This document shows positions 1-64,000 of a stretch of DNA of 64,000 nucleotides, piece by piece. Below the pieces are notes generated by a model, which made no database searches, was not told where the DNA came from, and worked only from the letters and a program-made list of their open reading frames with translations. Position numbers and translations under genes: made by a program. Numbering within the stretch: position 1 is the stretch's first letter; each line of letters starts with the position of its first letter. Origin of the DNA: Rhizobium tropici CIAT 899 (GTDB lineage Bacteria; Pseudomonadota; Alphaproteobacteria; Rhizobiales; Rhizobiaceae); assembly GCF_000330885.1 (NCBI RefSeq), contig NC_020059.1, positions 1,973,001-2,037,000 on the forward strand, in the 5' to 3' direction.

Positions 1-176
1 ATGGTCCGATGCTCGGCTGCCGCCTGCTCTTCCACGAATATGCCGGCCTCGGCTACAATTTCGATAATCATTGGAACGTAATGGCGCAGATCGCGCACTC
101 GTCGCATGCCGATCTTTGCGATGGGCCTAACGGCGGCATGACGCGTGCCGGCATCATGGTCGGCTACAAATTCTGA
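1..176 (+). CDS. PagL-like lipid A 3-O-deacylase, C-terminal fragment
   Basis: Only the last 57 codons are in the window; the gene begins to the left, and the first complete codon is at position 3. The reading frame ends in ...GIMVGYKF and TGA. The segment IAHSSHADL followed by GPNGG fits the PagL/acyloxyacyl-hydrolase active-site pattern H-x-S-(N/H)-A, and the aromatic C-terminal residue (Phe) is typical of outer-membrane beta-barrels. PagL-type enzymes remove an ester-linked acyl chain from position 3 of lipid A in the outer membrane. One substitution is visible: the usual Asn after the catalytic Ser is His here. The function is inferred from a short fragment. It is probably transcribed separately from purL, because hairpins lie between them. 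Confidence 0.65.
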   Translation, partial: GPMLGCRLLFHEYAGLGYNFDNHWNVMAQIAHSSHADLCDGPNGGMTRAGIMVGYKF

Positions 177-228
177 CCCTGCGAAGCGACCGCCCATGGC
201 CGCGCGCTCGATTTTCGCTACATCTATG

Positions 229-256
229 CCGGCGTGTTGTGAACGCCGGTGATTTT
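229..256 (+). terminator. Putative terminator of the PagL-like gene
   Basis: A 7-bp stem CCGGCGT/ACGCCGG (229-235 with 243-249) is followed by TGATTTT. A second perfect hairpin, CCTGTCG-CA-CGACAGG, follows at 257-272. The T-run is short, so this may be an attenuating or mRNA-stabilising structure rather than a strong terminator. Confidence 0.4.
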
Positions 257-304
257 CCTGTCGCACGACAGGGAGAGTTGCGCTAAAGAGACCCCGATCC
301 CTGA

Positions 305-2578
<2,274 letters not shown>

Positions 2579-2592
2579 TCGAGGTACCACCT

Positions 2593-2826
2593 ATGCCCAT
2601 GAACCCCGGCGATATCGAAGACATGATCAAGGCCGGCATTCCCGGCGCCAAGGTGACGATTCGCGACCTGGCCGGGGATGGCGATCACTATGCAGCCGAA
2701 GTTGTCGCGGAAGCCTTCCGCGGCAAGAGCCGCGTGCAGCAGCACCAGATGGTCTATGATGCCTTGAAGGGTAATATGGGCGGCGTGCTGCACGCCCTCG
2801 CGCTGCAGACGTCAGCGCCCGACTGA
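2593..2826 (+). CDS. BolA family protein
   Basis: 77 codons, the size of the short BolA/YrbA class. The conserved second half, with HQMVYDALKG and MGGVLHALALQT, is present. BolA proteins form [2Fe-2S]-bridged complexes with monothiol CGFS glutaredoxins and act in iron sensing or Fe-S trafficking. The partner type (grxD) is encoded 2.1 kb downstream on the same strand. The start is supported by GAGG 8 nt upstream. The 3' end overlaps the end of the convergent hydrolase gene by 15 bp, so there is no room for a separate terminator between them. Confidence 0.92.
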   Translation: MPMNPGDIEDMIKAGIPGAKVTIRDLAGDGDHYAAEVVAEAFRGKSRVQQHQMVYDALKGNMGGVLHALALQTSAPD

Positions 2827-4011
2827 GAGCGCCTGCGCCGCTTCGCCGGAGTGGAAGCTCAGCTCCGGCAATCTCTTCGCTGAGAATTCAGCGAAATCCG
2901 CAGCCGGCAGCGGACCGGCTGTCATCAGCGTGAAATCGAAGAAGGCCCTGAGATCGGGACCGAGCACATATTGCCGGTGAACTCGCAGGAAATCCCGCTT
3001 GATCTTCTTGTAATGCTTTTCCGACAGCATCTGCTTGAAGCGCACGAAGAGGATCGAAGCCTGCTGGACATCCTCATGGCCGCAAACAGCCGCGACCTTC
3101 GCCTTATAAAAATGGATTGCATCGGTCAGACAGTGGACGTCGAGCCAGAAGATGTCCTGGCAGCGCGCGATCAATCCGACGCGTGAGCGCAACACCTTTG
3201 CCGACCGCATGAGAGCACATTGCAGGATGGCACTGCCAAGGGTCGTAAACACCACGCGCTTGCCTTGCAGCAGGTCCGGCTCGCGCTCCAGCAACAAGCC
3301 GACCACGTGAGCCGCCACGGACGAGCCCATGCTATGCGAGGAGATGACGAACTCTTCGACGTCGGGCTCATCCAAGACTTGCCGGACGCTGACGGCGCTG
3401 GCTTCCAGCCACTGTTCAGCGCCTATTCCGTTCAAACCCGCCATCGCCACCGCCATCTCCCAATCGGAAAAGAGATGCAAGGTATGCAGCTTTTCGGCTT
3501 GTGGCAGGAAGACATAGACGAAAAAGGCGACTGCGAGCGCGATGCTGCCGATATGGCTCCAGGCCGGCAGCCCGAAAAGGATTGGCGCAAACGCGATCGA
3601 CAGGCTGAGAATCAACCCCGCAAGCATCAGCAGAAAGGGAAAGATAAAGAACAGGCCGAAGCGCCATGCATGACGGAAATAGCCGGTCATGCCGCCCGAA
3701 GCGGCAACTTTTGCCGCGGCAAGATAGCCCTGCATCAACCGCGTGAAGAATGGCCTGCCATTCAGCGTGGCAACCAGATCGTTATGATCGACGATGTGAA
3801 TGCGGCTTTGCGTATGCCAGTCCGCAGCCGTCGCCGTGACATCGAAATACGGCGCACGGCCGAAATTCTTCATCTCGTCCACTGACACGGTGAAATCCCA
3901 GGCGGCGGCGCTCTGCCGCGCAGAACGCTCGTAACGAGCCCGATGTGCGGCAGCGTCCAGCGGCTCGAAGCCAGGGAAGTGGAGAACCACCCTCTTCTTG
4001 ATAGGATTCAT
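2812..4011 (-). CDS. Membrane-anchored alpha/beta-hydrolase-like protein
   Basis: 399 codons from the ATG at 4011 (MNPIKKRVVLHFPGFEP); an in-frame ATG 30 codons further upstream is less likely because the preceding residues look non-coding. Roughly: N-terminal globular part 1-110, two hydrophobic membrane segments near 118-143 and 152-170, then a C-terminal part with the nucleophile-elbow motif SHSMG (Ser about 227), typical of serine lipases and esterases. The N-terminal strand VVLHFPGFEP also resembles the first strand of a hydrolase fold, so the two membrane helices may be inserted into the hydrolase. The substrate is unknown. The gene is convergent with bolA and overlaps it by 15 bp. I do not recognise a named family. 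Confidence 0.75.
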   Translation of the reverse strand: MNPIKKRVVLHFPGFEPLDAAAHRARYERSARQSAAAWDFTVSVDEMKNFGRAPYFDVTATAADWHTQSRIHIVDHNDLVATLNGRPFFTRLMQGYLAAAKVAASGGMTGYFRHAWRFGLFFIFPFLLMLAGLILSLSIAFAPILFGLPAWSHIGSIALAVAFFVYVFLPQAEKLHTLHLFSDWEMAVAMAGLNGIGAEQWLEASAVSVRQVLDEPDVEEFVISSHSMGSSVAAHVVGLLLEREPDLLQGKRVVFTTLGSAILQCALMRSAKVLRSRVGLIARCQDIFWLDVHCLTDAIHFYKAKVAAVCGHEDVQQASILFVRFKQMLSEKHYKKIKRDFLRVHRQYVLGPDLRAFFDFTLMTAGPLPAADFAEFSAKRLPELSFHSGEAAQALSVGR

Positions 4012-4224
4012 ATTGCAGTCTGTCCCCGGGGGCGCCAATAGCACTGATAAAACTGAAGATGGCCATGACCACGAACTGCCGGCTTTTTCATGGCGGAGCA
4101 ATATAGTCCGCTGAAAATAAAAAGTCTGGAATCAACCGTTCACGATCGCTGCGGCGGGCAGAAAGGGGCCTGTTCCCAAGAATCCCGCTCGCTAACGTGC
4201 CATAGTGTGGCAGCACGGCATGTC

Positions 4225-4527
4225 TCAGCATTCATGGCGAGGATATGGAGAAGCCTCGGCACACGAGTCTACCGGTGGAGCAATCATGATTTTTTCGGCG
4301 ATAGGAGACGCCATCCGCTGCGGCGTCGGGGCGGTCGCGGCACGATAGCCGAAAGCGATGCTCAATATAAGGACGATGGCACTGACAGTCACTGCGCTAT
4401 TCAGGATCGATGCTCTTGGCGTGCGCACGTGCTCGAAATATTCCCGCTCGCCTTCGCTGGTGTCCTCAGAGCTATAAAATTCGCGCTCTTCACCAACCTG
4501 CCCGTCTGAATAATGGTGGTGGCTCAT
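4225..4527 (-). CDS. Small single-span membrane protein of unknown function
   Basis: 100 codons. The N-terminal 40 residues are hydrophilic and acidic (MSHHHYSDGQ, many Glu). One transmembrane helix follows at about 43-62 (ILNSAVTVSAIVLILSIAFG), then a short C-terminal tail with MASPIAEKIMIAPP. A good ribosome-binding site, GAGGGAGCGG, sits just before the ATG at 4527, which is the main reason for calling it real. No family recognised. An inverted repeat about 78 bp upstream may control it. Confidence 0.6.
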   Translation of the reverse strand: MSHHHYSDGQVGEEREFYSSEDTSEGEREYFEHVRTPRASILNSAVTVSAIVLILSIAFGYRAATAPTPQRMASPIAEKIMIAPPVDSCAEASPYPRHEC

Positions 4528-4907
4528 GGTGTCCGCTCCCTCAAAATGCGACTGCGATGCTCACAAGGGACCGATACGCGCCAAATCGCATCAATCGAAA
4601 CACTTTTACAAACATACCGATCGTTTGTAAATTAGATAGCAGACTACTATTAACCGTCCCTTGCTTCACATTTATGTGTGTTGTTCAGGCACGGAGTTGA
4701 AGGGTCGTTTTCAAAACGCACTATTCAGAAAATCAGCTCAATGCGCCATTTTCGCTGCGGTCCCAGGCCGTCAATTCGTGGGTCCATTCATGCGATGAAA
4801 AAAACGATGCGTATGTTTTGCGGCTGGAAATCTTGTCGGCTGCTTGCTATTTAAGGGACAGATGTAACGCTGCGGACCTTGACCCCGCATGTGAAAGGAA
4901 CTGGACA
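4528..4907. other. 380-bp intergenic region with divergent promoters (small membrane gene / grxD)
   Basis: This stretch carries no convincing gene. It is AT-richer than its surroundings and separates two divergent starts. The notable content is the inverted repeat TTTACAAAC-N9-GTTTGTAAA at 4605-4631 (listed separately). The grxD ribosome-binding site AAAGGAA is at about 4894-4900. No clear -35/-10 pair can be assigned by eye. Confidence 0.6.
4605..4631. promoter_or_regulatory. Perfect 9-bp inverted repeat, candidate operator
   Basis: TTTACAAAC (4605-4613) and GTTTGTAAA (4623-4631) are separated by ATACCGATC. The spacing and the CCGATC-like centre resemble TetR-family operators, but no regulator gene adjoins. 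It could regulate the - strand small membrane gene (start 78 nt away) or, less likely, grxD. Confidence 0.4.
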
Positions 4908-5243
4908 ATGAGCGGCATTCACGAATTCATCGATAATGAAGTTAAGAACAACGACGTCGTTCTTTTCATGAAAGGCACGCCCCAGTTCCCGCAGTGTGGC
5001 TTCTCCGGCCAGGTGGTCCAGATTCTCGATTATATCGGCGTCGACTACAAGGGCATCAATGTCCTTGCCGATGCCGAGATTCGCCAGGGCATCAAGGACT
5101 ATTCCAACTGGCCGACCATCCCGCAGCTTTACGTGAAGGGCGAATTCATCGGCGGCTGCGATATCGTGCGCGAGATGTTCCAGGCGGGCGAGTTGCAGCA
5201 ACACCTTCAGGAACACGGCATCAGCGTTCGCGGCGCCGCCTGA
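4908..5243 (+). CDS. grxD: Monothiol glutaredoxin, CGFS type
   Basis: 111 codons. The CGFS active site (Cys30) lies in FPQCGFSG and is followed by the glutathione-binding segments [19 protein letters not shown] and the GELQ tail. Class II monothiol glutaredoxins carry a glutathione-coordinated [2Fe-2S] cluster, pair with BolA, and deliver clusters. ATG at 4908 is chosen over an in-frame start 30 codons upstream because AAAGGAA precedes it and MSGIHEFID is a typical family N-terminus. It is 2.1 kb from its likely partner bolA, separated by two opposite-strand genes. Confidence 0.96.
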
Positions 5244-5340
5244 CCGGGCACCGGGCTCCTCGTCCGGTTTCCATAGTTAAATTTGATCAATTGGGCGCTG
5301 CCGCCGGGCGGCGCCTTGACATGTTTATGGGAATAAAACC

Positions 5341-6615
5341 GTGACGACTTCATCCCAGGCCATGTCCCAGGGGCAGCTGCCCATGGGCAAACGCGAGTTC
5401 ATCGTACTCGCGGCCTTTCTGATGGCGATCAATTCGCTTGCCATCGACATCATGCTCCCTGCATTGCAGCAGATCGGCTCCAGCCTCGGCGTGATGAACG
5501 AGAATCATCGGCAATATGTGGTAACGGCCTATCTGATCGGCTTCGGCTCGGCGCAGCTCATCTACGGCCCCCTGTCGGATCGCTTCGGCCGCCGCCTGCC
5601 CCTGCTGATCGGCCTGACCGTCTACGTCATCTCCGCTTTCGGCATTGCCCTTATTCCGTCTTTTGCCGGCCTCCTCGCGCTCCGCTTCATCCAGGGCCTG
5701 GGATCGGCGGCAACGCGCGTCATCACCATTTCCATCGTCCGTGACGTCTTCGGCGGCCGCCTGATGGCCGAAGTGATGTCACTCATCATGATGGTGTTCA
5801 TGATCGTGCCTGTCATCGCGCCAGGAAGCGGTCAGATCATCATGCTCGTCAGCACCTGGCACATGATCTTCGTCTTCATCGGCACCATGGCGACGCTCGT
5901 CGGTCTCTGGATGTATTTCCGGCTTCCGGAGACATTGAAGCCGGAAAATATCCGTCCGCTGACCATCAGATCGGTAGCCTCCGCCTTCAGGATGGTTCTG
6001 ACAAACCGCGTAGCACTCTGTTACACCTTGGCCAGCACGTTCCTGTTCGGGGCGCTGTTCGGCTTCATCAATTCGGCGCAGCAGATCTATAGCGGCATTT
6101 ACGGGCTGGGCGTGTACACGCCAGTTGCCTTTGGCGGCGTGGCGCTTTTCATGGCGCTGTCCTCCTTCATAAACTCACAGCTCGTCGGCCGCTTCGGCAT
6201 GCGGCGGCTTTCCCATGCGGCATTGCTCGGCTTCTCCTTCATCACCTTCATTTGGATGCTGGTGCAGCTCTATGGCCCGGCACCGATGTCCTTCCCACTG
6301 TTCATGCTGTTTTTCGCGCTGGCAATGTTCCAGTTCGGCTGGATCGGCTCGAATTTCAATTCTCTCGCCATGGAGCCGCTCGGCCATGTCGCCGGCACCG
6401 CCTCCTCCGTGCTCGGCTTCATGAGCACGGTCGGCGGCGCCTCGATTGGCGCCGGTATCGGCCAGTATTTCAACGGTACGGCAACGCCGATGGTCATCGG
6501 CTACTTCACCGTTTCGCTGATCGGTCTGGTCTTCGTAGTGATCGCCGAAAGGGGACGCCTCTTCCGCCCGCACAATGCGCCTCCTCCGGCCGATCAGTCT
6601 CTCGCTTTACATTGA
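5341..6615 (+). CDS. Bcr/CflA-type MFS drug exporter (first of a tandem pair)
   Basis: 424 codons from a GTG at 5341; an ATG at 5362 (MSQGQLPMGK) is an alternative. About 12 membrane helices. MFS motif A appears as GPLSDRFGRRLP in the loop after helix 2, and the helix-5 region has IAPGSGQ, as in the Bcr/CflA drug:proton antiporter family (14-TM homologues excluded by length). It likely expels a toxic compound or metabolite; the substrate is unknown. Its stop is 13 bp before the start of a clearly homologous second exporter, so they form one transcription unit and probably arose by duplication. Confidence 0.88.
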   Translation: MTTSSQAMSQGQLPMGKREFIVLAAFLMAINSLAIDIMLPALQQIGSSLGVMNENHRQYVVTAYLIGFGSAQLIYGPLSDRFGRRLPLLIGLTVYVISAFGIALIPSFAGLLALRFIQGLGSAATRVITISIVRDVFGGRLMAEVMSLIMMVFMIVPVIAPGSGQIIMLVSTWHMIFVFIGTMATLVGLWMYFRLPETLKPENIRPLTIRSVASAFRMVLTNRVALCYTLASTFLFGALFGFINSAQQIYSGIYGLGVYTPVAFGGVALFMALSSFINSQLVGRFGMRRLSHAALLGFSFITFIWMLVQLYGPAPMSFPLFMLFFALAMFQFGWIGSNFNSLAMEPLGHVAGTASSVLGFMSTVGGASIGAGIGQYFNGTATPMVIGYFTVSLIGLVFVVIAERGRLFRPHNAPPPADQSLALH

Positions 6616-6628
6616 CAGGCATATTCGA

Positions 6629-7924
6629 ATGACAACCCCGCCTCAATCCCAGTCGCCGGCTCAGCCGCCGGTGCAGTCCGGCTCCAGCCGCATCGGTCTT
6701 GGCATCGTGGAATTCATCCTCACGATCGCCTTGATGACTGCCAGCATTTCCATGGGCATCGACAGCATGCTGCCGGCGCTGCCGAATATCGGCCAGTCGC
6801 TTAATGTCGCCAATCCGAACGACATCCAGCTCGTCATAGGCGTCTATTTCCTCGGATTCGGCATTTGTCAGCTTTTCTTCGGTAGCCTGTCGGACACCTA
6901 TGGCCGACGATACATCCTGCTTGGCGGTCTTGCCTTCTATACGGTGACCCTGTTTGCCGCGGCCTGGAGCGGCAGCCTGTTTGCCTTGCTTGCCATGCGC
7001 TTTGCCCAGGGCGTCGGCGCTGCGGCCGTGCGCATCACGACGCTCGCCATCGTCCGCGATTGCTTCGGCGGTCGCGAAATGGCCCGCGTCATGTCCTATG
7101 TCATGATCGTATTCATGATCATGCCGATGGTCGCGCCCTTCGTCGGCCAGATGATCGTTGCCTATTCGAACTGGCAATGGATCTTCATCCTGCTCGGCAT
7201 CGTCAGCGCCGCCCTCTTCCTGGTCGCTTTCTTCCGCATGAAGGAAACGCTGCCCGCTGAAGAGCGCCTGCCGCTCTCGGTCGCTTCCGTGCTGTCCGGC
7301 TTTAAGACCGTACTGACCAACCGCATCACCTGCGGCTACATGATCGGCCTGACGCTCTATACTGGCGTCATCTGCGCCTACATCGTCTCCGTGCAGCAGG
7401 TTTTCGGCGAGGTCTACGGCCTCGGGGACACGTTCCCGATCGCCTTTGCGGCAACGGCAGCCGGCACCGCCGTCGCGCAGTTTGCCAATGGCTATTTCGT
7501 CCGCAGCTTCGGCATGCGCCGCATTTCCCACGCCGCGATGATTGTTTTCACCGTCCTTGGAGCCGTCGGCTACGTCGTCGGAATGTTCGGCCAGCCGAGC
7601 TTCATCTTCATTTATGTACTGATCTCGGTCATGCTGATGATGTTCGCCGTCATTACCACCAACTGCATGGCCATCAGCCTGGAGCCGATGGGACACCTGG
7701 CGGGAACGGCAGCCGCCATCACCAGCTCGATTTCCACGACAGTCGGCGTCCTGCTCGGCGGCGTCGTCGGCCAGATGTTCGATGGCACTGCACAGCCGCT
7801 ACTTGCCGGCTTCACCATATTTGGCGCGCTGTCGATCGTCGCAACGCTGTGGGCGGAACGCGGCAAGCTCTTCACCCATCCTGGCGATACGCCGGCCCTG
7901 GAACCAGGCATGGGTCACGTCTGA
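6629..7924 (+). CDS. Bcr/CflA-type MFS drug exporter (second of a tandem pair)
   Basis: 431 codons from the ATG at 6629 (MTTPPQSQSP); an in-frame start 18 codons upstream lies inside the previous gene and is rejected. About 12 membrane helices, with motif A GSLSDTYGRRYI after helix 2. Position by position it resembles the upstream exporter: IDSMLPALPNIG versus IDIMLPALQQIG, and LEPMGHLAGTA versus MEPLGHVAGTA. The N-terminal extension is rich in Pro, Gln and Ser. The two may form a heterodimer or handle different substrates; nothing in the sequence decides this. It is convergent with the cyclase gene, 13 bp apart. Confidence 0.88.
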   Translation: MTTPPQSQSPAQPPVQSGSSRIGLGIVEFILTIALMTASISMGIDSMLPALPNIGQSLNVANPNDIQLVIGVYFLGFGICQLFFGSLSDTYGRRYILLGGLAFYTVTLFAAAWSGSLFALLAMRFAQGVGAAAVRITTLAIVRDCFGGREMARVMSYVMIVFMIMPMVAPFVGQMIVAYSNWQWIFILLGIVSAALFLVAFFRMKETLPAEERLPLSVASVLSGFKTVLTNRITCGYMIGLTLYTGVICAYIVSVQQVFGEVYGLGDTFPIAFAATAAGTAVAQFANGYFVRSFGMRRISHAAMIVFTVLGAVGYVVGMFGQPSFIFIYVLISVMLMMFAVITTNCMAISLEPMGHLAGTAAAITSSISTTVGVLLGGVVGQMFDGTAQPLLAGFTIFGALSIVATLWAERGKLFTHPGDTPALEPGMGHV

Positions 7925-7937
7925 GCGACGCGACTCC

Positions 7938-8870
7938 TTAAACGCCGCTGCGCGGCCGGCTGACCCAGCGTAGCGCCGCGGCGATCGCAAGGCCGAACAA
8001 GGGCCACATCGCCCAGGGCGTGCCGTGCCAGGTGAAAAGATTGATCATAACGATGCCAACGCCGGTGATGACAAGACTGGCGATCGCCATATCGATCTGC
8101 CTGTTGCTGCGCACGTAGCGAAATGCCGTAACCCATAAAATGGCGAGTATCGGCCATTTTGCCCAGAACTCTCCGTGCCAGGTAAGGCCGTTGAGTATGG
8201 CAAGCCCGATGCAGACGATGAGCGGCGCAGCATAGCTGCGGCGCCAGTCCTGCAGCGCAGGCTCCTGCGCCACCGGCTCGGGCGCCCGCGCAGGGGCTCG
8301 CTCCGGACGAGGCGAGCGATAATCGGACGTCGTGTCGACAACCTGCACGCTGCCGATCCGCACCGCATAGCTCGGCACGCCGCCGTCGATGTTCTTGACC
8401 TCGAGCTGCCCGAGAAAATCGAAACCTACGGCAACCTTGTTGCGCACCTGGTCATAGACGGTGTTGGAAATGACGATGCCGCCTGGAGCAGCGCGCGACT
8501 GCAGCCGAGCTGCAATATTGACGCCGTCTCCATAGAGATCGTCGCCATCGGCGATCACATCACCGAGATTGAGGCCGATGCGAAAGAGCATCTGCTTGTC
8601 GGGATTGATTACGGCATTGTAGCCGGCAAGCTCGTTCTGCGTGTCGATCGCAGCGCGCACGGCTTCGACGACGCTTGGAAACTCGGCGAACACGCCATCG
8701 CCCCAGGTATTGATGACCCGGCCGCCATGGGCTTCGATCAGCCGTTTCATCGCATCGCGGTAACGACGAAGGGTTGAAAGCGTCCCCTCCTCGTCCTTCC
8801 CCATGAGGCGCGTGTAGTCCTGCACATCGGCGCAGAAGATGGTGGTCAGCTTGCGGCTCGTCTCGGACAT
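7938..8870 (-). CDS. Class III adenylate/guanylate cyclase with C-terminal paired-TM region
   Basis: 310 codons. The N-terminal catalytic domain occupies about 1-175: metal-binding Asp15 (FCADVQDYT) and Asp58 (WGDGVFAEF), and the transition-state pair Asn118/Arg122 (DGVNIAARL), are all present, so it should be active. It makes cAMP or cGMP from ATP or GTP; the purine-specifying positions do not clearly distinguish them. The domain order is reversed from many cyclases: catalytic first, then a Pro/Arg/Glu-rich linker, then four hydrophobic segments arranged as two '2TM' units, each containing TWHGxxWAxWP. ATG at 8870 has GCGAGG 9 nt upstream; an ATG three codons earlier overlaps that Shine-Dalgarno and is rejected. 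Confidence 0.9.
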   Translation of the reverse strand: MSETSRKLTTIFCADVQDYTRLMGKDEEGTLSTLRRYRDAMKRLIEAHGGRVINTWGDGVFAEFPSVVEAVRAAIDTQNELAGYNAVINPDKQMLFRIGLNLGDVIADGDDLYGDGVNIAARLQSRAAPGGIVISNTVYDQVRNKVAVGFDFLGQLEVKNIDGGVPSYAVRIGSVQVVDTTSDYRSPRPERAPARAPEPVAQEPALQDWRRSYAAPLIVCIGLAILNGLTWHGEFWAKWPILAILWVTAFRYVRSNRQIDMAIASLVITGVGIVMINLFTWHGTPWAMWPLFGLAIAAALRWVSRPRSGV

Positions 8871-8983
8871 TTGTCTCATCCTCGCGGCAAGCGCCGACCA
8901 AGGCTCTTGCCTGTTGGAGCAAAGATAGCCCTCCGGCTGTCACTTTCCAAGAGGCCGCGCCGGCTATCGTGGCGTGGATCCCC

Positions 8984-9808
8984 TCAAAGAGTGAAGACTT
9001 CGCGCCGCAACAGCTCCCATGTGTCCTTGTCCACCGCGACAAGGAGCCCGCCATCGAGGTGATGCGGCAAATAGGGCGAACCGTCGAAACGGCGGACATA
9101 GGCTCCGGATTCGGCCGAGATCAGCGATCCCGCCAGGTGATCCCAAGGCATCAGCTTGTTGTACATGAGATAATGCACATAGCCGCCCGCGAGCGTGCGA
9201 TACTCATGCGCCGCGCAGCGATAGCAGGTCGTGTAGCGCACCTTGGCGAGATTACCCATGATCTCGGCGCGCTTTTCCTTGGGCAGAAAGCCGGTAGCCG
9301 CCATACCGACCAATTCGTCAAGGGGGACGGATGGAGCAACCTTGAGACGCAGCGTCTCGCCATCGGGCCGGCGCAGCCATGCGCCGCTGCCGCGTTCCGC
9401 CAGCACCCAATCGTCGCCCATCGGATCGAAGATGATGCCGGCAACGGTTTCTCCCTTCGAAACCACCGAAGCCATGACGCCGAAGGCCGGAATGCCGGCG
9501 GCGAAATTGAATGTGCCGTCGACGGGATCGACGATGATCGCGAGATCGACATCCACGAGCTTCGTCAATAGCGATGGGTCGGCGGCAACCGATTCCTCGC
9601 CGATGAACAAAGCTTCGGGCCAGAGCCGTGCGACCTCCGCCTTTATCATATGTTCGGCACGCTCATCGGCTTCCGTTACCAGATCCGTCGCCTCACTCTT
9701 GGCGCGGATATCGTCGCTGCCCAGCCTGCGAAAACGCGGCAGGATCTCCGTCTGTGCCGCACGGCGCAGCACATGAGCAAGCGTGGTAACGTCAACGAGC
9801 GATGTCAT
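8984..9808 (-). CDS. Inositol monophosphatase family protein (paralogue 1)
   Basis: 274 codons. All Li+-sensitive Mg2+ phosphatase motifs are present: GEES (70-73), DPVDGTFNF (from 94) and WDHLAG (222-227). The family hydrolyses inositol phosphates, 3'-phosphoadenosine phosphate, fructose bisphosphate or histidinol phosphate; the substrate cannot be told from sequence. Shine-Dalgarno AAAGGAA precedes the ATG. It lies 16 bp downstream of a clear paralogue on the same strand, so the two are one operon. It is not an SuhB orthologue by its WDHLAG context, but this is uncertain. Confidence 0.9.
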   Translation of the reverse strand: MTSLVDVTTLAHVLRRAAQTEILPRFRRLGSDDIRAKSEATDLVTEADERAEHMIKAEVARLWPEALFIGEESVAADPSLLTKLVDVDLAIIVDPVDGTFNFAAGIPAFGVMASVVSKGETVAGIIFDPMGDDWVLAERGSGAWLRRPDGETLRLKVAPSVPLDELVGMAATGFLPKEKRAEIMGNLAKVRYTTCYRCAAHEYRTLAGGYVHYLMYNKLMPWDHLAGSLISAESGAYVRRFDGSPYLPHHLDGGLLVAVDKDTWELLRREVFTL

Positions 9809-9824
9809 GCTTTTTCCTTTCGCG

Positions 9825-10652
9825 TCAGGCGCCGATGATCTCGCGGCGAATCATCCGCCAGCTTTCCTCATCCGGCGCAGAAATAATGCCGCCCGTCGTC
9901 TCGCCGGGTCTGTAGGGCGTGCCATCGAATTTGGCGGTATAACCGCCTGCTTCCTGATGCGCCAGCACTCCGGCAAGATGATCCCATGGCATCAGCTTTG
10001 AATGGCCGATGAAGTGCCACTTGCCCGACGCCACCATCCAATATTCGTAGGCCGAGCAATTGAGAGAGAAAGCCATACGGGTCTTCGATAGATTGCCGCA
10101 GATGCGTGACCGCTCAGGCTCATCCATATGCCCCCAGGATATGGCGCCCGTCATCGCCTTCAAAGACGCCGGCGCGGCGACGGCAAGCCGCCTCGCCTGC
10201 CCGGTTTGCCGGCGCAGGAAAGTGCCGCCGCCTTTCATGGCGGTCAGGGTGTCGCCAAGCACGGGATCGTGGATGATGCTCGCGATCGTCTCGCCATTGG
10301 CGATGACGGCGACGATCGTCCCGAAGACCGGCAATCCCGCCGCGAAATTGAATGTGCCGTCCACCGGGTCGATGGTGAAAGCCAATTCCGCATGCGCCAG
10401 CGCCGGCACGACGGACTTGTCGGCCTCATAGGCTTCTTCGCCCACGATGACGGCCTTTGGAAACCGTGTCTTCAATGCCGCGGTGATGTGCCGCTCAGCC
10501 CGAAGGTCGGCCTCGGTCACAAGGTCGATGGCCGAGGTCTTTTCCGATATGTCGCCAGCGTCCAGGTTGCGGAAACGCAGCATGATTTCCTTTGACGCCG
10601 CTTCGGCAACGATCGTCATCACATAGTCGAAATCAGCATCGGAGAAAGTCAT
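9825..10652 (-). CDS. Inositol monophosphatase family protein (paralogue 2)
   Basis: 275 codons, upstream member of the tandem pair. Motifs: GEEA (71-74, where the paralogue has GEES), DPVDGTFNFAAGLP (from 95) and WDHLAG (223-228). Metal-binding Glu and Asp residues are conserved, so it should be catalytically competent. The two proteins share the same layout throughout, including NKLMPWDHLAG versus HSKLMPWDHLAG and the C-terminal W-x-x-(L/I)-RRE. Diverged substrate pockets after duplication are the likely reason for keeping both. ATG at 10652 has GAGG upstream. Confidence 0.9.
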   Translation of the reverse strand: MTFSDADFDYVMTIVAEAASKEIMLRFRNLDAGDISEKTSAIDLVTEADLRAERHITAALKTRFPKAVIVGEEAYEADKSVVPALAHAELAFTIDPVDGTFNFAAGLPVFGTIVAVIANGETIASIIHDPVLGDTLTAMKGGGTFLRRQTGQARRLAVAAPASLKAMTGAISWGHMDEPERSRICGNLSKTRMAFSLNCSAYEYWMVASGKWHFIGHSKLMPWDHLAGVLAHQEAGGYTAKFDGTPYRPGETTGGIISAPDEESWRMIRREIIGA

Positions 10653-10725
10653 AGGAAGCCTCTGTTTTGAAAGGGCTTCCTCTTATGCCCGATTCGATGA
10701 CATCGGTGTGGCAAAAGCGCTGAAT

Positions 10726-11613
10726 TTACGTTGGATCGCTGGAAGACCCCTGTGTCATCAACCCAGCGAAATCGAACAGTTTCAGGTCGAGCAGGTGTGA
10801 CGGGTTCACATGCGCCAGTGCACGCAGCATCGTATCCTTACGGCCAGGCATGCGCCGTTCGATATCGGCGAGCATGTCCTTCATGGCATTACGCTGCAAC
10901 CCATCCTGCGAGCCGCAGAGATCGCACGGGATGATTGGAAACTGCATGGCGGCAGCAAATTTGGCAAGATCGTCCTCGGCGGCATAGGCTAACGGACGCA
11001 GAAGCATCAAGTCGCCTTCGTCATTGACCAGCTTCGCCGGCATCGAGGCCAGCCGGCCGCCATGGAAGAAGTTCATAAAGAAGGTCTCGAGAATATCCTC
11101 GCGATGATGGCCCAGCACCAGCGCATCGCAGCCCTCCTCGCGGGCGATGCGATAAAGATTACCGCGGCGCAGGCGCGAACAGAGCGAGCAATAGGTTGCT
11201 CCCTCCGGCACCTTCTCCTTCACGATCGAATAAGTGTCGCGATACTGGATGCGATGGGCAACGCCGATCTTCGTGAGGTATTCGGGCAGAACATGCTTCG
11301 GGAAATTCGGCTGACCCTGATCGAGATTGCAGGCGATGATTTCCACCGGCAGCAAACCGCGCCATTTCAGGTCAAGCAAGAGCGCCAGCAGACCGTAGGA
11401 ATCCTTGCCTCCGGAAAGGCCAACCAGCCAGCGCTTCTGGCCCTTCAGCATCTGGAAGTCTTCCATGGCCTGGCGTACCTGCCGCAACAGGCGCTTGCGC
11501 AGCTTGTTGAAGGAAACGGAGCGCGGCGCATCAGAAAACATCGGATGCGCGGCAGAACCACCATCTTCAGCCTCGATATCGATGTCGTCTTTCACCGTCG
11601 TCGTGATATTCAT
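10726..11613 (-). CDS. ttcA: tRNA 2-thiocytidine(32) synthetase TtcA
   Basis: 295 codons. PP-loop ATPase motif SGGKDS at 67-72, and the cluster-binding cysteines C142xxC145 ([11 protein letters not shown]) and C230 (PCDLCGSQ), match the three [4Fe-4S] ligands of TtcA. The enzyme activates cytidine 32 of certain tRNAs with ATP and inserts sulfur. [18 protein letters not shown] is a strong family signature. AAGGA precedes the ATG. The N-terminal 25 residues are acidic and less conserved in type. It follows glsA on the same strand with a 60-bp gap. Confidence 0.96.
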
Positions 11614-11673
11614 TCCGTCGTTCCTTGGATCTCGCCACGCTGATAGCAGAAAGCGGGACGAGAAGACACCGTA

Positions 11674-12603
11674 TCAATCACCGAATACGGACCAGCCGGT
11701 GCGGGCCGCCAGCATTTCCAATGCCACGGCACCGAGCTGCGAATTGCCGACCTTGTTCAGGCCCGGCGACCAGACTGCGATCGAGCCGATGCCGGGCGCT
11801 ACGGCCAGGATGCCGCCGCCGACGCCGCTCTTGCCCGGCAGACCGACGTGATAGGCGAAATCCCCTGAGCCATCATAATGCCCGCAGGTCAGCATCAGCG
11901 CATTGATGCGCCGCGCCCGCTTCGGCGAGACGACGGAGTGCCCGGTGATCGGATTGCTGCCGCGCGCAGCGAGATAGAGCCCCGCCTTGGCAAGCTGCCG
12001 GCAGCTCATGGAAAGCGCACATTGATGGAAATAGACACCGAGCACATGCTCGACCGGATGGTGGATATTGCCATACGCGCGCATAAAATTGGCGAGCGCG
12101 AAATTGCGGAAACCCGTCTGCGTCTCCGAACGCGCCACCCTGTCATCGATGCTGATCGTCTCGTCGTCGGCCACATAACGGACGAAGCGCAGCAGCTCGC
12201 CGATCGCCTCGCGCGGCTCGTGTCCAGCGAGTACGACATCGCTGACAGCGATGGCACCTGCATTGACGAAGGGATTGCGGGGAATACCCTCTTCCCGTTC
12301 CAGCTGGACGATGGAATTGAAAGCCGTGCCGGATGGCTCGCGCCCAACACGATTCCACAAGCTCTCGCCGACCTTGCCGAGCGCCAAGGTCAGCATGAAG
12401 ACCTTGGAGATACTCTGGATGGAGAAAGGAACGCCGGCATCACCGATGCTGTAGACTTTGCCGTCGACAGTTGCGATTGCCATTCCGAACTGCTTCGGAT
12501 CGACCTTTGCCAGCTCCGGAATGTAATCGGCAACCTTGCCCTCGCCGATGCGCGGCGAAAGCTCCGCATGTATGCCGTCGAGAATGGCCTGCAAATCCGT
12601 CAT
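11674..12603 (-). CDS. glsA: Glutaminase
   Basis: 309 codons from the ATG at 12603 ([10 protein letters not shown]). It hydrolyses L-glutamine to glutamate and ammonia in the cytosol; the beta-lactamase-like fold uses the S-x-x-K motif S64-I-S-K67 ([11 protein letters not shown]). [11 protein letters not shown], the SETQTGFRN loop and [20 protein letters not shown] are family signatures. The start is chosen because GGAG lies 8 nt upstream; the longer frame would run through the rpsD terminator. That terminator ends only 17 nt before the start codon, so glsA has no obvious space for its own promoter there. Confidence 0.96.
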
Positions 12604-12619
12604 GAGGCGCTCCAAAGAC

Positions 12620-12648
12620 AAAAAAGCCGCTCGAACCGAGCGGCTTTT
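12620..12648 (-). terminator. Intrinsic terminator of rpsD
   Basis: Perfect 8-bp stem GCCGCTCG-AAC-CGAGCGGC (12626-12644). Read on the - strand it is followed by six T (12625-12620). It lies 27 bp after the rpsD stop and just upstream of the glsA start codon. Confidence 0.88.
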
Positions 12649-12674
12649 CATTCATCAAGAAAGTTATCCGCCTA

Positions 12675-13292
12675 TTAACGCGAATAGAATTCGACGACCA
12701 GATGCGGTTCCATGACGACGGCGTACGGTACATCGCCGAGAGCCGGAACACGAGCGAAGGTCGCAACCATCTTGTTGTGATCGACTTCGATGTAGTCCGG
12801 AACGTCGCGCTCAGCGAGAGCAACCGATTCGAGAACGGTTACGAGCTGCTTGGACTTTTCGCGAACTTCAATAACGTCGCCAGCCTTGCAGCGGTACGAA
12901 CCGATGTTGACGCGAACGCCGTTAACGGTGACGTGGCCGTGGTTGACGAACTGACGGGCAGCGAAAACGGTCGGAACGAACTTGGCGCGGTAGACGATCG
13001 CGTCGAGGCGCGATTCGAGCAGGCCGATCAGGTTTTCCGAGGTGTCGCCCTTGCGACGGTCAGCTTCAGCGAAGATCGCGCGGAACTGCTTCTCGCGCAG
13101 GTCGCCGTAGTAGCCCTTCAGCTTCTGCTTGGCGCGCAGCTGCACACCGAAGTCCGAAAGCTTGCCCTTGCGGCGCTGACCGTGCTGGCCCGGGCCGTAT
13201 TCGCGACGGTTAACCGGGGACTTCGGACGACCCCAGATGTTCTCGCCCATACGGCGGTCAATTTTGTACTTGGACGATTCGCGCTTGCTCAT
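12675..13292 (-). CDS. rpsD: 30S ribosomal protein S4
   Basis: 205 codons from the ATG at 13292 ([21 protein letters not shown]). This is the primary 16S rRNA-binding protein that nucleates 30S assembly. The S4 RNA-binding domain is visible at about 95-155 ([32 protein letters not shown], split by eye), and the C-terminal [16 protein letters not shown] is typical. AAAGGAA precedes the start; five in-frame upstream codons are rejected. It is a stand-alone gene here, not in the alpha operon, as is usual in Rhizobiales. A TTGACA hexamer at 13419-13424 on the - strand could be part of its promoter, but no good -10 is spaced to it. Confidence 0.98.
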
Positions 13293-13516
13293 CGCATTTC
13301 CTTTCAAGTGTTATGGCGGCCCGTTGCCGAACCGCGAAGGAAACACGCCCTCCTCTGAACTCCGTTTTCGAGCTCTGACAGGCTTCTCACGTTAGCGAAC
13401 GGACGAAGCCACGGGACATGTCAAATGAAACACCGGACATTTCTGCCCGGCGTTGGCGCGGTCTGTAAGGGGTTGTCATGGAATTGTCAACAGCAGGATC
13501 GGCGAGAAGCGCGGTT

Positions 13517-14341
13517 TCATTCCGCACGTCCGAGGCCGCGCCAGTCCTCGGGCACATCCGGTAACGACGGCATTAGATCCGGCTCTGATGTCGCCTTTCG
13601 AAACTGCACGCCATCGTCGGTCAAAGCCGATATCTGAATTGGGATGCCGCTAGGATTGACTGCAAGCAGACCGACTATATCCGGTGGCGCCGATCGAATA
13701 TAGCGCTCCGCTCCATTCAGCACCTCCACAAGCCTGTCGCGAATAACGCTGGCCGTAAGATCGACTGGAAGACCTCTCACGGAATCATAATCCTCGGTCG
13801 AAACCGATAGCCCTCTTCGCCGAATTTCATCAATTATCCTGATTGGGGAATAATGCGGTGGCTTTCCCGAGGCTGCGACGACAACCGCACCAAGCGGAGA
13901 CAACCTTTCGTCGATCATTAACAAATCGACGAAATCCCGAGGCTTTGTCCGGGTTGATGCCGCGAGAACCTTATTCACGGCAAGGTCCGCTGGATGAAGT
14001 CTTGCGCCCCACTCCTTGTCTCGAATAAGCGGGAAAAACCGGGTTCGAGATTCGCTCATCCATTGAATGAGCGTATTCTCCCGCGCCTTGGAGACTTCCG
14101 CCTCGACACAGCCATAGACATTGACCTCGACATAAACACGGAAACCGTCATTTTTGAGCGTTTCCATGTCCCGCTCGGCGACAGGGCCGATTTCCTCGTC
14201 GGTATCCTGGAAGATATCGATATCGTCGGACAAACGAGGCCAATTCATATTAAGGACAAGCCCACCTGCGACATAGCTGGTTTCCGAGCGATTTTTTGCG
14301 ATGGACGCCATAATCTCTTTTTGCAGTTTGGTCAGCGCCAT
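13517..14341 (-). CDS. AbiEii/AbiGii-like nucleotidyltransferase (putative toxin)
   Basis: 274 codons. Motif I of the nucleotidyltransferase fold is present: VAGGLVLN...RLSDDIDIF, with G26-G27 and the metal-binding pair D40-x-D42. The downstream AbiEii signature with Lys124 (DLAVNKVLAAS) and R135-D136 (KPRDFVDLL) is also present. Proteins of this superfamily (AbiEii, MenT) inhibit growth by adding nucleotides to tRNA or other targets and are neutralised by a partner gene. Here the partner is the gene 3 nt upstream. The start ATG at 14341 follows the partner's TAG, so translation is likely coupled. Codon use is noticeably less GC-biased than in neighbours, suggesting horizontal acquisition. 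Toxicity is inferred, not shown. Confidence 0.75.
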   Translation of the reverse strand: MALTKLQKEIMASIAKNRSETSYVAGGLVLNMNWPRLSDDIDIFQDTDEEIGPVAERDMETLKNDGFRVYVEVNVYGCVEAEVSKARENTLIQWMSESRTRFFPLIRDKEWGARLHPADLAVNKVLAASTRTKPRDFVDLLMIDERLSPLGAVVVAASGKPPHYSPIRIIDEIRRRGLSVSTEDYDSVRGLPVDLTASVIRDRLVEVLNGAERYIRSAPPDIVGLLAVNPSGIPIQISALTDDGVQFRKATSEPDLMPSLPDVPEDWRGLGRAE

Positions 14342-14344
14342 CGC

Positions 14345-14680
14345 CTATCGTCCGACCTCGTCAAGCATGCGACGCCCTATTGCAAAGGCGCGTGCATCGC
14401 CGCGCTCCATCAAGGCGCTGGCTACCACCCTTACCTTCTGTGCCAAATCGGGCAGCCGATCCAGATCGATATTGTCAAGAAGGCGGGTGCCGTAGCGGTC
14501 AAGCGCTTCCTCGACATTCTCTCGAAGACGCTCTTTCCTTTGTCGATGTTCTGCGCGCATTTCCGCCGCTTGCGACAGGATATCATTGCGGCACGCTGCA
14601 GGAACTAGAACCTCCACCCTCACTAGGTCGGACGCTCCACCACTTTCCCTATATCGCTGGATCCTGTCACGCGCGGCCAT
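14345..14680 (-). CDS. Small partner of the AbiEii-like protein (putative antitoxin)
   Basis: 111 codons from the ATG at 14680, which has a strong AGGAG 8 nt upstream; an in-frame start 17 codons earlier lacks one. The N-terminus (MAARDRIQRYRESGGASDLVR) leads into a short strand, VRVEVLVP, and then charged helices (AAEMRAEHRQRKERLRENVEEAL). The strand-then-helices layout is like ribbon-helix-helix antitoxins, but I cannot assign a family. It is first in a two-gene unit, ending 3 nt before the nucleotidyltransferase, the usual antitoxin-first order. It is much smaller than the wHTH AbiEi antitoxins of the type IV AbiE system, which makes the pair unusual. Confidence 0.6.
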   Translation of the reverse strand: MAARDRIQRYRESGGASDLVRVEVLVPAACRNDILSQAAEMRAEHRQRKERLRENVEEALDRYGTRLLDNIDLDRLPDLAQKVRVVASALMERGDARAFAIGRRMLDEVGR

Positions 14681-14748
14681 GAATTCATCTCCTGCAACGA
14701 TGAATATAAGCGTATCCCGGATACGGATCAAGAGTGCCCGTTCTCAGG

Positions 14749-16266
14749 CTATTCCGCTGCCGCCTGCTCGCCACCATCCGGATCGGGCGCATTGGCATCG
14801 CCGGGCGCGGTCTGTGAGCCCATATCCGGGAAAGCGACGATCCGCTTGCCCGAGAAATCCGTGTGAACGACGACGCTGCCTTGCTCTTCGAAATAGCTCA
14901 GCAGTCGCCGCGCGCGTCTGGCCGAATGTGTGCCGTAGGCACGGGCGATGCGGGCGTCGGACGGGCACGGTTCACCGCTGATGGCGGCCTTGGCCAACAT
15001 CAAAAAGACGCCCTGCAGGTCATCGGTGACGCTGGTAGACAGTGAAAGCGCCGTTGCCCATTGATCCGTTGCCATGACCTCTTCGTCGGCACCGGAGCGC
15101 GCAATCGCCACGCGGCGACGGAATTCCGAGAGGCTCATGGGCGCACCGGGAACCCGGCGCATACGCAACCGAACGAGAAACTCCTGATAGAGCACCGAAT
15201 CCGTGCGGAAGCCCGAGGCCGGGTCGTCGAGGATTTCGGAAAGCACGGCGCTCACCCTCGCCTCGCGATCCTCGCTGGATAATTCCGGCTGGCTGACCTT
15301 GGGCTCGGAAGGCGCCTGGCTTGCCGCCGGCACGGAGCGGGATAGCTCAGCCAGAATATCGGTCGTTGGGCGCGGCGCTGGCGTGGTGCGGCGGACAACG
15401 GCTCTCGCAAACTCTTCCGGGTCCGGCGTGAAGATCAGATCTTCAACATCCTGCGGCGCATCCGGCAGCGGCATCAGCTTCGGGCTGGAAGAGCGCGCCG
15501 AGGTCTCCACCGCGCCGATGGCGATCGGCAGCGGACGGCGCGAAAGTGCCGGCCCGAGGGCTACGAAATTGCCGCGCTTCAGGTCGCGGAACATTTCCGC
15601 CTGCCGGCGATCCATGCCGAGAAGGTCGGCGGCACGAGCCATGTCGATATCGAGGAAGGTGCGGCCCATCAGGAAATTGGAAGCTTCGGCAGCAACGTTC
15701 TTGGCGAGCTTTGCGAGGCGCTGCGTGGCGATGACGCCGGCAAGCCCGCGCTTACGGCCGCGGCACATCAGATTGGTCATGGCGCCGAGCGACATCTTGC
15801 GCGCATCTTCCGAAACGTCGCCGCCGACCGAGGGCGCAAACATCTGCGCCTCGTCGACCACGACGAGAACCGGATACCAGAATTCGCGATCGGCATCGAA
15901 CATGCCATTCAGGAAGGCGGCGGCAGCGCGCATTTGCTGCTCGATATCGAGCCCCTCGAGCGTCAGCACGCAGGAGACGCGGTGCTGGCGGATGCGATTG
16001 GCGATGCCGGCAAGTTCTGCTTCCGTACGCTCGCCATCGACGACCACATGACCGAACTTATCGGCCAGGGTGACGAAATCGCCTTCCGGATCGATGATGA
16101 CCTGCTGCACCCACTGCGCCGACTGCTCCAGCAGCCGCCGCAGGAGGTGCGATTTTCCGGAACCGGAATTGCCCTGCACCAGAAGACGGGTAGCCAACAG
16201 CTCCTCGATATCGAGCTGGGCGCTGGTCCCGCCGGACGCCGTTCCCATGTCGATGCCGACCTGCAA
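14749..16266 (-). CDS. HerA/DUF87-type P-loop ATPase
   Basis: 505 codons from a TTG at 16266 preceded by AGGGGAAG; an ATG six codons later (MGTASGGTS) is the alternative. Walker A is GNSGSGKS (32-39) and Walker B VLVVVDE (133-139), with IDPEGDF, the arginine-rich CRGRKRGLAGVIATQRLAKL segment and GRTFLDIDMARAADLLGM, all of the HerA/FtsK-superfamily (DUF87). HerA proteins are hexameric DNA-pumping motors, usually paired with the nuclease NurA; no NurA is encoded nearby. A C-terminal region (about 290-490) rich in Pro, Ser and Glu carries a winged-helix-like segment. Its role is unknown. The putative toxin-antitoxin pair lies downstream on the same strand (68-bp gap). Confidence 0.82.
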   Translation of the reverse strand: MQVGIDMGTASGGTSAQLDIEELLATRLLVQGNSGSGKSHLLRRLLEQSAQWVQQVIIDPEGDFVTLADKFGHVVVDGERTEAELAGIANRIRQHRVSCVLTLEGLDIEQQMRAAAAFLNGMFDADREFWYPVLVVVDEAQMFAPSVGGDVSEDARKMSLGAMTNLMCRGRKRGLAGVIATQRLAKLAKNVAAEASNFLMGRTFLDIDMARAADLLGMDRRQAEMFRDLKRGNFVALGPALSRRPLPIAIGAVETSARSSSPKLMPLPDAPQDVEDLIFTPDPEEFARAVVRRTTPAPRPTTDILAELSRSVPAASQAPSEPKVSQPELSSEDREARVSAVLSEILDDPASGFRTDSVLYQEFLVRLRMRRVPGAPMSLSEFRRRVAIARSGADEEVMATDQWATALSLSTSVTDDLQGVFLMLAKAAISGEPCPSDARIARAYGTHSARRARRLLSYFEEQGSVVVHTDFSGKRIVAFPDMGSQTAPGDANAPDPDGGEQAAAE

Positions 16267-16396
16267 TGCACTTCCCCTATGAGCAAGAATCAAATGTGAA
16301 TACGCCCCATCTTTCTGAAAGGACGCGCCCTCGTCTAGCAAAGATTTCCAAGCTTCGCGCCCGTGGATTGAAAAAACCCACAGGCGATTGCGAGAC

Positions 16397-17542
16397 CTAT
16401 CTGAAGCGCAAATTGGCCCGCGACAGCTCACTGACCGAGGTGCAGCCCATCAGCTTCATGTCGCGCTCGACTTCCGTGCGCAGATGCCTGAGCGCCCGCT
16501 CCACACCAGCCTGACCGGCAGCCGCGAGCGGATAGAGATAGAAACGGCCGAGGCCAACGGCCTTGGCGCCGAGCGACAGAGCCTTCAACACATGTGTGCC
16601 GCGCTGGATACCGCCATCCATCATCACATCGATGCGATGGCCGACGGCATCGACGATCTCGGCCAGCTGATCGAATGCCGAGCGTGAGCCGTCCAGCTGC
16701 CGGCCGCCATGGTTTGAGAGCACTATGCCGGTGCATCCGATGTCGACAGCGCGCTTGGCGTCCTCGACCGACATGATGCCCTTCAGGCAGAACTGTCCGT
16801 TCCAGTGCTTCACCATCTCGGCGACGTCGTTCCAGTTCATCGATGGATCGAGCATCTCGGTGAAATACTTGCCGATCGACATCGCGCCGCCGCTCATGTC
16901 GACATGCTCGTCGAGCTGCGGCAGGCGGAATTTCTCGTGAGTGACGTAGTTCAGCGCCCAAGCGGGCTTGATGGCAAACTGGGTGACCCCCGCCAGATTG
17001 AGCTTGAACGGAATGGAAAACCCGGTGCGAAGGTCGCGTTCGCGATTGCCGCCGGTGATGCTGTCCACCGTCAGCATCATCACATTGACACCGGCTTCCT
17101 TTGCCCGCTCCATCATTGCACGGTTCAAGCCACGGTCTTTGTGGAAATAGAACTGGTAGACCTGCGGCCCGGAATGCTTCTTGCGAATTTCCTCAAGGCT
17201 GACAGTACCGAGCGAAGAAACACCGAACATCGTGCCGAGGGAGGAGGCCGCAGCAGCCACCGCGTTCTCGCCCTGATGATGGAAGAGACGCTGCAACGCC
17301 GTCGGCGAGCAATAGAAGGGCGTCGCAAGCTTTTGTCCCATAACGGTGACAGACATGTCGATCTCGCTGACCCCACGCAGAACGTTGGGCACGAGATCGC
17401 AGCTTTCAAAGCTGGTTGTGTTTCGCCTCAGCGTCACCTCGTCGTCGGCTGCGCCGTCGATATAGTTGAAGATCGGGCCGGGGAGACGCTTTTTCGCAAG
17501 AAGACGAAAATCATGGAAATTATGGCATTCACGCAGACGCAT
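16397..17542 (-). CDS. FMN-dependent alpha-hydroxy-acid dehydrogenase
   Basis: 381 codons from the ATG at 17542, chosen for GAGG 6 nt upstream over a start seven codons earlier. It has the TIM-barrel family layout: FNYIDGAADDE near the N-terminus, FYCSPTALQRLFHHQGE, YQFYFHKDRGLN, LTVDSITGGNRERDLR and the catalytic SNHGGRQLDG, then the FMN-phosphate-binding DGGIQRG and GLGRFYLYPLAA. Members oxidise L-lactate, glycolate or mandelate, passing electrons to the quinone pool or to oxygen. L-lactate dehydrogenase (LldD) is the usual annotation, but the substrate is not decided by sequence. It is monocistronic by spacing. Confidence 0.88.
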   Translation of the reverse strand: MRLRECHNFHDFRLLAKKRLPGPIFNYIDGAADDEVTLRRNTTSFESCDLVPNVLRGVSEIDMSVTVMGQKLATPFYCSPTALQRLFHHQGENAVAAAASSLGTMFGVSSLGTVSLEEIRKKHSGPQVYQFYFHKDRGLNRAMMERAKEAGVNVMMLTVDSITGGNRERDLRTGFSIPFKLNLAGVTQFAIKPAWALNYVTHEKFRLPQLDEHVDMSGGAMSIGKYFTEMLDPSMNWNDVAEMVKHWNGQFCLKGIMSVEDAKRAVDIGCTGIVLSNHGGRQLDGSRSAFDQLAEIVDAVGHRIDVMMDGGIQRGTHVLKALSLGAKAVGLGRFYLYPLAAAGQAGVERALRHLRTEVERDMKLMGCTSVSELSRANLRFR

Positions 17543-17615
17543 GGCTGACCTCGGCATTCTCAAAAGACATCAATGACATACCTCCCAATATCCCGCCGCT
17601 CAGTCCAATCCTGCA

Positions 17616-18080
17616 TTACAACCGGTGCAAGCGTGCTTCCCACTTGTAAAGCACATCCGGCTCCTTTTCCTCATTGCCTGCCCCGTCCGACTCGTCAACC
17701 ACGAAGAAGCCGTGTTTTTCGTAAAAGCGGCGCGCTGGCTCGTTTCTCTGGAATGTCCAGAGCGACAGCGCCGGATAGGTCGACTTGGCGACATCGAGCA
17801 AGCGGCTGCCGATGCCACGCCCCTGCGCCTCGGGCAGGACATAAAGTTGGTCGATCCAATCCTCGAGGAAGGCAATGACGCCGACCAGGCGACCGCCCTC
17901 TTCCGCGCCCCAGACCTGACAGTCTTTGAAGACCACAGCGCTCCAGAAACCGACATCCTCTTCCGGCGTATGAAGCCCGGCAAGCGTCGGCAGCCGCTCG
18001 TTGAAGGACGCGCGATGAACGGCGGCAGCGGCCGGCATGTCCGCGAGATCGAGTTTACGCAACGAAATCTTGTCAGTCAT
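17616..18080 (-). CDS. GNAT family N-acetyltransferase
   Basis: 154 codons. The acetyl-CoA-binding motif A appears as LYVLPEAQGRGIGSRLLDVAKS (split by eye: Q/R-G-x-G-I-G), followed by the typical ALSLWTFQRNEPARRFYEKHGF beta6/beta7 region. The acceptor substrate is unknown. It starts 3 nt after the murI stop, so it is the last gene of trmJ-murI-GNAT. A GAGAG sequence lies next to the ATG. Confidence 0.88.
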   Translation of the reverse strand: MTDKISLRKLDLADMPAAAAVHRASFNERLPTLAGLHTPEEDVGFWSAVVFKDCQVWGAEEGGRLVGVIAFLEDWIDQLYVLPEAQGRGIGSRLLDVAKSTYPALSLWTFQRNEPARRFYEKHGFFVVDESDGAGNEEKEPDVLYKWEARLHRL

Positions 18081-18083
18081 CTC

Positions 18084-18884
18084 TCAAGCCTTGAGTCCAA
18101 AACCCTGCATCAGCCGGCGGGTGGGAAAATCCGGCGCACCGGAGGTAAACACCGCAAAATCGAAATTGTCGGGATGGACGGCATCGGCCACCTGCGGCAC
18201 GAGACTGCGGGCACGCCTTGCGATGGCTTCAGCCGGATCGAGCCAGTCGACCGGCCATGGCGCGAGCCTGCGGAAGATATTCGCCATGAAAGGATAATGC
18301 GTGCAGGCAAGTACGACGATATCGGTCTTGCGGCCATCCATCTCGACGAAGCACTGCTCGATCTCGGTCATGACTGCCTCATCGCTGACGACATCGCCGC
18401 GAATATAAGCTTCCGCCAGACGTGCCAGGTCCTGCGATCCGACGAGCCGCACATGGCACTGCGTGGCAAAAGACTGGATCAGGTCGCGCGTATAGGCGCG
18501 CTTGACGGTGCCCGGTGTCGCAAGCACCGAGACAAGGCCGGAGCGGGTCCGCTCGGCGGCCGGCTTGATCGCCGGTACCGTGCCCACGAACGTCATTTGC
18601 GGAAAGGCGGCACGAAGAGCGGCGCCGGCCAGCGTGAACGCCGTATTGCAGGCGATGATGCAGACTTCCGGGTCATATTGCACGAGCAGCTTTGCGAAGA
18701 GATCGACGATGCGCTCCTTCAGCGCCGCTTCTTCCCAACTACCATAGGGAAAACCGGCATCGTCGGCGATATAGATGAAACCGCGCTCGGGCATCAGCAC
18801 GCGCGCCTCGCGAAGCACGGTCAAACCTCCGATCCCTGAATCGAAGACGAGGACCGGTTTCAGCTCATTCGCCGCTGCTGTCAT
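18084..18884 (-). CDS. murI: Glutamate racemase
   Basis: 266 codons. It interconverts L- and D-glutamate to supply D-Glu for peptidoglycan. The two catalytic cysteines lie in IACNTAFT and LACTHYPF, and the N-terminal [10 protein letters not shown] motif is clear. The start ATG lies inside the end of trmJ (20-bp overlap) with AAGGA upstream, and GNAT follows after 3 nt, so the three genes form one operon. Confidence 0.95.
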
Positions 18885-19707
18885 CGCTTGGGGCTTCCTT
18901 CGGTGCTTTCGAGGATCTGGGATGCGAGCCGCTGCCGCGCGGGGATTGCCGCGTGAAACGGTCGAGAGACGAGATCACCCCGCGCAAGACGCTGATTTCC
19001 TGCTCGGTGAACGCCCGGCGCGAGAGGACCGCCCGAAGATTGTCGACCATTTTCGGCTTTTTCCCGGCAGGATGGAAATAATTGCGCGCATCCAGCGCCT
19101 CTTCGAGCTGATCGAACAGGCCGAAAAGCTGATCCTTCGTCGATGGCCGCTGCTCGATCGCCTGGAACGGCACGTCGCCCAGATCCTCCATGCCCGACTT
19201 CATCCACTCATAGGACATCAACAGCACGGCCTGGGCTATGTTCAGCGAGGCGAAAGCAGGATTGACGGGAAAGGTGACGATCTCGTCGGCCAGCGCCACT
19301 TCCTCATTCGTCAGACCCCAGCGCTCGCGCCCGAAGAGAATGCCGGTGCCCTCACCTGCCTTGAACTTTGCGCGAAGGGTCTCCGCCGCAACGACAGGCG
19401 AACGCACCGGCTTGTAGCCATCCCGCTCGCGCGCTGTCGTCGCATAGACGAAATTGAGATCAGCGATCGCTTGTTCCAGCGTTTCATAGACCTTCGTCGC
19501 CTCGATGATGTGATCCGCCTTCGAAGCGGTCGCCTGCGCCCTCTCGTTCGGCCAGCCATCTCGCGGGTTGACGAGACGCAACTCGGCGAGGCCGAAATTC
19601 GCCATGGCGCGCGCCACCATGCCGATATTCTCGCCCATTTGTGGCTCGACCAGAATGATGGCCGGCCCTTCGGCCAGAAGTTGACGCTCGCTGTTCGTGC
19701 CTGCCAT
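18865..19707 (-). CDS. trmJ: tRNA (cytidine/uridine-2'-O-)-methyltransferase TrmJ-like
   Basis: 280 codons from the ATG at 19707 ([11 protein letters not shown]). SPOUT-fold methyltransferase motifs are present: [20 protein letters not shown] (motif 1, Asn/Arg), [12 protein letters not shown] (motif 2) and [19 protein letters not shown] (motif 3). TrmJ methylates the 2'-hydroxyl of nucleotide 32 of several tRNAs. The C-terminal tail (about 245-280) is Ser/Lys-rich. It overlaps murI by 20 bp. The specific tRNA position is inferred from the family; TrmH or TrmL-type specificity cannot be excluded. Confidence 0.88.
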
Positions 19708-19819
19708 GATACCTAAATCTCCGCGCGCGAACTCAATTGCGCAAATCACGGTCGCAATAACGAGACACCGGCCGCTCGGCAAGGTTTTTGAGCGTCAGCG
19801 CCGCGACGAGCCCTCCCCA

Positions 19820-20404
19820 CTATTGCGGATTGGCCGACTTCTGCTGATCGGAAGGCTGTTGTTGCTGCTGTTTGACAAGATCCACCATCACGCTCTTGAG
19901 CGAGCTCGGATTGCCGTTGTCGTCGTTGGTGACGATATCATCCACCACGGGCCGTCCGCCCTCCTCGATGACCTCGAAGCGAACCGTCGTCACCTTCTGA
20001 TAATCGGCGTCGGAACCCATGCAGGTTAATTTCTTGAAGGTTGCCAGCACTTCCGTCACATTGTTCTTGGGCGGCTGTGCGGCAATCTTCACATCCTCCA
20101 GCGGACACGCGTCCTGCGCGTTGACGATGACATCGTAGTCGAAAGGCGAGATACCATCCTCGTCGGCGGCGGGAAATTGCGCCGCCGCCTCGTATTTCGC
20201 TCCAAAATCCTTGCTGTAGATATCCTTGAGCTTGTCCTCGCCGAAAATATCCTGCCAGTCGCTGTCGCCGCCCGCCCAGTTCGAGACCGTCGCATCCATG
20301 ATGGCCTTGACCGGCGTCGTCGCATCGGCAGCAAGCGCCATATGCGCACCAAACGAAAACTGGAAAAGCGTAAAGGCAATCGCGGAGGCGGCAAATTTCT
20401 GCAT
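19820..20404 (-). CDS. Exported protein of unknown function with Gln-rich tail
   Basis: 194 codons from the ATG at 20404. Residues 1-26 form a signal peptide (MQKFAASAIAFTLFQF...MALAA), so the protein is probably periplasmic. The mature part is acidic, with repeated Asp-rich segments (DWQDIFGEDKLKDIYSKDF), and has only two Cys residues (DACPLED, LTCMGSD), which could form a disulfide. The last 20 residues are Gln-rich (LVKQQQQQPSDQQ). No family recognised. It is divergent from icd, 222 bp away. Confidence 0.75.
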   Translation of the reverse strand: MQKFAASAIAFTLFQFSFGAHMALAADATTPVKAIMDATVSNWAGGDSDWQDIFGEDKLKDIYSKDFGAKYEAAAQFPAADEDGISPFDYDVIVNAQDACPLEDVKIAAQPPKNNVTEVLATFKKLTCMGSDADYQKVTTVRFEVIEEGGRPVVDDIVTNDDNGNPSSLKSVMVDLVKQQQQQPSDQQKSANPQ

Positions 20405-20626
20405 GATATGATTCCGTTGCAACAGGCAAAACATGCGCGACATTAGACCCATCGACCGCTTTGGCAATGGCCGGATCGCAAAATGCGGGCGATGTCACGA
20501 ATGATCAAAAACGCGACGCGGAAGGCTCTATCGGCTTTGCGTTCCGCGCTTGCGGTGCTATAGCCCTCGGGACTTCACATTACCCACAGGACCATCCGGT
20601 CCCATTAGCTTAAACGAGGCAGAAGT

Positions 20627-21841
20627 ATGAAGAAGATCAAGGTCGCAAATCCCGTTGCCGATCTCGATGGCGATGAAATGACTCGCATCATCTGGCAGTT
20701 TATCAAAGATAAACTGATCTACCCCTACCTCGACATCGATATCGACTACTACGACCTCTCGGTCGAAAACCGCGACGCGACCAACGACCAGGTCACGATC
20801 GACGCCGCCAACGCCATCAAGAAGCATGGTGTCGGCATCAAGTGCGCGACGATCACGCCGGATGAAGATCGCGTCAAGGAATTCAACCTGAAGCAGATGT
20901 GGAAGAGCCCGAACGGCACCATCCGCAACATCCTCGGCGGCGTCATCTTCCGCGAGCCGATCATCTGCAAGAACGTTCCGCGCCTCGTTCCCGGCTGGAC
21001 CAAGCCGATCGTCGTCGGCCGCCATGCCTTCGGAGATCAGTATCGCGCGACCGACTTCAAATTCCCGGGCAAGGGCAAGCTGACCATCAAGTTCGTCGGC
21101 GAAGATGGCGAAGTCATCGAAAAGGAAGTCTTCAACGCTCCGGGCGCCGGCGTTGCCATGGCCATGTACAACCTCGACGAGTCGATCCGCGAATTCGCCC
21201 GCGCCTCGATGATGTACGGCCTGATGCGCAAGTGGCCGGTCTACCTCTCCACAAAGAATACCATTCTCAAGGCCTATGATGGCCGCTTCAAGGACATCTT
21301 CGAAGAAGTCTACCAGAACGAGTTCAAGGCTCAGTTCGACGAAGCCGGCATCACCTACGAGCACCGCCTGATCGACGACATGGTCGCCTCGGCCCTCAAG
21401 TGGTCCGGCGGCTACGTCTGGGCCTGCAAGAACTACGACGGCGACGTCCAGTCCGATACCGTTGCCCAGGGCTTCGGCTCACTCGGCCTGATGACCTCGG
21501 TTCTCCTGACGCCGGACGGCAAGACGGTGGAAGCCGAAGCCGCACACGGCACGGTGACGCGCCACTACCGTCAGCACCAGAAGGGCCAGGAAACCTCAAC
21601 GAACTCGATCGCTTCGATCTTCGCCTGGACCCGTGGTCTCGCTCACCGCGCCAAGCTGGACGACAATGCGGAACTCGCAAAGTTCGCCTCGACGCTGGAA
21701 AAAGTCTGCGTCGATACCGTCGAAGCCGGCTACATGACCAAGGACCTGGCGCTGCTGATCGGCCCCGACCAGCCGTGGCTCTCGACCACCGCCTTCCTCG
21801 ACAAGATCGACGAGAACCTCAAGAAGGCCATGGCTGCCTAA
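20627..21841 (+). CDS. icd: NADP-dependent isocitrate dehydrogenase
   Basis: 404 codons, the length of the homodimeric eukaryote-like (type II) enzyme found in Rhizobiales. It oxidises isocitrate to 2-oxoglutarate in the TCA cycle, making NADPH. Signatures: [33 protein letters not shown] (substrate-binding Ser/Asn), the metal-binding IDDMVA and YDGDVQSD Asp residues, and [18 protein letters not shown] (NADP-binding). GAGGCAGAAGT precedes the ATG. A strong terminator follows. Confidence 0.98.
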
Positions 21842-21865
21842 GCCTTGCCGCCATCTGGATATGCG

Positions 21866-21896
21866 AAAACCCGGCCTTAGTGCCGGGTTTTCTTTT
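21866..21896 (+). terminator. Intrinsic terminator of icd
   Basis: Perfect 10-bp stem AAAACCCGGC-CTTAGT-GCCGGGTTTT (21866-21891), then CTTTT, 25 bp after the icd stop codon. Separates icd from the glutathione transferase gene. Confidence 0.92.
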
Positions 21897-21960
21897 GCCC
21901 GGAATCTTGCCGCCGGGGCGAACCAATGGCAAAAATGCGCGCAACAAAAGGGAGAGGCAG

Positions 21961-22587
21961 ATGGCAGAAGAACTCGTATTCTATACCAACCCGATGTCGC
22001 GCGGACGCATCGCCCGCTGGATGCTGGAGGAGACCGGCCAGCCCTACCGCACCGAATATCTCGATTACGGCACGACGATGAAATCGCCGGAGTATCTTGC
22101 GGTCAACCCCATGGGCAAGGTGCCGGCCATCAAGCATGGCGATACCGTCGTCACCGAAGGTGCCGCCATCTGCGCCTATCTGGCCGAAACCTTCCCGCAG
22201 GCTGGCCTCGCCCCGACGGCGGCCGAGCGCGGCCGCTATTTCCGCTGGATGTTTTTTGCTGCCGGCCCGTTGGACGCTGCAGTTACCATCCGCGCGCTTG
22301 GCTTCGAAATTCCACCGGAACGTCAGCGCATGGCCGGCTGCGGCAGCATCCAAGGCGTGCTCGATACGATCGAATATGCAGTCTCAAGCTCGCCATTCAT
22401 CGCCGGCGACCGCTTCACGGCCGCCGACGTCTATGTCGGTTCGCATATCGGCTGGGGTCTCAATTTCGGCACGATCGAGAAGCGGCAGGCCTTCGTCGAT
22501 TATTGGGCCCGGGTCAGCGACCGCGATGCTTATCGCCGCGGCAACGAGATTGACAATGCAGCCATGCCGAAGCCAGCAAATGCCTGA
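21961..22587 (+). CDS. Glutathione S-transferase family protein
   Basis: 208 codons. N-terminal thioredoxin-like domain 1-80 with YTNPMSRGRIARWMLEE (glutathione-site Ser/Arg region), NPMGKVPAI (cis-Pro) and TEGAAICAYLAE, then an all-helical C-terminal domain with FTAADVYVG. Conjugates glutathione to electrophiles or serves as a reductase; the substrate is unknown. GGGAGAGGCAG stands just before the ATG. It lies after the icd terminator, so it has its own promoter or depends on read-through. An upstream in-frame extension lies inside icd in another frame and is not real. Confidence 0.92.
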   Translation: MAEELVFYTNPMSRGRIARWMLEETGQPYRTEYLDYGTTMKSPEYLAVNPMGKVPAIKHGDTVVTEGAAICAYLAETFPQAGLAPTAAERGRYFRWMFFAAGPLDAAVTIRALGFEIPPERQRMAGCGSIQGVLDTIEYAVSSSPFIAGDRFTAADVYVGSHIGWGLNFGTIEKRQAFVDYWARVSDRDAYRRGNEIDNAAMPKPANA

Positions 22588-22633
22588 CAATACAAGGCAT
22601 TAAAAAGAAATCTTCGAGCGCACCCATATGCCG

Positions 22634-23485
22634 CTATTGCAGCGGCATATAGATATCGGTCAAAAGCTCCGTCGGCGGCACGTCGCGCGGATTGTTGATA
22701 TATTCCTCGAACATGACGGTATCGCGCAATTGCCGACCGGAAGCCGGCAGCCATTGCGCATAGAGCCAGTGATAGGCCTTATGCATGTTTGCGTAGGGGC
22801 CTTTGTGGCGCAGCACGGCATAGTCGCCGCCATCGAGCGAACGCCGCTCCAGCGGAGCATTGGCAACGACGGCCTCGCCAGCCGTGACGCAGGCATAGGA
22901 GCGCAGTTTGTCCGCTTCCACCACATCCGGATCATCGAGATAGACTCCGATCATGCGCATGTCCGGCCCGGCAAGGCCGCGGGCAAAGATGGTACCGAAA
23001 AGTGTTTCGAAAGCTTGGCCGATCTGCATATAGGAGCCGCGATGGGCGACACCGATCAGTGACATCGGGGAAATAGTGCGAAGCGTAACGTCGAACATGA
23101 CCGTGATCCTTCCTTGGGTACTCGGTTCGAAGATCGTGTGGCTTCCCTCATTCCGATGTCGCGCCGGCGGCATGCCGTAGACGGATCTGAAGATACGGTT
23201 GAACGACTGGAGGTTGGGATAGCCTGACCGCTTTGCAATGTCGCTGACGGATAGACGGGTGTTGACGAGATCGCCGGCGGCACGATGCAGCCGAAGCCGC
23301 TTGACGGTCGCCGCCGCCGTCTCGCCGTAGATCGCCCGATAGATCCTGTGCCAGTGATAGCTGGACATGCAGGCGATTTCGGCGAGCCTTTCCATATCGA
23401 GCTCATCGTCCAGATGCTCATGGATATAGGCCGAAACCCGCCGCAACCGGGTCTCGTAAAGTGTCCACGCCGTTCCACCACTCAT
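22634..23485 (-). CDS. AraC-family regulator with GyrI-like effector domain
   Basis: 283 codons from the ATG at 23485, chosen for AGGGG upstream; 34 in-frame codons before it are rejected. The AraC DNA-binding domain is at the N-terminus (about 10-110), with two helix-turn-helix units: LDMERLAEIACMSSYHWHRIY and SVSDIAKRSGYPNLQSFNRIF. A GyrI-like small-molecule-binding domain (about 125-283) ends in ...DVPPTELLTDIYMPLQ, as in Rob/SbmC-type proteins. Such regulators respond to amphipathic or toxic compounds. It is convergent with the glutathione transferase gene, 46 bp apart. Confidence 0.92.
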   Translation of the reverse strand: MSGGTAWTLYETRLRRVSAYIHEHLDDELDMERLAEIACMSSYHWHRIYRAIYGETAAATVKRLRLHRAAGDLVNTRLSVSDIAKRSGYPNLQSFNRIFRSVYGMPPARHRNEGSHTIFEPSTQGRITVMFDVTLRTISPMSLIGVAHRGSYMQIGQAFETLFGTIFARGLAGPDMRMIGVYLDDPDVVEADKLRSYACVTAGEAVVANAPLERRSLDGGDYAVLRHKGPYANMHKAYHWLYAQWLPASGRQLRDTVMFEEYINNPRDVPPTELLTDIYMPLQ

Positions 23486-23622
23486 GTCAAACCCCTTGCA
23501 AATCGATCGACCCGACAAGAGCATAACCCGATTTGACAAATCCTGCGGAGTTGCCTGCACAAAGACAAATGGCGGACACCGAAGCATCCGCCATCTTTAA
23601 TTATCAATCGGAAATCAGTGCC

Positions 23623-26283
<2,661 letters not shown>

Positions 26284-26371
26284 ATGGGGCCCTTCAGTCC
26301 TGCGCTCAGCAACTTGCATCAAAGTCAGTGGCTTTTATCGTCCGCTCCCGGCGCTGTCCAGCCGCACGAAC

Positions 26372-26410
26372 AAAACCGGCCGCACATCCCTTGGACAATA
26401 CGGCCGGTTT
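26372..26410 (-). terminator. Intrinsic terminator of recA
   Basis: Perfect 10-bp inverted repeat AAACCGGCCG (26373-26382) / CGGCCGGTTT (26401-26410) with an 18-nt loop. On the - strand it is followed by TTTTG. It lies 48 bp after the recA stop and 89 bp before the alaS start. Confidence 0.8.
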
Positions 26411-26457
26411 CGACTTTTGGGTCTCGATCTTAGGTCGGGAACTGCTTCCCGAAGCCT

Positions 26458-27543
<1,086 letters not shown>

Positions 27544-27611
27544 TCGATCCACCTTTAGGTTATTGAAGCCGCTCTAGCAATGTCGCCGCCGATGAGAATT
27601 CTGTACTCTAT

Positions 27612-27628
27612 TTGTTCTCCTATCGCAA
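27612..27628 (-). promoter_or_regulatory. LexA (SOS) operator of recA, TTG-N11-CAA type
   Basis: TTG-TTCTCCTATCG-CAA at 27612-27628, palindromic in its outer triplets, 69 bp upstream of the recA start codon. This is the form reported for the Rhizobium etli recA operator. It probably overlaps the recA promoter, though I cannot place -35/-10 hexamers with confidence. Confidence 0.7.
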
Positions 27629-27782
27629 GAGCACAACAAGCAATTGAAAGAAAAAGATAAAATGATTTCCGTTCTACTTTTGTTTTCTTCTTTCTTCCCA
27701 GATACTTACGGTTATGGGGCGGCCAATTCACGCATGTCGCCGCCCCGCTCGATTCGTCTTTTCGACTGCTGAGGATAACCCT

Positions 27783-28727
27783 ATGGCGAAAAAGATTCTC
27801 GTTCTCGGCGGCGCCCATATAGACCGGCGTGGCCGCATCTTCGGCGAGACGGCGCCCGGCGCCAGCAACCCCGGCGCATGGTTCGAGGAGCCCGGCGGCG
27901 GCGGCTTCAATGCGGCGCGAAATCTCGCCCGCCTGGGCTTCGATGTAAAGCTGATCTCGCCGCGCGGCGGCGACCCCTCCGGCGAAATGGTGGCCGAGGC
28001 TGCAAGCCACGCCGGCATCGACGACAAGCCCTTCGTCTTCCTCGATCGCAAGACGCCGAGCTATACCGCGATCCTCGAGAATGACGGCAATCTGGTCATC
28101 GCGCTTGCCGATATGGAGCTCTACAAGCTCTTCGTTCCGCGACGCCTGGCGATTCGCGCCGTTCGCGATGCCTTCGATGAAACCGACCTCATTCTCTGCG
28201 ACGCCAATCTGCCTGCCGAAACCTTAGGCGCAATTGCGGCAAGAGCTGCTCTATGCGGTAAACCGGTCGCCGCTATCGCTATCTCGCCGGCAAAAGTGGT
28301 GCGGCTGAAGCCAAGCCTTGCCGGCATCGACCACCTGTTCCTCAACGAAGCCGAAGCCGCGGCGTTGACTGAAATCCGCCCGGAAGACCCACGCGAATGG
28401 GTGAGCGCTTTGCGCGCGCTCCATCTGCGCAACGGCGTGATCACGCGCGGGAAACGGCCCCTGATCGCGTTCTCGCGTGATATCGTGGTCAGCTTGCAGC
28501 CGCCCATCGTCGAGGATATCGCCGATGTCACCGGTGCGGGAGATTCGCTTGCTTCCGGCGTTCTGTCGGCGCTGATGGCCGGCCACGATCTCGCGGAAGC
28601 CATACGACATGGCGTGGCGGCGGCGGCAATCACCGTCCAGTCTCCCTATGCAACCGCAGAAAATCTCTCTCCCGAGCTGCTAAACGCGGCCCTGGCCCTT
28701 GTTCCCAAGGCCGAAATTCTGTCATGA
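27783..28727 (+). CDS. psuK: Pseudouridine kinase (PfkB family)
   Basis: 314 codons from the ATG at 27783, with GAGG upstream. PfkB signatures: an N-terminal GGAHIDRRGR substrate-binding strand, EPGGGGFNAARNLARLG (family signature 1 region), and the C-terminal DVTGAGDSLASGVLSALM with the catalytic Asp in the GAGD motif. PsuK phosphorylates pseudouridine to pseudouridine 5'-phosphate, which PsuG, encoded 46 bp downstream, then cleaves. That context is the reason to prefer PsuK over other sugar kinases. Confidence 0.9.
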   Translation: MAKKILVLGGAHIDRRGRIFGETAPGASNPGAWFEEPGGGGFNAARNLARLGFDVKLISPRGGDPSGEMVAEAASHAGIDDKPFVFLDRKTPSYTAILENDGNLVIALADMELYKLFVPRRLAIRAVRDAFDETDLILCDANLPAETLGAIAARAALCGKPVAAIAISPAKVVRLKPSLAGIDHLFLNEAEAAALTEIRPEDPREWVSALRALHLRNGVITRGKRPLIAFSRDIVVSLQPPIVEDIADVTGAGDSLASGVLSALMAGHDLAEAIRHGVAAAAITVQSPYATAENLSPELLNAALALVPKAEILS

Positions 28728-28773
28728 AGCCTGTTCAAAACGCGTATACTGTTTCAGTGAATTGGAAACGACA

Positions 28774-29700
28774 ATGACCCAGCCTATCTCGCCCCTGCTT
28801 CCGATCTCCTATTCGAAGGAAGTCGCTGCCGCAAAGCTCCGCGGTGCGCCGATCGTTGCTCTGGAATCGACGATCATCACCCACGGCATGCCCTATCCAG
28901 GCAATATCGAGATGGCCCGCAGCGTCGAAGCGATCATCCGGCAGGAAGGCGCGGTACCCGCGACCATCGCCGTCATCCACGGTACCCTGCATATCGGCCT
29001 CGAGCCGGAAGAGCTGGAGGCCCTTGCCAAGACAGAAGGTGCGTTGAAGGTCTCGCGCGCAGACATCGCCTTTGCGATCGCCGAGCGCCGCACCGGCGCA
29101 ACCACCGTTGCCGCTACGATGATCGCCGCAGCCCGCGCCGGCATCAAGGTTTTTGCCACAGGCGGCATCGGCGGCGTCCATCGCGGCGCGGAAGAGAGCT
29201 TCGATATTTCGGCCGACCTTGAAGAGCTGTCCCGCACCGGCGTCATCGTCGTCTGCGCTGGAGCCAAGGCGATCCTCGATATTCCGAAGACGCTGGAAGT
29301 GCTGGAAACCCGCGGCGTTCCGGTCGTCACCTACGACAGCACCGAGTTCCCTGCCTTCTGGTCGCGCTCGTCAGGACTTACGAGCCCGCTGACGCTGAAC
29401 AGCCCGGCGGCCATCGCCAACTTCCAGACGACGCGCGAGCAGCTCGGCATCGATGGCGGTATGCTGATCGCCAATCCGGTTCCGGAAGCAGATGAGATCC
29501 CGCGCGAGGAGATGGAAATCTATATTGAGCGGGCCCTCGACAGCGCCGAGCGCGACGAGATCACCGGCAAGGCGGTTACGCCTTATCTGCTGAGCACGAT
29601 CTTCGACATCACCGAAGGCCGCAGCCTCAAGACCAATATCGCGCTTGTCGAAAACAATGCGCGCCTGGCCGCGGAAATCGCCGTCGCTCTGGCGGACTAA
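28774..29700 (+). CDS. psuG: Pseudouridine-5'-phosphate glycosidase
   Basis: 308 codons from the ATG at 28774 (MTQPISPLLPIS). It cleaves the C-glycosidic bond of pseudouridine 5'-phosphate to uracil and ribose 5-phosphate. Signatures: VALESTIITHGMPYP, GGIGGVHRGAEESFDISADL (catalytic Lys region nearby), VVCAGAKAILDI and ETRGVPVVTYDSTEFPAFW. It is second in the psuK-psuG pathway operon for salvage of RNA breakdown products. The visible Shine-Dalgarno is weak (GGAAACGACA). Confidence 0.95.
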   Translation: MTQPISPLLPISYSKEVAAAKLRGAPIVALESTIITHGMPYPGNIEMARSVEAIIRQEGAVPATIAVIHGTLHIGLEPEELEALAKTEGALKVSRADIAFAIAERRTGATTVAATMIAAARAGIKVFATGGIGGVHRGAEESFDISADLEELSRTGVIVVCAGAKAILDIPKTLEVLETRGVPVVTYDSTEFPAFWSRSSGLTSPLTLNSPAAIANFQTTREQLGIDGGMLIANPVPEADEIPREEMEIYIERALDSAERDEITGKAVTPYLLSTIFDITEGRSLKTNIALVENNARLAAEIAVALAD

Positions 29701-29718
29701 TCAAGGCCCTAGTCACAG

Positions 29719-29758
29719 GAACGGCCGGGTGTGCGATCGCCCGGCCGTTCTCTTTCTT
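29719..29758 (+). terminator. Intrinsic terminator between psuG and trpS (convergent)
   Basis: Perfect 11-bp stem GAACGGCCGGG (29719-29729) / CCCGGCCGTTC (29740-29750), then TCTTTCTTTC. It is T-rich only on the + side, so it terminates psuG. Confidence 0.88.
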
Positions 29759-30778
29759 TCAAGTGAGAGAGAACAGACCCAGAGCAGACCTTAATTCGGC
29801 AAACGTCGCCTCTGTCCGCTCCCTCGCCTTTCGCGTCCCCTCCCGCAAGACTTCCATCACATAGTCCGGTTCAGCGGCATAACGCGCGCGACGCTCGCGG
29901 ATCGGCGCGAGCAGCGCTTGCAGGACATTCTCGAGATGTCTCTTCAAGGTGACGTCGCCAAGGCCGCCGCGGCGATAATGCTCTTTCATCTCTTCGACGA
30001 ATTGCCGATCCTCACAAAAAGCATCGAGATAGGTGAAGACGACATTTCCCTCGACCTTGCCGGGATCGCTGACGCGCAGATGATCCGGATCGGTATACAT
30101 GCGCCGCACCGCATCCCTGATCTCATCGGACGATGCCGAAAGCGGGATCGCATTACCCTGCGATTTGCTCATCTTCGCCTTGCCGTCGACGCCGGGCAGA
30201 CGCCCGACAGCCGGCACCATCGCTGTAGCCTCCACGAGAACATCTCGCCCGATCTGCTGGTTGAGACGGCGAACGATCTTATTGGTCTGCTCGATCAACG
30301 GCGCCTGATCCTCCCCGACGGGAACGACGGTCGCCTTGAAGGCGGTGATATCGGCGGCTTGCGCGACCGGGTAGCAGAGAAAGCCGGCCGGTACATCGCG
30401 TTCGAAACCGCGCAGCTGGATCTCCGTCTTGATCGTCGGATTGCGCTCCAGGCGACTGACAGTCACGAAATTCAGGTAGAGTAGTGTCAATTCCGCCAGC
30501 GCGGGTAAAGCGGATTGAACGCAGGTCGTTGTCAGCGCCGGATCGATGCCGACTGCAAGATAGTCCGTGGCGACTTCAAGGACGTTGCGCTGCACTTTCT
30601 GGGGATCATGCGCATTGTCCGTCAGTGCCTGCGTATCCGCCAAGAGCAGGAATTGCTCATGGCTATGCTGAAGCGCAACGCGGCTTTTCAGCGACCCGGC
30701 ATAGTGGCCGAGATGGAGTGGACCCGTGGTCCGGTCGCCCGTCAGGATGACGGGACGATTATCGGTAGGGGAAAACAT
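29759..30778 (-). CDS. trpS: Tryptophanyl-tRNA synthetase
   Basis: 339 codons from the ATG at 30778 ([19 protein letters not shown]), with GGAG 8 nt upstream. Class I signatures HLGH (the HIGH motif, in [12 protein letters not shown]) and KMSKS are intact. It charges tRNA-Trp. The variant [14 protein letters not shown] and the DTQALTDN segment are those of the subgroup that differs from the E. coli-type enzyme; whether the organism has a second trpS elsewhere cannot be seen. The 5' leader (30779-30941) holds a complete Trp-codon attenuator, so expression should rise when charged tRNA-Trp is scarce. Confidence 0.96.
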
Positions 30779-30818
30779 TTCATTGCTCCGCAAAAGGAGC
30801 CGCCGCAATCGGGAAGGG

Positions 30819-30869
30819 AAAAACGGAAATGGACCATGCCCGCCGGATTACGGCGGCAGGGTCGATTTC
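30819..30869 (-). terminator. trpS attenuator terminator hairpin
   Basis: On the - strand a long hairpin (30869-30826) pairs GAAAT/ATTTC, GACC/GGTC, TGCC/GGCA and GCCG/CGGC around a TAATC loop. It totals 17 bp with two mismatches and one bulged G, and is followed by CG and five T (30823-30819). It sits 40 nt before the trpS start codon. The left arm overlaps CTGCCGC (30853-30859), which can instead pair with GCGGCAG (30882-30888) as an antiterminator. Confidence 0.75.
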
Positions 30870-30890
30870 AAGACATGACGACTGCCGCTC

Positions 30891-30941
30891 CTAGAAGGAG
30901 CGCCACCACATTTGGAAAACGGGCTCGGCAAGGTCGATCAT
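30891..30941 (-). CDS. trpS leader peptide with Trp-Trp codons
   Basis: A 16-codon frame MIDLAEPVFQMWWRSF ends in TAG. The two adjacent TGG codons are at 30908-30903. The last codons (CGC TCC TTC TAG) form the left arm of a perfect 7-bp hairpin, CGCTCCT-TCT-AGGAGCG (30902-30886). This is the layout of trp-operon leader peptides: Trp pair, pause hairpin, antiterminator, terminator. No Shine-Dalgarno is visible upstream of the ATG at 30941; translation could be leaderless, as is known for the rhizobial trpL leader, or start at the internal ATG at 30911. Confidence 0.65.
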   Translation of the reverse strand: MIDLAEPVFQMWWRSF

Positions 30942-30950
30942 GGGCGGTTG

Positions 30951-30977
30951 ATTACACCGTTGCGCCGCAATCGGCAA
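30951..30977 (-). promoter_or_regulatory. Possible promoter for the trpS leader
   Basis: TTGCCG (30977-30972) and TGTAAT (30956-30951) on the - strand, separated by 15 bp, could serve as -35 and -10. Transcription would then start at or next to the leader ATG at 30941, consistent with a leaderless leader peptide. The spacing is short and the -35 is weak. Confidence 0.35.
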
Positions 30978-31004
30978 CATGGAGAGGCGCGAAACGCCTC
31001 CTTC

Positions 31005-33623
31005 TTAATTCTTGTCCAGGGTCTCGCGTACGACGACGGCAAGCTGCTTCAGCGAGAACGGTTTCGGCAGGAAGCCGAATTGGGCGTCCGCTGGCAGGTT
31101 GCGGGCAAAGGCATCCTCGGCATACCCCGAAACGAAGATGAACTTCAGATCCGGATATTTCTTGCGCAATTCGCGCAGCAGCGACGGCCCGTCCATCTCG
31201 GGCATGACGACGTCGGAGACGACGACATCGACCTGTCCGTCGAGCTCCTCCATGATGTCGAGCGCCTCAACGCCGGAGCCGGCCTCGTGGACAGTATAGC
31301 CCCGCGTCTCAAGCATGCGCTTACCACCGCGACGTACCGCCTCTTCGTCCTCGACAAGCAGCACGACAGCGGACTTGCCTGTAAGATCGGCCGGTTCTTC
31401 AGGAGAAGCGGCGACACCCGCACCCTGGTCCATGGCCGTAACATCGCGGCTTTCCGACACTTTCGCTTCCGTTACCGACGGCATTTCCACGATATGCCGC
31501 GGCAGGAAAATGCGGAAGGTCGTTCCCTTGCCCACTTCCGATTCCGGCTGGATGTAGCCACCGGACTGCTTGATGATGCCGTAAACCATGGCAAGGCCGA
31601 GGCCGGTGCCCTTGCCCACTTCCTTGGTCGTGAAGAAGGGCTCGAAGATCTTGTCCATGATCTCAGGCGCGATACCGGTTCCGGTATCGCTGACCTCGAC
31701 GAGCACCATGTCCTCATGCGGAAGGTAGGGATAGTTGAAGGCGCTGACATCGGCCGCACGCAGATTGCGGGTCCGCAGCGTCAGCGTACCGCCGCCCGGC
31801 ATAGCATCGCGGGCATTGACGCAGAGGTTGATCAGCACCTGCTCGAACTGCGAGAGATCGGTTTTCACGGGCCAGAGGTCGCGCCCGTAATCGACGTCGA
31901 GTTTGACATGCGTACCCGATAGCAGCCGGTCAACCAGCATGCGCAGATCGCCGATCACGTCCGTCAGGTTCAGGATCGTCGGCCGCATCGTCTGCTTGCG
32001 CGAGAAGGCGAGCAACTGCCGCACCAGCACGGCTGCACGATTGGCATTGCGCTTGATTTCCATCAGGTCGGCGAAGCTGGCGTCTGACGGCCGCGCCTGC
32101 AACAGGAGATGGTCGGAAGACAGAAGGATTGCGGTCAGAACGTTGTTGAAGTCATGCGCGATGCCGCCGGCAAGCGTACCGACGGCATTGAGCTTCTGTG
32201 TCTGCGCCATCTGTGTCTCGAGCGCCTTCTGCTCGGTCACCTCGACCGCATAGACGATGGCAGCCTCTTCCGGCGCCTCGTCGGTCTGGTCGATGACGGC
32301 ATTGACGTAAAAGCGGAAATGCCGCGTTTCGTCTTTCGGATTGCGGGAATCGATCGGCGGAATATCGCCCTGCCGGTCCTTGGCGGCCGCCAGCGCCTGC
32401 TGCAGCTGCGGCCGATCGCTTTCGTTGACGACGCTCTCCAGGGCCGCTCCGCGCTCGATATCATCACGCGAGACTAAATCCGAGAAGAGCTTGAGGAAAG
32501 GCGCATTCGTCCTCAGAATACGGCCATTGCCATCGACGGATGCGATCGCCATCGGCGTATTATTGAAGAAGCGGCTGAAGCGCATCGCGGCGGCGGAGGC
32601 CGATTGCTCGGTATCCGCACCGTTCTGGCGGGTCAGGACGATGGTGCGGCTCTCGCCGGGTGCGCCGTCGCGCATCGAGGTGACACTATGAACGATCTGC
32701 ACGGGCAGGCTCTGGCCGTTTGAACGGCGCAGATCGAGATCGAGCGTCACCGTCTTCTTCAAGCCCGGCTCGGCCTGGACGGACTGAATGAGCGCCAGCC
32801 CCTCGCCTGCCACAAGATCGCCGATCGTCATCGAACCCGGCACGAATTTCGTCAGATCGAAGCCCAGCCATTCGGCGAGCGTCGCGTTGAGATAGAAGAT
32901 CTCGCCCTTGCGCCCGGCAGAGAAAAAGCCGGCCGGCGCATGGTCGAGATAATCGATCGCGTTCTGCAATTCCTTGAAGAAACGTTCCTGGTCGTCACGC
33001 TCGGAGGTGATGTCGGTAATCTGCCAGATATGCAGCGCCTTGTTGGCGCCTTGTTCAGCCGGCAGCACGCGCGCCTTCAGCCGGTACCAATGCGCCCCAT
33101 TGCCGCTTCCATCCACAGGCCCGAGCGGCTTCAGCAGGCGGAACTCCTCGGATCCTTCCTTGCCATCGCGCAGGCCATTGGCGAGACGATAGAGAGCCTC
33201 GTTGGATTCGCGATTTCGCGACAGCAGCATCTCCAACGACTGCACTTCCGTCGCCTTCGTTGCCCCGGTCAGCCGGCCATAGGCGGCATTCGCATAGACG
33301 ATGCGCCCCTTCTCATCCGTGATCAGCGTTCCGTCCGGATGGCTGTTGAGGAAGGACCGGGCCAGACTGTCGGACTGAGGCTGCGGCATGACCTCGACAA
33401 AGCCGATGATCGAGGAAACCAGGAAGAAAATGCCCACCATGGCGAGAATGCCCAGGCCACCGAGAACCGCTTCGTTGTCCAGCTGGTTCTTGAAGACCAC
33501 GAAAGCCGCCGCGGCAGCCACGAGAACGAGCGCAAGCAAAATGATGCGCAGCACCGTTCCAGAACGAACTCCGCGATCCACCAGCGGCACGCTATACTCG
33601 TCGGACGGACGCTGCTTCGTCAT
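31005..33623 (-). CDS. cckA: Cell-cycle hybrid histidine kinase CckA
   Basis: 872 codons from the ATG at 33623 ([13 protein letters not shown]), with GAGGGG upstream; 13 earlier codons are rejected. Two membrane helices lie at about 22-44 and 50-70. PAS-type sensor domains follow ([50 protein letters not shown]). The HisKA box is [15 protein letters not shown] (phospho-His), and the ATPase domain has N ([10 protein letters not shown]), G1 (DTGTGI) and G2 (GKGTGLGL) boxes. The C-terminal receiver has the phospho-Asp in [12 protein letters not shown]. CckA feeds phosphate through ChpT to CtrA and CpdR, controlling the cell cycle at the inner membrane. chpT and ctrA are not in the window. Confidence 0.95.
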
Positions 33624-33874
33624 GAACCCCTCGTATCGGCCGTTCTCCTCGCGACATGTCATACACGTTTAGGGGTCGCCGGAGTCGGACCTTTCGAATC
33701 TTCTTTATCAAGTTGCGTCATCGGCAAAAAGCTTTGCTGGGCCAGAAAGGCTTGAATTCACAGGCAATAGAAGACAACAGCCTGCAATCACATCTTGTCT
33801 CCGGCGCAATCCTGTTCATATGATCGCCGTAGATAAGGGTCACGGTCAAAGCATTACCCGCGGCAGTTGCACCT

Positions 33875-33979
33875 ACTGCATAATTCCTTCAATAGGATCC
33901 AATTTAAGGATAAAATTATGCAGTGGATTTAAAGTACTACAACGACCTTTGCGCGTCACATGTGACGCGCGGCGCTGTA
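33875..33979 (+). repeat. Two-hairpin palindromic element, probable dispersed rhizobial repeat
   Basis: The first hairpin has perfect 11-bp arms, ACTGCATAATT (33875-33885) and AATTATGCAGT (33914-33924). The second is the 20-bp perfect palindrome GCGCGTCACATGTGACGCGC (33951-33970), flanked by imperfect arms CTACAACG and CGCTGTAA. From memory, very similar sequences (…AAGGATAAAATTATGCAG…, then …CTACAGCG…TTTGCGCG…) recur in rhizobial genomes. No second copy exists in this window. It fills most of the region upstream of fliO, so it would lie in that gene's promoter or 5' leader. The rest of 33624-34016 shows no gene. Confidence 0.55.
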
Positions 33980-34016
33980 AACCGCAACATCGGGGACAAT
34001 TACGGAGTATCTCGAC

Positions 34017-34940
34017 ATGTTGGACGATATCGCCGGAGCCTATGGCAGCCGTTTCTTTCTCGCAGCCGGTGGAGTTGGCATTGCCCTGCTCGTGCTCATC
34101 GGCATTCTGTGGATCATGCGCAACCGAGCGCCTTCTCCCTTCGTGCGCGGTGGCAAGAACCGTCAGCCTCGCCTGCAGGTGCTGGATGCCGCCGCCGTCG
34201 ATGCTCGCCGCCGTCTCGTGCTCGTGCGACGCGATGGGATCGAGCACCTGATCATGATTGGCGGCCCCACGGACATCGTCATCGAATCGGGCATTTCCGA
34301 TGCCACCCGGGCTGGAAGCGCCGCGACGCCGGTCGAGATCCCCTTGGTATTTGAAGAGAGGCAGCAGCAGAAGGCGGCTGCGGTGGAAGCTCCTCCCGCA
34401 ACGCTTCCGCAGCGCCAGCAAACCGCTGAGGACAAGATCGAAGCCTATCTGCGCAACGAGCCGCGCCCCGAGCCTGCGGCGCCGCCGGCTCCAGTGCCGC
34501 AGGTGGCCGAACACCCGCAACCCGTTGCCGTCAAGCCGCAGCAGCCAGCGCCCCAGCCGGTGCCGACCATCAGCGAGACGGAAGCCGCCGACATACTGGA
34601 CGCTGCCCGACATGTCGTCCTGCCACAGCAACAACCGGCTCCCGCGCGCCCGGCAACAGCCGAGCCTACTCCCGCACCGACGCCATCGGTCGAACCCGGC
34701 AGTGATTTCCAGTATATTCTGGAAGCGGAAATGTCGAAGAACCTGACTGCCGAACGGATCATTCCGAACGCGCCGGCACCACGACAGGTGCAGCAGCAAC
34801 CAAATACTGAACCATCCACGATCCCAAGCCCGGCAAAACGCGTCGAACCGGAGCTCGCTCCGCTGACCGGAGCGGACAGCGCTCTTCAGAAGGAAGTCGC
34901 TCGCATCTTTGGGGAAATGAGCGTCAGCCGCGACAAATAA
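34017..34940 (+). CDS. fliO: FliO-like flagellar biosynthesis protein
   Basis: 307 codons. One membrane helix at about 14-35 (FFLAAGGVGIALLVLIGILWIM), then the FliO/MopB domain with RLQVLDAAAVDARRRLVLVRRDGIEHLIMIGG (split by eye), the short conserved core of this family. The remaining two-thirds is a low-complexity Pro/Gln/Ala-rich linker (PAPVPQVAEHPQPVAVKPQQ) ending in a charged segment, EVARIFGEMSVSRDK. FliO helps assemble the FliPQR export gate. It stands alone here, without other flagellar genes, so a non-flagellar role should stay open. CGGAG is 10 nt before the ATG. Confidence 0.72.
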   Translation: MLDDIAGAYGSRFFLAAGGVGIALLVLIGILWIMRNRAPSPFVRGGKNRQPRLQVLDAAAVDARRRLVLVRRDGIEHLIMIGGPTDIVIESGISDATRAGSAATPVEIPLVFEERQQQKAAAVEAPPATLPQRQQTAEDKIEAYLRNEPRPEPAAPPAPVPQVAEHPQPVAVKPQQPAPQPVPTISETEAADILDAARHVVLPQQQPAPARPATAEPTPAPTPSVEPGSDFQYILEAEMSKNLTAERIIPNAPAPRQVQQQPNTEPSTIPSPAKRVEPELAPLTGADSALQKEVARIFGEMSVSRDK

Positions 34941-34971
34941 GGTGCAGCCTCTCAGAAACGCAGGAATCGAA

Positions 34972-35010
34972 AAAGGCACGACGGAGATTTCCATCGTGCC
35001 TTTGTTTTAT
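34972..35010 (+). terminator. Intrinsic terminator between fliO and dksA (convergent)
   Basis: Perfect 10-bp stem AAAGGCACGA (34972-34981) / TCGTGCCTTT (34994-35003), then GTTTTATTT. The A-run on the other side also suits the convergent dksA transcript, so it is probably bidirectional. Confidence 0.88.
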
Positions 35011-35037
35011 TTAAGCCGGTCGAAACCGATGCTGTCA

Positions 35038-35457
35038 TTACTCGTCGCGGTAAACCTTTTCGCGGCGCTCGTGACGCTCCTGCGCCTCGATGGACAAGGT
35101 TGCGATCGGGCGAGCGTCCAGACGCTTCAGGCCGATCGGCTCGCCGGTTTCTTCACAATAGCCGTACGTGCCATCTTCAATACGCTGCAATGCGGCATCG
35201 ATCTTGGAAATGAGTTTACGTTGGCGGTCGCGAGCCCGAAGTTCGATAGCTCTGTCGGTTTCGGACGAAGCCCGATCGGCGAGATCGGGGTGATTTGCAC
35301 TTTCTTCCGCCAGATGATCCAGGGTTTCGCGCGCTTCTCTAAGGATGTCGTTTTTCCATGCCACCAGCTTCGCTCGAAAATAAGCTCGCTGATTCAGATT
35401 CATGAACTCCTCGTCTTCCGAGGGCACATAATTGCTAAGATCGATCTTCTCACTCAA
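35038..35457 (-). CDS. dksA: DksA/TraR-family RNA polymerase-binding regulator lacking the zinc ligands
   Basis: 139 codons from a TTG at 35457, with AGGAG 7 nt upstream; an in-frame ATG 22 codons earlier lacks any. The coiled-coil with the Asp-x-x-Asp-type tip (DLADRASSETDRAIELRARDRQ) and the globular end (DGTYGYCEETGEPIGLKRL, split by eye) match DksA. Canonical DksA has four Cys (CxxC...CxxC); here only the first remains, with C-x-x-T and S-x-x-A in place of the pairs. It should therefore fold without zinc, like the Cys-poor DksA2 proteins. With ppGpp it adjusts transcription initiation at rRNA and amino-acid promoters. Confidence 0.92.
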   Translation of the reverse strand: MSEKIDLSNYVPSEDEEFMNLNQRAYFRAKLVAWKNDILREARETLDHLAEESANHPDLADRASSETDRAIELRARDRQRKLISKIDAALQRIEDGTYGYCEETGEPIGLKRLDARPIATLSIEAQERHERREKVYRDE

Positions 35458-35708
35458 CGCGATTCTCCTGAAGAACATCTCATATGGCTGGGCTGTATAT
35501 CCCAACCAATAGTGCCGATTCAAGCCAAATAGATGCTGTCAACTGATTTTTAAATTTGTCATAAAATTCGGCTAAGGGTCTATTTTTTCATCATTTCTTC
35601 TCATCGGGCCGGATTCGCGTCTCTCGTAACCTTCCCGTGATGATGGAGCATTTCGTCTTCTGACAGATCGCGCAGCAGTTGACGGCGCCAATGAAGAGAC
35701 GTTACCTC

Positions 35709-36230
35709 ATGAGTGAAATCGAGCCTCGGGATCTTGCCATGATCAGCATTTCACCGCCGCCCTCCCGGATCTATCTTCTACGTCACGCCGAGGCCCTGCA
35801 GGCTGCGCCCGGCCAAAAAGATTTCGACCGTCCCTTGAGCGACAACGGCTACGCCGCCGCCGAGATTGTCGCCGACGAGGCAGCCGATAAAGGCTACAAG
35901 CCCGACCTCGTCATTTCCTCCACCGCCCTGCGCTGCCGCCAGACCGCCGAGGCTATACGCCGCGTCGTCACGCCGTCGACGGAATTCCGCTTTGTCGACG
36001 AACTCTATAACGGCTCACCGGATGTCTATCTGTCACTCATCGCTGCGCAGACCGATCAGGAGTCGGTCATGCTGGTCGCGCATAACCCAGTCATCGAACT
36101 GACGCTTGCGGCCTTGATTGGACGCGATGCTCTGGCCAGCGCTCTTCCGCGCGGCTTTCCGACGGCCGGTCTTGCTGTTGTCGACTCGACGCCATCGGGC
36201 TGGGTACTGCTCGACTTTGTCACCGAATAG
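35709..36230 (+). CDS. SixA-like histidine phosphatase
   Basis: 173 codons from the ATG at 35709. Starts at 35691 (ATG) or 35739 (ATG) are possible, because no Shine-Dalgarno is decisive. The phosphohistidine nucleophile is in the RHG-type motif IYLLRHAEA, the second His is in VMLVAHNPV, and ALRCRQTAEAI carries the phosphate-binding Arg. SixA proteins remove phosphate from HPt-domain histidines, so a link to phosphorelays such as CckA or the HPt protein near 44.5 kb is conceivable but unproven. Confidence 0.85.
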   Translation: MSEIEPRDLAMISISPPPSRIYLLRHAEALQAAPGQKDFDRPLSDNGYAAAEIVADEAADKGYKPDLVISSTALRCRQTAEAIRRVVTPSTEFRFVDELYNGSPDVYLSLIAAQTDQESVMLVAHNPVIELTLAALIGRDALASALPRGFPTAGLAVVDSTPSGWVLLDFVTE

Positions 36231-36346
36231 GGATATTCACCGAGAAGCTTGTCTCGCTTCCCCGAAAAATGCGGGACTTGGTAGCAAAGACCGCCGGGCG
36301 TGAATTAAGGACCGATTTGAAAGGGTTTCGTCGTTTCTGTTGAAAC

Positions 36347-37261
36347 TTATCCGATGACCTCATCCGCAAGCGCAAGCACTTTCGGTGGAATGGTGATACC
36401 GATCCGCCTAGCGACCGTCAGATTCGCGATCAACTCGGGCTGGGTGACGCACTCGATGGGAATATCGCCCGGCTTCGCCCCCTTGAGGATGCGATCGACC
36501 ATTCCGGCCATTTGCCGGGCCGCAGCCGCAAGGCTCGTGCCATAGGCCAACAGCGGCTCATAGCGGGCCAAGTCTCGTCCGAACATCGTCGGCAGCCGCG
36601 CGGACACCGCCAGTTCGGTGATCTTCCGGCCGTGAGTGCTGGTGCGTGGCACCTCCAGAGACAGCAAGGCATGGGCGCCTTCGCCCCTGAAAGCCTCAAA
36701 AGCCCCCTCAATGTCTTCTACTCCCCTTAACAGCACTACTTGGGGATGCAATCCTGCGGCCTCGGCCTCAGCTGTATAAAGGTTCGGCAGCGTGTCTGGC
36801 ACACCCGCATCCCCTAGGATCGCGAGCCGTGCAAGATTGGGGAGGGTTTGCTTGAGGATTTTGATCTGGGTCATCGCCTGCGCAGGGTCGAAGTTCGTCA
36901 CGCCTGTGACGTTTCCGCCTGGCTGTTGCACGTCGCTGACCAGGCCGGCGGAAACGGGGTCGAGCACGACCGTAAAGACAATAGGGATATCGGAGGTCGC
37001 GCGACGTACGGCCTGGAGTGTTACCGCGCCGATCACGGCGATGACGTCAACTTCGGTGGCCACCAACTCCTCCGCAAGGACCGGGAGCCGATCAAGCTGG
37101 CCCGCCGAGAAGCGCGCCTCCATTGCGAAGGTTTGGCCCTCGGCGTAGCCAAGCGCGCCGAGGCCCTCGCAGAAAGCGGCGAAGCTCGGATATGACCTAT
37201 CTCCGGCGAGCAGCATGCCAATCCGTGGGAGCTTCGCACCGGTCGGATGTTCCTTGGTCAT
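36347..37261 (-). CDS. ABC transporter substrate-binding-like protein, orphan and without signal peptide
   Basis: 304 codons from the ATG at 37261 (MTKEHPTGAKLPRIG), with GAGGG 6 nt upstream. The fold is that of the ABC_sub_bind (TrpX/DUF534) family: an initial strand RIGMLLAGDRSYPSFAAFCEGL, then VDVIAVIGAVTLQAVRRATSDIPIVF and GGNVTGVTNF (each split by eye). Canonical members have a signal peptide; none is visible here, and no permease or ATPase gene adjoins. It may be a cytoplasmic sensor, a decayed transporter remnant or a protein with a mis-set start. Codon use is similar to neighbours. Confidence 0.78.
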   Translation of the reverse strand: MTKEHPTGAKLPRIGMLLAGDRSYPSFAAFCEGLGALGYAEGQTFAMEARFSAGQLDRLPVLAEELVATEVDVIAVIGAVTLQAVRRATSDIPIVFTVVLDPVSAGLVSDVQQPGGNVTGVTNFDPAQAMTQIKILKQTLPNLARLAILGDAGVPDTLPNLYTAEAEAAGLHPQVVLLRGVEDIEGAFEAFRGEGAHALLSLEVPRTSTHGRKITELAVSARLPTMFGRDLARYEPLLAYGTSLAAAARQMAGMVDRILKGAKPGDIPIECVTQPELIANLTVARRIGITIPPKVLALADEVIG

Positions 37262-37605
37262 AGCGACCCTCATCTGGACAGCTCGAAGCTAGGTAACTGC
37301 CTGCAATCGGAGCATTTTTTCGATCGACTCTGGCCCCCACCATTCCATAGCATAGACGTGGCCATGTAAAGGCTCATATAACAGCACCTACCCGCAACGC
37401 CGCAATCTTAAACTGGTCTCCAAGCGTTCCGCTCCAGAAATGGAGTCGGAAGCTACCGGACAAGCTCAATCAAGTCTGATGGTTTTTGCTACCGAATGCC
37501 GGAAAAACATCCGCTCCGCTGATTGCAGACACATATCCGCTCATCTTTTCGGCGCAAGTTTCCATCCCTATATTCACGGTCACGCTGTCATCCAGGGATC
37601 CCGCC
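37262..37605. other. Intergenic region upstream of ycjX
   Basis: 344 bp between divergent genes. No gene, hairpin with a T-run or known operator seen. It presumably contains the divergent promoters of the orphan binding protein and ycjX. If ycjX began at the ATG at 37486 the gap would shrink by 120 bp, but that N-terminal extension looks non-coding. Confidence 0.5.
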
Positions 37606-39081
37606 TTGCCCCCAAGCCTGACCTCTTTTACCGACGACGCCCTCATCGCCTTCGATAATCTGGCCGATCGAGCCGCCGGCCTCGTCAATCCGACAATTCG
37701 TCTGGGCGTCACGGGCCTCTCCCGTTCAGGCAAGACCGTCTTCATCTCCTCGCTGGTACATAATCTGCTGAATGGCGGACGCCTGCCGTTGTTCGAGCCG
37801 GTGCAATCCGGCCGTGTCTCCGCCGTTCGTCTCGAACCGCAGCCCGATGACGCCGTGCCGCGCTTTCAGTATGAGGATCATATCCGCGCGCTCGTGAAAG
37901 ACCGCGTCTGGCCGGATTCGACAAGGGCGATTTCCGAGCTGCGCCTCACGCTGGATTACCAAAGCGCCAGCGGCTGGAACCGCCTGTTCTCGCCCGGCCG
38001 CCTCTCGATCGATATCGTCGATTATCCGGGTGAATGGCTGCTGGACCTGCCATTGCTCGCCAAGGATTTCCGTACCTTCAGCGAGGAGACGCTGGCGCTG
38101 GCGGAGACCGGCATTCGTGCCGAATTGTCAGGTCATTGGCTTGGCATGACGGAAGCGGCAGATATCGTCGAACCCGCCGACGAAATGAAGGCGCGCGATC
38201 TGGCCACGGCTTTCGCCGACTACCTGAAAGCCTGCAAATCCGACGAACGTTCGCTTTCCACATTGCCCCCCGGCCGCTTCCTTCTGCCAGGCGATCTCGA
38301 CGGTTCGCCTGCCCTCACCTTCGCGCCACTGAAGTTGCCTTCCGAGGGCAATGCGCCGAAAGGGTCGCTATGGGCGATGATGGAGAGGCGCTACGAGTCC
38401 TACAAGGCCGTTGTCGTCAAACCCTTCTTCCGCGAACATTTCGCCCGGCTTGACCGCCAAATCGTTCTGGTCGATGCCCTGCAGGCCATCAATCGTGGCC
38501 CGGAAGCGGTGCAGGATCTCGAACGAGCGCTGACGGATGTGCTGGCCTGCTTCCGCCCGGGCACCAACTCCCTCCTCTCCTCGTTGCTCGGCCGGCGCAT
38601 CGATCGCGTGCTGGTCGCCGCAACCAAGGCCGACCATCTCCATCATGAAAGTCATGATCGGTTGGAAGCGTTGACGCGCCGCCTCGTCGACCGCGCCATT
38701 GAGCGCATCGGCATGGCCGGAGCCGGCATCGATGTGATGGCCATCGCTTCGGTGCGCGCAACCCGCGAGGCAACCGTGACCCGCGACGGCCAGACGCTTC
38801 CCGTCATCGTCGGCACGCCGATGGACGGGGAAACCATCGCCGGCGAGACCTTCGACGGCAATCGCAAGACGGCGGTCTTTCCAGGTGATCTCCCGGAAAA
38901 TCCCCGCTGGTTGTTCGAAGCCCTTGAATCCAATGGGGCAAACGTCCATCTGCCGGAAGTGAATGTCGTGCGGTTCCGCCCGCCGGAGCTGGAAAAAACC
39001 GGGGAAGGCATCAAGCTTTCGGTGCCGCATATCCGCCTCGACCGCGCCATGCAGTTCCTGTTCGGAGACCGTCTCGCATGA
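37606..39081 (+). CDS. ycjX: YcjX-like P-loop ATPase
   Basis: 491 codons from a TTG at 37606 with AGGGA upstream, matching the family's usual length of about 465-490. An ATG 40 codons earlier gives an extension unlike the family. Walker A is GLSRSGKT, and DIVDYPGEWLLDLPL, LVDALQAINRG and RVLVAATKADHLHH are family signatures (Walker B and NKxD-like). YcjX is a stress-linked GTPase/ATPase-fold protein of unclear role, always paired with YcjF. Here ycjF overlaps by 4 bp (ATGA), a tight translational coupling. Confidence 0.9.
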   Translation: MPPSLTSFTDDALIAFDNLADRAAGLVNPTIRLGVTGLSRSGKTVFISSLVHNLLNGGRLPLFEPVQSGRVSAVRLEPQPDDAVPRFQYEDHIRALVKDRVWPDSTRAISELRLTLDYQSASGWNRLFSPGRLSIDIVDYPGEWLLDLPLLAKDFRTFSEETLALAETGIRAELSGHWLGMTEAADIVEPADEMKARDLATAFADYLKACKSDERSLSTLPPGRFLLPGDLDGSPALTFAPLKLPSEGNAPKGSLWAMMERRYESYKAVVVKPFFREHFARLDRQIVLVDALQAINRGPEAVQDLERALTDVLACFRPGTNSLLSSLLGRRIDRVLVAATKADHLHHESHDRLEALTRRLVDRAIERIGMAGAGIDVMAIASVRATREATVTRDGQTLPVIVGTPMDGETIAGETFDGNRKTAVFPGDLPENPRWLFEALESNGANVHLPEVNVVRFRPPELEKTGEGIKLSVPHIRLDRAMQFLFGDRLA

Positions 39082-40157
39082 CGAAATCGACCGAAAACGA
39101 GCCGAACGGTAATCGTCGTCCCGGCGCCTTCGCGGTGGAACCGGAAACCTCCCAAAAAGAGGCAACTGCGCCGGCGGTTCGCAAGCCGCAGAGCTTCGAT
39201 ACCGATATCGTGCTGACGCCCGACACGGACGATCCGTTCATCAACCCCGCCCTCGGCGCCGATTCGGATGCGGCCGCCATCGCCAAGCCGCGCCGCAAGG
39301 GATTCTCCTTCGGCAAGGTAGCACTCAGCGCGCTCGGCATTCTGGTATCGCTCGCTTTCGGCCTCTGGACGGATCAGCTCATCCGCGACCTGTTCAGCCG
39401 GGCCGATTGGCTTGGCTATACCGCCCTTGCGGTCGTTGCCGTCGGCATTCTGGCCGTGCTTGGCATCGTCATTCGCGAGACGGCCGGAATGATGCGGCTC
39501 GCCGCTGTGCAGGCCATCAAGGCAGAGGCGGACGCCGCCGCCGTCGAAATCCGGCCGGCGCGCGCCAAGGCATTGGTAAAGCGACTCTGCGCCATTTTGG
39601 AAGCCAATCCGGACACGGCAAGAGGCCGCGCGACCCTGAAGGCGGCAGAAGACGATATCATCGATGCACCGCAACTAATCGACCTCGCCGAACGCGAACT
39701 GCTCGGCCCGCTCGACCGCCGCGCCCGCGCGCTGATTCTCGGTGCCTCGAAACGGGTATCGGTGGTAACTGCCGTCAGTCCCCGTGCCCTCGTCGATATT
39801 CTCTACGTTCTCTACGAAGCGGCGAGACTCGTCCGCGCCATGGCCGAGCTTTATGGCGGCAGACCCGGAACGCTCGGCATGGTCAGGCTAATGCGCGATG
39901 TGATCGCCCACCTGGCCGTCACCGGCTCCATCGCAGTCGGCGACAGTATCGTCCAGCAACTGATCGGCCACGGCCTGGCGTCGAAACTGTCGGCGCGTCT
40001 TGGCGAAGGCGTCGTCAACGGCATGATGACCGCAAGAATCGGCATCGCCGCCATGGACCTCTGCCGGCCGCTCCCCTTCAAGGCGCTCAAGCGTCCCGGC
40101 ATTGCCGATTTTGCCAGCGACCTCACGCCGAGCGTAGGCGGCCGCAATCCTGCATGA
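39078..40157 (+). CDS. ycjF: YcjF-like DUF697 membrane protein
   Basis: 359 codons. A hydrophilic N-terminus of about 75 residues precedes two membrane helices (VALSALGILVSLAFGLW and LGYTALAVVAVGILAVLGIVI). The C-terminal DUF697 region follows, with LVDILYVLYEAARLVRAMAELYGGRPG and GDSIVQQLIGHGLASKLSARLGEG (each split by eye), as in the TIGR01620 family. It is co-translated with ycjX by the ATGA overlap. The two act together at the inner membrane, possibly in envelope stress; the molecular role is unknown. Confidence 0.9.
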   Translation: MTKSTENEPNGNRRPGAFAVEPETSQKEATAPAVRKPQSFDTDIVLTPDTDDPFINPALGADSDAAAIAKPRRKGFSFGKVALSALGILVSLAFGLWTDQLIRDLFSRADWLGYTALAVVAVGILAVLGIVIRETAGMMRLAAVQAIKAEADAAAVEIRPARAKALVKRLCAILEANPDTARGRATLKAAEDDIIDAPQLIDLAERELLGPLDRRARALILGASKRVSVVTAVSPRALVDILYVLYEAARLVRAMAELYGGRPGTLGMVRLMRDVIAHLAVTGSIAVGDSIVQQLIGHGLASKLSARLGEGVVNGMMTARIGIAAMDLCRPLPFKALKRPGIADFASDLTPSVGGRNPA

Positions 40158-40261
40158 GGACCTGAAAATCAGGCGCTTTGGCATTCAGGAAACCAAGCAT
40201 TAACCATTCTGCGGCAAAAGTGACAATCAGTTTCACGGTTCCGCCTCGCTAGGGAATGTCC

Positions 40262-40813
40262 ATGTTTTCGCGTCGATTTCTTCTTGTAAGCAGCCTTGCA
40301 GCCGCAGCCATCTCCACCGGCGCCTGGGTGCAGTCGGCCGACGCGGCGCCCCGCGACAAGGCCTTCTTCCAGTCAATCTCCGGTACCTGGAGCGGCCCCG
40401 GCGAAATCGTCGCCGGCAAGTACAAGGGCACCAAGTTCACCTGCAATCTCACGGGCAAGCCATCCGACGGCGGCAGCGCCGGCGTCAAGCTCGACGGCAC
40501 CTGCCGCGTCGGCGTATTCCAGCAACCGATGTCGGCCGAGATCACACAGAATGGCAGTTCCTACAGTGGAAAGTTCCTGGATGGCGCAGCCGGCAAGGGT
40601 CTCGACGTGACCTCAGGCGCGGTCAACGATAACACCGTCGTTCTCGGATTGATCCGCCAGAAGCTCAACGGCGCTATGATCGCCCGCGTTGCGGACAACA
40701 AGTCGATGAATGTCACAATCTCGGTGAAGGTCGGCGATCAGATGGTCCCGGTTATCGGCGTCACGCTGAAGCGCGCCGACGTCGACCAGATGGCGGTCGG
40801 GTCGATCCAATAG
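40262..40813 (+). CDS. Exported protein of unknown function
   Basis: 183 codons from the ATG at 40262; an ATG two codons earlier would sit directly on the AGGGA Shine-Dalgarno and is rejected. The N-terminus MFSRRFLLVSSLAAAAIS...ADA is a signal peptide with an Arg pair that weakly resembles a Tat signal. The mature protein is small, Gly/Ser-rich and beta-like (GTWSGPGEIVAGKYKGTKF), with two Cys (FTCNLTG, GTCRVG). This looks like a lipocalin-like or DUF-type periplasmic protein conserved in rhizobia, but I cannot name the family. Confidence 0.8.
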   Translation: MFSRRFLLVSSLAAAAISTGAWVQSADAAPRDKAFFQSISGTWSGPGEIVAGKYKGTKFTCNLTGKPSDGGSAGVKLDGTCRVGVFQQPMSAEITQNGSSYSGKFLDGAAGKGLDVTSGAVNDNTVVLGLIRQKLNGAMIARVADNKSMNVTISVKVGDQMVPVIGVTLKRADVDQMAVGSIQ

Positions 40814-40831
40814 CATTGAACGAGAATTCAT

Positions 40832-40868
40832 AAAGACAAAGGCCGGCAATTTGCCGGCCTTTGTCTTT
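40832..40868. terminator. Strong bidirectional terminator (exported protein gene / folK)
   Basis: An almost perfect 37-bp palindrome: 18-bp arms AAAGACAAAGGCCGGCAA and TTGCCGGCCTTTGTCTTT around one T. It ends in T-runs on both strands and lies between convergent genes. Confidence 0.9.
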
Positions 40869-40887
40869 ATATATCATGGGGCCTAGT

Positions 40888-41388
40888 TCAGGCTGTCCGC
40901 CACCAATCACGGCTTTCGTCCGCAACCTCGATACCTTCGATATCAACATCCTGCAGCCAGTCGGTGATCGTGCGGCCCTTCACCGTGAGATCGGCGGCAA
41001 AATCAGCAAGCGGCATCAGCACGAAACCACGCTCGACCATTCGCGGATGTGGAATGGTGAGCAACGGCTCGGCCTTTTCCAAACCTCCATAGGTCAGCAC
41101 GTCGATATCGATCGTGCGTGGCCCCCAGCGCTCGATCCGCACCCGCTTCATCTGCCGCTCTATGTCGAGGCAGACGTCAAGCAGGGCTTCCGGCGAAAGT
41201 GTCGTATCGACGGCAGCACAGGAATTGTAGAAAAAAGATTGGTCCGTCTTGCCCCAGGGCGGCGTGCGGTAAAGCCGCGACACCGAAACCACCCGGCAAT
41301 CGGCACGCGCGTCCAACGTACGCAGGGCGAGCGCCATGGCGTGGACCGGGTTATCCAGATTGCCGCCCAAACCGAGCGTCGTCCGCAC
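40888..41388 (-). CDS. folK: 2-amino-4-hydroxy-6-hydroxymethyldihydropteridine pyrophosphokinase
   Basis: 166 codons from a GTG at 41388 (VRTTLGLGGNLDNP), with GAGGG 7 nt upstream. A TTG at 41415 would overlap folB by 17 bp and is the alternative. Family signatures are LGGNLDNPVHAM, TPPWGKTDQSFFYN and the RWGPRTIDIDVL motif with the Mg2+-binding Asp pair. It transfers pyrophosphate from ATP to the pterin before dihydropteroate synthesis. It is the last gene of folP-folB-folK, which encode consecutive steps. Confidence 0.95.
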   Translation of the reverse strand: MRTTLGLGGNLDNPVHAMALALRTLDARADCRVVSVSRLYRTPPWGKTDQSFFYNSCAAVDTTLSPEALLDVCLDIERQMKRVRIERWGPRTIDIDVLTYGGLEKAEPLLTIPHPRMVERGFVLMPLADFAADLTVKGRTITDWLQDVDIEGIEVADESRDWWRTA

Positions 41389-41398
41389 GGCTGCACCC

Positions 41399-41770
41399 TC
41401 AGGCAAAATGCTCAATGCTCACCTGTACATAATCGAGAACGCCCGGAACCGGGGCATTGGGCTTGCGTACCGTGATTTTGGCCCGGCGGATACTCGGAAA
41501 ACGACGGCATAGCTCCTTCGCCACATCGAGCGCCAGCGCCTCGATCAGATAACGCCGGCGACCTGTCACGATTTCCTCGATGACGCTGAAGGCGACGCCG
41601 TAATTGACGGTGTCGTCGATCGAATCGCGCTCCAGCGCATCGCCGGCTTCGACATCGAGTTCGGCATCGACGAAGAAGCGCTGGCCGAGGAATTCCTCCT
41701 CGTCATGGACGCCGTGCCGGGCAAAGAAGGCGCAATTCTGCAAAGTAATGGTGTATGTAACAGCGTTCAT
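41399..41770 (-). CDS. folB: Dihydroneopterin aldolase
   Basis: 123 codons from the ATG at 41770 (MNAVTYTITLQNCAFF), with GGAG 8 nt upstream. Typical length and signatures: FARHGVHDEEEFLGQRFFVDAEL (split by eye), YGVAFSVIEEIV, RYLIEALALDVA and a C-terminal KPNAPVPGVLDYVQVSIEH, including the catalytic Lys and Glu. It cleaves dihydroneopterin to 6-hydroxymethyl-dihydropterin, the FolK substrate, in folate synthesis. It lies between folP (61-bp gap) and folK (10-bp gap). Confidence 0.96.
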   Translation of the reverse strand: MNAVTYTITLQNCAFFARHGVHDEEEFLGQRFFVDAELDVEAGDALERDSIDDTVNYGVAFSVIEEIVTGRRRYLIEALALDVAKELCRRFPSIRRAKITVRKPNAPVPGVLDYVQVSIEHFA

Positions 41771-41831
41771 GGCGTATCTCCGTTTCGAACAGGCGCGATC
41801 GCGTCCGAAAGCCGCTCCCTGGATCCGAGCA

Positions 41832-42689
41832 TCATATTTTAAGTCTCGCCCGCGTCGCGAGAATAGCATCCGCAATGGCCAACGCGTCCCTATTGATTGC
41901 GACATTGTGTACGCGGAATATCGCAGCTCCCTGCAATCGCAGGATCGCGCTGGTTGCAGCGGTGCCGACATCGCGATCAGCGGCTTCGCGACCCGTTATC
42001 GTGCCGACGAACCGCTTTCGCGAAGTGCCGACCAATAGCGGCAGGTCGAAGCGCAGCAGAGCGTTGAAACGCGCCATGAGCTCCAGATTTTCCTCGGCAT
42101 TTTCCTTGGCGAAACCGAAACCAGGATCGAGCACGATCGTCCGCCTGTCCACGCCTGCGGCGGCTGCGATCTCCAGCGAGCGATTGAGAAAGAAAAGCTG
42201 GTCATCGATGACATCAGGCAGCTTCTGCCGGTTGCGGCCCGTGTGCATGATGCAGAGACCGGCGCCCGTTTGTGCAGCCACAGCGGCGATGTCAGGCTCG
42301 CGCTGCAGGCCGAAGACATCATTGACGATATGGGCACCCGCTCCGATCGCCAGCCGCGCCGTATCGGCGCGATAGGTATCGACCGAAATCAGGGCATCGG
42401 TCCTCCCGCGCAGGGCTTCGATAACAGGCAGTACCCGTCCCTGCTCCTCGGTAGCATTGACGGCGACAGCACCTGGCTTGGTCGATTCGCCACCGATATC
42501 GATGATGGCGGCCCCCTCCTCGACGCAATCAAGCGCATGGGCAACGGCCGCATCGACGGCCTCATAATGACCGCCGTCGGAAAAGGAATCCGGCGTTACA
42601 TTGACGATAGCCATGATGACGCTCTGCCCGCCGACATCGATGCTGCGGCCATGCGCGACATGCCAGCTTTGGCTGTGAAGCTCCGTCAC
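41832..42689 (-). CDS. folP: Dihydropteroate synthase
   Basis: 285 codons from a GTG at 42689 (VTELHSQSWHVAHG), giving the usual family length (E. coli 282). The ATG much further upstream would add 66 residues that look non-coding. Signatures: MAIVNVTPDSFSDGG, IIDIGGESTKPGA, INDVFG-type HIVNDVFGL, DPGFGFAKENAENLELM-like region and GTSRKRFVGTI. Joins p-aminobenzoate to the pterin pyrophosphate; it is the target of sulfonamides. First gene of the fol cluster. Confidence 0.96.
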   Translation of the reverse strand: MTELHSQSWHVAHGRSIDVGGQSVIMAIVNVTPDSFSDGGHYEAVDAAVAHALDCVEEGAAIIDIGGESTKPGAVAVNATEEQGRVLPVIEALRGRTDALISVDTYRADTARLAIGAGAHIVNDVFGLQREPDIAAVAAQTGAGLCIMHTGRNRQKLPDVIDDQLFFLNRSLEIAAAAGVDRRTIVLDPGFGFAKENAEENLELMARFNALLRFDLPLLVGTSRKRFVGTITGREAADRDVGTAATSAILRLQGAAIFRVHNVAINRDALAIADAILATRARLKI

Positions 42690-42777
42690 GAACTGTCCAT
42701 CCCATTGAAAAAGAAAAAACCTTGCGCTTGATATTGCGCTCACAGTGGCTATGCCGCAAGGTTTACAGAAGTTCAAC

Positions 42778-43416
42778 ATGGTAGCGACACGAATGCCGCT
42801 TGCGTCCCATAAGTTCAGTCTTTCGTGTGCATTGCTGCTCGCGGTCTGCATACCCGGTGTGGCCGGTGCGGAAGTTATCGCCCGCAAGTCAATTTCCTAT
42901 TTCGACATCAAGGGAAGCACCGCCGACGAGCTCGATGCAGCCTTGAATCAGCGCGGGCCATTGGCGATAGGCTCAAGCAGCCACCATCCCGGCGCAACGA
43001 AGATCCGCTTCGGTGGTAGTGCGACCTACAGCGAATCAAACGGCCGCTGCCATATCTCCAGCGTCAAGGTAACGGTCAATACGGAAATCATCCTGCCGCG
43101 CTGGCGAGACCGGCGGGGCGCCAGCAAGCAGCTTTCCGTGATCTGGGATACCTTGGCCGGCGATATTCGGCGCCACGAAGATCGGCATGTCGAAATCGCC
43201 CGCCAGCATGCGCGGCAAATGGAAAAGCAGATCCTGGCTCTGCCATCCGCCAGCAATTGCGATACGCTGCAGGAACGGGCAAACGCGGTGACATCGCGCG
43301 AAACCGAACGGCACGACGCCGATCAGGCGCGCTTCGACCGCATAGAAGCGCTCAATTTTTCGAGCCGCATGCAGAGGCTGCTCTACTATCGCAGCCGACA
43401 AGGCAATTCGCAGTAG
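42778..43416 (+). CDS. DUF922-family exported putative zinc protease
   Basis: 212 codons from the ATG at 42778; starts at 42745 (GTG), 42751 and 42793 are possible. A signal peptide (MPLASHKFSLSCALLLAVCIPGVAGA) is followed by the strand VIARKSISYFDIKGSTADEL, and the metal-binding motif H-E-D-R-H occurs in DIRRHEDRHVEIAR, as expected for DUF922 (HExxH). One Cys pair (GRCHIS, SNCDTL) may form a disulfide. It is probably periplasmic; the substrate is unknown. It is divergent from folP, sharing an 88-bp promoter region. Confidence 0.82.
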   Translation: MVATRMPLASHKFSLSCALLLAVCIPGVAGAEVIARKSISYFDIKGSTADELDAALNQRGPLAIGSSSHHPGATKIRFGGSATYSESNGRCHISSVKVTVNTEIILPRWRDRRGASKQLSVIWDTLAGDIRRHEDRHVEIARQHARQMEKQILALPSASNCDTLQERANAVTSRETERHDADQARFDRIEALNFSSRMQRLLYYRSRQGNSQ

Positions 43417-43689
43417 TCCGAAGAGCTGCTCTCAGCGCAAAAAGCGATCGAGTGACGACGGCTGTGGGAAATAGGTCACTATATCCTGTGAATCGTGCGA
43501 TCTCGCTGCTCTTTGAACTTTACGAAAATCTGAAATAGGTTTTTCCTATCAATTACAGAGACAAACGCACTGGTTGATTCGAAAAAGGCCGGGCGATTGC
43601 CTCATAAGGATCGATTTCGAGTGCCTGCGTCGGCGGGTCTATTCGCTCTTCGGCGCAGTCGGGGTTTGTTTTTCAAAGCATGCGCTAAG

Positions 43690-43793
43690 TGTTCTCCTGG
43701 CGCGTCCTGAAGCCGCAGGTGTTTCCTCCCTTGCCTGTGGTGATGCGCCCGCCTTGCCTCGCTCGCTGAACCAGCTGAGCGGGGCATCTTTTT
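43690..43793 (+). ncRNA. Candidate small RNA with CU-rich loop and own terminator
   Basis: The strand shows nested structure. GGCGCGTC (43699-43706) pairs with GATGCGCC (43742-43749; one G-T). It encloses a small hairpin CCTG-AAGCCG-CAGG and an unpaired TTTCCTCCCTTGCC that could bind ribosome-binding sites. Next comes a terminator hairpin, TGCCTCGCTC (43755-43764) with GAGCGGGGCA (43777-43786; one G-T), then TCTTTTT. No gene on this strand ends nearby: the DUF922 stop is 270 bp upstream. The 5' end and promoter are not identified. The rest of 43417-43689 shows no gene. Confidence 0.45.
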
Positions 43794-43856
43794 GCGTGAT
43801 GAGCGTCTACAGGAGATCTGGCCGAGGAATCGCGCAAGGCGCGTTGGAGCGCTGCC

Positions 43857-44177
43857 TCAGGCCTGGCGCTCCGGCACATGCACCACAAGCCCGTCAAGCG
43901 CGCTCTTCATCTTGATCTGACACGAAAGCCGCGAGTTCGGGCGGACGTCGAATGCAAAATCGAGCATGTCTTCTTCCATGGCTTCCGGGCCGCCGACCTT
44001 TTCGGTCCATTCCTCATCGACATAGACATGACAGGTGGCACAGGCACAGGCGCCGCCGCATTCCGCTTCAATACCCGGAACGGAGTTGCGCACTGCATTT
44101 TCCATCACGGTGGAGCCCTCGTCGACATTGAGGTCAAAGCGCGTGCCGTCGAAGGCGACGATGGTCAATTTGGTCAT
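43857..44177 (-). CDS. 2Fe-2S ferredoxin, adrenodoxin type
   Basis: 106 codons. The [2Fe-2S] ligands are in the C-x5-C-x2-C arrangement [13 protein letters not shown], plus a fourth Cys in SRLSCQIKM, as in vertebrate-type (adrenodoxin/putidaredoxin) ferredoxins. The acidic stretch [12 protein letters not shown] is where partner reductases bind in this class. It serves as a one-electron donor, for example to monooxygenases or to Fe-S assembly; the partner cannot be inferred from neighbours. The Shine-Dalgarno is weak (GGAATTC). Confidence 0.95.
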
Positions 44178-44325
44178 GTGGGTGAATTCCGAATTGCTTG
44201 AATGAAGGACGATCGGAATTTTACTTCCAACAATTCGCTGGAGCAGTCAACATTTGCGCCGCCGAAACGGATTATCCCGTCTGGCGGCGCAAAAATGCAT
44301 GAGATTTGCCGTTCGAACGTTCGGC

Positions 44326-44694
44326 CTAGCGCGAGAGCTTCAAAATGAAGTTCTCGGCCTCGATAACGCTGGCTGTAACCACCGCCATACGAGCGGCGTC
44401 ACCGACGTTGCTTTCGAGCGCTCCGGCAGCATCCGCCACGCGAAAGGCGCCAATGGAGCTGGCAGCCCCCTTCAGCTTATGCGATGCAGCTTCCATGCGT
44501 TTCAAATCGCCGCTGCCAATCTCCTGCAGGCAGGAACGAGCCTGCCTTGCGAACATCTGCAGCACCTCGACTTCCAGTGCCTTGTCACCCATCGTCTGCT
44601 TTCCGAGATGGACAAGATCGATCGCCCGCTCCCGCGACGGAGCCGCGCCCCGCGAATTATCAGGAGATTCAAATGCGATGTTCAAAGCTGCCAT
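44326..44694 (-). CDS. Stand-alone HPt (histidine phosphotransfer) protein
   Basis: 122 codons. The HPt motif with the phospho-accepting His is ASHKLKGAASSIGA (His about 72), preceded by helix LEVLQMF-like LEVEVLQMFARQARSC and followed by a C-terminal helix. The N-terminal 25 residues are disordered in character. It relays phosphate between a hybrid kinase and a response regulator; candidates are unknown, though CckA is encoded 11 kb away and normally uses ChpT rather than HPt. GGGAG precedes the ATG. It is divergent from the polar growth gene, with CtrA-type boxes between them. Confidence 0.88.
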   Translation of the reverse strand: MAALNIAFESPDNSRGAAPSRERAIDLVHLGKQTMGDKALEVEVLQMFARQARSCLQEIGSGDLKRMEAASHKLKGAASSIGAFRVADAAGALESNVGDAARMAVVTASVIEAENFILKLSR

Positions 44695-45185
44695 GTGCCA
44701 ATGCTCCCGTCATTTATCTATGACTGTTTTATAGACCTGCCGCATAGTTGCGGCCCGGACATGGCCATCGAGTTAAATTTTGGCACATTGAGGGCTGAAA
44801 ACTCGGGACATGGTTAACGTGCGTTAAACATGCTCAAAATCTTGGGTTTTCATCGCATTGAACAGCCAAACAGGGTTAATGGCCCCTTAATGATCCACTG
44901 GCTTTAAGGTGGAATTAATTGTCATGACTGGGGGAATGTGTCACTACGATACTGGTAAATTGGGTGGATGGCACATGCCTTTGCCCCGGAAGTGGATGAT
45001 GGTAATGTTTTCATAACATCCGTTTGAAAAACCAGTTATCCACTCTGAATGTAATGGGAAATCCAAGCTCGGTGTTGATCGAAGGCGGAAGACCTACGGG
45101 AGGCAAGGTTCGTCTTTTCCGGACGCGGCGGAATTACCGGAAAAGGCACGGCAAGCCCGAGTGAGTTGTAACGAGGCGTAACCGC
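44695..45185. other. 491-bp divergent promoter region, HPt gene / growth pole ring gene
   Basis: No gene seen. The region is clearly AT-richer than its surroundings between 44750 and 45050 and is rich in TTAA. It contains two TTAA-N7-TTAA boxes (listed separately) and a further TTAA-N6-TTAA at 44814-44827. The 3' 130 bp lead to the GAGG Shine-Dalgarno before the start at 45186. Confidence 0.6.
44876..44918. promoter_or_regulatory. Two CtrA-type boxes (TTAA-N7-TTAA)
   Basis: TTAA-TGGCCCC-TTAA at 44876-44890 and TTAA-GGTGGAA-TTAA at 44904-44918, centre to centre 28 bp. The spacing of exactly seven matches the full CtrA recognition site of Alphaproteobacteria. They lie about 270-300 bp before the polar growth gene and about 180-220 bp before the divergent HPt gene. 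Confidence 0.5.
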
Positions 45186-48100
45186 ATGGCGAACAAAAAG
45201 TACATCGAGTCGGTCGAGGACAAGGCCTTTCAGGCATTGGACGAAGCTTTGCAGATCGATTTCAGTGACGAGAGCTTGGAGTCTCGCAGCGGAACTACGC
45301 CCGATATCCCGGAGCAAAATGTGTCTGAGCCGCCGAAACAGCCGATAAAGCAGACCAGGGATGATGCCGCCCGCAAGAACGGCGGAGCGCGCAGCACCGC
45401 AGCCCCTGCCACTTCGCCCCGCCCTGCCGAGGCGCCGAAGAATCCGAACCTCGCTGCCGCCAATGACGGCAACAGGGCAAGTTCCGCAAGCATATTGAGA
45501 GCGCTCGACGGAGCCTCGCAGAGCCGTGCGGTGCGAAACGCCACGATCTTCTCGCTGCTCTGGATCATCGGCGGCGCAGGCCTCGCGTTCATGCTCTATG
45601 GCACCCAGATCCGGAACATTCATTCCATCGCGGATCTTGCCGCCCTTCCGGGCGTCATCGCCTGCATCGTCGGCATTATCGTTCCGGTGCTGCTCTTCTA
45701 TGCTTTCGGCACGATGATCTCGCGTGCGCACGACATGCGCAATGCAGCGCGCTCCATGGCAGAGGTCGCGCTACGTCTCGTCGAGCCGGAAACCATCGCT
45801 TCCGAGCGCATCATGACGGTCGGTCAGGCCGTTCGCCGTGAAGTCTCGGCGATGAACGAAGGCATCGAGCGCACCATTGCACGCGCGACGGAACTCGAAA
45901 CCCTCGTCCATTCCGAGGTCAATGCACTGGAGCGCAGCTACGCAGACAACGAATTGCGCGTCCGCGGCTTGGTCCACGAACTCGGCGCAGAACGTGACGC
46001 CATCGTCAATCACGCCGAGCGTATCCGCTCCTCGATCTCAGGCGTGCACGATCAGATCAAGGAAGACCTGTCGCTGGCGACCGAAGAAATCGCCGTGCGC
46101 CTCTCTACCTCTGGCGAAGCTTTCGCATCGATGATCGATACGCGAGCAGCCGCCCTGATGGAGAAGTCGGATTCCGCGGTCCAGGCCCTCGGCACCCTGC
46201 TTTCCGCCAAGACCGACAGCCTGCTGCAGAACCTCAACGCCTCGGGCCTCGCGCTCAGCCATGAATTCGATACCCGCCTGGAATCTCTGTCGTCGACTCT
46301 TGCCGACCGCGGCAAGGACCTGCTTGGCCAGTTCGAAACGCGCGCCTCGACGCTCGATGCAAACACCGAAAAACTGAATTCCGCATTGAACGAACGTGCA
46401 CGCCAGCTCAATGAAACGCTGGTTGCCCGCACGAAGGAGATCAGCGAAAGCCTCAGCGGCGGCGAGCGGTCCATCACGAGCACGCTGGACAATGTTCTGT
46501 CCCGCCTCAACACGGCACTCGACGAAAAAGGCGCGAGCTTCCGTCAAAGCCTGCAGTCGACAGCCGATGACACCATCATGGATCTCGACCTGCGCTCTGG
46601 CTTCTTCGAAGAACGCTTCCAGTCGACGATCGCGCAGCTTTCGACGACCTTCGATGACCGCGTGTCGGAGTTCACCTCCGCCTTCGACAAGCGCGCCGGC
46701 TCCCTGGACACCAAGCTCTCGGAAAGCCTTACCCGCATCAATCAGTCGCTCGGCAGCAATTCGGACGCGCTGGAGGGCATCCTGACCTCCAGCATCGAGC
46801 GCCTGGGTTCGCATCTTACCGACCAGTCCTTCGCTCTCGCAACGACGCTGGCAACGGGCCAGGAAGTATTGGAAAGCGCGATCGGCTCCAAGGCGAACGA
46901 GATCACCTCGGCGCTGCAGAACGCCACGACAGGCATTTCTTCCGCCCTGACCTCGGGCACGAGCGAACTCAACACCACGCTCGCCTCGCATGCCGGTGCC
47001 TTCACATCCGCCGTGCAGGGTATCACGCGCGATGTCTCCGCCGCGCTGCAAAGCGGCACGGAAGAACTCACCTCGGCCTTCACCGGCCGTGCCAACGACA
47101 TCAACAACACCCTCTCTGCTCGCACCAACGAGATCACGCAGGCTTTGAGCTCTGCCCATGAACGGGTCGATGCCGTCATGGCGGCCCGTAGCAACGCCTT
47201 GTTCGGCGCGCTGGCCGATAACCAGTCCCGTTTCGAGCAGACGCTTGCCGAGCGTTCGGAAGCAATTGCCAGCGCCGTCAGCGGCTCTCACGAACATCTG
47301 ACCGCCGCCCTGGATGAGCGTACCTCGATGCTGACCATTTCGCTGGCCGAAAGCCAGCTGCGCCTCGAAAACACGCTTGCGAGCCGTACCGACGCGATCA
47401 CTGGCGTCTTGGCCGATACCCACAGCAAGCTGGCTGACACGCTCGACGACAAGACGATGGCACTTGCTATCGCGCTTTCCGAAAGCCAATCCCGCCTGGA
47501 AGACACGGTTTCCGGCCATGCGGAACACGTTGCCGGCACGCTGGACGCCAAGACGACGGAACTTGCGCGCGCGCTGGCCGAGGGGCAGGCTCGTCTCGAA
47601 AGCACGGTCTCGGGTCACGCCGAAAGCGTCACCAATGCCCTCGACGACAGGACGATGGCGCTCGCCATCGCACTTTCCGAGAACCAGGCTCGGCTGGAGG
47701 AAACCGTCTCCGGTCACGCAGACCGTGTCGCTGACACGTTCGAAGGCAAGGCCAGCGCCCTCGCCGCCGCGCTGACCTCCGGACAGACTCGTCTTGAAGA
47801 AACTCTCGCGAACCGCGCCGAGGCCATCATCAAGGCATTTGCAGGCAATCATAATGCCTTGGCCGAAGCACTGGACGACAGAGCTATGGCGCTCGCCATC
47901 GCATTGTCGGAAGCCCAGGCCCGCCTCGAAGATACCGTCTCCGGCCATGCCGATCGCGTTGCCGACACGCTCGACGGCAAGACACGGGCGCTTTCCGATG
48001 CGCTGACCTCCGGCCAGTCACGTCTCGAAGCGACGCTTGCCAATCGCGCCGAGGCGATCACGAATGCATTCACCAGCAACCACAATGCGCTGGCCGATGC

Positions 48101-51100
48101 ACTGGACGACAAGGCGATGGCTCTCGCCATTTCGCTCTCAGACACCCAGTCACGCCTCGAGGATGCGGTATCCAGCCGTCTCGACGCCCTCTCCGATACT
48201 GTCGCCGGCACCCACGACAAGATCGTCAACAGCCTGGACGACAGGACGATGGCGCTTGCCATCGCCCTTTCGGAGGGCCATGCGAAGCTGGAAGACACTC
48301 TTTCCCACAGCGCCAAGGCCATTGCCCATACCGTCACCAGCGGTCACGAGGCGCTGACCAACACGCTCGACGACAAGAGCATGGCCTTCGCAATCTCGCT
48401 TGCAGAAAACCAGAACCGCTTCGAAAGCGCCCTGGAGGAACGCGCCAACGCACTTCTCGACAGCGTCTCCGGTGCAGAGGCCCGCGTTGCCGGAGCCTTT
48501 GGCGACAAGGCGGAAGCCATCCGTGCTGCCTATAGCGAAAACCAGGAACGCCTCGACCGCTCGCTCACCGCCCATACGGACACTCTCTCCGAAATGCTCG
48601 GCGCCAACAGCGATCGCGTCGAGACCGTTCTCGGAACGACGACCCGCCAGCTGGAGAACACGCTCGGTGCCGGTCTGTCGCAGATGGATCAGAACCTCGC
48701 CTCGGCCTATGAGCGTATGCGTTCCACGCTGGAAGACCGCAGCAATGCGATCAACCTTGCCCTGCGCGACGCGCATGAGCAGATCGACAACACGCTGATG
48801 GAACAGACGACCGCCATCGGCACCTCGATTGCCACCAGCGCCAGCATGCTGGAAATGTCACTCGAGGACCGTGAGGCTTCGCTGCGCCAGACCATCGACG
48901 CCAGCGCGAGGACACTGGAAGAGCGCCTGAACAGCGGTGCGGGCGACATTGCCGGCCGTATCCAGCAGGCCGCCGGCGACATCGCACGCTCGGCCGAAAC
49001 CTTCTCGTCCAACCTCAACCAGTCGATCGACGGCATGACGAACCGCTTTGCCGAGACCGGCTCGCGGGTCGAAGCTAGCCTGTCGGCGCTCGAAAATCGC
49101 ATCAACGAAGGCGTCACCGGCGTTTCCGCCCAGGTCGATGCCGCCGGCAACCGCCTCTCCGATACACTGGCGAGTGGCGCGGCAAAGATCGACGACAGCG
49201 GCAGCCAGGCAGCTGCTCGCATCGAAGAGCGCCTTTCGACCATGGATCGCGCGCTCAATCTCGGCCTCGAAGCGGTCAACCGCACGATCGAAGGCAAGGC
49301 TGCCAATCTTGCAACGACGCTGCGCACGGCCGTTGCCGACGCCGCGCAGGGCATGGACACGGAAGCAACCCGCACGGCCGAATTGCTCGCCAATACCGGC
49401 CGGCAATTCGCCGAGAACCTCGGCAGCCATAGCGATGCCTTTACGCGTGCCATGAGCGAGCGCTCCGACGAGCTCGTCAACCGCGTCTCGGAAACGCAGA
49501 ACCGGCTGGCAAGCCAGGCTGCGGCCGTCGCCCAGACCTTCTCGGAAGCAGGCAACGCGATCGTCAACAAGGTTGCCGAAGCCGAAGGCCTCGTCAGCAA
49601 CCAGGTCAATACGATCTCGCAGGCGCTCTCTTCGGCCGAACAGTCGCTGGAGGCCCGCGGCGCGGCCATCCGCAACACGCTTACCGGCGGCAGCGAGCAA
49701 ATCGCCTCCACCATGGCGCAAGTCGAGCGTGCGCTCGACGAGCGCAGCACGGCGATCCGCAGCTCTCTGGAGGAACGCGCCCGCGAAATCGACACCACGC
49801 TTGCCGATGTCGACAAGGCCCTGGAAGCCCGTGGCTCCTCCATCCGCACCTCGCTCGACGAACGCACGCGCGAGCTGAATTCGATGCTGGCTGGGCGCTC
49901 TACCGAACTCTCGCGCCTCATCGACGAAAAGGCTCGCCCGATCGTCGATCGCTACGCGGCAACGGGTCAGGAGGCGGCCGCTCTTATCACGGCGGCAGCT
50001 CAGGAAAGCACGGAACGCCTGCGCGCTGAAAATGCCGCGCTCATCAATGCGATCTCGTCTCGCACTGAGCACGCGGTCAACACGGTCAGCACACTCGAAA
50101 ACAACCTGCTTGCGAGCGTCAATGGCATCATCGCCCGCCTGGCGGACAACAACTCGGCGATCGCCGGACTGCTGTCCAATGCCGCAAGCGAATTCGCAAA
50201 CGTCGATGACCGTCTCATGGCAACCTCGTCACGCTTCGCTGAATCCGCCGCGAAGGCCGGCGAGATGGTCTCGGCCTCCAGCCGTCTTCTCGAAGGCAAG
50301 GTCGACAAGCTGTCTGAGATCACCGGCCAGACCTTGTCGCAGGTCGGCAGCATCGTCGGTCGTTTCGACGATCACTCCAAGGTGCTGACGCAAGCATCCC
50401 AGCTTCTGGGCGCCGCCCAGTCGAACCTCGTATCGACGCTGGAAGAGCGCGAGACGGCACTGCAGAACCTGGCCGTCGGCCTCGTTCAGCGCTCAGAAGA
50501 GATCGAGAACACCATGCGCGCCCTCGGCTCGATGGTAGAAACGGCCTTCGATCGGGCGGAACAGCGGTCGAACCAGGTGACCGGCAATCTCCGCCAGAGC
50601 GTGCAATCTTCCTTCGGCGATATTGGCCGTGTTCTCTCCGACGCCGAGAAGCGCGCCGAAGATGCGGCGGAAAACATGCGCACCGCATTGCAGAAGGCCG
50701 GCGAAGAAGCCAACCAGGCTGTCGAGAACACATTCGCCAACGCCGAGCGCCGCTCCGGCGATCTCACCAATCGCCTGCGCGGTGGCCTCACGGCCTCGCT
50801 GTCCGAGGTTGAGCAGATGCTCGCCGACGCCGGCAAGACCTCGGATACGGCTGCCCAACAGCTGCGGGAGACCCTGCGCGTCGCGGTCGATGACGCGATC
50901 GGCCGCTTCGCCGGTGCGACGGACGAAATCCGCCGCTCGGCCGGCGATATCCGCCGCGAGCTTGACCTCACCCGCAACGAACTGAAGCGCGGTGCCTTCG
51001 ATCTTCCGGAAGAAGCAAAGGAGAGCGCTGCAGCTATGCGTCGCGCCGTTGCCGAACAGATCAAGGCCCTGCAGGACATCTCGCAGATCGTCGGCCGCTC

Positions 51101-51881
51101 GACGCAGCAACTGGAGATTTCCGAGCCGACCGCTCGCGCGCTGGCCGAAGCACAGCCTGCTCCACGGCCTCAGCCCGCCGCATCTGCCCCGGCAGCTGTA
51201 GCCCCGCGGCCTCAACAACCTGCTCCGCAGCAACCGGCGCAACAGCCCCCGGTCGCCCAGCAGCCCGTACAGCGCCCTGCACCGCAGCCGCAGCAGCCTT
51301 CGATCGAGTCCCTTGGCTTGCGTGGATCACTCCCTGCCGAGCGACCGGCAGCACAGCCGCAACGTCCGGCGGAAACAGCAGCCCCTGCTCGCCAGGAAGC
51401 GGCCGGTGGCGGCTGGATCAGCGATCTGCTGCGAGGCGCGTCGCGCGATGAGAATGCCGGTCTGCAGCCGGCCCGCCAACCGGCGGCGAAAGCGCCTCCG
51501 GAACAGGCTCCTGCTCCCGCTGCACGCAACCCGCGCCATGTCGTGGAATCGCTGAACTCGCTTTCGGTCGATATCGCTCGCGCCATCGATCATGACGCCT
51601 CGGTCGATCTCTGGCGCCGTTACCAGCGCGGCGAACGCGACGTGTTCACCCGCCGGCTCTATACGCTCAAGGGTCAGCAGACCTTCGACGAGATCAAGCG
51701 CAAGTACGACCGTGAGCCGGAATTCCGCACCGCAGTCGATCGCTACATCGCCGATTTCGAAAAACTGCTCGCCGATGTCGCGCGTACCGATCGCGATCGC
51801 ACCGTCACGCAATCCTATCTCACGTCCGATACCGGCAAGGTCTACACGATGCTGGCCCACGCAGCCGGCCGCCTGAACTGA
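45186..51881 (+). CDS. rgsE: Growth pole ring protein (GPR/RgsE-like), giant coiled-coil membrane protein
   Basis: 2231 codons. Residues 1-115 are hydrophilic and Pro/Ala-rich; two membrane helices follow at 121-139 and 155-177; then about 1800 residues of Ala/Leu/Ser/Thr-rich coiled coil without Cys. About 1985-2110 is a Pro/Gln-rich linker, and 2115-2231 a conserved globular end (RHVVESLNSLSVDIARAIDH, ..TLKGQQTFDEIKRKYDRE). This architecture is that of the Agrobacterium growth pole ring protein and Sinorhizobium RgsE, which organise polar cell-wall synthesis and resemble TipN. Older annotation often says 'kinesin-like' or 'apolipoprotein-like'. Repeats between about 710 and 1080 share LDD(K/R)xMALAIALSE, spaced in multiples of 11 residues. 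It is longer than the roughly 2100-residue Agrobacterium protein. Confidence 0.9.
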   Translation: MANKKYIESVEDKAFQALDEALQIDFSDESLESRSGTTPDIPEQNVSEPPKQPIKQTRDDAARKNGGARSTAAPATSPRPAEAPKNPNLAAANDGNRASSASILRALDGASQSRAVRNATIFSLLWIIGGAGLAFMLYGTQIRNIHSIADLAALPGVIACIVGIIVPVLLFYAFGTMISRAHDMRNAARSMAEVALRLVEPETIASERIMTVGQAVRREVSAMNEGIERTIARATELETLVHSEVNALERSYADNELRVRGLVHELGAERDAIVNHAERIRSSISGVHDQIKEDLSLATEEIAVRLSTSGEAFASMIDTRAAALMEKSDSAVQALGTLLSAKTDSLLQNLNASGLALSHEFDTRLESLSSTLADRGKDLLGQFETRASTLDANTEKLNSALNERARQLNETLVARTKEISESLSGGERSITSTLDNVLSRLNTALDEKGASFRQSLQSTADDTIMDLDLRSGFFEERFQSTIAQLSTTFDDRVSEFTSAFDKRAGSLDTKLSESLTRINQSLGSNSDALEGILTSSIERLGSHLTDQSFALATTLATGQEVLESAIGSKANEITSALQNATTGISSALTSGTSELNTTLASHAGAFTSAVQGITRDVSAALQSGTEELTSAFTGRANDINNTLSARTNEITQALSSAHERVDAVMAARSNALFGALADNQSRFEQTLAERSEAIASAVSGSHEHLTAALDERTSMLTISLAESQLRLENTLASRTDAITGVLADTHSKLADTLDDKTMALAIALSESQSRLEDTVSGHAEHVAGTLDAKTTELARALAEGQARLESTVSGHAESVTNALDDRTMALAIALSENQARLEETVSGHADRVADTFEGKASALAAALTSGQTRLEETLANRAEAIIKAFAGNHNALAEALDDRAMALAIALSEAQARLEDTVSGHADRVADTLDGKTRALSDALTSGQSRLEATLANRAEAITNAFTSNHNALADALDDKAMALAISLSDTQSRLEDAVSSRLDALSDTVAGTHDKIVNSLDDRTMALAIALSEGHAKLEDTLSHSAKAIAHTVTSGHEALTNTLDDKSMAFAISLAENQNRFESALEERANALLDSVSGAEARVAGAFGDKAEAIRAAYSENQERLDRSLTAHTDTLSEMLGANSDRVETVLGTTTRQLENTLGAGLSQMDQNLASAYERMRSTLEDRSNAINLALRDAHEQIDNTLMEQTTAIGTSIATSASMLEMSLEDREASLRQTIDASARTLEERLNSGAGDIAGRIQQAAGDIARSAETFSSNLNQSIDGMTNRFAETGSRVEASLSALENRINEGVTGVSAQVDAAGNRLSDTLASGAAKIDDSGSQAAARIEERLSTMDRALNLGLEAVNRTIEGKAANLATTLRTAVADAAQGMDTEATRTAELLANTGRQFAENLGSHSDAFTRAMSERSDELVNRVSETQNRLASQAAAVAQTFSEAGNAIVNKVAEAEGLVSNQVNTISQALSSAEQSLEARGAAIRNTLTGGSEQIASTMAQVERALDERSTAIRSSLEERAREIDTTLADVDKALEARGSSIRTSLDERTRELNSMLAGRSTELSRLIDEKARPIVDRYAATGQEAAALITAAAQESTERLRAENAALINAISSRTEHAVNTVSTLENNLLASVNGIIARLADNNSAIAGLLSNAASEFANVDDRLMATSSRFAESAAKAGEMVSASSRLLEGKVDKLSEITGQTLSQVGSIVGRFDDHSKVLTQASQLLGAAQSNLVSTLEERETALQNLAVGLVQRSEEIENTMRALGSMVETAFDRAEQRSNQVTGNLRQSVQSSFGDIGRVLSDAEKRAEDAAENMRTALQKAGEEANQAVENTFANAERRSGDLTNRLRGGLTASLSEVEQMLADAGKTSDTAAQQLRETLRVAVDDAIGRFAGATDEIRRSAGDIRRELDLTRNELKRGAFDLPEEAKESAAAMRRAVAEQIKALQDISQIVGRSTQQLEISEPTARALAEAQPAPRPQPAASAPAAVAPRPQQPAPQQPAQQPPVAQQPVQRPAPQPQQPSIESLGLRGSLPAERPAAQPQRPAETAAPARQEAAGGGWISDLLRGASRDENAGLQPARQPAAKAPPEQAPAPAARNPRHVVESLNSLSVDIARAIDHDASVDLWRRYQRGERDVFTRRLYTLKGQQTFDEIKRKYDREPEFRTAVDRYIADFEKLLADVARTDRDRTVTQSYLTSDTGKVYTMLAHAAGRLN

Positions 51882-51908
51882 GATTGATAGATAAGAGACG
51901 AACGCTCG

Positions 51909-51936
51909 ATCCCCGGCAGAGATGCCGGGGATTTTT
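51909..51936 (+). terminator. Intrinsic terminator of the growth pole ring gene
   Basis: Perfect 10-bp stem ATCCCCGGCA-GAGA-TGCCGGGGAT (51909-51932) then TTTT, 27 bp after the stop codon. Confidence 0.9.
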
Positions 51937-51965
51937 GATTCAAGCTGCTCCATAAGTTTTGGGCA

Positions 51966-51992
51966 CGAAAAGGGCGGCTCTCGGCCGCCCTT
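51966..51992 (-). terminator. Intrinsic terminator of the RcnB-like gene
   Basis: 9-bp stem AAGGGCGGC (51970-51978) / GCCGCCCTT (51984-51992). On the - strand it is followed by TTCGTG. It lies 28 bp after the stop codon of the - strand gene. Confidence 0.75.
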
Positions 51993-52020
51993 GATTTGCT
52001 TGGTGATAGCTCCATCCGGC

Positions 52021-52347
52021 CTACCTGGCTTCATGTACCTTCGAAATCAAACCGCTGGTAATGCCGACGAGGAGGAAATTGTTCTTGAGGCGAACCCAGT
52101 GATAGCCGCGCGGGGGCGTGGACAGCTGGAAGGCGCGATAGTCGATTTCCGTGGCGCGGCGGCGGTCGGAGGCCGACAGGCGGCGCCCCTTGACCCATCC
52201 GCCCTTGCGGATAACGACCTTCTTCCTCACCACCTCTTTCTGAACAACGGCCTGCTTGCCGGCAGGAGCCGGCTTGACCTGCGCTGTCGCAGCCAGCGGC
52301 ATCCCGAGGACTGACGCTGCAAGAAGTGCAGCGAAGATTTTTCTCAT
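52021..52347 (-). CDS. RcnB-like periplasmic protein
   Basis: 108 codons from the ATG at 52347 (MRKIFAALLAASVLG), with GAGG about 8 nt upstream; earlier in-frame starts lack one. A signal peptide (1-23) is followed by a Lys/Arg-rich segment (VVQKEVVRKKVVIRKGGWVKG) and the RcnB-family end, YRAFQLSTPPRGYHWVRLKNNFLLVGITSGLI, split by eye. RcnB proteins modulate periplasmic nickel/cobalt, but many rhizobial homologues have unknown roles. It is monocistronic. Confidence 0.82.
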   Translation of the reverse strand: MRKIFAALLAASVLGMPLAATAQVKPAPAGKQAVVQKEVVRKKVVIRKGGWVKGRRLSASDRRRATEIDYRAFQLSTPPRGYHWVRLKNNFLLVGITSGLISKVHEAR

Positions 52348-52486
52348 TGGTTGTTTCCTCATTTCAGAATCTGCACGCGAACTTACCGTGACAGACATGA
52401 AACGCATCTGACAGTCGAATTACAATTCCGTAATAGAGTGAGAACAGCGGCAGGCTTTACAGCGCGCTGCCGGAAGTCATCACCCC

Positions 52487-54097
52487 TCACAATTCATCGT
52501 AGTTGAACCAGTCGAAATCCGCTGCATTTGCCCGGCCTGAGAGGTCGAAGGCAAACATGCCCACGAAGGCACCGGTGAATGAGCCGTGCTCGCCGCGCCC
52601 ACCCTCATCCGAGATGACGCCGGCATCGAGTACTGGCCCGATCGCCTGCCATGCGCCCATGCCTTCAGCTTGCCAGAAGAACTGCAGATCGTTGTTCCGC
52701 ACTTCCATGGCAAGCTGTATGCGCCCATCCGGCACGGCGACACCGCCCTCGATCGGAAAGCTCAAGCGGCCATTCGGATAATCGCCCGGGCAGGTCATGA
52801 TGGTGACGCAGCGGCCGAGCTTCTCGTGCAGGGTCACGGCAATGGCATGCAGCTTGAAGCGATTGTAGTAGTGCGTCAGGCCCGCAACCTGCTGATAGGT
52901 GTCGGGCTCGAAATCGACGACCGTTTCAGCGCGGAAACTGTGATGTTCCTGACGGCGGGCGACAAGCGATTGCTCGAACCAGGAACCGATGCTCTCGCGG
53001 GCGATAAGCCGCAAATGGCCGGGCCGCTGCGTCACGCTGAAGATGCGTTCCGGTTGCGGCGTGCGCAGCCACTGAAAATCCATCGGAAGAGTGCGCTCAT
53101 CGAAATTATAGCCGCTGCGACGCGGCTTATCCACCGGCACGGCACCGTTCAAGCCGACGACATTGACATCGGGAACACTGGTACCGTTTTCGAGATAGAG
53201 CCAGCCATCCTCTTTCCAAACACATTTCTGCAGAGCCGTTTCCCGACCGAGCGTACAGCGACGATGCGGAGGCAAAGGCCGCCCGCAAAGATGCGTATGG
53301 TAGAACTGCCCGTCATGGGTCTCGACATACTGGCCATGGCCGGCACGTTGCAGCGCCGCCTCCGGGTGATCCTTCGAGGTGATCAGATGCTTGTTCGGAT
53401 GTAGTTCGTATGGCCCGGCAATGTCGCGGGATCGGGCCATGGTCACGGCATGATCGTAGCCGGTGCCGCCTTCAGCCGTAGTCAGATAGTACCAACCGTT
53501 CCGCTTGAAGAGGTGCGGCCCTTCGACCAGCCCCAGTTCGGTGCCGGCAAAGATGTTCCTGATCGGCCCCTTCAACGATTTCGTCGCCGGATCCCATTCC
53601 TGCAGCAAGATACCGTCGAAAGCCGGCGTCTTCGGCGAGCCGCCATAGCTCTCGGTGCGATGATTCCATTGCATGTTGACGAACCACTTGCGGCCGTCAT
53701 CGTCGTGGAACAGGGATGGATCGAAACCGGAGGAATTGACATAGGCGGGCTCGGACCATTCGCCTTCGATGGTTGGCGAGGTCACGATGTAGTTATGAGC
53801 GTCCTTGAAGTTGCCATCATAGCGCTTGACGTCGGTATAGACGAGCCAGAACAGCCCATCCGCATAGGAGAGGCAAGGCGCCCAGATGCCACAGCTGTCG
53901 GGCTCGCCGCGCATGTCGAGCTGCGAAGCTCGCTCCAGCGGTCGCCTCACGAGCGTCCAGTTCACCAGATCACGCGAATGATGGATCTGCACGCCCGGAT
54001 ACCATTCGAATGTCGAGGTGGCGATATAGTAGTCCTCGCCCACGCGGCAGATGGATGGATCGGGATTGAAGCCCGGCAGGATCGGATTGCGGATCAT
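52487..54097 (-). CDS. GH43 family beta-xylosidase/arabinofuranosidase
   Basis: 536 codons from the ATG at 54097 (MIRNPILPGFNPDPS), with GGAGGAGAGAG upstream; 50 upstream codons are rejected. A five-bladed propeller domain (1-310) carries the catalytic-base Asp in GFNPDPSICRVGEDYYIATSTF (split by eye) and the pKa-modulating Asp in SGFDPSLFHDDDG; the general acid is expected in VEGPHLFKR. A C-terminal beta-sandwich (about 325-536), as in GH43_11 xylosidases, completes the active site. There is no signal peptide, so it acts on imported short xylo- or arabino-oligosaccharides. It is the last gene of the catabolic cluster. Confidence 0.9.
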   Translation of the reverse strand: MIRNPILPGFNPDPSICRVGEDYYIATSTFEWYPGVQIHHSRDLVNWTLVRRPLERASQLDMRGEPDSCGIWAPCLSYADGLFWLVYTDVKRYDGNFKDAHNYIVTSPTIEGEWSEPAYVNSSGFDPSLFHDDDGRKWFVNMQWNHRTESYGGSPKTPAFDGILLQEWDPATKSLKGPIRNIFAGTELGLVEGPHLFKRNGWYYLTTAEGGTGYDHAVTMARSRDIAGPYELHPNKHLITSKDHPEAALQRAGHGQYVETHDGQFYHTHLCGRPLPPHRRCTLGRETALQKCVWKEDGWLYLENGTSVPDVNVVGLNGAVPVDKPRRSGYNFDERTLPMDFQWLRTPQPERIFSVTQRPGHLRLIARESIGSWFEQSLVARRQEHHSFRAETVVDFEPDTYQQVAGLTHYYNRFKLHAIAVTLHEKLGRCVTIMTCPGDYPNGRLSFPIEGGVAVPDGRIQLAMEVRNNDLQFFWQAEGMGAWQAIGPVLDAGVISDEGGRGEHGSFTGAFVGMFAFDLSGRANAADFDWFNYDEL

Positions 54098-54151
54098 GAA
54101 ACTCTCTCCTCCAGAGACCACGACATCAGGCGATGTGTGGTCATACAAATG

Positions 54152-54180
54152 AGACGCCCGGAACCAGGTCCCGGGCGTCT
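54152..54180 (-). terminator. Hairpin after the aldo-keto reductase gene
   Basis: Perfect 10-bp stem AGACGCCCGG (54152-54161) / CCGGGCGTCT (54171-54180), 8 bp after the aldo-keto reductase stop. The T-run on the - strand is weak (CATTTG), so it may only reduce expression of the GH43 gene downstream. Confidence 0.6.
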
Positions 54181-54188
54181 TATGATGA

Positions 54189-55220
54189 TCAGTCGCGTTC
54201 AGCCGACTTGGCCCAGAGATTGATATCAGCCTCCTTGGCATAGACATCGATCTGCTTCAGCTCCTCGGCCGTGAAGTCGAGATTATCAAGCGCCTTGACG
54301 CAATCGACGATCTGCGACGAACGGCTGGCGCCGATCAGAGCCGACGTGATGCGGCCGCCGCGCAGAACCCAGGCGATCGCCATTTGCGCCAGCGTCTGGC
54401 CGCGCTTTTCAGCGATCTCGTTCAGCTTTCTGATGTTGTCGATGATCGACGGGCGGATGAAGTCGCGCTTCAGGAAGTGGTTCTGCGCCGCGCGGCTGTC
54501 TTCCGGAATACCGCCGAGATACTTGGTCGAGAGCATGCCCTGAGCGAGCGGCGAGAAGACGATTGATCCGATGCCGAGGTCTTCCAGCGTATCGACCAGA
54601 CCGTCATCCTCGACCCAGCGGTTGAGCATGGAATAGCTCGGCTGATGGATCAGGCAAGGCGTGCCGAGGTCCTTGAGGATAGCGGCAGCCTCGCGCGTGC
54701 GCTGCGAGTTGTAGGAGGAAATGCCGACATAAAGCGCCCTGCCCGAGCGGACGATATGATCGAGCGCGCCACAGGTCTCCTCGAGCGGCGTATCCGGATC
54801 GAAGCGGTGAGAATAGAAGATATCGACATAGTCGAGGCCCATGCGCTTCAGGCTCTGATCGCAGGAGGCGATCAGATATTTGCGGCTGCCCCATTCGCCA
54901 TAGGGACCCGGCCACATATCGTAGCCGGCCTTGGAGGAGATGATGAGCTCGTCGCGCAAGCCGGCAAAATCGGTGCGCAGGATCTCGCCGAACGCGGTCT
55001 CGGCGCTGCCGGGAGGCGGTCCATAGTTGTTGGCGAGGTCGAAATGGGTGATGCCGAGATCGAAGGCCGTGCGGCACATGTCGACCTTGCGGTCATGCGG
55101 CGTGTCGCCGCCGAAATTGTGCCAGAGCCCCAGCGAGACCGCCGGCAGCTTCAGACCGGAACGGCCGGTCCTGTTGTATTTCATTTTTGAATAGCGATCG
55201 GATGCCGGTTGCCAGGCCAT
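54189..55220 (-). CDS. yghZ: Aldo-keto reductase, YghZ/GAP-reductase type
   Basis: 343 codons. The full N-terminus MAWQPASDRYSKMKYNR matches the YghZ family, so the first ATG is kept; AAGGA precedes it. TIM-barrel signatures: LPAVSLGLWHNFGGDTP, FDLANNYGPPPGSAE (catalytic Asp, Tyr), SSKAGYDMWPGPYGEWGSRKYL (catalytic Lys, split by eye) and DIFYSHRFDPDTPLEE (His). YghZ reduces L-glyceraldehyde 3-phosphate and methylglyoxal with NADPH; here it may reduce a sugar intermediate of the cluster. Confidence 0.9.
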   Translation of the reverse strand: MAWQPASDRYSKMKYNRTGRSGLKLPAVSLGLWHNFGGDTPHDRKVDMCRTAFDLGITHFDLANNYGPPPGSAETAFGEILRTDFAGLRDELIISSKAGYDMWPGPYGEWGSRKYLIASCDQSLKRMGLDYVDIFYSHRFDPDTPLEETCGALDHIVRSGRALYVGISSYNSQRTREAAAILKDLGTPCLIHQPSYSMLNRWVEDDGLVDTLEDLGIGSIVFSPLAQGMLSTKYLGGIPEDSRAAQNHFLKRDFIRPSIIDNIRKLNEIAEKRGQTLAQMAIAWVLRGGRITSALIGASRSSQIVDCVKALDNLDFTAEELKQIDVYAKEADINLWAKSAERD

Positions 55221-55290
55221 GATGGAATTCCTTCGAGATGAAAAAGCGCGCGGGATTGGTCACCCGCGCGCAAACTAGCTCTTCCCGCGC

Positions 55291-56424
55291 TTACTTCAAG
55301 AGCGCCTGAGCCTCTTCGATGCCGAGTGCCGCCGGCTGCGTGCAGGTGGTGCTGAGATCGATGAAACGCCCTTCCTCGCCAGACTTCAGGATGGAGGTCA
55401 TGACGTCGACGCCATGCAGGGTGCGGTCGAGCGAGCAACGGGCATCGCGTCCGTCGATCAGCGAGGCTGCCATGTCCGCAAGACCGGCCGTGCGGTAGTT
55501 GGCGCGCGAGCCGTTCGGGCTTTCCTGGTTGACGATGCCGAAAGGATGCGCCCAGTTTTCCAGCGGCTTGATGTCCTTGTCGCGGCCGCTCGCCTCGACC
55601 GTGCCGCCGAAGAAGTTCGGATCGGGCACGTAGAGCGAGCCATCGGTGCCGTAGAGCTCCATGTTGGCATGGCGGTGCGACCACACATCCCAGCTCGCCG
55701 TCAGCGTGATCCGGGCGCCGCTGACGAATTCCAGCAGCGCCTGGATCGTCGTTGGGGTCTTCACCGGAATGATGTCGCCATTGCGCGGCTGGCTGGTGAT
55801 GGTGCGGGTCGGCGATGCCATGGAGGTCATCGCGCCCACGCGCTTCACCGGTCCGATCAGGTTGATGAGGTTGGCGACGTAGTAAGGGCCGAGATCGAGG
55901 ATCGGGCCGCCGCCAGGCAGGAAGAAGAAATCCGGATTCGGATGCCACATTTCCATGCCCGGGCTCATCACATAGCATGCGCCCGAAGTGACGCGCCCGA
56001 TACCGCCGTCATCGATGAATTTGCGGGCGAGCTGATGCGCACCACCGAGGAAGGTGTCCGGAGCGCAGCCAACCGCAAGCCCCTTTTCCTTGGCGATGCG
56101 ACGGAGCTCCTCACCCTGCTCCAGCGTCAGCACGAGCGGCTTTTCGGAGTAGACGTGCTTGCCGGCTTCGAGGATGCGCTTGGAAACCGGGAAATGCGCG
56201 TCCGGGATGGTCAGGTTGACGATGACATCGAGCTCGTCATTGGCGAGCAGTTCGTCGATCGTCTGGGCCCTGACCTTGTATTCTTCGGCGCGCGCACGCG
56301 CCGCTTCCATGTTGATATCCGCGCAGGCCAGCACCTTCAGGCCTTTGAAGAGCGGTGCGAGCGAGAAATAGGTGGTTGAAATGTTGCCGCATCCGATGAT
56401 GCCGACGCCAAGTTCCTTAGCCAT
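55291..56424 (-). CDS. Gfo/Idh/MocA family oxidoreductase
   Basis: 377 codons from the ATG at 56424, with GAGG 9 nt upstream. N-terminal Rossmann fold with GVGIIGCGNISTTYF (GxGxxG-type), the EKPLVLT motif with the catalytic Lys, and a C-terminal alpha/beta domain. Members oxidise or reduce sugars and inositols with NAD(P). It is 11 bp after the isomerase gene, so the two are co-transcribed and probably handle successive steps of an aldose-ketose or dehydro-sugar interconversion. The substrate is not decided. Confidence 0.92.
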   Translation of the reverse strand: MAKELGVGIIGCGNISTTYFSLAPLFKGLKVLACADINMEAARARAEEYKVRAQTIDELLANDELDVIVNLTIPDAHFPVSKRILEAGKHVYSEKPLVLTLEQGEELRRIAKEKGLAVGCAPDTFLGGAHQLARKFIDDGGIGRVTSGACYVMSPGMEMWHPNPDFFFLPGGGPILDLGPYYVANLINLIGPVKRVGAMTSMASPTRTITSQPRNGDIIPVKTPTTIQALLEFVSGARITLTASWDVWSHRHANMELYGTDGSLYVPDPNFFGGTVEASGRDKDIKPLENWAHPFGIVNQESPNGSRANYRTAGLADMAASLIDGRDARCSLDRTLHGVDVMTSILKSGEEGRFIDLSTTCTQPAALGIEEAQALLK

Positions 56425-56435
56425 GTGGAAATGCC

Positions 56436-57197
56436 TCAAAAGCTCTTGAAGGATGCGATGGAGCGCGTGATCAGGCGATCGACATCGCTCGGATTGTCAT
56501 GTTCGACGACGAAGTGCTTGACCTTGGTACCGGCGAGCGCCTTGAGCAGCTTTGCCCATGGAACGGTGCCGTGACCGACATCGGCCCAGCCGTCTTCATT
56601 CTTGTTCTCGCCAGCCGGCGCAATGTCCTTGACGTGAACGGCGGTGATGCGCGGACCAAGCTTTTCGATCCAGGCAAAGGGATCGCCGCCGCCGCGGATG
56701 ACCCAGGCGATATCGGCTTCCCAGGAAATATCCGGAGCCCCTTCGAAGATCTGCTCGATCGGCAGCGAGCCATCAGCCTGCTTGACGAATTCGAAATCGT
56801 GGTTGTGCCAGCCGAATTCGAAGCCCGCATCCTTGTAAGGCTTGCTCATTTCATGCAGGCGCTTGCCGAAGGCGAGCCAGCCGGCGGCATCCTTCGGGCG
56901 CTGATCGGCGCCGATATGGGGCGCATAGATCGAATCCATGCCCAGGGTCTTGGCGATGGTGAGCGACTTCTGCACTTCGCCATCAAGGAAATCCGGGCTG
57001 AAATGACCGCTTGCCATCCGCAGGCCATTCTTGTCGAGTTCGGCGCGCAGGTTCTTGAGGCCGGTCTCATCAAGATCGACATAGATACCGCCGAAGCCTT
57101 CGACTTCGGCATAGCCGGCCTTGCCGAGCTTTACGAAGATTTCCGAATAGGGCTGGAAATTGCGGGCGCTGTAGAGCTGAAATCCAAGTTTCGTCAT
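56436..57197 (-). CDS. Sugar phosphate isomerase/epimerase (xylose-isomerase-like TIM barrel)
   Basis: 253 codons from the ATG at 57197 (MTKLGFQLYSARNF), with a perfect GGAGG; 73 in-frame codons upstream overlap the GH2 gene and are rejected. AP-endonuclease-2-type TIM barrel: metal ligands are likely in EVEGFGG, SGHFSPD, FGWHNHDFEF and SWEADIAWV and in VEHDNP near the end. It isomerises or epimerises a sugar or keto-inositol. It is co-transcribed with the Gfo/Idh gene downstream. Confidence 0.9.
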   Translation of the reverse strand: MTKLGFQLYSARNFQPYSEIFVKLGKAGYAEVEGFGGIYVDLDETGLKNLRAELDKNGLRMASGHFSPDFLDGEVQKSLTIAKTLGMDSIYAPHIGADQRPKDAAGWLAFGKRLHEMSKPYKDAGFEFGWHNHDFEFVKQADGSLPIEQIFEGAPDISWEADIAWVIRGGGDPFAWIEKLGPRITAVHVKDIAPAGENKNEDGWADVGHGTVPWAKLLKALAGTKVKHFVVEHDNPSDVDRLITRSIASFKSF

Positions 57198-57303
57198 CAA
57201 TAGTCCTCCAATGGCCTTCGGGCCGCCTGTCTTGGGGCTTGGGGCCCCGAAAGCGCCGCCACTGCGGCGCAATAGTTCAATCCACCGGTTGGCTGTTCGT
57301 CGC

Positions 57304-59769
57304 TTAGCTGTCCACCGACTGGCTGGATTGCAGATCGTAGATACGGAATTCGGGCACGCCGCTTGCGAGCGGCTTGGTGGGCGTGAACACGACGCGGCGG
57401 CTTTCGCCGGCGGCAAGATCGAAGGCGTTGTCGGAGTAACGCCCTTCCGCCTCGCTCTCGATCATCACGAACAGCGCAAGTCCCCTTGCGGTGACGGTGA
57501 GTTCCACGGTCCCGTTTTCCTCTTTCTCCTCCCGCAGCACCGTCAGGCCGGCAGGCTGAAGCTCAAGCGCCTTGTAGGTGCCGTGAACATAATGCCCCTC
57601 GCCGCCCATGCCGTTCGATGCGGTGAAGCGCCACGCCAGCAGGCAATCGGTGGGAACCTGATCCGCATCGATCGACAATGCCGTGACGGCCGCATCCGGC
57701 GTGCAAACGGCATGCGCCGTCGTCAGCGGCACGCGCTCGCCATCAAGCCTGAGCAGCGATACGGAAATATCGACCACCACATCAGCGTTGGTGTCGTTGA
57801 CCAGAGAGAAGCGGATCGTCTTATTGTCGTCCGAAGGAATTGCCGCAACGGATACAGGCTGGAAGAAGCGTCGCACCAGATAGTGCATCACCTTCCAACG
57901 ACCGCCGTAATCCAGGCTGGACCAGGAAGCGACAGGCCAGGTGTCGTTGAGTTGCCAGTAAATTGTGCCCATGCAATGCGGCTTCAGCGACCGCCAACAT
58001 TCCACCGCCGTCTTGATGGCGAGGCCCTGCTGGACCTGGCTCAGATAGACGAAATTCGGGAAATCCTTGGGAAAGCGGAAATAGCGGAACATCGTGCCGG
58101 CAATGCGCTCGTTGCCGCCGGCATTCTTCTGGTGCAGTTCCATGACCGGAGAGGCGATATTCATATCCTTCGCCTCTGCATAGGTCTTGATGACGGGCAG
58201 CGAGGTATAGGACTGGAAGCCGAATTCCGAGCAGAAGCGGGGACGGACGGAGCGATAATTGTCGAAGGACTTGTTCTCGTGCCAGACGGACCAGTAATGC
58301 ATGTCGCCGGAGCCATCGGCATGCCAGGCGTCGCCGAAATTGAGATAGCCCGAAGCCGGGCTCGATGGCCACCAGATCGCATCCGGCAGCGCCTTCTTCA
58401 TCGCCGTCTCGATCGTCCGGTTCAGGCGATCGTAAGAGACGAGATAGCGATCCCGATCTTTGCGGGACTCCTCGAACCAGGTGAGCGCACCCACCAGCTC
58501 ATTGTCGCCGCACCAGAGAACGATGGAGGGATGCGTCGCAAGCCGGCGCACCTGATAGCCCACCTCCTCCTCGACATTCTCGAGGAAATCACCAGTCGAG
58601 GGATAGAGATTGCAGGCAAACATGAAGTCCTGCCACACCATCAGACCCAGGCGATCGCAGGTGTCGTAGAACCAGTCATGCTCATAGAATCCGCCACCCC
58701 AGACGCGGATCGCATTCATATTGGCATCGACGGCCGATTGCAGCAGATCCCCGGTCGCGGCCGGATTGGAGCGAGAGAACAGGGCATCGGCTGGGATCCA
58801 ATTGGCCCCGCGGGCAAAAATCTCGCGACCGTTGACCTTCAACGCGAAACGGCTGCCAGCCTCGTCCTCAGTGGTGATCAGCTCGACCGTACGCAGGCCG
58901 ATCTGCCGCGTGACGGTTTCGAAATTGGTTTCCACCGACAAAGCATAGAGTGCCTGCTCGCCATTGCCTGCCGGCCACCAAAGCTTAGGCTTGTCGATAT
59001 GGAAGAAATGGGTGATCGACGTCTCGCCGGCGTTGACGCCGACATCGAGGCGAACCCGCTCGTCATCGAGCGAGAAATAAAGCTGCGCGATCCCCGTTCC
59101 CTTGGCAAATAGCGCCACCGTCACCTTGAGATCGACCGAGCCGTCATCATTATGAATCTGCTGGGTGACGACATTTTCGATGCGGGCTATTTCGAGCTTC
59201 TTCAGCGCGATCGTGCCATAGAGGCCAAGCGGCGCGATCGCGATGTTCCAGTCCCAGCCGAAATGGCATTGCGGCTTGCGCAGCATGTTACCGTTCGGGA
59301 TCGGCGAATTGCCGGTGCTGTAGGGAATGTAGAAAGGCTGCTTGGCCTGCAGGGCAGCACCAGCCGAAATGCTCGAATGCAGGACGATGCGAATGGTGTT
59401 CGTACCCGTCTTCAGCACCTTCGAGACGTCAGGGCGATAACGCTGAAAACAGTTATTCCCCTCCAGCACCAACGCATCGTTGACGTAGACGCTGGCGACT
59501 GTGTCGAGATAATCGATATCGAGATACCAGTCTCCGCCGGCATCATCGAGTACGAAGCTGCGCTTCAGCTCCCAGTCCTGCTTGGCGACCCACTGCACGA
59601 CCTCTTCGTTCCGCGCAAAATAAGGATCGGGAATAAGCCCCTCAGCATGGAGCGCGGAATGAACGTCACCGGGCAGAGATATGGATAGCGAGTGATCACT
59701 GTCGGGAGACGTCAGGCTCCACGATCCGGCCAGATCGACGGTGAGGCTATCATTGATGGAAGAAGACAT
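57304..59769 (-). CDS. GH2 family beta-mannosidase
   Basis: 821 codons from the ATG at 59769 (MSSSINDSLTVDL), with GAGGAGG upstream. GH2 layout: N-terminal jelly-roll sugar-binding domain (DLAGSWSLTSPD, LPGDVHSALHAEGLIPDPYFARNE, split by eye), immunoglobulin-like domain, then the TIM barrel with the acid/base Glu in WCGDNELVGA and the nucleophile in FCSEFGFQS. The LPGDVHSALH start and the W-(C)-G-x-N-E variant are those of beta-mannosidases rather than beta-galactosidases. Without a signal peptide it acts in the cytosol on imported beta-mannosides. Confidence 0.92.
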   Translation of the reverse strand: MSSSINDSLTVDLAGSWSLTSPDSDHSLSISLPGDVHSALHAEGLIPDPYFARNEEVVQWVAKQDWELKRSFVLDDAGGDWYLDIDYLDTVASVYVNDALVLEGNNCFQRYRPDVSKVLKTGTNTIRIVLHSSISAGAALQAKQPFYIPYSTGNSPIPNGNMLRKPQCHFGWDWNIAIAPLGLYGTIALKKLEIARIENVVTQQIHNDDGSVDLKVTVALFAKGTGIAQLYFSLDDERVRLDVGVNAGETSITHFFHIDKPKLWWPAGNGEQALYALSVETNFETVTRQIGLRTVELITTEDEAGSRFALKVNGREIFARGANWIPADALFSRSNPAATGDLLQSAVDANMNAIRVWGGGFYEHDWFYDTCDRLGLMVWQDFMFACNLYPSTGDFLENVEEEVGYQVRRLATHPSIVLWCGDNELVGALTWFEESRKDRDRYLVSYDRLNRTIETAMKKALPDAIWWPSSPASGYLNFGDAWHADGSGDMHYWSVWHENKSFDNYRSVRPRFCSEFGFQSYTSLPVIKTYAEAKDMNIASPVMELHQKNAGGNERIAGTMFRYFRFPKDFPNFVYLSQVQQGLAIKTAVECWRSLKPHCMGTIYWQLNDTWPVASWSSLDYGGRWKVMHYLVRRFFQPVSVAAIPSDDNKTIRFSLVNDTNADVVVDISVSLLRLDGERVPLTTAHAVCTPDAAVTALSIDADQVPTDCLLAWRFTASNGMGGEGHYVHGTYKALELQPAGLTVLREEKEENGTVELTVTARGLALFVMIESEAEGRYSDNAFDLAAGESRRVVFTPTKPLASGVPEFRIYDLQSSQSVDS

Positions 59770-59827
59770 CGGACCTCCTCGGACCGCTGCAAAGAAGGAG
59801 GCGGCCGGGCCGCCTCCGGTCATGGGA

Positions 59828-60919
59828 TCATATTCTGAGTTCTGTCTGCGCATCGAAGAGCGATGCGAGAGACATGTCGAAGCCAAGCTTTACGGCCGAA
59901 CCGGGACCAAAGCGCCTCGCGCCGTTGACGCGAACCGACATGGTATGCCCGGCATGCTTCAACCAGAGCAGATTATCGGCGCCCATCGGCTCTTCGATAT
60001 CGACCGTGGCATTGTGAATTTCGGCACCTAACGCGGCCGCTTCATTGACCTTGATATGCTCGGGACGGACGCCCAGCACCACCTTGCGGCCCGCCTGCAG
60101 AGCCTCGCCGGCCTTGTAGCCGTCGAGAGAAAACAGCACGTCGTTGGTCGCGAACACGACCTTGCCTTCGCGGTTTACCAGTTCGCCCTTGAGGAAATTC
60201 ATCGACGGCGAGCCGATGAAGCCCGCGACGAAGAGATTGCGCGGCTCGTTGTAGATCGTCGTGGGATCGTCGAGCTGCATGATGACGCCGTTCTTCATGA
60301 TCGCGATGCGATCGGCGAGCGTCAGCGCCTCGATCTGATCATGGGTCACGTAAATCATGGTATTCTTCAGCGACTGATGCAGCCGCTTGATTTCGACGCG
60401 CAGTTCCGAACGCAGCTTGGCATCGAGGTTCGAAAGCGGCTCGTCGAACAAGAACACATCGACGTCGCGCACCAGGGCGCGGCCGATCGCGACGCGCTGG
60501 CGTTGGCCGCCCGAAAGCTCGGCCGGCTTGCGCTTCAACAGCGGCTGAATCTGCAGGATCTCGGCAGCCCGCGCGATGCGCTTGCTGATCTCGTCCTGCG
60601 GCACCTTGGCAACGCGCAGACCGAAGGACAGGTTCTTCTCGACCGTCATCTGCGGATAGAGGGCATAGGACTGGAACACCATGCCGATGCCGCGATCCTT
60701 GGGCTCTTCCCAGGTGACGTTCTTGTTCTTGATGAAGATCTGCCCCTCGGTGATATCGAGCAGGCCGGCAATGCAATTCAACAAAGTCGATTTGCCACAG
60801 CCCGACGAACCGAGAAGCACAAGGAATTCACCGTCATTGATCTCGAGGTTGAGGTTCTTCAGAACGGTGACCGCGCCGAAATCGAGCGAGAGGTCTTTGA
60901 TGGAAACGCTACTGTTCAT
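59828..60919 (-). CDS. Sugar ABC transporter ATP-binding protein (UgpC/MalK type)
   Basis: 363 codons. Walker A GSSGCGKST, the Q-loop in VFQSYALYPQMT, the signature LSGGQRQRV, Walker B VFLFDEPLSNLD and the switch His in VTHDQIE are all intact. The C-terminal OB-type regulatory domain (from about 240) contains GVRPEHIKV, as in MalK/UgpC of the CUT1 family. It energises the two permeases encoded immediately upstream, starting 3 nt after the permease stop. Confidence 0.95.
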   Translation of the reverse strand: MNSSVSIKDLSLDFGAVTVLKNLNLEINDGEFLVLLGSSGCGKSTLLNCIAGLLDITEGQIFIKNKNVTWEEPKDRGIGMVFQSYALYPQMTVEKNLSFGLRVAKVPQDEISKRIARAAEILQIQPLLKRKPAELSGGQRQRVAIGRALVRDVDVFLFDEPLSNLDAKLRSELRVEIKRLHQSLKNTMIYVTHDQIEALTLADRIAIMKNGVIMQLDDPTTIYNEPRNLFVAGFIGSPSMNFLKGELVNREGKVVFATNDVLFSLDGYKAGEALQAGRKVVLGVRPEHIKVNEAAALGAEIHNATVDIEEPMGADNLLWLKHAGHTMSVRVNGARRFGPGSAVKLGFDMSLASLFDAQTELRI

Positions 60920-60922
60920 GGA

Positions 60923-61864
60923 TCACCCCTTCACTGCGCCGGCGGCGATGCCGCGGACGAAGAGCCGCCCGGACACGAAATAGACGATAAGTGGAACAAG
61001 ACCGGTGAGGATCGTTGCCGCCATGTTGACGTTGTATTCCTTCACGCCCTGGACGGAATTGACGATATTGTTGAGCTGGACGGTCATCGGATAATATTCC
61101 GGCCGGGTGAAGACGACGCCGAACAGGAAGTCGTTCCAGATGCCTGTGACCTGCAGGATCATGGCGACGACGAAGATCGGCAGCGACATGGGCAGCATGA
61201 TGCGCAGGAAAATCTGCCAGAAGCCGGCGCCATCGATACGCGCGGCCTTGAAAAGCTCCACCGGCAGCGATGCGAAATAATTCCGGAACAACAGCGTCAG
61301 GATCGGCATGCCGAAGATGCTGTGCACCAGGATAAGTCCGGTCAGCGTACCGTAGATGCCGATTTCGCGTAGCACGATGACGATCGGATAAATCATCACC
61401 TGATACGGAATGAATGCCCCGATCACCAGGATCGAAAAGAACAGATCGGCTCCCTTGAAGCGCCAATTGGCAAGCGCATAGCCGTTGACCGAGGCAATCG
61501 CGATCGACAGGATCGTCGACGGCACGGTGATGCGCACGGAATTCCAGAAACCGCGGGAAAGGCCGTCACAATTGAGGCCCGTACAAGCGGTTGCCCAGGC
61601 TTTCACCCATGGTTCGAAAGTGATCTCGAGCGGCGGCGAGAAGATGTTGCCGAGCCGGATTTCAGGCATTCCCTTCAGCGACGTGACGATCATCACATAC
61701 AGCGGCAACAGGTAATAGGCCGCGGCGACGAAAAGCGTACCGTAGAGCATGATATTGCGGCCGGAAATCACCCGGCGCGGCTTGCGACCACTCGGGCCGG
61801 AGAGCGTCTTCTCCGTCAAGGCAGCACCGCCGTTTACATTCTTGAGAGTAACAGGATTAGACAT
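60923..61864 (-). CDS. Sugar ABC transporter permease (MalG type)
   Basis: 313 codons. About six membrane helices after a cytoplasmic N-terminus of about 35 residues. The EAA loop that docks the ATPase is in ELFKAARIDGAGFWQIFLRIMLPM (split by eye), with the conserved Gly. The large periplasmic loop contains CTGLNCDGLSRG, a Cys pair. CUT1-type inner-membrane component. It overlaps the end of the upstream permease by 8 bp and ends 3 nt before the ATPase gene. Confidence 0.93.
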   Translation of the reverse strand: MSNPVTLKNVNGGAALTEKTLSGPSGRKPRRVISGRNIMLYGTLFVAAAYYLLPLYVMIVTSLKGMPEIRLGNIFSPPLEITFEPWVKAWATACTGLNCDGLSRGFWNSVRITVPSTILSIAIASVNGYALANWRFKGADLFFSILVIGAFIPYQVMIYPIVIVLREIGIYGTLTGLILVHSIFGMPILTLLFRNYFASLPVELFKAARIDGAGFWQIFLRIMLPMSLPIFVVAMILQVTGIWNDFLFGVVFTRPEYYPMTVQLNNIVNSVQGVKEYNVNMAATILTGLVPLIVYFVSGRLFVRGIAAGAVKG

Positions 61865-62762
61865 GTTTGCGCCCTCCGCCGAATTCCAGATAGGCCCAGG
61901 GAATGACGATGATTGCGACGGTCACCAGCATCATGGTGGAAGCAGCAAACCCCTGTCCAAGATTCTGCGCCTGGAACATGTAGTCGTAGACGTATTTCGC
62001 CGGAACTTCCGAAGCGATGCCAGGTCCGCCGCTCGTTTGCGCGACGACGAGGTCGTACACCTTGACGATACCGCTGGCGATGATGACCAGTGTAGTGATG
62101 AAGACGGGGCGCATCATCGGAATGACGATGAAAAGATAGGTCCGCCACATCGGAATCCCGTCCACGCGCGCCGCTTTCCAGATATCTTCGTCAATGCCGC
62201 GCAGGCCCGCGAGCATCAGGCACATCACGAGCCCCGTACCCTGCCAAAGCGCTGCAATCAGCACGCCGTAAATAACGATGCTCGGCGTATAGAGCGGATC
62301 GAAGGTGAAACTTGTCCATCCGAGCGAACGCACAACGGACTGGATGCCGAATTCGGGGTTAAGCAGCCACTGCCAGACGAGGCCGGTGACGATGAAGGAG
62401 AGAGCGAAAGGATAAAGAAAAATCGTGCGGAAGGTGTTTTCGAACCGGATCTTCTGGTCCATCAGCGCAGCCAGCACGAAGCCGATGACGAGACTGAAGA
62501 TCATGGAAAGAATGCCGTAAACGGCAAGGTTCTCAATGGACACGACCCAGCGCGGCGCCGCCCATAGACGGTGGTATTGGTCCAGCCCGACAAAGCTGAG
62601 ACGTGGCAGCAGCTTTGAATTGGTGAAGGAATAAACCACTGTCCAGATCGTGCCGCCGAGGAAGATGACGATGGCCGTCAGGATCATTGGAATGGATGCA
62701 ATCTTCGAATTCAGATTGCGCAGAAATTGATTTGGCCGGCCGGCTTTCGCATGACCCGTCAT
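61857..62762 (-). CDS. Sugar ABC transporter permease (MalF type)
   Basis: 301 codons from the ATG at 62762, with AAGGAG upstream; 35 earlier in-frame codons are rejected. About six membrane helices, and the EAA loop in DEDIWKAARVDGIPMWRTYLFIVIPMM (split by eye). It pairs with the MalG-type permease to form the translocation path. It overlaps the next gene by 8 bp. A 220-bp gap with a strong hairpin separates it from the binding-protein gene upstream. Confidence 0.93.
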   Translation of the reverse strand: MTGHAKAGRPNQFLRNLNSKIASIPMILTAIVIFLGGTIWTVVYSFTNSKLLPRLSFVGLDQYHRLWAAPRWVVSIENLAVYGILSMIFSLVIGFVLAALMDQKIRFENTFRTIFLYPFALSFIVTGLVWQWLLNPEFGIQSVVRSLGWTSFTFDPLYTPSIVIYGVLIAALWQGTGLVMCLMLAGLRGIDEDIWKAARVDGIPMWRTYLFIVIPMMRPVFITTLVIIASGIVKVYDLVVAQTSGGPGIASEVPAKYVYDYMFQAQNLGQGFAASTMMLVTVAIIVIPWAYLEFGGGRKHV

Positions 62763-62929
62763 TGTAGCTCCTTCTAACGCGCGATTGCTTCGACGATCAG
62801 GAACTCTGGGCCATGCCCCGGTCTCAGTCCCTGTCGCTTCCTCCTCATCCACGGCCGAACGCCACATCTATGGGAGTCCGCCGCCGAAGGGGCGCCGTAG
62901 CCAGCCGGATCACAGGACGTGTCCCGGCC

Positions 62930-62963
62930 GTGATACCGACCCGCAACGCGAGGCCGGTATCAC
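62930..62963 (-). other. Hairpin between binding-protein and permease genes
   Basis: Perfect 9-bp inverted repeat GTGATACCG (62930-62938) / CGGTATCAC (62955-62963) starts 20 bp after the binding-protein stop, with a GC-rich 16-nt loop and no T-run. Hairpins in this place commonly protect the binding-protein mRNA, giving more binding protein than permease. Confidence 0.6.
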
Positions 62964-62982
62964 TACAGCGAGAAGATAGAGA

Positions 62983-64000
62983 TCAATCAGCAGCAGCGAT
63001 GATCTCGACGAAGCGCTTCTGAGCCGCTTCCGGCGTCATCGAAGGATTGGCGAAGAACTCGGAGAACAGATCTTCTTTCTGCTTCTGGCTGTCGGCAGAA
63101 AGAAGCTGGTCCGTGCCCTGGATCACATTACCCTTCTTCAGAATTTCCAGGCCCTTCTTCATGCAGTCGTTGGCTGCCGTGAGGTCCACGTCGCCGCGCA
63201 CCGGCAGCGAACCCTTCTTCAGGTTGAAGGCAACCTGGGTCTTCGGATCGAGAAGCGTTTTCGCGAGCGCATCCTGAGCCTTCGACTTGGCCTCATCCTT
63301 CAGCAGCGGGAAGTAGAATGCGTCGCCGCCTGTGGAAATGACTTCATTGACACCGAGGCCGGGAAGGCAGGTATAGTCCGTGCCGGCCTTCTGGCCTGCT
63401 AAGGCGAACTCACCCTGTGCCCAATCTCCCATGATCTGGCCGCCGGCCTTGCCGGTGATGACCAAGTTCGTGGCCTGGTTCCAATCCTGAACGTTGGAGC
63501 CCTTGGACATCTTGCGGGCGTCATCGGCAGCCTTGAAGACCTTGGCAATCTCCGGTCCGGCAGCGACTTTCGCATCCTTGTCCTTGAACACTTTCTCGAA
63601 GTTGTCCTTGCCGGCGATGGCGACCATCAAAACGTCAAAGGCACCCGCAGCCTGCCATGGCTGGCCACCGACAGCGAGCGGAACGATGCCTGCCTTTTCC
63701 AGCGCAGGAGCGGCGGCAACGAATTCATCCCAATTCTTCGGAACCGGAACGCCGGCCTTCTTGAAAGCGGCATTCGAAAGCCAGAGCCACTGCCAGGAGT
63801 GAATATTAACCGGCGCGCAATAGATCTTGCCGTTGATCGTGCAGGAATCGAGCAGGCTCGACGGACGGATGATGTCCTTCCAATGCTCTTGCGTGGCGAC
63901 ATCGGTCAGATCGCGCATCAGGCCAGCCTGCACCAGCTCCTCGGCCTGACGACCGTGGTTGAACTGGGTGGCACCCATGGGATCGCCGCCGGTGATGCGG
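62983..64000 (-). CDS. Sugar ABC transporter substrate-binding protein, N-terminus cut off
   Basis: 339 codons visible; the gene continues past the right edge of the window, where the frame reads RITGGDPMGATQFNHG. Family-1 extracellular solute-binding protein (CUT1, ABC-type sugar): NGKIYCAPVNIHSWQWLWLSNAAFKKAG (split by eye), MGDWAQGEF and GGDAFYFPLLKDE are typical. The signal peptide lies outside the window. It is the first visible gene of the - strand catabolic cluster and presumably captures a mannoside- or xyloside-type oligosaccharide, given the glycosidases downstream. Confidence 0.92.
   Translation of the reverse strand, partial: RITGGDPMGATQFNHGRQAEELVQAGLMRDLTDVATQEHWKDIIRPSSLLDSCTINGKIYCAPVNIHSWQWLWLSNAAFKKAGVPVPKNWDEFVAAAPALEKAGIVPLAVGGQPWQAAGAFDVLMVAIAGKDNFEKVFKDKDAKVAAGPEIAKVFKAADDARKMSKGSNVQDWNQATNLVITGKAGGQIMGDWAQGEFALAGQKAGTDYTCLPGLGVNEVISTGGDAFYFPLLKDEAKSKAQDALAKTLLDPKTQVAFNLKKGSLPVRGDVDLTAANDCMKKGLEILKKGNVIQGTDQLLSADSQKQKEDLFSEFFANPSMTPEAAQKRFVEIIAAAD

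Follow-up and report, generated by a model that had tools for sequence, protein, structure and literature searches.

A conserved tandem-Trp leader upstream of an auxiliary tryptophanyl-tRNA synthetase gene in Rhizobium tropici: a probable ribosome-mediated attenuator with output at the ribosome-binding site

The window analysed here is a stretch of 64,000 nucleotides of Rhizobium tropici CIAT 899 DNA; all coordinates below are positions in this window, given on the minus-strand reading. A tryptophanyl-tRNA synthetase (TrpRS) gene is preceded by a leader that combines a short open reading frame with a series of complementary strands, designated e1 to e5. The features of the locus are as follows.

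30949-30977, minus strand: putative promoter, TTGCCG at 30977-30972 with a TGTAAT/TAATCA-like -10 sequence, indicated by the spacing of the TTG in the leaders
30891-30941, minus strand: leader peptide ORF MIDLAEPVFQMWWRSF, from ATG at 30941 to TAG at 30891, with UGG UGG at 30908-30903, read from the sequence
30897-30902, minus strand: strand e1, CGCTCC, pairing with GGAGCG at 30891-30886; e1:e2 coevolves
30882-30891, minus strand: strand e2, GGAGCGGCAG, partner of e1 or e3; GCGGCAG at 30888-30882 pairs with CTGCCGC at 30859-30853
30846-30859, minus strand: strand e3, CTGCCGCCGTAATC, the shared switch strand, partner of e2, e4 or e5
30826-30869, minus strand: hairpin P3 (e3:e4 with an outer stem), the proposed default structure, terminator-like in the genus and coevolving
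30819-30823, minus strand: run of five T after P3, with CG between P3 and TTTTT; not conserved outside the genus
30799-30810, minus strand: strand e5, GATTGCGGCGGC, 12 bp with e3, its 3' end common to the Shine-Dalgarno hairpin
30785-30800, minus strand: Shine-Dalgarno (SD) hairpin GCTCC-TTTTGC-GGAGC, with the SD sequence GGAG at 30789-30786; coevolving
29759-30778, minus strand: auxiliary tryptophanyl-tRNA synthetase (TrpRS II type), 339 aa, start codon ATG at 30778, assigned by TIGR00233 and its structural relatives

The enzyme passes the NCBIfam model TIGR00233 (233.4 bits against a cut-off of 176.75), and the solved structures closest to it are 1yi8 (tryptophanyl-tRNA synthetase) and 2a4m (tryptophanyl-tRNA synthetase II), both at E about 1e-117. 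We take these two chains to be the auxiliary TrpRS II of Deinococcus radiodurans, an enzyme with a known nitric oxide synthase partner. A second TrpRS, 32-35% identical to the window enzyme in two segments, is encoded elsewhere in the R. tropici genome; the region upstream of this housekeeping trpS was read, and no WW leader was seen there. The original prediction had taken the window gene for the rhizobial trpS, an identification that has to be abandoned: judged by its relatives, the gene is an auxiliary TrpRS and not the housekeeping trpS, and only a minority of congeners possess it. At E<=1e-60, TrpRS II is found in 39 of the 148 genomes of the genus, with that of R. tropici counted. It is present in 28 of 117 genomes of the genus of the Bradyrhizobium locus L024 and, with the enzyme of a relative as the query, in 13 of 297 genomes of the order (own genome counted).

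All six congeners lacking TrpRS II that were checked have cckA (identified by NF046020) directly facing the gene on the other side (identified by PF04227, presumably psuG-like), with no TrpRS II between them. The gene and its leader therefore appear to behave as one unit, gained or lost between cckA and this neighbour. Broken TrpRS II frames occur in L205/L155 (genome G504), in L139 (G305, apparently the same genome) and in L140 (G234), and the leader is still recognisable beside the broken gene in G504 and G234. A Bradyrhizobium genome, G164, carries two TrpRS II copies (L121 and L141), each with a WW leader of its own, as well as a further TrpRS. In the window, a GC-rich hairpin (31000-30984) directly follows the cckA stop codon and adjoins the putative leader promoter on its upstream side; the scan reports it as terminator-like on the plus strand. 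Farther away, at 43634-43790 on the plus strand, the window contains a match to the Rfam small RNA Atu_C7 (64.5 bits, gathering score 45).

The original prediction described the leader as a Trp-codon attenuator, and the ORF, the adjacent Trp codons, the stems and the CG followed by five T are all present on the minus strand at the coordinates listed above. Strand 30810-30799, the SD hairpin at 30800-30785 and the auxiliary nature of the gene had no part in it. Folding energy alone is only modest evidence for the leader, because 7 of 200 shuffles fold as well as the 199-nt stretch (minimum free energy -75.4 kcal/mol, z -2.26); its conservation is strong evidence. Over the trpS leader, no Rfam family scores above its gathering score, and there is no Rfam match of the T-box kind. 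A sigma-70 scan of the window under E. coli-like rules reports no promoter site. A simple terminator scan of the window does not call P3, whose stem is interrupted and, as seen by eye, is set apart from the T run by the CG.

Relatives of the leader were gathered from the best 80 loci of a contig search and from genome searches in the genus and the order. The layout of the window is shared by 68 distinct leaders, 30 congeneric (30 of the 39 congeners that carry TrpRS II) and 38 from elsewhere. The expected conservation of Trp codons and compensatory changes is borne out across many genera and far beyond chance. Tandem Trp codons are present in 65 of the 68 by hand count; L009, L031 and L144 have a single W, and in L009 no ATG start was found for the leader ORF. 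The leader peptides diverge in sequence except for their end, WWRS(F), whose Arg and Ser codons constitute strand e1 and which for this reason is retained in most of them. Changes in e1 are matched by changes in e2, as in CGCTTCC/GGAAGCG of L150 and CGCTGC/GCAGCG of L016. Nearly all peptides stop two or three residues past WW; in L007 the stop codon of the ORF has been lost. In 61 of 67 leaders, a TTG is found 35-37 nt before the ATG of the leader ORF. Together with a -10-like sequence immediately 5' of the ATG, this suggests a leaderless ORF with its start site at or near the ATG; the leaderless start foreseen originally is thus probable.

Two kinds of leader can be told apart. The first, to which the window belongs, occurs in Rhizobium, Microvirga, part of Bradyrhizobium, Pseudolabrys, Cupriavidus basilensis, Paraburkholderia and others, and the T run after its large hairpin is weak or absent. 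The second, found in Ruegeria, Salipiger, Mesorhizobium sp. 65-26, other Bradyrhizobium, Oxalobacteraceae, Burkholderia and Aeromonas, has a compact hairpin and mostly a longer T-rich tail, weaker in some Burkholderia. Both kinds are present in the genus of L024. On a TrpRS tree of 99 rows, the states first kind, second kind and no leader require 10 changes (a quick tree in which 35 of the 96 forks are open).

Pairing between the strands was assessed by swap tests and pair counts, since, with about 25 effective sequences, the noise in APC-corrected covariation across all column pairs prevented a ranking of helices. The predicted hairpin across the end of the leader ORF (e1:e2) coevolves: 0-1 of 5000 permutations are as good, and two of its six pairs show double changes. 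The proposed antiterminator e2:e3 stands as a pairing: 27 of 28 representatives have 5 or more contiguous pairs. The strands are nearly invariant, however, and their covariation is weak (157 of 5000 permutations as good; 12 of 5000 for the flank only), which would be natural in a strand held in place by several partners. Similarly, the large hairpin at 30869-30826 is present and coevolves, but its stem is imperfect and its T run is not conserved beyond the genus. No permutation out of 5000 equals either the whole of P3 or its outer stem in the swap test of 21 representatives, and 76-83% of cells pair for P3 on the fixed alignment. The whole off-state structure has 84.0% of cells paired on this alignment; its double-change pairs are reached by 34 of 500 shuffles, its pair types by 3 of 500 and the remaining three measures by none. 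It is less convincing there than e3:e5, in an alignment where P3 and the SD hairpin fall out of register between clades, which lowers their support.

Strand e5 lies just upstream of the Shine-Dalgarno sequence and, in leaders of the first kind, is complementary to e3 over about 9-12 pairs. The helix e3:e5 shares bases with both P3 and the SD hairpin. Across 28 representatives, both partners have changed in 8 of its 12 pairs, and the changes are clade-specific. In the swap test on mean energy, 0 of 5000 permutations are as good, whether 28, 21 or 15 representatives are used. None of 500 shuffles comes up to the structure composed of e1:e2 and e3:e5 on even one of five measures, and the slid controls all fall below it on all five. 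The SD hairpin itself is equalled by 0-5 of 5000 permutations, with 75% of cells paired on the fixed alignment. A pairing of e2 with an anti-SD strand e6 (AGGAGC/GCTCCT), which looks appealing in the window, was rejected: 2514 of 5000 permutations do as well, which is chance level.

The e3:e5 helix extends to more distant leaders, recurring in alpha-, beta- and gammaproteobacteria. In 19 terminator-type or distant representatives, each leader's own helix averages -18.99 kcal/mol versus -13.48 kcal/mol for exchanged partners, and 0 of 5000 permutations are as good. These 19 were obtained from 36 rows by dropping L128, L136 and L137, which have doubtful start codons, and by reducing near-copies; six terminator-type leaders (L054, L059, L066, L068, L076 and L138) were left out of the test. 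Considered one at a time, 13 of the 19 outscore 190 or more of 200 shuffles made from the leader's own downstream sequence, and more than 5% of shuffles are as good in the other six (L020, L048, L052, L055, L060 and L079), with L055 the worst at 192 of 200. The named gammaproteobacteria are represented by Aeromonas (L078), where 2 of 200 shuffles are as good and 9 bases are shared.

A hairpin of at least 4 bp is predicted at the ribosome-binding site (RBS) in all 47 leaders examined, and in 45 of them it has bases in common with the e5 helix; the two without overlap are L020 and L079. In L211 and L215, from another class of the same phylum, every pair of the RBS hairpin uses e5. Formation of e3:e5 is therefore a natural release for the SD sequence. 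The opposite sign, in which e3:e5 would repress by blocking the RBS region, would agree with the length of the helix, with the position of e5, whose end lies 19-24 nt upstream of the start codon, and with the fact that e2:e3, favoured on stalling, would release e5. We hold it to be very improbable, given that e5 contributes to the RBS hairpin in those 45 of 47 leaders, so that e3:e5 tends to free the SD, and that predicted energies point the same way: in 25 of 28 leaders, forcing e3:e5 makes the SD cheaper to open than forcing P3 does (by 1 kcal/mol or more in 20 of them), and in 3 the P3 state is the cheaper one. The mean opening cost is 3.5 kcal/mol with e3:e5 forced and 5.3 kcal/mol with P3 forced.

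The ensemble energies of the e3:e5 and P3 states are close (-47.1 and -48.9), and by summed helix energies e3:e5 falls short of P3 together with the SD hairpin by about 10.7 kcal/mol. A plain thermodynamic switch set by ribosome position was considered and discarded, as equilibrium folding gives the same RBS opening cost with the ribosome at the second UGG (8.1 kcal/mol), at the stop codon (7.9) or absent (8.3). The RBS is more closed with the ribosome at the stop codon in only 10 of 28 leaders, and without a ribosome in 13 of 28. The proposed switch would therefore have to be kinetic, settled during synthesis of the RNA, as other attenuators are. The proposed displacement of e2 by e5 is allowed, because in all 28 leaders e3:e5 is a stronger helix than e2:e3.

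The reading that we consider probable is a ribosome-mediated attenuator of the auxiliary TrpRS, in which five RNA strands take part and the output lies at the ribosome-binding site. With charged tRNA-Trp at hand, the ribosome would get to the leader stop codon and mask e2, e1:e2 forming thereafter; e3 would form P3, and e5 would help to close the SD hairpin, turning trpS off. Where P3 is followed by a U-tract, weak in the window and strong in other clades, transcription would also terminate. If charged tRNA-Trp runs short, or uncharged tRNA accumulates under a TrpRS inhibitor, the ribosome would stall at UGG UGG and cover e1, and the free e2 would take the 5' half of e3, delaying P3. Once made, e5 would gain a toehold on the 3' half of e3, left unpaired by e2, then displace e2 and form e3:e5, removing bases from the SD hairpin and allowing trpS to be translated. 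We infer the identity of the on state, the order of these events and the ribosome as the signal, as well as a backup role of the enzyme under TrpRS inhibition or Trp stress. Compared with known classes of regulator, the leader possesses an ORF with sensor codons near competing stems and mutually exclusive stems 1:2, 2:3 and 3:4, as in leader-peptide attenuators, and an SD that is apparently sequestered by a strand which an alternative helix can remove, as in translational ones. A conserved U-tract directly after stem 3:4 is lacking in leaders of the first kind.

The distribution of T runs bears on how much of the control is transcriptional. Between the hairpin loop and e5, a T run of 4 or more (4-5 in the genus) is present in 23 of the 30 congeneric leaders versus 4 of the 38 from elsewhere; over all 68 leaders the longest T run is 1-2 in 26, 3 in 15, 4 in 17 and 5 in 10. 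Control by transcription termination alone, as originally proposed, would make this a classical attenuator with P3 as intrinsic terminator, e2:e3 as antiterminator, and e5 and the SD hairpin as incidental. In its favour are the five T after P3 in the window, the T runs of the congeners, the strong terminators of related Bradyrhizobium, Ruegeria, Mesorhizobium and Oxalobacteraceae leaders (for instance GGGCGGCCTTTTTGTTT) and the Streptomyces precedent, which is transcriptional going by its title. We nevertheless regard it as unlikely, since the T run is nearly confined to the genus among first-kind leaders, the terminator scan of the window does not call P3, and the covarying e3:e5, which touches the SD hairpin, persists along with that hairpin, both of them coevolving. 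A combination of the two levels in R. tropici, with weak termination at P3 and translational control through e5, would account for the intermediate T run that accompanies the conserved e5 and SD hairpin in the genus, and many terminator-type relatives have both a U-tract and e3:e5. We give this combination little credence; it meets the same objections as the five-strand attenuator acting at the ribosome-binding site, and the weight of each level is not readable from sequence.

A covariance model of the first kind of leader is largely specific to TrpRS II genes in its strong matches. It has one match in the R. tropici genome at E<=0.01 (8 of 4530 first-look candidates scored) and, at the same threshold, hits 15 genomes out of 385 in the class and 24 out of 398 in the phylum. 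Among 13 distinct matches with E < 1e-5, four of which are leaders used to build the model (L187, L202, L204 and L206), 11 lie directly before TrpRS II, with the frame broken in L205; the other two lie before trpG (L207) and a GNAT acetyltransferase gene (L209). Five of the 23 weaker matches precede TrpRS II (L201, L211, L212, L213 and L215) and one precedes trpE (L222); some of the remaining weak matches look like chance.

Leaders before other genes were also seen. In L207 (1465-1637), from another class, the same architecture (MNGTPVSIIVAQWWRFQ with its stop codon, GCCGCCGTG/CACGGCGGC and an SD hairpin) stands upstream of trpG, apparently followed by trpD, with a short ORF, MPSNSPF..., between the leader and trpG. 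A single-Trp leader, MTSNRSTRFKAYWRSFT and stop, precedes the acetyltransferase gene, not trpS, in L209 (1468-1640). The trpE leader of L222 (around 1501-1635, minus strand), from the Bradyrhizobium group and a weak model match at E 0.0088, encodes MSTVVAPCRLWWRTS followed by a stop and resembles the trpS leader, perhaps with an e5-like strand as judged by eye. In L199 (around 1501-1626), a leader-like ORF, MFTTCTRNAWYFTPLT and stop, has Trp-Tyr-Phe in a row and is followed by a hairpin and a T-rich tract. A search of the R. tropici genome for a trpE leader with ATHTGGTGGTGG found nothing, and the broader pattern TGGTGGTGG gave 45 + 42 sites.

The leader goes with the backup status of TrpRS II. 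The number of TrpRS genes was checked in 51 genomes, namely 50 from the best 80 loci and that of R. tropici: 36 have another TrpRS, and 15 have TrpRS II only (E<=1e-20). As we read the sequences, a Trp leader is present in 32 of the 36 two-TrpRS genomes versus 1 of the 15 single-TrpRS genomes, three of which are metagenome assemblies (L051, L072 and L074, one of 1.7 Mb) where a second TrpRS may be missed. Of these 32 leaders, 28 have WW, and L009, L031, L055 and L066 (the last by eye only) have a single W. No Trp leader was seen in the two-TrpRS genomes L047, L049, L061 and L063. The sole single-TrpRS genome with a leader is L076, whose hairpin has no T tract; L072, with a TTG-started WW ORF near trpS and the stems absent, was scored as a gene without a leader. 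The association gives a Fisher p of 3e-8 with relatedness ignored. Six independent pairs can be drawn on well-supported branches of the tree, of which on average 5.0 go in the same direction and 0.1 in the opposite one (median sign test p 0.06). Cupriavidus is a case in point: C. basilensis, with two TrpRS, has the leader, and its single-TrpRS relatives are without it. These genomes amount to a natural experiment, in which the leader is nearly always missing where TrpRS II is the sole TrpRS.

Control of this sort has precedents. A gene for an auxiliary antibiotic-resistant TrpRS is reportedly under ribosome-mediated attenuation, according to the title of Vecchione and Sello 2010, and Vitreschak and colleagues are said to have surveyed proteobacterial attenuators in 2004. 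In Streptomyces, a leader peptide with Trp codon(s) was predicted upstream of S. avermitilis trpS2 (PMC1262725), a leaderless trpL2, MMTRTCTQLWRAA, without a U-rich stretch precedes trpS in S. lividans (PMC8079986), and the second TrpRS of S. griseus is indolmycin-resistant (PMC6804068). The excerpts of these sources agree with our leader in placing a Trp-codon leader peptide before a TrpRS gene, that of the auxiliary trpRS1/trpS2; they differ in that attenuation is described there as transcriptional, the phylum is another, and the excerpts describe no five-strand arrangement of e3:e5 and SD. The rhizobial trpE(G) attenuator (trpL, rnTrpL) has consecutive Trp codons, a leaderless ORF and alternative terminator and antiterminator stems, much as is proposed here, but controls a biosynthesis gene by transcription attenuation, and the passages available from these reports describe no anti-Shine-Dalgarno strand (PMC7298713, PMC10117765). 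In Caulobacter crescentus, an excerpt on ribosome profiling places a small leader CDS upstream of this alphaproteobacterial trpS (PMC4117421), a likeness of position. Leaderless polycysteine short ORFs of mycobacteria, as excerpted from a review (PMC9031893), regulate downstream translation through tandem sensor codons; they are leaderless, as the present ORF probably is, but sense cysteine, belong to actinobacteria and have no known homology to it. The literature searched, with most subscription papers outside its scope, yielded no description of a proteobacterial trpS leader with an anti-Shine-Dalgarno strand. Attenuation of an auxiliary trpS is itself known from Streptomyces; the anti-sequestor output appears new.

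A wider interpretation, for which we see roughly even chances, is that e3 is passed from the antiterminator to the anti-Shine-Dalgarno partner, so that a single stalling event would set translation and, where the U-tract remains, transcription as well. Leader and TrpRS II would then make up a self-contained Trp-stress cassette spread across alpha-, beta- and gammaproteobacteria, with the leader lost once the enzyme becomes the only TrpRS. If this is true, an attenuator can move its output between termination and translation while its codon sensor stays unchanged, and one gene family retains the natural intermediates. Gram-negative soil bacteria would, moreover, have a scattered, inducible backup TrpRS that can be likened to the indolmycin-resistant auxiliary enzymes of Streptomyces.
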